Below are positions 1 to 33,497 of a stretch of DNA of 33,497 nucleotides, one piece after another. This DNA is from Steroidobacteraceae bacterium (GTDB taxonomy: Bacteria; Pseudomonadota; Gammaproteobacteria; Steroidobacterales; Steroidobacteraceae). How positions within the stretch are numbered: position 1 is the first letter of the stretch; each line of letters begins with the position of its first letter. The stretch is from the NCBI GenBank assembly GCA_027456085.1, contig DAIDVO010000068.1:1-33497 (forward strand), read 5' to 3'. Below the pieces are notes generated by a model. The model was given only the letters and a program-made list of their open reading frames with translations, did not search any database and had not been told where the DNA came from. Made by a program: the position numbers and the translations under genes.

Positions 1-357
1 CTGCGCGACGACCGGCGCGGCGCCCGTGCCGGTGCCGCCGCCCATGCCCGCGGTGATGAAGAGCATGTCGCAGCCTTCGATCAATTCGATGATGCGGTCG
101 CGATCCTCCATCGCGGCCTGGCGGCCGACCTCCGGATCCGCACCCGCCCCGCGCCCTTTCGGGATGTTGCAGCCGATCTGCAGCGCGGTGCGCACCTTCG
201 AGTGCTTCAGCGCCTGCGCATCGGTGTTGATGCAGATGAAGTCCACGCCTTCGAGGCCGGCTTGGACCATGTGCGAGACCGCGTTGCCGCCGCCGCCGCC
301 GACGCCGAGCACCTTGATGACGGCGCTTTGGCTGAATGAATCCATGAGTTCGAACAT
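1..357 (-). CDS. ftsZ: Cell division GTPase FtsZ, N-terminal part (cut by window edge)
   Basis: FtsZ is the tubulin-like GTPase that polymerises into the cytoplasmic Z-ring and recruits the divisome. Only the first 119 residues are in the window; the frame is still open at base 1. The N-terminus starts [20 protein letters not shown], and the glycine-rich nucleotide loop GGGGGNAV lies at about residues 20-27. The tubulin/FtsZ signature GGGTGTG is at 106-112. The ATG at 357-355 is preceded by a strong AAGGAGA ribosome binding site, 24 bp after the ftsA stop. It is the last visible gene of the dcw cluster. The GTPase catalytic T7 loop and the C-terminal FtsA/ZipA-binding tail are outside the window, so completeness cannot be judged. 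Identity is certain from the motifs and position. Confidence 0.98.
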
Positions 358-381
358 TCCAATTCTCCTTGCAGCTTGTTA

Positions 382-1620
382 TTAAAAATTCCCCTGAAAC
401 CAGTTCTTCATGCGCTCGAAAATATTCTTCAAGCCGCCCGCGAGCATCGGTCCTTCCGAGCGGCGCAGATCCATCGTGCTTTTCGCGTAGAGCAGGAGTC
501 CGACGCCGGTCGCGTGTATCGGATTGCTGACGACCTCGCCGAGTCCGGTGACGTACTGCGGCACGCCGAGCCGCACCGGCATGTGAAACACCTCTTCGGC
601 CAATTCGATCGCGCCTTCCATTTTCGCCGTGCCGCCGGTGAGCACGATGCCGGTGGCGACCGACTCCTCCAGGCCGCTGCGGCGCAGCTCGTCGCGGATC
701 AGCGCGAACAGCTCCTCGTAGCGGGGCTCGACGATCTCCGCGAGCGTCTGGCGCGCGAGCCGCCGCGGCGGCCTGTCGCCGACGCTCGGCACCTCGATCG
801 TCTCGTCGGGATTCGCGAGCTGCGACAGCGCGCAGGCGTACTTGATCTTGATGTCCTCGGCGTATTGCGTCGGCGTGCGCATCGACACCGCGATGTCGTT
901 CGTCACCTGATCGCCGGCGATCGGGATGACCGCCGTGTGCCGAATCGCGCCGCCGCTGAATACCGCGATGTCGGTCGTCCCGCCGCCGATGTCGACGATG
1001 CAAACGCCGAGATCCTTCTCGTCCTCGGTCAGCACCGCGAAGCTCGAGGCGAGCTGCTCCAAGACGATGTCGTCGACCGCGAGACCGCAGCGCTGCACGC
1101 ACTTGACGATGTTCTGCGCGGCGCTGTCGGCGCCCGTGACGATGTGAACCTTCGCCTCCAGGCGGACTCCGGACATGCCGATCGGGTCGCGTATTCCCTC
1201 CTGCGAATCGATGATGTATTCCTGCGGGAGCACGTGCAGGATCTTCTGGTCCGCGGGAATCGCGACCGCCTTGGCCGCATCGATCACGCGCTCCACATCG
1301 CCTTGCACGACCTCCTTGTCCTTGATCGCGACGATGCCGTGGGAGTTGAGGCTGCGCACGTGACTGCCGGCGATGCCTGCGTAGACCGAGTGAATTTCGC
1401 AGCCGGCCATGAGTTCGGCCTCCTCGACGGCCCGCTGGATCGACTGCACGGTCGACTCGATGTTGACGACGACTCCCTTTTTCAGGCCGCGCGACGGATG
1501 GCTGCCGATGCCGATGATTTCGAGCGAGCCGTCGGACTTGATTTCGCCGACGATCGCGACGACTTTGCTCGTGCCGATGTCGAGGCCTACCAGTAGATTT
1601 CTGTCGGAGCGCTTGGCCAT
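382..1620 (-). CDS. ftsA: Cell division protein FtsA
   Basis: FtsA is an actin-fold ATPase that tethers FtsZ filaments to the inner membrane and signals to the septal synthase. The 412-residue length is close to the usual 420. The N-terminus has the actin-family phosphate-1 motif LLVGLDIGTSKVVAIVG (about residues 9-25). A second phosphate motif, DIGGGTTDIAVF, lies near residue 210, and an adenosine-type motif, GIVLTGGTAKMEG, near 325-337. The last residues, KNIFERMKNWFQGNF, form the expected amphipathic membrane-targeting helix. The start ATG follows the ftsQ stop by 15 bp, and the gene ends in TAA 24 bp before ftsZ. Nothing is missing. Confidence 0.97.
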   Translation of the reverse strand: MAKRSDRNLLVGLDIGTSKVVAIVGEIKSDGSLEIIGIGSHPSRGLKKGVVVNIESTVQSIQRAVEEAELMAGCEIHSVYAGIAGSHVRSLNSHGIVAIKDKEVVQGDVERVIDAAKAVAIPADQKILHVLPQEYIIDSQEGIRDPIGMSGVRLEAKVHIVTGADSAAQNIVKCVQRCGLAVDDIVLEQLASSFAVLTEDEKDLGVCIVDIGGGTTDIAVFSGGAIRHTAVIPIAGDQVTNDIAVSMRTPTQYAEDIKIKYACALSQLANPDETIEVPSVGDRPPRRLARQTLAEIVEPRYEELFALIRDELRRSGLEESVATGIVLTGGTAKMEGAIELAEEVFHMPVRLGVPQYVTGLGEVVSNPIHATGVGLLLYAKSTMDLRRSEGPMLAGGLKNIFERMKNWFQGNF

Positions 1621-1635
1621 TGATGTATCGATTCC

Positions 1636-2454
1636 TTAGGCGTCGGTGTCGTCGTGATGTTTGGGAGCTGCCGGCGCGGGCGCCGCGGTGGTTCGCCAGC
1701 CGATCGCAAAGCCGTTCGAATAGCGCATGTCGACGTAGGAAATGTCGTTGAGCTGGTGCGCGACGACCTGCGCCGATACGCGGATGAAGCGGTCGATCCG
1801 GGCGTCGACCTGATTGCGGCCGAGGCGCACCGTGATGCCGTTCGACAAGTCCATCTCCCACGCGCCTCGGGCGTCGAGGCGCAGCGCCGCGATGTGCATT
1901 CCGGCCTCGGTCATGCGCGGCTCCGCCGACAGGTAGAGCCGCGCGACCTCGGTCTCCGTCCCCGCAGGCCCCGAGAGGCGCGGCAGTTCGGGCGGCACGT
2001 GATCGGCGTTCCTGATGAACAGTTGCCCGCGCGTGTTCAGAAGACCCGATTGGTCCCAGCGCGCGGCCGCGGTCTGCTCGACGACGGTCACGGAAAGGCC
2101 CGTCGGCCAGCGGCGCTGCACGCGGACCTGGTCGACCCACGGCAAGCCCTCGACCGCGCGCTGAATCGCGCCGAGGTTCGCCGACATGAATCCGGCCGAC
2201 AGATACGGCGCGACCGCCTTCTCGATCTCGACCGGCGAGACGCGCTGAAAGCTGCCGTCGAGCGACACCGTGCGCATGGGCCGATTGAGCGCCCAGGCGA
2301 GTCCCGCGAGGCCGGCGGCCACGAGCGCGAGGAGCGCGCCTTTTTGCGCGACGCTGCGCCAGTCGATCAGCGACGCCATGCGCTGCCACAGGGGGCGCGC
2401 CGCGCGCTCGCGCTTCTTGAACCGATTACGCCGGCCGAGTGCGTGCGCGATCAT
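1636..2454 (-). CDS. ftsQ: Cell division protein FtsQ
   Basis: FtsQ is the bitopic inner-membrane divisome protein that bridges FtsA/FtsK to FtsB/FtsL through its periplasmic domains. The predicted protein is 272 residues (E. coli 276). It has a basic cytoplasmic N-terminus rich in K/R and one transmembrane segment around residues 33-52 (LLALVAAGLAGLAWAL). A POTRA domain follows, starting near MRTVSLDGSFQRVSPVEIE, and then the FtsQ beta domain. The reading frame is open well upstream inside ddl. I chose the ATG at 2454-2452 because it overlaps the ddl TGA by four bases (ATGA), like most junctions here, and gives the normal family length. Confidence 0.95.
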   Translation of the reverse strand: MIAHALGRRNRFKKRERAARPLWQRMASLIDWRSVAQKGALLALVAAGLAGLAWALNRPMRTVSLDGSFQRVSPVEIEKAVAPYLSAGFMSANLGAIQRAVEGLPWVDQVRVQRRWPTGLSVTVVEQTAAARWDQSGLLNTRGQLFIRNADHVPPELPRLSGPAGTETEVARLYLSAEPRMTEAGMHIAALRLDARGAWEMDLSNGITVRLGRNQVDARIDRFIRVSAQVVAHQLNDISYVDMRYSNGFAIGWRTTAAPAPAAPKHHDDTDA

Positions 2455-3419
2455 TTGCGTTCCCTCGAAAAGCTCGTTTCCAAGACACGCCAAACCAGAT
2501 CCTCGAAATCGATGCCCGCCCGGCGCGCCGCCATCGGCACGAGGCTGTGGTCCGTCATGCCGGGAACCGTGTTGATCTCGATGAAATGGAACTCGCCGCC
2601 GGCGCCATCGCGCATGAAGTCGACGCGTCCCCAGCCGAAACATCCGGTTGCGCGGAACGCGGCGAGCGCGGACGCCTGCAGCAGCGCCTCCTCCGCGGCG
2701 GTAAGTCCGCTCGGGCAACGATAGGCGGTGTCGTCGCGGAAATACTTGGCCTCGTAGTCGTAGAATTCGGTCGCGGGCTCGATGCGAATCGACGGCAAAG
2801 CGCTCTCATGCAGCACACCGACCGTATATTCACCGCCGCCGATGAACTGCTCCGCGAACACCGTCTGCTCGACCGCCCGCGCCGCCGCGTAGGCGGCGGG
2901 CAGCGCGTCGGCGCTCTTGACCTTGCTGATGCCGACGCTCGAGCCTTGTGAGGCGGGCTTGACCATCATCGGCAGGCCGACTTCGGCGAGCGCGCGCTGA
3001 AGATCGGATTCGCCGGTGAGCGTCGTGTAGCGCGGCACCCGGCATCCAGCGGCGGCGGCGACGAGCTTGGGCTTGAGCTTGTCCATCGTCAGCGCCGCGG
3101 CGAGCACGCCGCTGCCGCTGTACGGAAGCCCGAGCCACTCGAGCGCGCCTTGAATCAATCCGTCCTCGCCGCCGGGGCCGTGCAGTGCGATCCAGGCGCG
3201 GTCGTAGCGTCCTGCGCCGAGATCCTGGACGGGGCGTTCGCGCGGATCGAAGGGTTCGGCATCGACGCCGCGGCGACGGAGCGCGGCGAGCACCGCGTTG
3301 CCCGAGAGCAGCGATATTTCGCGCTCCGAGGAGTCCCCGCCGAGCAGCACGGCGACATTGCCGAATTCGCGCGCGTCGCGCGCGCGGCGGATGCCGGAAT
3401 GCAGCGCGAGGAGGCTCAT
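2451..3419 (-). CDS. ddl: D-alanine--D-alanine ligase
   Basis: An ATP-grasp ligase that joins two D-Ala to give the D-Ala-D-Ala dipeptide used by MurF, in the cytoplasm. The predicted protein is 322 residues. Near the N-terminus is the Ddl signature VAVLLGGDSSEREISLLSG. An ALHGPGGEDGLIQGALE segment follows, then the ATP-grasp segment VKPASQGSSVGISKV. Near the C-terminus is the metal/phosphate motif FHFIEINTVPGMTDHSLVP. The ATG at 3419-3417 overlaps the murB TGA (ATGA), and the longer open frame upstream is only murB read in another frame. DdlA and DdlB paralogues cannot be separated by motif, but dcw clusters normally carry ddlB. Confidence 0.96.
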   Translation of the reverse strand: MSLLALHSGIRRARDAREFGNVAVLLGGDSSEREISLLSGNAVLAALRRRGVDAEPFDPRERPVQDLGAGRYDRAWIALHGPGGEDGLIQGALEWLGLPYSGSGVLAAALTMDKLKPKLVAAAAGCRVPRYTTLTGESDLQRALAEVGLPMMVKPASQGSSVGISKVKSADALPAAYAAARAVEQTVFAEQFIGGGEYTVGVLHESALPSIRIEPATEFYDYEAKYFRDDTAYRCPSGLTAAEEALLQASALAAFRATGCFGWGRVDFMRDGAGGEFHFIEINTVPGMTDHSLVPMAARRAGIDFEDLVWRVLETSFSRERK

Positions 3420-4324
3420 GCGGCCTCTCCGACGATGCGCACTTCGGGCTGCAGCATGACGTTGTGAACCTGCGCTACGCGGCTCTGGACGTGGCGGATC
3501 ACGGCCTCGATATCGGCTGCCCGCGCAGCACCATGATTGATGATGAAGTTCGCGTGCTTCTCCGACACGGATGCGTCGCCGATTCGAAATCCCTTCAAAC
3601 CGGCCGTCTCGACGAGCCGCGCCGCGTGATCGCCGGACGGATTCGTGAACACCGAGCCGCAACTCCATTCGCCGATCGGCTGCGTCTGCCTGCGCCGCTC
3701 GAGGAGATTTCGGATCGCGTCCGGGCGTACGCCGTACGCGGCCTCGAATTTCAGGCGCGCGGCGACGAACCACTCGGCGGTGGGCCCCTCCACGCTGCGG
3801 TAGCCGATCCGATAGTCGCCCGGAGCGCGCGTGCGCGTCGCGCCGCGGCGGTCGATCACGTCGACTTCGGCGACATGCTTCCATGTCTCCTCGCCCCAGG
3901 CGCCGGCGTTCATCGCGAGCGCACCGCCGAGCGTGCCCGGGATGCCGGCGAAGAACTCCGCCGGCCCCATGCCCCACTGTGCGCAAGATTTCGCGATGCG
4001 CGCGCACGTAACGCCGGCCTCGGCGTGAATCACCTCGGCGCTCACGCGCGCGAGGCCGCCGAGCGCCCCATGGGTCATGATGACCGCACCGCGAAAGCCG
4101 CCGTCCCGGACCAGTAGATTGCTGCCGAGACCGACCCACAGCAGCGGCACGTCCTCCGGCAGCTGGCGCAGGAAGGCGGACAAATCGCGCAGATCCTGCG
4201 GCACGAAATAGATGTCCGCGGCCCCGCCCGCGTGCCAGGACGTATGCTTCGCCATCGATTCGCCATGCAGCGCGCGCGTGCGGAACTCGGGCGCGAGCTG
4301 CATGTTGCGCGTACGGTCGCTCAT
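3416..4324 (-). CDS. murB: UDP-N-acetylenolpyruvoylglucosamine reductase MurB (type II-like)
   Basis: An FAD-dependent reductase that turns UDP-GlcNAc-enolpyruvate, the MurA product, into UDP-MurNAc. The 302-residue length and the motifs fit the shorter type II MurB rather than the 342-residue E. coli type. The FAD-binding [17 protein letters not shown] lies at about 66-81, and [20 protein letters not shown] at about 125-144. The catalytic segment [20 protein letters not shown] lies at about 210-229, with the proton-donor Ser at about 224 in SCGSVF. A late [10 protein letters not shown] segment is also present. The ATG at 4324-4322 overlaps the murC TGA. murB inside the dcw cluster, between murC and ddl, differs from E. 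coli, where murB lies elsewhere. Confidence 0.96.
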
Positions 4325-5730
4325 GCGGCGCCCCCGGCGTCGAGGCGCGCCTTCAGCTCGTGCGCGACGGCGCCGATGTTGCCCGCGCCCATCGTGAGCA
4401 CGAGATCGCCGTCCTTGAGCACGCCGCGCAAGCTGTCGGCGAGCTCTTCGACCCGTTCGACGAATACCGGCTCGACGCGGCCGCGGCTGCGCACCGCGCG
4501 GCAGATCGCCCGTCCGTCGGCGCCCGCGATCGGGGCCTCGCCGGCGGCGTAGACTTCGGTGACGAGCAGCGCGTCGGCCTCGCCGAGCACGCGCGCGAAA
4601 TCGTCGAGCAGATCGCGCGTGCGCGAATAGCGGTGCGGCTGAAACGCGAGCACGATGCGCCGCCCGGGCCACCCCTGGCGCACGGCGTCGAGCGTCGCCG
4701 CCACCTCCGTCGGATGATGACCGTAGTCATCGACCAGCAGCGCACTGCCCCCGCTTAAGCGGATTTCGCCGAGCTGCTGTATGCGTCGGTCGATGCCTTG
4801 GAAATTCGCGAGCGCGCGCTGAATCGCGGCATCCTCTATTTTCAGCTCGGTCGCGACCGCGACGGCCGCGAGCGAGTTCAGCACATTGTGCCGCCCCGGC
4901 AAGTTGACCGTGATCGGCAGCGGCGCGAACCCTTCGCGCAGCGCCTCGTAATGCGACCGCAGGCCCGCGCGCCGAACGTTGACGGCGCGCACGTCCGCGC
5001 CCTCGGCGAACCCGTAGGTGACGCACGGGCGCGCCACGGCGTCCCGGATCGAGCACACTTCGGGATCATCCGTGCAAAGCACCGCGAGGCCGTAGAACGG
5101 CAGGTTGTGCAGGAAGTCCACGAAACTCTGTTTCAGCCCCGCGAAGTCGCCCGCGTAGGCCGCCAAGTGATCGTTGTCTATGTTCGTGACGATCGCGATC
5201 ATCGGCTGAAGGTGCATGAACGAGGCGTCGCTCTCGTCGGCTTCGGCGACCAGGTAGCGTCCGGCCCCGAGGCGCGCATTGCTGTCCGCACTCTTCAGGC
5301 GGCCGCCGATCACGAAAGTCGGGTCCAGCCCGCCCTCGGCGAGCACGCTCGCGACGAGGCTCGTCGTCGTCGTCTTGCCGTGCGTTCCGGCGACCGCGAC
5401 CGAATAGCGGAAGCGCATCAGCTCGCCGAGCATCTCCGCGCGCGGCACGACCGGTATGCGCCGCGCGAGCGCCGCGGCAACTTCGGGATTCTTCCGATCC
5501 ACGGCGCTGGAGACGACGACGACGTCCGCTTCGCCCAAGTGATCGGCCGAGTGTCCGGTGAAGATCACGGCGCCCAGGCGCGCGAGGCGTTGCGTGACCG
5601 CGTTCTGCTTGATGTCCGAGCCCCGGACTTCGTAGCCGAGGTTCAGCAGAACCTCCGCGATGCCGCTCATGCCGCTGCCGCCGATACCGACGAAGTGGAT
5701 GCGGTGAATGCGGCGCATGCGGTCGTTCAT
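4321..5730 (-). CDS. murC: UDP-N-acetylmuramate--L-alanine ligase MurC
   Basis: A cytoplasmic Mur ligase that adds L-Ala to UDP-MurNAc with ATP. The protein has 469 residues (E. coli 491) and the three Mur-ligase domains. The UDP-binding Rossmann start [17 protein letters not shown] is at about 12-28. The ATP P-loop GTHGKTTTT is at about 115-123, and the central-domain ADESDASF and TNIDNDHL motifs follow. [12 protein letters not shown] and the C-terminal DDYGHHPTE segment complete the fold. The ATG at 5730-5728 overlaps the murG TGA; a second Met four codons later is a less likely start. It sits between murG and murB. Confidence 0.97.
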
Positions 5731-6812
5731 CGCGGCGCCCCCGCGGCGATGCAAAGATCGGCGAGCCGTTCGGCGGCGTCGGTGACCGCCGCCGCGCGCG
5801 CCGACTCGGCCATCGCGAGCAGCCGGCCGCGGTCCGCCGTCAGCCCTTCGATCAGGCGGCCGAGCCGTTGCGCGGTCAGGTCGCGCTCCTGCTCCACCTG
5901 CGCCGCGCCGGTCCTGGCCAGAGCTTCGGCGTTCCTGGTCTGATGATCGTCGACCGCCGCGGGAAACGGGATCAGCAGCGCGCCTAGGCCGGCGGCCTCG
6001 AGCTCGGCGATCGTCAGTGCGCCGGCGCGGCAAATCGCGAAATCGGCCCAGCGGTACGCCTCGGCCATGTCGCCGATGAACGCGGCCGCTTGCGCATCGA
6101 ATCCCAAGCGGGCATAGGCCGCACGGGCGGTCGCGAGGCCGCGCTCGCCGGTTTGATGCCGCACCTGCGGTCGTCGCTCCGGTCGAATATGCGCGATGGC
6201 TTCCGGCATCAATTCATTGATGCGCCGCGCTCCCTGGCTGCCGCCGAGCACGAGGAGACGCACTCTTCCCGAGCGCCCAGCCAGACGCGCGGCGGGCGCT
6301 TCGATGGCCGCGATGTCCGCGCGCACCGGATTGCCGATGCAGCTTGCATGAACGCGCGGACCGAAGCTCCCGGGAAAGGCCTCGAGCACCAGCACGGCAA
6401 TACGGGCGAGCCAGCGGTTGGTCATACCGGCGACGGCGTTTTGTTCATGGATCAGGAGCGGCACGCGCATCAGCCATGCGGCGAGGCCGCCCGGGCCGCT
6501 CGCGAATCCGCCGGCGCCGAGCGCGGCGCGCGGCCGCCCCCTGCGTATCACGCGCGCGGCTTCGACTACGGCTCTCAAAAGCCGCAGCGGCGCGAGCAGC
6601 CAGGCGAACAACCCCTTGCCGCGGATTCCGGCGATCCGCACCCATTCGATCGGAAACCCGCTCTCCGGAACCAGACGCGCTTCCATGCCGCCCGGCGCAC
6701 CGAGCCAGACGACGGCGACGCCGCGCTCCTTCAGAACCCGCGCGACCGCGAGCGCGGGGAACACGTGCCCGCCGGTGCCGCCCGCCATGATGAGTACGGG
6801 ACCGTCGATCAT
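5727..6812 (-). CDS. murG: Lipid II synthase MurG (GlcNAc transferase)
   Basis: A membrane-associated GT-B glycosyltransferase that adds GlcNAc from UDP-GlcNAc to lipid I, giving lipid II on the inner face of the membrane. The predicted protein is 361 residues (E. coli 355). The N-terminal G-loop [16 protein letters not shown] spans about residues 9-24, with the His of GGTGGH at 16. The acceptor region contains [16 protein letters not shown]. The second G-loop [15 protein letters not shown] starts the donor domain. The UDP-GlcNAc site has [15 protein letters not shown], and [15 protein letters not shown] is typical of the family. The ATG at 6812-6810 overlaps the ftsW TGA; the much longer upstream open frame is ftsW in another frame. 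Confidence 0.97.
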
Positions 6813-7999
6813 CGGCGTGCGCCCAGCGCAGGCCGCATCACCGCGGAACGCGAGCTCACCTTGACCTCGTGATAAATCCGCAGCAGCACGCCGATCCACG
6901 CCAAGGTCACGAGAAGGCTGCTGCGGCCGTAGCTGATCAGCGGCAGCGTAAGACCCTTCGTCGGCAACGCGCCCATGTTCACGCCCATGTTGACGATCGC
7001 CTGGAGACCGATCCAGACGCCGAACGCGAGGGCGATATACGATTGAAAGCGCAGCCCCGCCTTCGCCGCCATCCGTGAAATCTGCAACGCCCGGAGCACC
7101 AGCGCGACGAACAGACCGATGACGCCGATGACGCCGACAAGCCCGAGCTCCTCGGCGAGTACCGCGAACACGAAGTCGGTATGGGCCTCCGGCAGGTAGA
7201 ACAGCTTCTGCACGCTGCTGCCGAGACCGACGCCGAACCAGCCCCCGCGGCCGAACGCGATCAGGGACTGGGTCAATTGAAAGCCGCTGTTGAACGGATC
7301 GTTCCAGGGGTGCAGGAACACCGTGAGGCGCTTCATGCGGTAAGCCGAGTTGAACGCCAACAGCCCGAACACCAGCACCGCGCCGAGCAGCAGCAAGAGC
7401 ACGTAGCGCAGGCGCGCGCCGGCGACGAACAGAACCGCGATTCCGGTCGCGAACAGCACCGTCGTCGCGCCGTAGTCCGGTTCCAGCAGCAGCAGGATCG
7501 AGGCGACCCCGATCAGACTCACCGGCTTGATGATGCCGCCGAAGGTCTGCTCGAGCTCCTCGCGCTTGCGCACGCTGTAGCTGCAGACCCAATTCACGAC
7601 GAACACCCGCGCGAGTTCGGATACCTGGAAGTTCGCGGGTCCGATGCGCAGCCACCGCCTCGCGCCGTTGACCATCGCGCCGATTCCCGGAATCAAGACG
7701 AGCAGCAGGAGCGTCAGGCCGCAAAGAAGCAGGAACAGGCCGTACCGGTCCCAGAGCGCGGTGGGCACGCGCGTGACGACCCAGGCGAACATGATGCCGA
7801 GCACGCCGTAGACGAACTGGCGCTCGAGAAAGAAGAACGGGTCGCCGTACTGGCGGGCCGCTATCGACATGGACGCCGACGTGACCATGATCAAGCCGAC
7901 CAGAAACAGCGCGGAAACCAGCGCGAGCGTCACGCCGTCCCATTCGAACGGCGCGCGCTCGCGCGCGCGCAATCCGTAGGCCATCGCGGTCTGGCTCAC
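6809..7999 (-). CDS. ftsW: Septal peptidoglycan glycosyltransferase FtsW (SEDS)
   Basis: A SEDS-family polytopic membrane protein that polymerises lipid II at the septum with FtsI. The product is 396 residues with about ten hydrophobic segments. The SEDS landmarks are NGARRWLRIG (about 111-120), EPDYGATTVLF with the catalytic Asp at about 175, and HPWNDPFNSGFQLTQSLIAFGRGG in the large loop. Late in the protein are PEAHTDFVFAVLAEELG and PTKGLTLPLISYGRSS. I chose the GTG at 7999-7997 because it overlaps the murD TGA as GTGA; an ATG five codons later is possible. An oddity is that the late motif reads SYGRSS, with Arg at about 359, where E. coli and Pseudomonas have SYGGSS. Confidence 0.95.
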   Translation of the reverse strand: MSQTAMAYGLRARERAPFEWDGVTLALVSALFLVGLIMVTSASMSIAARQYGDPFFFLERQFVYGVLGIMFAWVVTRVPTALWDRYGLFLLLCGLTLLLLVLIPGIGAMVNGARRWLRIGPANFQVSELARVFVVNWVCSYSVRKREELEQTFGGIIKPVSLIGVASILLLLEPDYGATTVLFATGIAVLFVAGARLRYVLLLLLGAVLVFGLLAFNSAYRMKRLTVFLHPWNDPFNSGFQLTQSLIAFGRGGWFGVGLGSSVQKLFYLPEAHTDFVFAVLAEELGLVGVIGVIGLFVALVLRALQISRMAAKAGLRFQSYIALAFGVWIGLQAIVNMGVNMGALPTKGLTLPLISYGRSSLLVTLAWIGVLLRIYHEVKVSSRSAVMRPALGARR

Positions 8000-9324
8000 G
8001 GCGACCCCCGCTCGAGCGCACGCACCGCCGCGGCGAACGCCTCGCCGCGGTGCGCGTAGTCGCGAAACATGTCGAAGCTCGCGCACGCCGGCGACAGGAG
8101 CACGGCATCGCCGGCGCGCGCGCGGCGCGCGGCCACGGCAACGGCCTCGTCCATCGACGCGGCGCGCTCGATGCCGCAGACGGTGTCCAACGCCGCTGCG
8201 ATCGCGGCGGCGTCCTTGCCGATCAGCACCGCGTGCCGAACCTTGCCGCGAAATGCCGGCGCAAGCGGCGCGAAGTCCTGACCCTTGCCTTCACCGCCCA
8301 AGATGACGACGAGCGGACGGTCGCTGCCGGCGACGGCGGCGATCGTCGCACCGACGTTCGTCCCCTTCGAGTCATCGACGTAGCGCACCCCCGCCGAATC
8401 AAGGACCCACTCCGAACGGTGCGGCAGACCCTTGAAGGTCGGCAGAGCGCCCAGCATCTGCGCCATCGGCAGACCGGCGGCCTCGCCGAGGGCGAGCGCC
8501 GCGAGTGCGTTCGCCACGTTGTGCAATCCGCCGATCTTGAGCTGCGAGGACGGCAGCAGAGGCTCGCCGCGGCGCGCAAGCCACGCGTCCGCGCCTGTGC
8601 CGAGCAGCGTGAAATCCGCCTGCGGCGTGTTGATCGAGAACGTGGACGTGTGCAGCCGATCGCGGCGCATCCTCAAGACCCGCGGATCATCCGCGTTCAG
8701 CACTGCGGTCGCGGCATGATCGAATATGCGCCGCTTCGCCTGCGCGTATTCCTCGACCGATGCGTAGCGATCCAGATGATCGGCGCTCACGTTGAGCACG
8801 GCGGCCGCGGCAAGCTCGAGCGAAGACGTCGTCTCCAGCTGGAAGCTCGACAGCTCCAGGACATAGAGGTCCGGCACGGGATGATCGAGCAGATCGAGCG
8901 CCGGTTCGCCCAAATTGCCGCCCGCGAGCACGGCGGCGCCGTGCGCCCGCGCCATGTGCGCGACGAGGCTCGTCACCGTGCTCTTGCCGTTCGTACCGGT
9001 GACGCCGACGACGGGCGCCCGTGCTGCGCGCGCAAACAATTCGATGTCGCCGATCACCTCGATCCCGCGCCGGCGCGCGAGCCCCGCGATCGGTTCGTCG
9101 AGCGAGACGCCGGGAGACATCAACACTTGCGTGGCGCCGTCGAGCAACGCGAGGTCGAAGCCGCCGACGCGGATGTCGAGCCGCCCGGCAAGATCGCCGA
9201 TGTCGCCGAGGCCCGGCGGCTGCGCGCGCGTGTCGGTGGCGCTCACGCGCACTCCGCGCCGCGCAAGGTAGCGCAGACAGGATGCGCCCGTCTTGCCGAT
9301 GCCGACCACGACGCTCGTCATCAT
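7996..9324 (-). CDS. murD: UDP-N-acetylmuramoyl-L-alanine--D-glutamate ligase MurD
   Basis: A cytoplasmic Mur ligase that adds D-Glu to UDP-MurNAc-L-Ala. The protein is 442 residues (E. coli 438). It opens with the nucleotide-binding [20 protein letters not shown]. The P-loop [11 protein letters not shown] is at about 110-120. Further motifs are [32 protein letters not shown], the C-terminal [11 protein letters not shown] and [11 protein letters not shown]. Two Met codons are adjacent; the first ATG (9324-9322) overlaps the mraY TGA by four bases and is preferred. The gene sits between mraY and ftsW, the usual dcw order. Confidence 0.97.
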
Positions 9325-10406
9325 CGGATCTTCAAGGTTGCAAGGCCCGCCAACACGAGCACGAAGCTGATGATCCAAAAGCGGACGATCACCTTCGGTT
9401 CGGCCCATCCCTTCAATTCGAAATGGTGATGAATCGGCGCCATTTTGAATATGCGCCTGCCGGTGAGCTTGAAGGACGCGACTTGCAGCATCACCGACAC
9501 CGTTTCGAGCACGAACACGCCACCCATCACAAACAGCACGATTTCCTGGCGCACGATGACCGCGGCCGTGCCCAGGGCCGCGCCGATCGCGAGCGCGCCG
9601 ACGTCGCCCATGAACACCTGCGCCGGGTAGGCGTTGAACCACAGGAACCCGAGACCGGCGCCGACCAGGGTCGCGCTGAAGATCAGCACCTCGCCGACGC
9701 CGGGGATGTACGGAATCTCGAGATAGCTCGCGAATTTGAAATTGCCGGTCGCGTACGCGAAGACGCCGAGCGCGGCCGCGACCATGACCGCAGGCATGAT
9801 CGCGAGGCCGTCCAGGCCGTCCGTCAAGTTCACGGCATTGCTCGTGCCGACGATGACGAAATACGCGAGCCCGACGAACGTCACCGCGTTCATCGGCAAG
9901 GCGACGGTCTTGAAGAACGGCACGTACAGCGCGGTTTCGGCGGGCGACTGATGATAGTGATGCAATGCGAGGGCGGCGCCCGCTCCCGCGACCGATTGCG
10001 CGAGATACTTGTAGCGCGCCGCAAGTCCCTTCGAATTGCCCACGACGAGCTTCAGATAATCGTCGTAGAAGCCGATCAAACCGAAAGCCATCGTCGTCGC
10101 GAGCAATATCCAGATGAAGCGATTCGCCAGGTCCGCCCACAGCAAGGTGCCGAGCGCGATCGCGACCAAGACGAGCCCGCCGCCCATCGTCGGGGTTCCG
10201 GCCTTCGGCAAATGCGATTTCGGACCGTCGGTGCGCACGCGCTGGCCGATTTGATAGCGGCCGAGCGCATCGATCATGTGCGGACCGACGAACAGCGCGA
10301 TCGCGAGCGCCGTGATCGCCGCCAGGATGCCGCGCAATGTGAGGTATTGAAATACGCGGAAGGTCGAGTGGTGCCTGGCGAGATATTCGGTGAGATACAG
10401 CAGCAT
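9321..10406 (-). CDS. mraY: Phospho-MurNAc-pentapeptide translocase MraY
   Basis: An integral membrane enzyme that transfers phospho-MurNAc-pentapeptide from UDP to undecaprenyl phosphate, making lipid I. At 361 residues it matches the family (E. coli 360), with about ten transmembrane segments. Signature stretches are present: the first cytoplasmic loop [16 protein letters not shown], the catalytic FDDYLKLV, the Mg/uracil segment [13 protein letters not shown], and the family-defining [12 protein letters not shown] near the C-terminus. The ATG at 10406-10404 lies 6 bp after the murF stop, one of the few non-overlapping junctions of the cluster. Nothing is odd. Confidence 0.97.
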
Positions 10407-10412
10407 GCGGCT

Positions 10413-11792
10413 TCAACTCGCTTTGGCGGTGCGGTGCGTGGAATCGGCCGTCAATGCCGCGACGACACGCTCCAAGCGGTTCACGCGCGAGCCCTTGACG
10501 AGCACCGTAATGCCCGGCGTCAATTCCGCGAGCAGCCGCCGATTGAGCGCGTCGACGTCGGCGAACCATTCGCCGCCCGCGCCGAAGGCTTCCACGGCGC
10601 GGGTCGCGAGCGGCCCGAGGCCGAACAGGCGGTTCACGCCGCGGGCGCGCGCATAGGCGCAGATCTGTGCATGGCGCGCGTCGCTGCTCGCGCCGAGTTC
10701 GCCCATATCGGCGAAAACCAGCCATTTATGGCCTTCCTGAGCGCCGAGCACGTCAAGTCCCGCGTGCACCGAGCTAGGATTGGCGTTATACGAGTCGTCG
10801 ATGATCCGGCTGCCGCGCGCCCCCGCCTTCAGCTGCAGGCGCCCCGCGACGGGGCGGAAGTCGGCGAGCCCCGCGGCGATGTCCGCGATCGACGCTCCCG
10901 CGGCGGCGGCGGCGGCCGCCGCCGCGAGCGCGTTCATGACGTTGTGTGTTCCGCCGGCGCGCACCAGGATCGGCGCTTCGCCCATCGGGCAGGCGAGCGT
11001 GAAGCGAGTGACGAATTCGCCGCGCTCGATGCTCCCGGTCGAATTCTGCGCGCTGAAATCGGCGCGCGATCGGATGCCGAAGCGGACGACGCGGCGCGCA
11101 CCGGCGAGCGCGGCCCAATAGTCCGCATAGGCATCATCGGCGTTGATCACCGCGGCGGCCTCCGGCGCAAGGCCGGCGACGGTCTCGCCCTCGCCCGCCG
11201 CGACGCCGTCCAAATAGCCGAAACCTTCCAGATGCTCGGCGCCCGCGTTCGTGATCAAGCCGACCGTCGGGCGCACGAGCGGCATCAGCGCGGCCACGTC
11301 GCCGCGCCGATTCGCGCCCACTTCGACGACGGCGCTGCGATGGGCAAAGTCCAGCCGCAGGAGCGTCAGCGGCACGCCGATGTGATTGTTGAGGTTGCCG
11401 CGCGTCGCCATGCAAGGTCCGGTTCTCGACAAGATCGCGGCGGTCATTTCCTTCGTGGTGGTCTTGCCGTTGCTGCCGGCGACCGCGACGACGGCCAGGT
11501 CGAAGTTGCGGCGCCACGCGGCTGCGAGCGCCTGCAGCGCGCGCAGAGCATCGGGCACGACGATTTGCGGCAGGTCGACGGCCGCGTGGCGCTCCGCGAT
11601 CGCGCCGGCGGCGCCCGCGGCGGCCGCGGCCGCGACGAAATCCGCGCCGTCGAAGTTCGGTCCGCGCAAACCCACGAACAACGCGCCCGCTTCGAGCGTG
11701 CGGCTGTCGGTAGAGACTGCCGCGAACGGCAGATTCCGGCCGATCAGCCGGCCGCCGGTCACATCCGCGGCATCCTGCAGGGTGCGGTTCAT
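10413..11792 (-). CDS. murF: UDP-MurNAc-tripeptide--D-Ala-D-Ala ligase MurF
   Basis: A cytoplasmic Mur ligase that adds the Ddl product D-Ala-D-Ala to the UDP-MurNAc tripeptide, finishing the pentapeptide. The protein has 459 residues (E. coli 452). The P-loop is AGSNGKTTTKEM at about 105-116. Other motifs are the central VEVGANRRGDVA and TNAGAEHLEGFG, and the C-terminal IDDSYNANPSS, the MurF/MurE hallmark. The ATG at 11792-11790 overlaps the murE TGA. One stretch reads ALAAAAAAAAAGASI, encoded by a GCC/GGC triplet tract at 10900-10926. It sits in a helix region that is Ala-rich in homologues but is long here. Confidence 0.96.
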   Translation of the reverse strand: MNRTLQDAADVTGGRLIGRNLPFAAVSTDSRTLEAGALFVGLRGPNFDGADFVAAAAAAGAAGAIAERHAAVDLPQIVVPDALRALQALAAAWRRNFDLAVVAVAGSNGKTTTKEMTAAILSRTGPCMATRGNLNNHIGVPLTLLRLDFAHRSAVVEVGANRRGDVAALMPLVRPTVGLITNAGAEHLEGFGYLDGVAAGEGETVAGLAPEAAAVINADDAYADYWAALAGARRVVRFGIRSRADFSAQNSTGSIERGEFVTRFTLACPMGEAPILVRAGGTHNVMNALAAAAAAAAAGASIADIAAGLADFRPVAGRLQLKAGARGSRIIDDSYNANPSSVHAGLDVLGAQEGHKWLVFADMGELGASSDARHAQICAYARARGVNRLFGLGPLATRAVEAFGAGGEWFADVDALNRRLLAELTPGITVLVKGSRVNRLERVVAALTADSTHRTAKAS

Positions 11793-13306
11793 GCGGCCTC
11801 CCCGAGCAGGCGCATCGCCTCGCGGCGGTCGCTGAACGCGCGGCGCTCTGCGCCGTATACCTGATAGTCCTCGTGGCCCTTGCCGGCGATCAGCACGACG
11901 TCGCCGGATCGGGCTTGGCCGAGCGCGGCCGCTATCGCCCGCGCGCGATCATGGATGACCGCGGGGGTGTGCGCCTCGACGCCCGCGAGGATGTCGCGCG
12001 CGATCGCCTCGGGATCCTCGGAACGGGGATTGTCGTCGGTGACGATGATTCGGTCCGCCAATTCGTCGGCCGCGGCCCCCATCAGCGCGCGCTTGCCCGG
12101 GTCGCGATCGCCGCCGCAGCCGAATACGCACCATAGTTCCCCGCGGCAATGCTCGCGCAGCGCCGTGAGCGTCTGCGCAAGCGCATCCGGCGTATGCGCA
12201 TAGTCGACGACGGCCATCGGCTGGGCGGCGCGCGTCGCCTCGATGACCTCCATGCGGCCAGGCGGCGCAGCGCAAGCCTCGAGCGCGGCGACGGCATCCG
12301 TGAGCTTGACGCCGCGCGCCGCGAGGCAGCCGAGCACGACCAGGGAGTTCTGCGCGTTGAACCGGCCGATGAGCTTCGAGCGCAGCGTCGCGCGACCGAA
12401 CGTGCCGTCGAGTTCCACCAGCGTTGCGCGCGGCTGCGCATGCACTTCGGTCGCGTGCAAGGATTGCGGCGCGAGCCAACCGGGGCCGTCGGCGCCGATC
12501 CAGACGGCGGTGACCGGCGCGCGGTTTGCATAGCGCCGCGCGAGTTCGCGGCCGCACGCGTCGCCGCCGTGAATGACGATTTGCCGTAATTCGCCGAATT
12601 CGAACAGGCGCGCCTTGGCCGCACCGTAAGCTTCCATGGACTCGTGATAGTCGAGGTGATCGCGGCTCAAGTTCGTGAACGCCGCCGATTGAAACCGCAC
12701 CGCGGCGACGCGGTGCTGATCGAGCGCATGCGACGATACCTCCATCGCCACCTCACGTACGCCGTCCGCGCGCAAGCTTGCGAGCAGGCGGTGCACGCTG
12801 ATCGCGTCGGGTGTGGTGTGCGTCTGGGATTTCAGCGCGCCGACGCACCCCCAGCCGAGCGTTACGGCGTAGGCCGCGCGCCCCCCTAAGCGGTCCAGGC
12901 ATTGCGCGAGCAGATATGCGCAGGTCGTCTTGCCGTTCGTGCCGGTGAATCCGAATACGGAGAGCTGCGCCGACGGCCACTGGAAGAAGCGGTCGGCGAT
13001 GCGGCCCGCGAGCTTCGACAGATCGGGCACCGGCGCCGCGAACACGGACGCCGGCAGGGGCGGCGGCTCGGTCGCCCCGTCCGGCTCCCACAAGATCGCG
13101 CTCGCCCCGCGCGCGGCGGCCTGCGCAGCGAAGGCGAGTCCGTGGCATGCGCGGCCGCGCAGCGCGAGGAATAGACTCCCGGGACGCGCTTCGCGGCTGT
13201 CCTGCGTCAGATCGACGATGCGCGCCGGGGTCGCCGCAACTGCGGCGATGCCGTCGAGCAGCCACGGCAGACTGACAGCGCGATTGACCGTGCCGAGTCC
13301 GGTCAT
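11789..13306 (-). CDS. murE: UDP-MurNAc-L-Ala-D-Glu--meso-diaminopimelate ligase MurE
   Basis: A cytoplasmic Mur ligase that adds the third stem residue. The protein is 505 residues (E. coli 495). The P-loop GFTGTNGKTTCAYLL spans about 119-133. EVSSHALDQHRV (about 189-200), NLSRDHLDYH and a Lys at about 231 (AAKARLF), the usual carbamylated Lys, follow. The DNPR motif at about 425-428 (VTDDNPRSEDP) is the established marker for meso-diaminopimelate rather than lysine specificity, so the wall is DAP-type. The ATG at 13306-13304 overlaps the ftsI TGA. It is translationally linked to both neighbours by 4-nt overlaps. Confidence 0.97.
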   Translation of the reverse strand: MTGLGTVNRAVSLPWLLDGIAAVAATPARIVDLTQDSREARPGSLFLALRGRACHGLAFAAQAAARGASAILWEPDGATEPPPLPASVFAAPVPDLSKLAGRIADRFFQWPSAQLSVFGFTGTNGKTTCAYLLAQCLDRLGGRAAYAVTLGWGCVGALKSQTHTTPDAISVHRLLASLRADGVREVAMEVSSHALDQHRVAAVRFQSAAFTNLSRDHLDYHESMEAYGAAKARLFEFGELRQIVIHGGDACGRELARRYANRAPVTAVWIGADGPGWLAPQSLHATEVHAQPRATLVELDGTFGRATLRSKLIGRFNAQNSLVVLGCLAARGVKLTDAVAALEACAAPPGRMEVIEATRAAQPMAVVDYAHTPDALAQTLTALREHCRGELWCVFGCGGDRDPGKRALMGAAADELADRIIVTDDNPRSEDPEAIARDILAGVEAHTPAVIHDRARAIAAALGQARSGDVVLIAGKGHEDYQVYGAERRAFSDRREAMRLLGEAA

Positions 13307-15033
13307 GGTGTGTCATTCACCCGCACCAACCTCGTCGCCGGCACGTTCTCCAGGTCGTCGGGCGGCACGTCCATCAGGCGCAGCGCGCCCGACATGACGT
13401 TCGAGAAGACGGGCGCCGCCACTTCGCCGCCGTAGTACTCGCCGGCGCTCGGCTCGTCGATGACGACGACGGTCGCGAGCTTCGGATGGGTGGCGGGCAC
13501 GAGGCCGGCGAACACAGCCATGTATTTGTTGGTCGAATAGCCGCCGGCATAGGATTTCCACGCCGTGCCGGTCTTGCCGGCGACTTTGTAGCCGACCACG
13601 GCCGCGCGCGTGCCGGTGCCGCCGGTGGCGATGACTTGCTCCATCAAACGTACCAGCGAGTGCGCCACGTGCCGCGAAAGGACGCGCTGGCCGGCCACCG
13701 GCCCGTCGACGCGCACGAAGCTGATCGGATGTTCGACGCCGCCGGCGCCGATCGTCGCGTAGGCGTGCGCGAGCTGCAGGGGCGTGACCGACAGGCCGTA
13801 GCCGTGCGACAGTGTCGCGATTCCGATCGGGCGCCAATGCGTGTAATTGGTCAAGATGCCGGCGGATTCGCCGGGGAAATCGCTTCCGGTCACCTGTCCG
13901 AAGCCCAGGCTCGTCAGCGTTTGCCAAATGAGTTCCGGCGGCAGCGACAAAGCGACTTTCGCCGCGCCGACGTTGCTGGATTTGGCGAGCAGCGTCGCGA
14001 GATCGATCGGACCGAGGTCGTGCTCGTCCTCGAAAACCTTGTCGCCGACCTTCAGGAATCCCGGCGACGTATCGATGACGCTGTCGGCCCGGTATTGGCC
14101 CGATTTGAGCGCGGCGGCGATGATGAACGGCTTGATGCTCGAGCCCGGCTCGAAGATGTCGGTCGCCGCGCGATTCCGATAGAGCCGCGCCTTCAGCTGG
14201 TCCCGGTCATTCGGGTTGTACGACGGCTGATCGACCATCGCCAGGACTTCGCCGGTATCGCAATCGATCACCGTGACGGAGCCTGCGCGGGCCTTATCCT
14301 GGACGATCGCCGCTTTGAGCGCCCGATATGCGAGGTATTGGATGCGCAAATCGATGCTCGCGACGAGATCGCCGCCGGGCCGCGGCGCGCGGATGCTGTC
14401 GACGTCCTGGACGTAGTGGCCGTACATGTCCTGCAGCACGCGCTTGGCGCCGTCCCGGCCGTTCAGCAATTGGTCGTAGCTGAGCTCCAGACCCTCCTGG
14501 CCGCGGTCGTCGATCGTCGTGAAGCCGACGACGTGCCCGGCGACCTCGCCGGCCGGGTAGTAGCGCTGGTACTCGCGCATCAGATAGACGCCCGGGATAT
14601 TGAGGCTCTTGACCGCGGCGGCTTCGGCGGGCGGCATGTGCCGCTCGAGGTAGAGGAACTCGCGCTGCAGATTGCTCGTTATGCGCCGCGCAATCGACTG
14701 CTCGTCTTCGTTCAGCGCCCGCGCCAGCGCGGGCAGCTCATCGATGTTGTCGTGAATCACCTGTGGATTGACCCAAACGCTGTCGACCGGCGTGCTGATC
14801 GCGAGCGGCTCGTCGTTGCGGTCGGTGATCTCGCCGCGGTGCGCCGCGATCGTCACGACTCTGAGTGCGCGCTCATCGCCTTGCTTGAGGAGAAATCCAT
14901 GATCCACCAACTGCAACTCGACGGCGCGCGCCGCGAGCAGAGCCGCGCCGAGCAGCACGAGACAAAGGACGAGCGCCGACCTCCACCGATACGCCTTCAG
15001 GCGGCCGTCCTGTTCCCCGGAGCGCGCCTTCAC
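13303..15033 (-). CDS. ftsI: Septal peptidoglycan transpeptidase FtsI (PBP3)
   Basis: A class B penicillin-binding protein that cross-links septal peptidoglycan in partnership with FtsW. With the GTG start the product is 576 residues (E. coli 588). It has a short basic cytoplasmic tail, one transmembrane helix at about 18-38 and a pedestal with AAHRGEITDRNDEPLA. The transpeptidase domain carries EPGSSIKPF (active-site Ser about 298, Lys about 301), KSSN (about 351-354) and KTGT (about 486-489). The GTG at 15033-15031 overlaps the ftsL TGA as GTGA. The longer open frame upstream overlaps ftsL and lacks support. All three catalytic motifs are intact. Confidence 0.96.
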   Translation of the reverse strand: MKARSGEQDGRLKAYRWRSALVLCLVLLGAALLAARAVELQLVDHGFLLKQGDERALRVVTIAAHRGEITDRNDEPLAISTPVDSVWVNPQVIHDNIDELPALARALNEDEQSIARRITSNLQREFLYLERHMPPAEAAAVKSLNIPGVYLMREYQRYYPAGEVAGHVVGFTTIDDRGQEGLELSYDQLLNGRDGAKRVLQDMYGHYVQDVDSIRAPRPGGDLVASIDLRIQYLAYRALKAAIVQDKARAGSVTVIDCDTGEVLAMVDQPSYNPNDRDQLKARLYRNRAATDIFEPGSSIKPFIIAAALKSGQYRADSVIDTSPGFLKVGDKVFEDEHDLGPIDLATLLAKSSNVGAAKVALSLPPELIWQTLTSLGFGQVTGSDFPGESAGILTNYTHWRPIGIATLSHGYGLSVTPLQLAHAYATIGAGGVEHPISFVRVDGPVAGQRVLSRHVAHSLVRLMEQVIATGGTGTRAAVVGYKVAGKTGTAWKSYAGGYSTNKYMAVFAGLVPATHPKLATVVVIDEPSAGEYYGGEVAAPVFSNVMSGALRLMDVPPDDLENVPATRLVRVNDTP

Positions 15034-15308
15034 GGCCGCACGATCCGCACGTCGTTCGGCTGCGGGATCATCATGTGCAATTTCTCGTTCGCCATTTTTT
15101 CCACGAAGGCATTCGACGACCACGTGCTCTGCTCGAGCTCCAGGCGGCCGAGCTCCGTGTCGAGCGCGTCGCGCTGCGCATTGCGCTTCTCGAGGCGCGC
15201 GAACAGGACGCGCGCCTGGTAGCGCGCGTACACGGCCGCCGTCGCGCTGCCGAGGACGGCGAGCCAGAGCAAAGGCAGGATGATTTTCAGGATCTTGCGC
15301 TGGTTCAT
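15030..15308 (-). CDS. ftsL: Cell division protein FtsL
   Basis: A small bitopic divisome protein that forms a complex with FtsB and FtsQ and activates FtsWI. The 92-residue product has a short basic N-terminus and one transmembrane helix at about 8-27 (KIILPLLWLAVLGSATAAVY). A heptad-like helical stretch follows at about 33-65, rich in Leu, Glu and Arg (FARLEKRNAQRDALDTELGR), as expected of the periplasmic coiled coil. Sequence conservation is low in this family; the call rests on size, topology and position between rsmH and ftsI. The ATG overlaps the rsmH TGA and the TGA overlaps the ftsI GTG. Confidence 0.92.
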   Translation of the reverse strand: MNQRKILKIILPLLWLAVLGSATAAVYARYQARVLFARLEKRNAQRDALDTELGRLELEQSTWSSNAFVEKMANEKLHMMIPQPNDVRIVRP

Positions 15309-16285
15309 GCGGCGCGATCCCGATCGAGACGCTCGGCGATGCGCAGGCGCGCGCTGCGTGCGCGCGGGTTGCGGTCCATCTCCAACTGCGCGGGCACGAT
15401 CGGCTTGCCGACCAGCTTCAACAGCGGCCGCGCGTGTTCCGGCACGTGCGGCAAGCCGGCGTATACGGGGTCGGCCAGCGAATGGCGGCGCATGAACTGC
15501 TTGACGATGCGGTCCTCGAGCGAATGGAAGCTGATCACGGCGAGGCGCCCGCGCGGCTCGAGCCGTGCAAGCGCCGCGCCGAGCGCGGTCTCGAGTTCGC
15601 CGAGTTCGTCGTTGACGTAGATGCGCAGCGCCTGAAAGACGCGCGTTGCCGGGTGCTTGTGGTGCTCGCGCGTCGGGCAGACGCGCGCGATCAGCCCGGC
15701 GAGCTGCAGCGTGCGCAGGAACGGAGCGGACTTGCGGTCGGTGACGATCGCGCGCGCGATGCGCAGCGCGAAGCGCTCTTCGCCGAATTCACGAAATATG
15801 CGTACCAATTGGTCCGCGGGCGCCGCGTTGACGACGTCGGCCGCGCTCGGGCCGTGCCTGCCGCCCATGCGCATATCGAGCGGCCCGTCCTGCATGAAGC
15901 TGAATCCGCGCTCGGCATCGTCGAGCTGCGGCGAGGAGACGCCCAAATCGAACAGAATCCCATCCAGGCGCAATCCCGGCTGCACGCGCTCGGCGCACTC
16001 GGCAAGCCCCGAGAACGGCGCAAGAAACACGGCCACACGCGCATCGGCGCCGAAGCGCTCCAGCGCGTGCGCGTATGCCTGCGGGTCGCGGTCCAGGCAG
16101 ATCAGTCGGCCGCCGGCGCTGAGCTTTTCCAAGATCGCGCCCGCGTGCCCGCCGCGGCCGAAGGTCGCGTCCATGTAAACGCCGTCCGCGTCGATGTTCA
16201 GCGCCTCGACCGCTTCGATCAGAAGCACCGGCATGTGAACGCCTTCCGCTTTTGCTTGCGCCGTCAATGGACTCCAATCTCCCAA
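15305..16285 (-). CDS. rsmH: 16S rRNA (cytosine1402-N4)-methyltransferase RsmH (MraW)
   Basis: A SAM-dependent methyltransferase that makes N4-methyl-C1402 of 16S rRNA at the ribosomal P site. The SAM motif YMDATFGRGGHAGAILE, LFDLGVSSPQLDDAERGFSF, RMGG, and the late VISFHSLEDRIVKQFM are all present. The start is ambiguous. The coordinates use a TTG at 16285 (326 aa). A second TTG at 16267 has a GGAG just upstream. An ATG at 16234 with GGAAGG seven bases before it would begin right at MPVLL but would lose the conserved His of the family's H-x-PVLL start. That argues for an upstream start. mraZ ends 15 bp before this frame. C1402 is also modified by RsmI, encoded nearby. Confidence 0.94.
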   Translation of the reverse strand: MGDWSPLTAQAKAEGVHMPVLLIEAVEALNIDADGVYMDATFGRGGHAGAILEKLSAGGRLICLDRDPQAYAHALERFGADARVAVFLAPFSGLAECAERVQPGLRLDGILFDLGVSSPQLDDAERGFSFMQDGPLDMRMGGRHGPSAADVVNAAPADQLVRIFREFGEERFALRIARAIVTDRKSAPFLRTLQLAGLIARVCPTREHHKHPATRVFQALRIYVNDELGELETALGAALARLEPRGRLAVISFHSLEDRIVKQFMRRHSLADPVYAGLPHVPEHARPLLKLVGKPIVPAQLEMDRNPRARSARLRIAERLDRDRAA

Positions 16286-16300
16286 GTGGTCCGGCTCAGG

Positions 16301-16753
16301 CTATAGGGACAGAGTTTCTAGTTCGGCGGGCAAATCGACGGCGGCCTCATCGGCCGCGAGCCATTCATCCCGCCGCGCATTCCAGCGCTCCTCATCCCAC
16401 AATTCGAATCTCACACCCTGGCCGACCAGCATCGCATCACGCGTCAACAGCGCGAATTCGCGCAGGTTGGGCGGCAACAGCAAGCGGCCATGGCCGTCGA
16501 GTTCGATGTCGGTCGCGTGCCCCACCATCAGCCGCTGAAGCCTTCTCGCCTGCGCATTCAAGGTCGGCAAACGCATCAACTTGCGCTCGATTTCCTCCCA
16601 ATCGGGCAAGGGGTAAATCAGGAGGCATTGATCCTTGTCGACGGTCATCACGAGCTTGCCGCCGCAAAGCTCATGCAAGCGCTCGCGATACCGGGTCGGG
16701 ATCACGATCCGGCCCTTGGCATCGATGGTCAGTTTGTTGGCGCCGCGAAACAT
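16301..16753 (-). CDS. mraZ: Transcriptional regulator MraZ
   Basis: An AbrB-like double-wing DNA-binding protein, first gene of the dcw cluster and known in E. coli to repress its own promoter by binding direct TGGG-containing repeats. The 150-residue protein has the two characteristic half-repeats, DAKGRIVIPTRYRE at about 11-24 and DGHGRLLLPPNLRE near 86-99, each with the conserved D-x-x-x-R core. The ATG at 16753-16751 lies just downstream of four 10-bp-spaced MraZ boxes. The gene ends in TAG, an ordinary use of that stop codon in this genome. Confidence 0.96.
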   Translation of the reverse strand: MFRGANKLTIDAKGRIVIPTRYRERLHELCGGKLVMTVDKDQCLLIYPLPDWEEIERKLMRLPTLNAQARRLQRLMVGHATDIELDGHGRLLLPPNLREFALLTRDAMLVGQGVRFELWDEERWNARRDEWLAADEAAVDLPAELETLSL

Positions 16754-16773
16754 CGGTAAATGGGCAGCTAAAG

Positions 16774-16808
16774 CCCATCATCCCCCACTTTTTCCCACTT
16801 GGGCCCAC
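16774..16808 (-). promoter_or_regulatory. MraZ operator: four direct GTGGG/ATGGG boxes, 10-bp period
   Basis: On the minus strand four direct copies occur with exact 10-bp spacing: GTGGG at 16808-16804, 16798-16794 and 16788-16784, then ATGGG at 16778-16774. They lie between the promoter -10 and the mraZ start. This is the architecture described for MraZ autoregulation in E. coli (direct TGGG repeats spaced one helical turn). The first box abuts the -10 element, so a bound MraZ multimer would block polymerase. The repeats are seen directly; the regulatory role is inferred from the family. Confidence 0.85.
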
Positions 16809-16855
16809 TATAGGGATCGGCACCGCAGACTGTCAACGGCTTAAGTTAAAAAAAA
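16807..16855 (-). promoter_or_regulatory. dcw (mra) promoter with AT-rich UP-like element
   Basis: On the minus strand a perfect -35 TTGACA (16836-16831) is followed after 18 bp by TATAGT (16812-16807), a good sigma-70 -10. Directly upstream of the -35, at about 16855-16841, lies an AT-rich stretch with eight Ts and AACTTAAG, placed like an UP element. The predicted start of transcription is near 16800, inside the MraZ box array, about 47 bases before mraZ. It is the only strong promoter pattern seen for the whole division cluster in this window. Confidence 0.8.
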
Positions 16856-16866
16856 CCCGTACCGAC

Positions 16867-16882
16867 AGTGACTTAGGTCACA
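16867..16882. promoter_or_regulatory. CRP/FNR-family-like palindrome upstream of the mra promoter
   Basis: AGTGA, six bases, TCACA matches nine of ten specified positions of the CRP consensus TGTGA-N6-TCACA. The dyad centre is about 74 bases upstream of the predicted mra transcription start, near the class I activation range. No binding protein is encoded in the window, so the site is only a sequence match. Confidence 0.4.
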
Positions 16883-16961
16883 TTAGCAGGCGCCGCTGCA
16901 ATGCGTCAGCACTAGTCTGTTTCATTTCAATTTGTTAGGAGCTTTTCCTGAAATCGGCCGC

Positions 16962-17011
16962 ATCTATTGCGTTCGCCGAATTTCCCCGAACTTCGGCGAA
17001 CATGCATAGAT
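16962..17011. repeat. Long imperfect inverted repeat containing three TTCnnnGAA units
   Basis: Arms GTTCGCCGAA (16971-16980) and TTCGGCGAAC (16992-17001) are perfectly complementary. They extend outward through GC and ATCTAT/ATAGAT pairs, with a one-base bulge on one side and a two-base bulge on the other, for about 18 pairs. Inside are three TTCnnnGAA units (16972-16980, 16982-16990, 16992-17000) at an exact 10-bp period. The element starts about 10 bases after the 3' end of rnpB and about 125 bases upstream of the mra -35. No T-run follows on either strand, so it is not a standard intrinsic terminator. It could be an RNA hairpin in the rnpB trailer or a DNA-binding array; I cannot tell which. 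Confidence 0.6.
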
Positions 17012-17021
17012 CGTGCGAAGT

Positions 17022-17390
17022 GAGAGTCGGCCGATAAGCCGGGTTCTGTCTTGGACAGTCATTCCTCTGGGATGCGCGTCGCCGCGCACCTCGAGCGACC
17101 TACCCGGAAGCCTATGTGGGCCACATATCGCGGCCGTGGGCACCGCTCGCTTCCCTATTTGGCCTTGCTCCAGGTGGGGTTTGCCGTGCCGCCGATGTTG
17201 CCACCGTCGCGGTGCGCTCTTACCGCACCATTTCACCCTTACCGGCGCCGCTCGCGCGGCGCTTAGGCGGTATCTTTCTGTTGCACTTGCCGTGGGCTCG
17301 CGCCCCCCAGGCGTTACCTGGCACCTCGCCCGATGGAGCCCGGACTTTCCTCCATGCGGTTAACCCACAGCGACTGTCTGGCCGACTCTC
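17022..17390 (-). ncRNA. rnpB: RNase P RNA (type A)
   Basis: The catalytic RNA of RNase P, which cuts the 5' leader from pre-tRNAs. On the minus strand the 5' end GAGAGTCGGCC (17390-17380) pairs with the 3' end GGCCGACTCTC (17032-17022) to form helix P1. The universally conserved 5' block GGAGGAAAGTCCGGGCTC and the 3' block ACAGAACCCGGCTTATCGG are both present, as is the central GGTAAGGGTGAAATGGTGCG region with AAGAGCGCACCG. Length is about 369 nt, typical for proteobacterial type A. Ends are set by the P1 pairing; true processed ends may differ by a few bases. The gene begins 27 bp after the rsmI stop on the same strand. Confidence 0.97.
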
Positions 17391-17417
17391 GGGGAACACG
17401 ATACGCAGATAGGGAAA

Positions 17418-18278
17418 TTATTGCGAGAGAGATTCACGCTGCAGCTCGAGAGCCCTGCGGTACGCGTCGTTGGCGCGCGCACCGGTGACCCTCGCGGCGA
17501 GCCGCACTGCTTGCGCAAGCGGCAACTCCGCGAGCAATTCGGCGAGCACCCGATCGAGATCGCGATTCGCATCCGCGGCGGCGGGCGGCGCGCCGTCGAT
17601 CAGGACGACGATCTCGCCGCGGCAAAAGTCGGCATCCGCGGCCGCGCACGCCTGCAGCTCGGCGAGCGTTCCACGGTAGACCTTCTCATGCAGCTTCGTG
17701 AGTTCGCGTGCGGCCGCCGCGCGGCGCACGGAGCCGAAGATCGCAGCGCAATCATCGAGCATTTCGCGCACGCGATGCGGCGATTCATAGAAAACGAGCG
17801 TGCGTTCCTCGGCGGCGAGCCCCTCGAGGCGGCGCCGCCGCGCGGCCCCTCGAGGCGGCAGAAAGCCCTCGAACGCGAAGCGCGCCGTCGGCAGCGCGGC
17901 GACCGACAGCGCGGCGATCGCCGCACAGGGGCCGGGAACGGCGATGACTTCGATGCCCGCCGCGACGGCCGCGCAGACGAGATCGAAGCCGGGATCGCTG
18001 ATCGCGGGCGTGCCTGCGTCGCTGACGAGCGCAACGTCTGCGCCATTGCGCATGCGCTCGACGAGTTCCGGCGCGCGCTGGCGCTCGTTGTGCTCGTGCA
18101 CCGACAAGAGCGGCGTCGACAGCCCCAAATGCCTGAGGAGCGCGCCGCTGTGGCGCGTATCCTCCGCGGCGACGAGCGCGCAGGACGAGAGGACTTCGCG
18201 CGCGCGCCCACCAAGGTCGCCCAAGTTGCCGATCGGCGTCGCAACGACGTAGAGTCTGCCGGAAACCCCGTTTGCCAC
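17418..18278 (-). CDS. rsmI: 16S rRNA (cytidine1402-2'-O)-methyltransferase RsmI
   Basis: A tetrapyrrole-methylase-fold SAM enzyme that 2'-O-methylates C1402 of 16S rRNA, the same nucleotide that RsmH N4-methylates. Motifs are LYVVATPIGNLGDL near residues 9-22, CALVAAEDTRHSGALLRHLG, ALVSDAGTPAISDPGFDLV, VPGPCAAIAALS, FEGFLPPRG and LVFYESPHRVREML. With the GTG at 18278-18276 the product is 286 residues, equal to E. coli RsmI. The open frame extends 29 codons upstream, but that part crosses the divergent lpoA promoter and is not family-like. It is divergent from lpoA, a common gammaproteobacterial arrangement. Confidence 0.94.
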   Translation of the reverse strand: MANGVSGRLYVVATPIGNLGDLGGRAREVLSSCALVAAEDTRHSGALLRHLGLSTPLLSVHEHNERQRAPELVERMRNGADVALVSDAGTPAISDPGFDLVCAAVAAGIEVIAVPGPCAAIAALSVAALPTARFAFEGFLPPRGAARRRRLEGLAAEERTLVFYESPHRVREMLDDCAAIFGSVRRAAAARELTKLHEKVYRGTLAELQACAAADADFCRGEIVVLIDGAPPAAADANRDLDRVLAELLAELPLAQAVRLAARVTGARANDAYRRALELQRESLSQ

Positions 18279-18284
18279 TATAAT
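18279..18284 (+). promoter_or_regulatory. Likely -10 element of the lpoA-yraN promoter
   Basis: A perfect TATAAT on the plus strand lies 28 bases before the lpoA ATG, giving a predicted leader of about 22 nt with the ribosome site AAGGG. The -35 region at 17 bp spacing (CTGCCG) matches poorly (3 of 6). It abuts the proposed GTG start of the divergent rsmI. Confidence 0.55.
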
Positions 18285-18312
18285 CCGCGCCTCGTCACTC
18301 GTAAGGGCAAAG

Positions 18313-19536
18313 ATGCGCAAGGGTATGGCAGTGATCCGCCGACGTCCATCGTTCATGCTTTGCACGGCGCTCGCGCTGTATATGACGTTGTCCGGCTGCT
18401 CCCTGGTCGCGCAGACCGAGACGCCCGCGGGCGAAGGTGCGGCCGAGCAGGCCGCACCGCGAGGCGCTGCCGAGGTTGCGCGAGCGGGGGCCTCGCAAGC
18501 ACGGCTTCCGGCGGCTGAAGCCTATCCCAGCCAGGGCGCCCTCCTCCTGCCGCTCTCGGGCCGCGCCGCATCGATCGGCGCTGCGGTGCGCGATGGATTC
18601 ATTGCCGCCTATTACGAGCAAAACGCCGCGACGCGGCCGCGGCTGAAGATTTACGATGTCGCGGCGCAGTCGGTAGCCAGCGCCTACGCGCGCGCGCTCG
18701 CAGGCGGCGCCGGCTTCGTCGTCGGACCGCTGACTAAGTCAAGCGTCGCGGCCGTGGCGCCGCTCGCCGCGGGCGGCGTTCCGACGCTCGCGCTCAATTT
18801 CCTCGGCGGCCCCGCCGCGGCCGCGCGCAACTTGTATCAATTCGCGCTGCTGCCCGAGGACGAGGCGCGCATCGTCGCGCGCCGTCTCGCCGCCGACGGT
18901 AGGCTGCGCGGCGTGGCGTTCATACCCGACGGCGAGTTGGGCAATCGCGTGGCCGCGGCGTTCACCGACGAACTGTCGCGTCTGGGCGGCGCCGTACTCG
19001 ACGTAGAGCGCTACGATTCCACGCTGGTGGATTTTTCCGGCATGATCCGCGCGGCCCTGGATATCCACGAAGTCAAGGGCGAACCGGTGACCCATCGGGC
19101 GGATGCCGCTTTCGTCTTCATCGCGGGCACACCCGAGATTGCGCGGCTGATCATGCCGCAGTTGAAATTTCATTACGCGGGCGACATTCCCGTGTACTCG
19201 ATGCCGGACAGCTTCAAGCCCGATCCCGGCGCGAACGCGGACATCGACGGCCTTAATTTCCCGGACATGCCGTGGATGATCTCCACGGACCCCGAGGTCG
19301 TCTCGATTCGGGACGCGGTGCGCGCGGCATGGCCGGCGGCGACCGCGCGCAGGGACCGATTGTTCGCGTTCGGCTTCGATGCCTACCGCCTGGTGCCGAG
19401 CTTGAGCTCGGGATTCCTCCGGGGCGGCGCGGACCTTACGGGAATGACGGGCAGTTTGCGGCTCGACCAAGACAACCGGGTTCGCCGCAATCTCGGCTGG
19501 GCCGTGATCAGGGACGGCGTACCTCAGCCGCGGTGA
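18313..19536 (+). CDS. lpoA: Penicillin-binding protein activator, LpoA/LppC-type lipoprotein (short form)
   Basis: An outer-membrane lipoprotein; in E. coli LpoA activates PBP1A for peptidoglycan synthesis. The 407-residue product has a basic start, a hydrophobic stretch and a lipobox LSGC with the lipid-bearing Cys at 29. An Ala/Glu-rich linker follows (about 30-70), then a type I periplasmic-binding-protein fold beginning GALLLPLSGRAASIGAAVRDG. Further LppC motifs are GFVVGPLTKSSV, VPTLALNFL, FVFIAGTPEIARLI and GFDAYRLVP. E. coli LpoA (678 aa) has an extra N-terminal TPR-like domain that is absent here. The start ATG has AAGGG six bases upstream. It lies next to rsmI and yraN as in E. coli. 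The exact PBP partner is inferred. Confidence 0.9.
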   Translation: MRKGMAVIRRRPSFMLCTALALYMTLSGCSLVAQTETPAGEGAAEQAAPRGAAEVARAGASQARLPAAEAYPSQGALLLPLSGRAASIGAAVRDGFIAAYYEQNAATRPRLKIYDVAAQSVASAYARALAGGAGFVVGPLTKSSVAAVAPLAAGGVPTLALNFLGGPAAAARNLYQFALLPEDEARIVARRLAADGRLRGVAFIPDGELGNRVAAAFTDELSRLGGAVLDVERYDSTLVDFSGMIRAALDIHEVKGEPVTHRADAAFVFIAGTPEIARLIMPQLKFHYAGDIPVYSMPDSFKPDPGANADIDGLNFPDMPWMISTDPEVVSIRDAVRAAWPAATARRDRLFAFGFDAYRLVPSLSSGFLRGGADLTGMTGSLRLDQDNRVRRNLGWAVIRDGVPQPR

Positions 19537-19603
19537 ATTTGGACGCCTTTCGGGCAGATATCCGGCACGACACGGCCGCGGCAATCAGTTCAAGCTTGCG
19601 CCG

Positions 19604-20005
19604 ATGATCGACGCCCGCGCCGCCGCCAAAGCTTCCCGCCTGCTGCGGCTGGCGCGCGGAATCGACGCCGAACGCTTGGCCGAGCGGCATCTCGCCGCGC
19701 AGGGCCTTGATGTGATCGCCCGCAATTTCCGCTGCCGTCTCGGTGAACTCGATCTCGTCTGCGGGGACGGCAGCGTGTTGGTGTTTGTCGAAGTGCGCCA
19801 GCGCTCGCGCGGCGATTACGGCGGCGCGCTGGGCTCCGTCACCCATTTGAAGCGCCGGCGGATCATCCGGGCGGCGCAAGTGTTCCTGCTGCGCTCACGG
19901 GCATTGCGCGCATGGCCTGTGCGCTTCGACGTGGTCGCCGTTCAAGGCCATCCGGGCGGGGCGCACGAATTGCAATGGATCAAGGGCGCGTTTCACGCCG
20001 ACTGA
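19604..20005 (+). CDS. yraN: YraN family endonuclease-like protein
   Basis: A UPF0102/YraN protein of 133 residues; function is not firmly established, though the fold is related to PD-(D/E)XK nucleases. It shows the family pattern AERHLAAQGLDVIARNFRCRL, then GELDLVC and VFVEVRQRS (the GE-x-DL-V ... EVR core with the putative metal-binding acidic residues). A conserved basic RRIIRAAQVFL and a late VRFDVVAV follow. It begins 67 bp after the lpoA stop without an obvious ribosome site and ends 8 bp before the convergent sspB. Its neighbours rsmI and lpoA are the usual ones. Confidence 0.92.
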   Translation: MIDARAAAKASRLLRLARGIDAERLAERHLAAQGLDVIARNFRCRLGELDLVCGDGSVLVFVEVRQRSRGDYGGALGSVTHLKRRRIIRAAQVFLLRSRALRAWPVRFDVVAVQGHPGGAHELQWIKGAFHAD

Positions 20006-20013
20006 CCGATTTA

Positions 20014-20442
20014 TCACTTAACGACTTGCAGCTTCGGGCGTTTGTTAGGGCGCGGCGCGGCCGTCCTGCCGGCGGCAGCGTCTGCCGTTCCCTGCGGCCC
20101 GGTCGGCGGTCCATCGGTCGGATCGGGTTCGGCGTCGCCCTCGGGGAAAATCATGCCTTGCCCGGTTTCGCGCGCGTAAATACCGAGTACCGCGCGCACC
20201 GGAATCTGCACCGCATGGCTCATGCCGCCGAAACGCGCCTGAAAGCTCACGAAATCGTTGCCGAGCTGCAGCATTTGCGTCGCCGTGACGCTCACGTTCA
20301 GCACGATCTTGCCTTCCTTGACGTATTGGCGCGGCACCGTGACCCCTTCGGCCGTCGCATCGACGACGATATGCGGCGTCTCGCCGCTGTCGGCGATCCA
20401 TTCGTGCAGCGCGCGCAGCAGATAAGGGCGGCGCGCCTTCAA
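20014..20442 (-). CDS. sspB: ClpXP adaptor SspB
   Basis: SspB tethers ssrA-tagged and other substrates to ClpXP. The 142-residue protein starts KARRPYLLRALHEWIADSG and contains the substrate-binding beta core IVLNVSVTATQMLQLGND ... FQARFGG. It continues through IYARETGQGMIFPE and ends in LQVVK, a close match to the conserved ClpX-docking tail LRVVK. The acidic/Pro-rich linker (about 100-137) is shorter than in E. coli. The start is a TTG at 20442-20440 that overlaps the sspA TGA (TTGA), with GGAG about ten bases upstream; no in-frame ATG gives a family-like N-terminus. It is coupled to sspA. Confidence 0.94.
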   Translation of the reverse strand: MKARRPYLLRALHEWIADSGETPHIVVDATAEGVTVPRQYVKEGKIVLNVSVTATQMLQLGNDFVSFQARFGGMSHAVQIPVRAVLGIYARETGQGMIFPEGDAEPDPTDGPPTGPQGTADAAAGRTAAPRPNKRPKLQVVK

Positions 20443-21056
20443 GGACGCATGCTCCGCTCAGCGTCGGTCAGCGACGCACGAAAGGTCGGCCGCGAAAATA
20501 TCGCGTTCATATATTTTACGATCGGCTGAGCCTGCGGCGGCAGTACGATGCCGAAACGCGCAAGACGCCAGAGGATCGGCGCAATGCTCGCGTCGACGAG
20601 TGAAAAATCGTCGCTGAGAAAGAAAGGCTTCGCCTTGAACACCTCGGCGCTCGCCGCGATCGCTTCACCCAACACTCTGCGGCTGTGCGCGGCTGTTTTG
20701 CCGTGCGGATCCGCCTCGATGTCGGCCGCCATCGCGTACCAATCGCGCTCCACCCGGTACAAGGCCACGCGAAATTGCGCGCGGGTCACCGGATCGATCG
20801 GCATCAGCGGCGGATGCGGAAAGCGCTCGTCCAGATAATCGATGATGACCCGCGAGTCGTACAGGACGAGGTCGCGATCGACCAAGGTCGGGAGGCTGTG
20901 GTATGGGTTGAGGTCGAGCAGATCCTCGGGCAGCTTCCCGACATCGACGTTCACCACGTCGATAGCAATGCCTTTTTCCGCGAGCACCAGCCGCGTCCGG
21001 TGACTCCAGGGGGCAGTCGGCGCCGAAAACAATGTCATCACCGCCCGACGCGCCAC
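20439..21056 (-). CDS. sspA: Stringent starvation protein A (SspA)
   Basis: A glutathione-S-transferase-fold protein that binds RNA polymerase and acts in stationary-phase and acid-stress gene control. The 205 residues begin RRAVMTLFSAPTAPWSHRTR, with the thioredoxin-like domain LVLAEKGIAIDVV, the conserved LNPYHSLPTLVDRDLVLYDS and YLDERFPHPPLMPIDPV, the segment typical of SspA. An all-helical domain follows. The start is GTG at 21056-21054, supported by an AGGAGA site about nine bases upstream; the ATG six codons later has no such site. It lies downstream of petC with an 80-bp gap and overlaps sspB by four bases. Confidence 0.94.
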   Translation of the reverse strand: MARRAVMTLFSAPTAPWSHRTRLVLAEKGIAIDVVNVDVGKLPEDLLDLNPYHSLPTLVDRDLVLYDSRVIIDYLDERFPHPPLMPIDPVTRAQFRVALYRVERDWYAMAADIEADPHGKTAAHSRRVLGEAIAASAEVFKAKPFFLSDDFSLVDASIAPILWRLARFGIVLPPQAQPIVKYMNAIFSRPTFRASLTDAERSMRP

Positions 21057-21135
21057 TAACGCTGTCTCCTGATAGCGATACGGCCACCCCCGCAGGGGCG
21101 ACGCTCATACCGAACGCGGGCATACTGCGCGGCTC

Positions 21136-21876
21136 TCAGTGTACGTCCTTCCAATATTCCTTTTTCAGAAGGTACGCGAACACGAAGAACACCAGCAAGA
21201 ACAGCGTCACGAAAATCCCGATCGTCTCGCGCTTCGCCTTGATCGGTTCGGCCGTGTAATCGAGGAAGTTGGCGATGTCGCGCACGAACCGGTCGTACTG
21301 TTCCGGCGTCATCGACCCGGGGGTCATGGGCTCGACGCCGCTCAACTGCATGCTGGTATGCCCCGACGGATCGGTCTCATTGTGGTAGACCGGCTTCTGC
21401 AGTCCCTGCAGCGGCGCCAACACGAACGGCATCGCCAAATTCGCCAGGTAGAGGTTGTTGACGCCCCAAGGCCGCGTCTTGTCCGCATAGAAGCCCTTCA
21501 GGAACGAATAGATGTAGTCGACACCCTTGTAGCGCGCCATCAGCGTCAAGTCAGGCGGCTGGTTGCCGAACCACGCGGTCGCGTCCGCCGGCATCGCCGA
21601 AACGATGTGGGCGAACGGCTTGGTCGACGTGAACATCAGATTCTTCTCGAGCTCCGCGCTCGGGATCTGCAAGTCCTTCGCCACGCGGTTGTAGCGCAGG
21701 TACTGCAGCGAATGGCAGCCCGAACAATAGTTCATGAAGTCGCGCGCGCCGCGCTGCAGGGATTGCACGTCGTCGATGTCCGTGCCGGCGTGCAGAAAGG
21801 CAGGGCCCGCCTCCTGCGCCAATGCGGCGCCGCCGGGAACCAGAACCGCAGCAATCAACAAAAAGCGCTTAAGCAT
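21136..21876 (-). CDS. petC: Ubiquinol-cytochrome c reductase, cytochrome c1
   Basis: The membrane-anchored haem c subunit of the bc1 complex, passing electrons from the Rieske protein to soluble cytochrome c. The 246-residue precursor has a cleavable signal peptide (about 1-20, ending ALAQ). A haem-binding CSGCH lies at about 51-55 within RGARDFMNYCSGCHSLQYLRY. PPDLTLMARYKGVDYIYSFL follows, with a likely axial Met near 149 (LAMPFVLAPL). One C-terminal transmembrane anchor lies at about 221-238, before KKEYWKDVH. The ATG overlaps the petB stop by eight bases. It is the last gene of petABC. Confidence 0.96.
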   Translation of the reverse strand: MLKRFLLIAAVLVPGGAALAQEAGPAFLHAGTDIDDVQSLQRGARDFMNYCSGCHSLQYLRYNRVAKDLQIPSAELEKNLMFTSTKPFAHIVSAMPADATAWFGNQPPDLTLMARYKGVDYIYSFLKGFYADKTRPWGVNNLYLANLAMPFVLAPLQGLQKPVYHNETDPSGHTSMQLSGVEPMTPGSMTPEQYDRFVRDIANFLDYTAEPIKAKRETIGIFVTLFLLVFFVFAYLLKKEYWKDVH

Positions 21877-23134
21877 GTCCCGTCACCCTCTCCGGCACTG
21901 GCTTCACCTTGTCGATCTTCGTGTACCAAGGCATCAGCAGAAAGAACGCGAAATAGACCCCGGTGCCGATCCTCGCGAGAATCGGATAGATCCCCGCGGG
22001 AGGATGCATCCCGCAGTCGCCCAGCATGACGAAAGCCACGACGAACAGCGCGAGCGCGATCTTGTAGAGCGGTCCCTTGTAGCGGATCGACTTGACCGGA
22101 GAGCGATCCAGCCAAGGCACGAAGAACAGCACGACGACGGCCGAGCCCATCACCAAGACACCCCAGATCTGCGTGCCGGCGAAGGACGGAATCGCGCGCA
22201 GCATCGCGTAGTACGGCGTGAAGTACCAGACCGGCGTGATGTCCGGCGGCGTCAGCAACGCATTGGCCGGCGTGTAATTCGCCGCTTCCAAGAAGAACCC
22301 GCCGAAGCTCGGTTCGAAGAAGATCACGCCGCAGAACAGCAGGAGGAAGCCGGCGACGCCGACGATGTCCTTGACCGTGTAGTACGGATGGAACGGGATG
22401 CCGTCGAGCGGATGCCCATCGGGCCCCTTCAGCTTCTTGATCTCGATGCCGTCGGGATTGTTCGACCCCACCTCGTGCAGCGCCATCACGTGCGCGATCA
22501 CGAGGAAGATCAGCGCGAGCGGCAAGGCCGCGACGTGCAGCGCGAAGAACCGGTTGAGCGTCGCGTCGGCGATCACGTAGTCGCCGCGTATCCATTCGAC
22601 GAGTGTTCCGCCGATCACCGGTATGCTGCCGAACAACGACGTGATGACCTGCGCGCCCCAGAAACTCATGTTCCCCCACGGCAGCACGTAGCCCATGAAC
22701 GCTTCGGCCATCAACAGCACGAATATCAGGCAGCCGAATATCCACAGAAGTTCGCGCGGCTTGCGCGCCGAGCCGTACAGCAGCGCGCGGAACATGTGCA
22801 GGTAGACGACGATGAAGAACGCCGATGCGCCCGTAGTGTGCATGTAGCGGATGAGCCAGCCCCACGATACATCGTTCATGATGTATTGGACGGAGCCGAA
22901 CGCCTCGGCGGCCGACGGCCTGTAGTTCATCGTCAGGTAGATGCCGGTGACGATCTGGTTAACGAGAACCAGCATCGCCAGGGAGCCGAAGTAGTACCAG
23001 AAGTTGAAATTCTTCGGCGCGTAGTATTCGGCGAGATGTTCCTTCCACAAGCTGGTCAGCGGAAATCGCTGATCGATCCAGTTGATGAACCCGCGGCTCT
23101 TGCCGGCGGCGGCGGAATCGGATGTTGCGGACAT
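21869..23134 (-). CDS. petB: Ubiquinol-cytochrome c reductase, cytochrome b
   Basis: The core di-haem membrane subunit of the bc1 complex, oxidising ubiquinol and carrying out the Q cycle. The 421-residue protein has eight or nine hydrophobic segments. Family landmarks are FINWIDQRFPLTSLWKEHL at the start, SWGWLIRYMHTTGASAFF, FMGYVLPWGNMSFWGAQVITSLF, the Qo motif region TLNRFFALHVAALP, and HEVGSNNPDGIEI. The C-terminal domain includes the expected PP-x-ITPVWYF. The haem-ligand His pairs are in the H-x13-H arrangement. The ATG at 23134 has a GGAGAG site. Spacing to petA is 21 bp. Confidence 0.96.
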   Translation of the reverse strand: MSATSDSAAAGKSRGFINWIDQRFPLTSLWKEHLAEYYAPKNFNFWYYFGSLAMLVLVNQIVTGIYLTMNYRPSAAEAFGSVQYIMNDVSWGWLIRYMHTTGASAFFIVVYLHMFRALLYGSARKPRELLWIFGCLIFVLLMAEAFMGYVLPWGNMSFWGAQVITSLFGSIPVIGGTLVEWIRGDYVIADATLNRFFALHVAALPLALIFLVIAHVMALHEVGSNNPDGIEIKKLKGPDGHPLDGIPFHPYYTVKDIVGVAGFLLLFCGVIFFEPSFGGFFLEAANYTPANALLTPPDITPVWYFTPYYAMLRAIPSFAGTQIWGVLVMGSAVVVLFFVPWLDRSPVKSIRYKGPLYKIALALFVVAFVMLGDCGMHPPAGIYPILARIGTGVYFAFFLLMPWYTKIDKVKPVPERVTGHA

Positions 23135-23155
23135 CGGTCGACCTCTCCTGCGAAT

Positions 23156-23776
23156 TTAAGCGTTCTGCGAGGCGTCGTCGACGCCGATCATGATATGCAT
23201 GTTCGCGCCGATCACGTAAGACGGAATGGTGAGATTCTTCGGCGCGGGCATGCCCTTGAAGACCCGCCCGGACGCGTCGTATTTCGAGCCGTGGCAGGGG
23301 CAGTAGAAACCGCCCGGCCAGTCTGCGCCGAGGTCGACCCCGGCCAATTGGAACTCGCCGCGCCGCTCGAACGCGCTGGAGGGCGCGCAGCCCAAGTGCG
23401 TGCAAACACCGAGGCCCACCCAATACTCGGGGTTGCGCGCGCGCGCGGCGCCGCTCGCCTTGATGTACTCGGGCTGCAGGGAGTTCTCGGAATTCGGATC
23501 GGCGAGCATGCCGTTGTGATTGCCGAGATGGTCGATGACGTCCTGTGTGCGGCGCACGACGTACACCGGCTGGCCGCGCCAGGCGACCTTGATCATTTGA
23601 CCGGGCTCGATCTTGGATGCATCGACTTCCACCGGCGCGCCGAGCGCCAGCGCGCGGGCGCTGGGATTCCACGAGGCCAAGAACGGCACTGCGGCGAATG
23701 CCACGCCGATCGCACCCGTTCCGACGGTAGCCGCCGTCAACAATCGGCGGCGACTATGATCAACCTGATCATCCAT
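23156..23776 (-). CDS. petA: Ubiquinol-cytochrome c reductase, Rieske iron-sulfur subunit
   Basis: The [2Fe-2S] subunit of the bc1 complex. With the ATG at 23776 the protein is 206 residues. It carries a twin-arginine signal-anchor (HSRRRLLTAATVG at about 7-19, hydrophobic to about 34). The Rieske domain has cluster boxes CTHLGC (Cys125, His127, Cys130) and CPCHGS (Cys159, Cys161, His162). Cys125/His127/Cys159/His162 bind the cluster and Cys130/Cys161 form the disulfide. The frame opens 22 codons further upstream, but that extension is not family-like and would push the twin-arginine motif inward. It is first gene of petABC. Confidence 0.96.
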   Translation of the reverse strand: MDDQVDHSRRRLLTAATVGTGAIGVAFAAVPFLASWNPSARALALGAPVEVDASKIEPGQMIKVAWRGQPVYVVRRTQDVIDHLGNHNGMLADPNSENSLQPEYIKASGAARARNPEYWVGLGVCTHLGCAPSSAFERRGEFQLAGVDLGADWPGGFYCPCHGSKYDASGRVFKGMPAPKNLTIPSYVIGANMHIMIGVDDASQNA

Positions 23777-23858
23777 TCCATTTACCCCTAAGAACGATTG
23801 ACAAACCTTTGCACATTCTCGCGCGAGGATGGTGTTTAACATTCAATTACGGGGGAGC

Positions 23859-23864
23859 ATTATA
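23859..23864 (-). promoter_or_regulatory. Possible -10 element of the petABC promoter
   Basis: On the minus strand TATAAT is found 83 bases upstream of the petA ATG, in the 184-bp divergent gap between petA and the DegS-like gene. No good -35 is seen at 16-18 bp. The rest of the gap shows no clear promoter for the plus-strand protease gene and no obvious operator. Confidence 0.4.
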
Positions 23865-23960
23865 CACAGTAGGCGGTCCCCGCTGCTCGCAACACGTGAC
23901 TTCGCCGGCGTCCGGGTGGCGGGTACGTAAGGACTTGCGGCCGCCCACATTTTTTCTGTT

Positions 23961-25154
23961 GTGGAATTTTCATTGAAGAACGCGGGTATCATTGCGAAAT
24001 TCCTGATTCGTGCCGTCATCGTCGGATTGGCGGCGGGGTTTGTCATCGTCTGGTGGAAACCGTCGCTGCTCGGCGTTCCCGCCGCCGATGCGCCGAAATC
24101 CGCGCAGCCGGCGGGCGCACTCGCGCCGCGCGGGGTCGCGGCCCCCGCACCGACCGTCGTCGTGGACAGTTTCGCGGACGCCGTCGCGCGCGCGGCTCCG
24201 GCGGTCGTCAACGTGTACACGGCGCGCGTCGTCACCGAACAGACGCAGGCTTCGCCGCTCGCCCAGTTGTTCGGCGACTATTGGCCCTCGTACCGGCGGC
24301 GTGTGGAACGAAGCTTGGGCTCCGGCGTCATCGTCGATGCGAACGGCACGATCGTCACGAACCAGCACGTGATCGCCGGCGCCGATTCGATCAGGGTGCA
24401 ATTGGCCGACGGGCGCGTCGCCGAGGCCAAGGTCGTCGGCCAGGACACGGATACGGATCTCGCGGTGCTGCGCTTGTCGATCGGCAAGTTGCCGGTCATG
24501 CCGCTCGGCCGCTCCGACACTCTGCGGGTCGGCGACATCGTGCTGGCGATCGGCAACCCCTACGGCCTCAGCCAAACGGTCACGCAAGGCATCGTCAGCG
24601 CGACCGGGCGCGGCCAGCTGGGGCTCGCGACGTTCGAGAATTTCATCCAGACGGACGCCGCCATCAACCCCGGCAACTCCGGCGGGGCGCTGATCGACGT
24701 CCGCGGCGAGCTAATCGGCATCAACACCGCGGTGTTGAACCGCGCATACGGCGGCCCGGAAGGCATCGGCTTCGCGATTCCGGTCAATTTGGTGCGCGGC
24801 GTCGTGCAGCAGATCCTGGAGCACGGCCGTGTGATTCGCGGTTGGCTTGGGCTTGCGCCGCAGGATCTTTCCAACGAACAGGCGAGCGCGCTCGGCATCG
24901 CGTCGGGCGGCGGGGTCACGGTCGTGAATATCCTCGTGAAAAGCCCCGCGTACGAGGCCGGCGTGCGGCCCGGCGACTTGATCACGAACCTGAACGGCGC
25001 GCCGATCACGAGCGCCCAAGAGCTGGTGAGCCGCGTCGCGACGCTGAAGCCGGGCACCGTGGTCAAATTGGCGGGCCGGCACGGAACGCAGACGTTCCGC
25101 TATAAATTCCCGATCATCGAACGACCGACGCGCAAATTCCAACCGCAGCAATGA
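23961..25154 (+). CDS. degS: DegS-like inner-membrane-anchored serine protease (HtrA family)
   Basis: A trypsin-like periplasmic protease; E. coli DegS cuts RseA to release sigma-E when outer-membrane proteins misfold. The 397 residues show one N-terminal transmembrane anchor at about 11-31 and a Pro/Ala linker. The protease domain has His136 (TNQHV), Asp166 (DTDLAVL) and Ser240 (GNSGGA), an intact triad. A single C-terminal PDZ domain lies at about 293-380 (GWLGLAPQ ... PAYEAGVRPGDLI). One PDZ plus an uncleaved anchor points to DegS rather than DegP/DegQ, which have two. The start is GTG at 23961; no clear ribosome site. It is convergent with murA, 48 bp apart. No rpoE/rseA genes are in the window, so the substrate is not shown. 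Confidence 0.87.
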   Translation: MEFSLKNAGIIAKFLIRAVIVGLAAGFVIVWWKPSLLGVPAADAPKSAQPAGALAPRGVAAPAPTVVVDSFADAVARAAPAVVNVYTARVVTEQTQASPLAQLFGDYWPSYRRRVERSLGSGVIVDANGTIVTNQHVIAGADSIRVQLADGRVAEAKVVGQDTDTDLAVLRLSIGKLPVMPLGRSDTLRVGDIVLAIGNPYGLSQTVTQGIVSATGRGQLGLATFENFIQTDAAINPGNSGGALIDVRGELIGINTAVLNRAYGGPEGIGFAIPVNLVRGVVQQILEHGRVIRGWLGLAPQDLSNEQASALGIASGGGVTVVNILVKSPAYEAGVRPGDLITNLNGAPITSAQELVSRVATLKPGTVVKLAGRHGTQTFRYKFPIIERPTRKFQPQQ

Positions 25155-25202
25155 GCGCAGAGGCGCGCTCGGCGGCGCCCCTCGAGGGGTAAGCGTCGGT
25201 CT

Positions 25203-26721
<1,519 letters not shown>

Positions 26722-26793
26722 GCCCTCTCCTACTTAAAAAGCGACCCCTGGCCCGATGCGCTCGGACCGCCCCATCCGCGCTATCATGCACCC

Positions 26794-27777
26794 ATGCAAC
26801 GCGTCTACACCGACCTCGACCTGGTGACGGTCGCTCGCCAGGCCCTTTCCGTCGAGATCGACGGCCTGCGCGCGCAATTGCCCCGTCTCGGGCCGGAGTT
26901 CGCCCGCGCCTGCCGCATCTGTCTCGACTGCCGCGGGCGCATCGTCGTCACCGGCATGGGAAAATCGGGGCATATCGCCGGCAAAATCGCGGCGACCCTC
27001 GCGAGCACGGGCACGCCCGCGTTCTTCCTTCATCCGGGCGAGGCCAGCCACGGCGATATCGGCATGATAACCCGGGAGGACGCCGTATTGGCATTTTCGA
27101 ACTCCGGCGAGACCGACGAAATCCTCACGATCGTGCCCGTAATCAAGCGCTTGGGGGTGCCCCTCGTCGCGATGACCGGAAACCCGAGTTCGACCCTCGC
27201 GCACCTCGCGACGGTTCACTTGAACATCGGCGTGCCGGCCGAGGCTTGTCCGCTGAATCTCGCGCCGACGGCGAGTACGACCGCGGCCCTCGCCGTCGGC
27301 GACGCCTTGAGCGTCGCGCTGTTGAAGGCGCGCGGATTCACCGAGGAGGATTTCGCGCGCTCGCACCCCGCCGGCAACCTCGGCAGGCGCCTTCTGCTGC
27401 ACGTGCAGGACGTCATGCGCACCGGGGAGCGCATACCGACGGTGCGCGCCGACACGGCGCTTGCGGACGGTCTCATGGAAGTGACGCGCAAGGGCCTCGG
27501 CATGACCGCCGTCGTCGACGACGCGAACAAGGCGATCGGCATCTTCACGGACGGCGACTTGCGCCGCGTGCTCGATCGCGGCGCGGACCTGCGCGCGACG
27601 CGCATGGATGAAGTCATGACGCGCAGCGCGAAAACCGTCCGCGCGGACATGCTCGCGGCGCAAGCCGTGCATTTGATGGAAACCCATGGGATCACCTCGC
27701 TGCTCGTCGTCGATGCCGAAGGACGCGTTACCGGCGCGCTCAACGTCCACGATTTGATGCGCGCGGGGGTCGTTTGA
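26794..27777 (+). CDS. kdsD: Arabinose-5-phosphate isomerase KdsD
   Basis: Interconverts ribulose-5-phosphate and arabinose-5-phosphate, the first step of Kdo synthesis for LPS. The product is 327 residues (E. coli 328). A SIS domain holds VVTGMGKSGHIAGKIAATLAS at about 51-71, LHPGEASHGDIGMI and FSNSGETDEI. PLNLAPTASTTAALAVGDAL follows, and two CBS domains run from about 207 to the end. The open frame continues upstream, but only the ATG at 26794 gives the family length. No Shine-Dalgarno is seen. A TATCAT at 26782-26787 would place transcription start at the ATG itself, so the message may be leaderless; its -35 is poor. Confidence 0.95.
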   Translation: MQRVYTDLDLVTVARQALSVEIDGLRAQLPRLGPEFARACRICLDCRGRIVVTGMGKSGHIAGKIAATLASTGTPAFFLHPGEASHGDIGMITREDAVLAFSNSGETDEILTIVPVIKRLGVPLVAMTGNPSSTLAHLATVHLNIGVPAEACPLNLAPTASTTAALAVGDALSVALLKARGFTEEDFARSHPAGNLGRRLLLHVQDVMRTGERIPTVRADTALADGLMEVTRKGLGMTAVVDDANKAIGIFTDGDLRRVLDRGADLRATRMDEVMTRSAKTVRADMLAAQAVHLMETHGITSLLVVDAEGRVTGALNVHDLMRAGVV

Positions 27778-28277
27778 ACGCGCGCAAGCCCACGCCGCTC
27801 GCCAAGATCCGGCTGCTCACGCTGGATGTGGACGGCGTGCTCACGGATGGAAGGCTCTATTTCGGCGCGCGCGGCGAATCATTGAAGGTATTCCACGTGC
27901 GCGACGGCCACGGCATCAAGCTGTTGGCGGCGAGCGGCGTCACTGTCGCCGTGATCAGCGGCCGGCGCTCGCCGGCGGTCGCGGCGCGCATGCGCGAACT
28001 CGCCGTTGCCCATGTGGTCCAAGGCTGCGGCGACAAGGTACGCGCGCTCGCGCAGTTGGCGCGCAAGCTGAATGTAGCGCCGCTCGAGGCTGCGTGCCTT
28101 GTCGACGATACGCCGGATCTTCCGTTGATGACGGCCGTCGGCTTTGCCGGCGCGGTCGCGGACGCCCATCGGCTCGTCGTCGCGGCCGCTCATTGGGGCG
28201 CGAAATCCCCCGGCGGGCAGGGCGCCGTGCGCGAACTTTGCGACGCGATCCTGCGCGCGCGTGCCCGCAGCCGCTGA
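27774..28277 (+). CDS. kdsC: 3-deoxy-D-manno-octulosonate 8-phosphate phosphatase KdsC
   Basis: A HAD-superfamily phosphatase that removes phosphate from Kdo-8-P. The 167 residues carry HAD motif I LLTLDVDGVLTDG (nucleophilic and general-acid Asp), FHVRDGHGIKLL, motif II VAVISGRRSPAV, and motif III/IV QGCGDKV ... VDDTPDLPLM. A C-terminal PGGQGAVRELCDAIL matches the tail that caps the active site. In motif IV homologues usually read GDD; here it is VDD, with both acidic residues kept. Start is TTG at 27774, overlapping the kdsD TGA (TTGA). It is coupled to kdsD and lptC. Confidence 0.94.
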   Translation: MNARKPTPLAKIRLLTLDVDGVLTDGRLYFGARGESLKVFHVRDGHGIKLLAASGVTVAVISGRRSPAVAARMRELAVAHVVQGCGDKVRALAQLARKLNVAPLEAACLVDDTPDLPLMTAVGFAGAVADAHRLVVAAAHWGAKSPGGQGAVRELCDAILRARARSR

Positions 28278-28834
28278 TGCTGTTCAGGATCTTCACCGTC
28301 CTCGCCGTCGTCGCGCTCGCGATCAGCACGTGGATCCTGAGCACGCCGGGCCGCGTGCACCCGCCGCCGGCGGGCGCCGCCGCGGCTGCGCACCCGGGAT
28401 ATTATTTGAAAGACGCGGTATTGACCGACTACGATCAAAGCGGCGCTCCGGGGGTGAAGATCGCGGCCGCGCGCATCGACCAGATCGGCACGGGCACCGA
28501 GGTCGCGCTGCATGACATTCGCGTGGATTACCAGGCACCGGGCGGCCAAGTTTGGGTCATGGTCGGCGATCTCGCGCATGTCGAACCCGGCGGCAAGGCC
28601 GTCGACGTGAGCGGCAACGTGCGTCTCCAGGGCATCGACCAGAACCGCACGGGCACCGCCATCGTGCGCACCGATCGAATGACTTACGACGTCGCCGATG
28701 CGGTCGTGCGCACAGGCTCCGACGTGCGCATCGATTTTGCGGATCAAAGCTTGAACGCGCGGGGCCTCATCGCCAATTTGAACGATCGCACGATCCGGCT
28801 GGAGTCGCGGGTGAATGGCACGTTCCATCCGTAG
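28277..28834 (+). CDS. lptC: LPS export system protein LptC
   Basis: A bitopic inner-membrane protein that takes LPS from the LptBFG transporter to LptA. The 185 residues (E. coli 191) start with one transmembrane helix at about 2-21 (LFRIFTVLAVVALAISTWIL), followed by a short Pro/Ala linker and the beta-jellyroll domain. Typical lines are YYLKDAVLTDYDQSG, LHDIRVDYQAPGG, VDVSGNVRLQG and the late YDVADAVVRTGSDVRI. The ATG shares one base with the kdsC TGA (TGATG), a common coupling. The end overlaps the lptA start by 20 bases. Confidence 0.93.
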   Translation: MLFRIFTVLAVVALAISTWILSTPGRVHPPPAGAAAAAHPGYYLKDAVLTDYDQSGAPGVKIAAARIDQIGTGTEVALHDIRVDYQAPGGQVWVMVGDLAHVEPGGKAVDVSGNVRLQGIDQNRTGTAIVRTDRMTYDVADAVVRTGSDVRIDFADQSLNARGLIANLNDRTIRLESRVNGTFHP

Positions 28835-29462
28835 CGCATTCGTCATTTTCGCGGCTGCCGCGCTGATGGCGCCGTTCGGCCGGCCGTCGGCCGCCGCGCA
28901 GCCGCGCTCGCGCGCGCGATCGGCGAAGGTCTCGCCGTCGCAGCCTCCGATATCGCTGGACGCGCAGTCCTCGGAAATCGACTACCGCAACAACGATTTG
29001 ATTTTCCGCAAAGTCAAAATTTCTCAGGGTACGATGTCGGTCGAGGCTGATCTTGCGCACGCGACCGGACTGGATTTCGAGAACAGCCACTGGATTTTTC
29101 GAGGCCACGTAAAAATCATCGTGAATCAGGGTGAACTGCACTCCGACGACGCGGACATCATGTTTGCGAACAAGCTCCTCGCGAAAGCGAGCGTTACCGG
29201 CAAGCCGGCTGATTTTCAACAGCGCGACGACAAGTCGGGGCGCGTGGTCCGAGGCCACGCCGAACGGATCGACTATGACGTGCGCCAAGGGATCGTCGAA
29301 CTGTCCAAGAACGCATCGCTTTCCGACGGGAAGAACGAAATTCGCGGTGAATCCTTGAAGTACAACATCGCCGCGCGCAGCGTCCTCGCCGCAGCGGCGG
29401 ATCAAAGCTCGCAGCGAGTGCACATCACGATCACGCCGCCGCGCTCCAACCAAAAACCATGA
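28815..29462 (+). CDS. lptA: LPS transport periplasmic protein LptA
   Basis: The periplasmic bridge protein that carries LPS to LptD/E. The 215-residue precursor has a signal peptide (about 1-28, ending PSAAAQP) and the OstA-like beta-jellyroll, with [19 protein letters not shown] near the start of the mature part. [40 protein letters not shown] and [11 protein letters not shown] follow. It is a little longer than E. coli LptA (185), mainly in the N-terminal linker and the tail. The ATG is inside the end of lptC and the TGA overlaps the lptB ATG. Confidence 0.93.
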
Positions 29463-30184
29463 GCGTGCTGCAAGCGACCAACCTCGCGAAGAGCTACAAG
29501 GCGCGCGCAGTGCTGCGCGATTTGTCGCTGACGGTCGCAAGCGGCGAAGTCGTCGGCCTGTTGGGCCCGAACGGCGCGGGCAAGACCACGGCTTTCTACA
29601 TGATCGTCGGATTGTCCAAGTGCGCACACGGCGAAATCTTGCTGGACGGCCGCGACATCAGCCGGCTGCCGATGCACAAGCGCGCGCAAATGGGCTTGGG
29701 CTACTTACCGCAGGAGCCGTCGGTATTTCGCAAATTGTCGGTCGCGGACAACATCATGGCGATCCTGGAAACGCGGCCCGGCCTCGATCGCGAGGCGCGC
29801 GAATCGAGGCTCGAGGAGTTGCTCGGCGAACTGCACATCGACCACGTGCACGACAGCTTGGGGTTGAGCTTGTCGGGCGGCGAGCGGCGCCGCGTCGAAA
29901 TCGCCCGTGCATTGGCGGCGGACCCCAGGTTCATGCTTCTGGATGAGCCGTTCGCCGGGGTCGACCCCCTGTCGGTCGCCGACATCCAGCGAATAATCAA
30001 GCACTTGTCGGATAAGGGAATTGGCGTGCTGATTACGGATCATAATGTACGCGAGACACTCGGCATTTGTACGCGGGCGTACATCGTGAACCAGGGTGTC
30101 GTGATCGCTGCGGGATCTGCGGAGCAGATTCTTGCAAATTCGCAGGTGCGTGAGGTGTACTTGGGACAGGATTTCAAACTGTAG
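29459..30184 (+). CDS. lptB: LPS export ABC transporter ATPase LptB
   Basis: The cytoplasmic ATPase that powers LPS extraction by LptFG. The 241 residues equal the E. coli length. The Walker A motif GPNGAGKTT lies at about 36-44, the Q-loop in [14 protein letters not shown], the ABC signature [17 protein letters not shown], Walker [14 protein letters not shown] and the H-loop ITDHNV. The tail [10 protein letters not shown] is the usual LptB ending. ATG overlaps the lptA TGA; the stop is TAG, 22 bp before rpoN. LptF and LptG are not in the window. Confidence 0.97.
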
Positions 30185-30206
30185 GCTAAATGGTTGCCGG
30201 TAACTT

Positions 30207-31442
30207 ATGTTGAAGCCTAGTCTGCAGCTCCGGATTGGCCAGCAGTTGACGATGACGCCGCAACTGCAACAGGCGATCCGCTTGCTCCAACTGCCGGCCT
30301 TGGATCTTCAGGCGCACGTTCGCGAGGCGCTCGAAACCAATGTCATGTTGGAGGCCGACGATGATTCCGGCGCAGATGTCGTCGCCGAGGCGCCGCCGGA
30401 TCCCGAAGATCGGCCGCTACGCGAGCCTTACGCCGAGCTCGACGGCAAATCGGGCGGCGACGACGAGCGCGAACAGCCGGAAGTCGAGGTCGCCGACGAG
30501 GCCTGGGGTGAGCAGGTGGTCGGGCCCTCGGACTCGCCCTGGTCCGGCGGCGACGACCGCGGCGGCGATTTCAGCGACCAGCGCGCGCCCACGCTGCAGG
30601 ATCAGCTGATCGAACAACTGGATCTCGCGAAGCTGTCGCCGACGGATCTTGCGATCGCGCGCGTGATCGCCGATTCGATATCCGACGACGGCTATCTGCT
30701 GGATGACCTGGAAACGATCCGCGCGAGCCTCCTGCCGGAGATGACGGCGACGATTGCGGACATGGAGCGCATGCTCACGGCCGTCCAGGCCCTGGAGCCG
30801 GCGGGCATCGGCGCGCGCAATCTCGGCGAATGCATCGCGCTGCAGCTTGGCCAGCTGGATGCGGCAACGCCGGGGCGCGATATCGCGATGCGGATTGCGC
30901 TCGAACACTTGGATCTTGTTGCTGCGCAACAATTCGTCGTACTGCGGCGCCAATTGCGCTGCAGCGAAAGCGATCTGGAACTCGCCATCGCCTTGGTGCG
31001 CTCCTGCCATCCGCGGCCCGGGGCCGCGCTGGGTGCCGGCCAGGCCGAATACGTGATTCCGGACGTGTTCGTGCGGCGCACCGATCAAGGCTGGATCGTT
31101 GAGGTCAACCCGGTGACCGTTCCGCGCGTGCGCGTCAACCAAAGCTACGCGAACTTGATCTCGCGCGCTCCCGACCACGCGATGCTGCGCACCCAACTGC
31201 AGGAAGCGCGCTGGCTCATGCGCAGCCTCGAGATTCGCAGCGAAACCCTGATCAAGGTCGCGCGCTGCATCGTAGAGCGCCAGGCGAGCTTCTTCGAGCG
31301 CGGCGAAGAGGCGATGGAGCCCTTGATTCTCAAGGACGTCGCCGAGGCGGTAGAAATGCACGAATCGACGATTTCGCGCGTGACCACCGCGAAATACATG
31401 CATACGCCGCGCGGCGTGTTCGAATTCCGCTATTTCTTCTAG
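30207..31442 (+). CDS. rpoN: RNA polymerase sigma-54 factor RpoN, N-terminal 411 residues (stops at in-frame TAG)
   Basis: Sigma-54 directs RNA polymerase to -24/-12 promoters. This frame encodes region I (PSLQLRIGQQLTMTPQLQQAIRLLQL, the activator-interacting part), an acidic region II (about 48-115), the core-binding domain and the helix-turn-helix (VAEAVEMHESTISRVTTAKY at about 377-396). It ends MHTPRGVFEFRYFF, and then TAG. In homologues the next residues are SSHV...; the same frame continues here as SHVAAADG after the TAG. The truncated product lacks the RpoN box needed to bind the -24 element, so it could bind core polymerase but should not recognise promoters normally. The rest looks intact, not decayed. 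Start ATG 22 bp after lptB. Read through, the protein would be 493 residues (E. coli 477). Confidence 0.93.
   Translation: MLKPSLQLRIGQQLTMTPQLQQAIRLLQLPALDLQAHVREALETNVMLEADDDSGADVVAEAPPDPEDRPLREPYAELDGKSGGDDEREQPEVEVADEAWGEQVVGPSDSPWSGGDDRGGDFSDQRAPTLQDQLIEQLDLAKLSPTDLAIARVIADSISDDGYLLDDLETIRASLLPEMTATIADMERMLTAVQALEPAGIGARNLGECIALQLGQLDAATPGRDIAMRIALEHLDLVAAQQFVVLRRQLRCSESDLELAIALVRSCHPRPGAALGAGQAEYVIPDVFVRRTDQGWIVEVNPVTVPRVRVNQSYANLISRAPDHAMLRTQLQEARWLMRSLEIRSETLIKVARCIVERQASFFERGEEAMEPLILKDVAEAVEMHESTISRVTTAKYMHTPRGVFEFRYFF
31440..31442 (+). other. In-frame TAG interrupting rpoN
   Basis: The codon after FRYFF is TAG, followed by AGC CAC GTC. The homologous position is Ser in E. coli RpoN (YFF then SSHV); TCG to TAG needs only one C-to-A change at 31441. 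The frame is the same before and after. It could be a real nonsense mutation, a base-call error, or a suppressed codon. TAG is the ordinary terminal stop of mraZ, murA, lptC and lptB in this window, so general reassignment is unlikely. Confidence 0.9.
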
Positions 31443-31472
31443 AGCCACGTCGCCGCGGCCGACGGTACGGAA

Positions 31473-31688
31473 ATGTCGTCGACCGCGATCCGCGCGAAGC
31501 TCAAGAAGCTGATCGCGCAGGAAAGCCCGGACAATCCGTTGAGCGACGCCAAGCTCGCGGAGATTCTTTCCGGAGAAGGCATACCGGTGGCTCGGCGCAC
31601 CGTCGCGAAATACCGCGAAGGAATGCAAATCGCTCCGTCCAGCGAACGGAAGCGGGCTGCGGCGCGCGCGCGCCAACACGAATTTTGA
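31473..31688 (+). pseudogene. rpoN: RpoN C-terminal part with the RpoN box (downstream of the TAG)
   Basis: Continuing in the rpoN frame after the TAG, this stretch encodes the DNA-binding C-terminus. From the first available Met (31473) it is 71 residues, with [27 protein letters not shown] and the RpoN box [10 protein letters not shown] (about residues 40-49), followed by a basic tail. The box is perfect, so selection has not yet relaxed or the sequence is read through. Internal start at ATG 31473 is unlikely to work well; only CGGAA lies just upstream. It ends in TGA 16 bp before hpf. Without the upstream part it has no core-binding domain. Confidence 0.85.
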
Positions 31689-31704
31689 CGAACGGAGGAA
31701 CATC

Positions 31705-32025
31705 ATGCAGCTCGATCTCAGCGGTCATCACCTGGAAATCACCCCCGCGCTCCGCAGCTATGTATCGAAGAAATTCGAAAAGATTGCGCGCCACTTCGAA
31801 CAACTGATCGACGTGCATTGCGTCCTCACGATCGAGAAGCTGCGGCACAAGGCCGAGGCGACGCTGATGCTGCGCGGAAACAAGATCTACGCGGAGGCGA
31901 CCGAAGGCGACATGTACGCCGCGATCGACGCGCTGACGGACAAGCTGGACCGCAGCGTCAAAAAGCACAAGGAAAAATCCTCGGATCATCACGCCGAAGA
32001 CGTGATCAAGGCGCGCATTTCTTGA
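31705..32025 (+). CDS. hpf: Ribosome hibernation promoting factor HPF (short form)
   Basis: Binds the decoding centre of the 30S subunit and helps form inactive 100S ribosomes in stationary phase. The 106 residues match the short HPF/YfiA family: MQLDLSGHHLEITPALRSYV at the start, KFEKIARHFEQ, CVLTIEKLRHKAEATLMLRG and EGDMYAAIDALTDKLDRSVKKHKEK with the conserved basic helix. It has a strong GGAGGA site seven bases before the ATG. In E. coli hpf follows rpoN and precedes ptsN; here rapZ follows directly. Confidence 0.94.
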   Translation: MQLDLSGHHLEITPALRSYVSKKFEKIARHFEQLIDVHCVLTIEKLRHKAEATLMLRGNKIYAEATEGDMYAAIDALTDKLDRSVKKHKEKSSDHHAEDVIKARIS

Positions 32026-32044
32026 GGCATCGGGGCCGTTGCCG

Positions 32045-32911
32045 ATGCGCCTGATCATCGTCAGCGGGCTGTCGGGCTCCGGCAAGAGCGTGGCGTTGCA
32101 CATGCTGGAGGACAGCGACTACTACTGTGTCGACAACATTCCCGCGGCGCTGCTCAAGCCCCTGGTCTCGCACATCATCCGCGGCGGCTCCGAGGACGTC
32201 TATCCTCGGACCGCGGTCGGGCTCGACGCACGCAACCGCGCGAAGGAAATCGCGATGGTTCCGACGCTCGTCGACGAACTGCGCCGCAGCGGCATCGACT
32301 GCGACATTCTGTACCTGCATGCCGGCGACGAGGTCCTGCTGAAGCGCTATGCGGAGACCCGCCGCAAGCATCCCTTGAGCACCGAAGGCGTCAGTCTGCG
32401 CGAGGCGATCGCTTCGGAGCGCGCTCTGCTCGAGCCGATCACCGCCGCCGCGGACCTCATCATCGACACCTCGAACATGGGGGTTCACGCGCTGCGCAAG
32501 CTCATCCGCGAGCGCATCGACACGCGGCGCCCGCATCACGTGTCCTTGATGTTCGAGTCGTTCGGCTACAAACACGGGATTCCCGGCGATGCGGATTTCG
32601 TCTTCGACGTGCGCAGCCTCCCGAACCCGTTTTGGGAACAGACCTTGCGCGACCTGACCGGGCGCGACGCCGCGGTCGTGGAATTCCTCGGCGGCCATGC
32701 GAGCGTGCGCGAAATGATCGCCGACTTGGCCGCCTTCCTGTCGAAGCGCCTCAAGGAATCCGCGGATGCGAACCGCGGATACCTCACTATCGCGATCGGC
32801 TGCACCGGTGGCCGGCATCGCTCGGTGTACGTCGCCGAGCGCCTCGCCGAACATTTCAGGCTCACGTGCCCGCAGGTGCTTACGCGTCACGATTCGCTGC
32901 CGCAGGCGTGA
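32045..32911 (+). CDS. rapZ: RNase adapter protein RapZ (YvcJ family P-loop protein)
   Basis: In E. coli RapZ guides RNase E to the sRNA GlmZ and so tunes GlmS, the amino-sugar enzyme that feeds cell-wall and LPS synthesis. The 288 residues begin MRLIIVSGLSGSGKS with a Walker A (about 8-15) and contain YYCVDNIPAALL. VSLMFESFGYKHGIPGDADFVFDVRSLPNP is split across the middle, and the C-terminal basic motif IAIGCTGGRHRSVYVAE matches the E. coli RNA-binding region. I chose ATG 32045, in line with homologues; a TTG two codons earlier is the alternative. ptsN and npr, its usual neighbours, are missing. Confidence 0.94.
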   Translation: MRLIIVSGLSGSGKSVALHMLEDSDYYCVDNIPAALLKPLVSHIIRGGSEDVYPRTAVGLDARNRAKEIAMVPTLVDELRRSGIDCDILYLHAGDEVLLKRYAETRRKHPLSTEGVSLREAIASERALLEPITAAADLIIDTSNMGVHALRKLIRERIDTRRPHHVSLMFESFGYKHGIPGDADFVFDVRSLPNPFWEQTLRDLTGRDAAVVEFLGGHASVREMIADLAAFLSKRLKESADANRGYLTIAIGCTGGRHRSVYVAERLAEHFRLTCPQVLTRHDSLPQA

Positions 32912-32934
32912 GCGGCGCGCGCCGCGTCATGGCG

Positions 32935-33497
32935 TCAGGACAGTGCGCCGATGGCCTCGTCGAGTCCTGAAAGCGTCAACGGGTACATTCTCCCCTCGAG
33001 CAATTCGCGCGTGAGCGCGATCGAAGGGGTTTGCCCCCATACCCCGGCCGGCTGCGGATTGATCCACGCGCTGCGCGGGAAGGCTCGCAGCAGCCGCCGC
33101 AGCCAGGTCTCGCCGGTCTCTGCGTTCCAGTGCTCGACGCTGCCGCCGGCGGCGGTGATCTCGTAGGGGCTCATTGTCGCGTCGCCGACGATGATGAGCT
33201 TGTAGTCGGCGCCGTAGGTGCGCACAACCTCGTTGGTGTCGACGTGCTGATCGAAGCGCCGTCGGTTGTCGCGCCACAATTTTTCGTAGGGGAAATTATG
33301 GAAATAGTACTGTTCGAGGTGCTTGAACTCGCTGCGCGCCGCCGAGAACAGCTCCGCCGACGCGCGCACGTGGTCGTCCATCGATCCGCCGACGTCGAGC
33401 AGCAGGAGGACCTTCACGATGTTGTGCCGCTCCGGCACCATCTTGATGTCGAGCCAGCCGCCGGCGCGCGCGGTCGCGTCTTTGGTGTCGGCGAGCG
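32935..33497 (-). CDS. VWA-domain protein (CoxE-like), C-terminal part cut by window edge
   Basis: The frame is open to the window edge and runs through LADTKDATARAGGWLDIKMV. It continues into VKVLLLLDVGGSMDDHVRAS, a von Willebrand factor A MIDAS-type motif (D-x-G-x-S). Then come EFKHLEQYYFHNFPYEKLW, ADYKLIIVGDATMSPYEI, SVEHWNAETGETWL, INPQPAGVWGQTPSI and MYPLTLSGLDEAI, all typical of the VWA/CoxE family often found beside MoxR AAA+ ATPases. The function is unknown. About 187 residues are visible; the N-terminal half lies outside. It is convergent with rapZ, 23 bp apart. Confidence 0.88.
   Translation of the reverse strand, partial: LADTKDATARAGGWLDIKMVPERHNIVKVLLLLDVGGSMDDHVRASAELFSAARSEFKHLEQYYFHNFPYEKLWRDNRRRFDQHVDTNEVVRTYGADYKLIIVGDATMSPYEITAAGGSVEHWNAETGETWLRRLLRAFPRSAWINPQPAGVWGQTPSIALTRELLEGRMYPLTLSGLDEAIGALS

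Follow-up and report, generated by a model that had tools for sequence, protein, structure and literature searches.

As assembled, the rpoN gene of genome G000 is interrupted by an in-frame TAG codon. We think it highly probable that this codon comes from one wrong base, or from a minority base that entered the consensus, in a metagenome-type assembly of low quality. A dozen stop codons interrupt conserved genes within 492 kb of this assembly, their mix of stop codons looks like chance, and the stretches of related assemblies that we scanned contain none. The initial annotation had offered three explanations for the TAG: a recent loss of sigma-54 function, a base error, or tolerated suppression. 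Because comparable stops of all three kinds lie in indispensable genes and are absent from the related stretches, the base error is the best supported of these; suppression lacks support, for several reasons given below, and no finding of ours supports a loss of sigma-54. Most likely, the organism encodes Ser at this site, so that its rpoN is complete and ordinary and its sigma-54 normal. We observed the pattern of stops over a fifth of the assembly and infer the cause behind it, which would be a sequencing or consensus error, probably by way of low coverage.

The window, by which we mean the whole stretch of 33,497 nucleotides that was analyzed, is contig C68 of G000, a draft genome of 2.46 Mb in 204 contigs that is 81% complete. 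The features around the stop, by position in the window, are:

29459..30184, + strand: lptB, directly upstream of rpoN (TIGR04406, 380 bits)
30207-31688, + strand: rpoN, sigma-54, 493 positions apart from an in-frame TAG at 31440-31442
30207..31439, + strand: front part of rpoN, 411 codons (Pfam PF00309, PF04963, and PF04552 positions 3-88)
31440..31442, + strand: the in-frame TAG, at residue 412, which is Ser in every one of the 22 other genomes in the genus
31443..31688, + strand: rear frame of rpoN, 81 codons plus TGA (PF04552 positions 91-160; conservation kept)
31590..31619, + strand: RpoN box, from the translation ([10 protein letters not shown])
31705..32025, + strand: small ORF in the place of hpf (ORF prediction)
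32039..32911, + strand: rapZ, downstream of rpoN (PRK05416, 334.5 bits)

The reading frame opens with the ATG at 30207, runs for 411 codons to the TAG, and then meets no stop until the TGA at 31686-31688. According to Pfam, the 411-residue front part contains Sigma54_AID, Sigma54_CBD, and positions 3-88 (of 160) of Sigma54_DBD, and the 81-residue rear part contains positions 91-160 of Sigma54_DBD, including the RpoN box. All of the domains are present and above the Pfam cut-offs, with one TAG within the DNA-binding domain as assembled. A profile search of the whole genome gave one PF04552 match in G000, in a frame of 494 codons with one TAG inside, and identified no second rpoN in this 81%-complete genome. 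Sequence, Pfam, and the whole-genome search thus bear out the initial annotation's description of a near-complete sigma-54 frame of 493 positions with a TAG at 31440-31442. It was also correct that the ten residues at 31590-31619, which we take to be the RpoN box with its role in recognizing the -24 element, are intact beyond the stop, and its 411-residue product, with the activator-interacting and core-binding parts and without the RpoN box, matches the Pfam layout. The surroundings are in the usual order, with lptC and lptB upstream and with the small ORF (presumably hpf, from its position) and rapZ downstream. So the gene resembles other gammaproteobacterial sigma-54 genes in its three Pfam parts, in the order lptB-rpoN-(hpf)-rapZ, and in its RpoN box, but differs from them in being broken by a TAG at residue 412. 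Among the aligned genes of the window, this TAG was the only stop that stood out. A tblastn search with all stop-to-stop ORFs and its follow-up were swamped by antisense frames; in the follow-up, only the stop at 31440 had near-complete identity on both sides together with a gene-like base pattern.

The initial annotation stated that homologs have Ser at this position, and this holds for all 22 of the other genomes of the genus (10 TCC, 11 TCG, and 1 TCT). For 21 of these, we found the codon by a motif search (10 TCC, 10 TCG, 1 TCT); for G011 (TCG), whose contig starts just ahead of the site, we found it by reading. A serine codon in close relatives had been put forward as the sign of a sequencing or assembly error. 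For the genus, this sign is there, but the nearest genome is just ~81% identical to G000 over rpoN, which is too distant to decide the matter alone. The named relatives (74-79% protein identity) were assembled from metagenomes; most are labelled as Gammaproteobacteria and one as Steroidobacteraceae, and words like bog and palsa in the isolate names are suggestive of peat. Across 148 relatives, including G000, the domain is present in 134, and G000 alone has a stop inside it. In a sample of the class, 306 of 369 genomes had a match, and among the 150 matches listed, one contained a stop (a TAA in G268). A search of plasmids at 60% identity or above found nothing that matched the front part of rpoN. 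A stop in rpoN is unusual for rpoN, yet such stops are not unusual for this assembly.

The part of rpoN beyond the stop is free of decay. Among the rpoN columns that do not vary across 15 or more relatives, G000 has a different residue at 3 of the 175 that precede the stop and at 0 of the 39 that follow it. Therefore, the stop either arose recently or is not a true one.

To see how common such stops are, we scanned 492,095 bases of G000, or about 20% of it, in 20 + 20 stretches plus the window. A candidate was an in-frame stop flanked on either side by 30 codons of coding-like sequence. There were 40 candidates, most of which were junctions between neighboring genes. All 40 were compared to profile libraries (Pfam and/or NCBIfam), with the stop read as X, and a stop was considered to be internal if a match ran well across it within one gene. 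By this definition, 12 of the 40 candidates were internal:

TAG (7): rpoN, sucD, nadE, ileS, dksA, an MsbA-like ABC protein, and pyruvate dehydrogenase E1 alpha
TAA (4): trmL, pth, putA, and a GAF/PAS/GGDEF protein (crossed by the GAF domain)
TGA (1): an esterase, from a PDB alignment alone (3h2g)

Alignments to proteins in PDB, which were run for just eight of these cases and the esterase, span the stop in sucD, nadE, trmL, ileS, pth, dksA, and E1 alpha, and cross it by 10 residues in putA. According to these alignments, the stop stands in place of Glu in three genes (nadE, trmL, and dksA), of Ala in two (putA and E1 alpha), and of Ser in sucD, Phe in pth, Asp in ileS, and Gly in the esterase. 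Readable copies from the same genus have Ser at the site in sucD (11 of 11) and Glu in nadE (19 of 19). The stop in ileS is at a variable position (of 19 copies from the genus, 13 have Gln, 3 have Asp, and Glu, Asn, and Gly occur once each), and it is crossed only by a partial match to a long NCBIfam model and by the PDB alignments. The MsbA-like protein has NCBIfam matches that stay under the cut-off, and there is no Pfam domain that extends across its stop. The esterase has no match in Pfam or NCBIfam, and given where the PDB alignments were run, its evidence has no counterpart in the controls.

Of the remaining candidates, the seven with no family at the E-value used were counted as not internal (L371, L235:10631, L235:10484, L240:7874, L379, L248:1411, and L373, the last of which was searched at 1e-30 only). 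At the nuoF-nuoG junction (L233), a weak match extends 4 residues across the stop, and we counted this as a junction. A TonB-dependent receptor on the minus strand has two TAG codons that are 357 bases apart (L237:9624 and 9981); it was left out of the 12, as the first stop is crossed by 7 residues only and the second is not among the 40.

A cell that lacks NAD synthase (nadE), isoleucyl-tRNA synthetase (ileS), or peptidyl-tRNA hydrolase (pth) is not expected to be viable. As these presumably indispensable genes contain stops, alongside dispensable genes that do, the internal stops cannot all be real and effective.

As a control, we ran the identical scan, with the same scoring table, on 750,011 bases from 11 genomes of the same genus. 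(We excluded G007 from the controls because its per-genome model was badly trained, on 915 codons.) This gave 22 candidates, all of which were compared to Pfam and/or NCBIfam, and none was judged to be internal. They had separate genes on either side of the stop or a one-sided match, except for four that had no family at the E-value used (L286, L189, L283, and L289) and were counted as not internal. For two of the 22, weak secondary matches extend across the stop, and both were counted as junctions. At L278, a prfB model crosses the stop with 46.9 bits, as compared to a cut-off of 370, and ArfB proper starts past the stop; at L181, long ABC models cross an lptB-rpoN junction, where lptB ends before the stop and rpoN starts past it. 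Comparing 12:28 in G000 to 0:22 in the controls gives p = 0.005 (Fisher's exact test), and the result does not hinge on the doubtful cases: p is 0.005 without the esterase, 0.01 with 10 internal stops, and 0.02 with 9. A plain test of rates gives 1.5e-5. We prefer the test on proportions because the control genomes, whose G+C content is 0.60-0.71, yield fewer junction candidates per base than G000 does. Internal stops are commoner in the G000 assembly than in the scanned stretches of related assemblies.

The three stop codons occur in proportions that fit random base changes. Given the codon usage of G000, random single-base changes would give 59% TAG, 26% TAA, and 15% TGA, and the observed 7, 4, and 1 do not depart from this (chi-square p = 0.74, from small numbers; p = 0.34 for 7, 4, and 0 if the esterase is removed). 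An error rate of ~1e-3 per base is implied (0.5-1.7e-3, with 88% of the sequence taken as coding). At that rate, the chance of a false stop in rpoN is ~0.04, or some ten times the frequency of stops in other rpoN domains (1 in 281, where the part from the class sample is among the matches listed).

The substitutions in the window add little to the case. We counted 41 private amino-acid changes in 2440 columns, or 16.8 per 1000, and the other genomes with at least 1000 columns have 3.7-42.3 per 1000. The private changes of G000 are not clearly raised, and the ~5 expected errors would hardly show. The private changes are rich in transversions (28 of 33 in G000 versus 213 of 358 in the others, p = 0.004). 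We also considered that all of the changes might be C>A or G>T, as from oxidized guanine. We dropped this idea because most of the relatives of ileS have CAG at the site and the share of such changes is 10 of 33 in G000 versus 63 of 358 in the others (p = 0.10). Finally, we looked for frameshifts by comparing genes from the relatives to the first 328 kb of G000 with tblastn, with small coverage outside of the window. Hits that covered over 40% of the gene were obtained for 174 gene-sequence pairs, and these gave three reports, all at ~25.2-27.8 kb. We consider all three to be artefacts, as the predicted ORFs of the relatives seem to cross murA in antisense into kdsD.

Could the TAG be translated instead? 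If TAG, or stops more generally, were read through, whether by a suppressor tRNA or by weakened release (perhaps from loss of RF1), the cell would make full-length sigma-54. It is true that 7 of the 12 internal stops are TAG and that several are in indispensable genes. It is also true that RF1 (prfA) is not over the cut-off in the G000 assembly, while it is over the cut-off in 19 of the 22 other members of the genus. But a second, prfB-like match to the RF1 profile, with 258-286 bits in 18 of the 22 relatives, is missing from G000 as well. And when we searched with the DNA of the prfA region of G015, the sole match in G000 was to the start of the gene ahead of prfA (presumably hemA, from its position), at L249:7035-7257, and this gene reaches the end of its contig (C182, 7273 bases). 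Because the preceding gene hits the end of the contig and the prfB-like match is missing too, prfA is most likely missing through an assembly gap, and we set aside the loss of RF1 as grounds for read-through. As for a suppressor, none of the 32 tRNAs that we found in G000 has the anticodon CUA (although such a tRNA could be absent from this incomplete assembly), and of the 272 genes predicted in the first 328 kb, 71 end in TAG, as does lptB. Furthermore, the stops in sense positions include TAG, TAA, and TGA (5 of the 12 are TAA or TGA), and they replace Ser, Glu, Gln, Gly, and other residues, so no single suppressor tRNA accounts for them. Taken together, we consider read-through of TAG to be very improbable, and the suppression that the initial annotation proposed is not supported. 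A broader version, in which the stops are real and all three kinds are tolerated in sucD, nadE, ileS, pth, and rpoN through leaky termination, would draw on the absence of both release factors from the assembly; we give such general read-through even less credence. The pattern of stops argues against amber suppression and recoding, and also against a specific loss of sigma-54.

A real and recent nonsense mutation in the sampled population is the alternative that we take most seriously, although we consider it unlikely. The product would then have 411 residues and no RpoN box, it would not recognize -24/-12 promoters, and the function of sigma-54 would be lost. rpoN is dispensable in many bacteria, so the stop in rpoN could be real even if the others are errors; in that case, a regulator that the cell can do without would have been lost recently, which is nothing out of the ordinary. 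The TAG is in the only rpoN that we found, and since all 22 of the relatives in the genus have Ser, the change would be private. Inactivating lesions in rpoN do occur, for example in a Vibrio anguillarum mutant (PMC6596326). Against this, the same assembly has similar stops in the indispensable nadE, ileS, and pth, and the lack of any change at the 39 invariant columns past the stop gives no sign of decay. Also, G000 has eight matches to the sigma-54 activator-type family PF00158, of which six are strong (204-245 bits) and two are weak (26-30 bits; these are probably other AAA proteins), and no stop was reported inside any of the eight. The six strong matches without stops are in keeping with an intact sigma-54. 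The promoter pattern TGGCAC-N5-TTGCW had 3 matches versus 1 for the reversed pattern, which is too few to say anything. A still stranger idea is that sigma-54 is split, with translation stopping at 31440 and restarting at the in-frame ATG at 31473, which is 30 bases past the TAG, and with the two pieces cooperating. The rear piece does keep the RpoN box. But no other of the 148 relatives compared has a stop in the domain, and the known sigma-54 is a single chain; of the explanations considered here, we find this one the hardest to believe.

If the TAG is a base error, as we expect, then it has a close parallel. Cooley and Wright 2024 (PMC11017572) describe pseudogenes with internal stops that often arise from errors in low-coverage assemblies and whose numbers track base accuracy. 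The stops in G000 resemble those spurious pseudogenes in that there are more of them than in related genomes, the changes look random, and both flanks are conserved. The difference is that near-identical genomes and reassembly of reads were used there, while we had the sequence alone, and our nearest genome is that ~81% identical relative. In the phage-resistant V. anguillarum mutant PF4-R8 (PMC6596326), the reading frame of sigma-54 is also broken, but by a 67-bp deletion with a frameshift and with a matching phenotype, rather than at one codon of a draft assembly. More broadly, even without the reads, three comparisons can test a seemingly convincing finding about a single gene of a draft genome: whether indispensable genes are broken as well, whether related genomes that are scanned in the same way show such breaks, and whether the mix of stop codons differs from chance.

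Several minor observations came out of these searches. G268, from the class sample, is a genome in one contig with a single TAA inside the DNA-binding domain of sigma-54 (G268:C1:2199223-2199699), and it may be a better example of a true interruption of rpoN. In two families of the same order, f12 and f13, none of the sampled genomes (five of each) has the DNA-binding domain of sigma-54, which suggests that these are whole families without sigma-54; their genomes are 2.5-3.1 Mb (f12) and 1.3-1.4 Mb (f13). In G000 itself, a DksA-like protein (L385, contig C20, 4270-5130) lacks most of the zinc-finger cysteines of E. coli DksA in an alignment. The high end of L235 (contig C98) and positions 1-140 of contig C85 have exactly 140 bases in common at the contig ends, and ileS spans this break; such an overlap would be expected from a de Bruijn assembler run at k = 141. 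Finally, the window encodes a bacterial class A RNase P RNA at 17019-17389 on the minus strand (311.9 bits), near rsmH.
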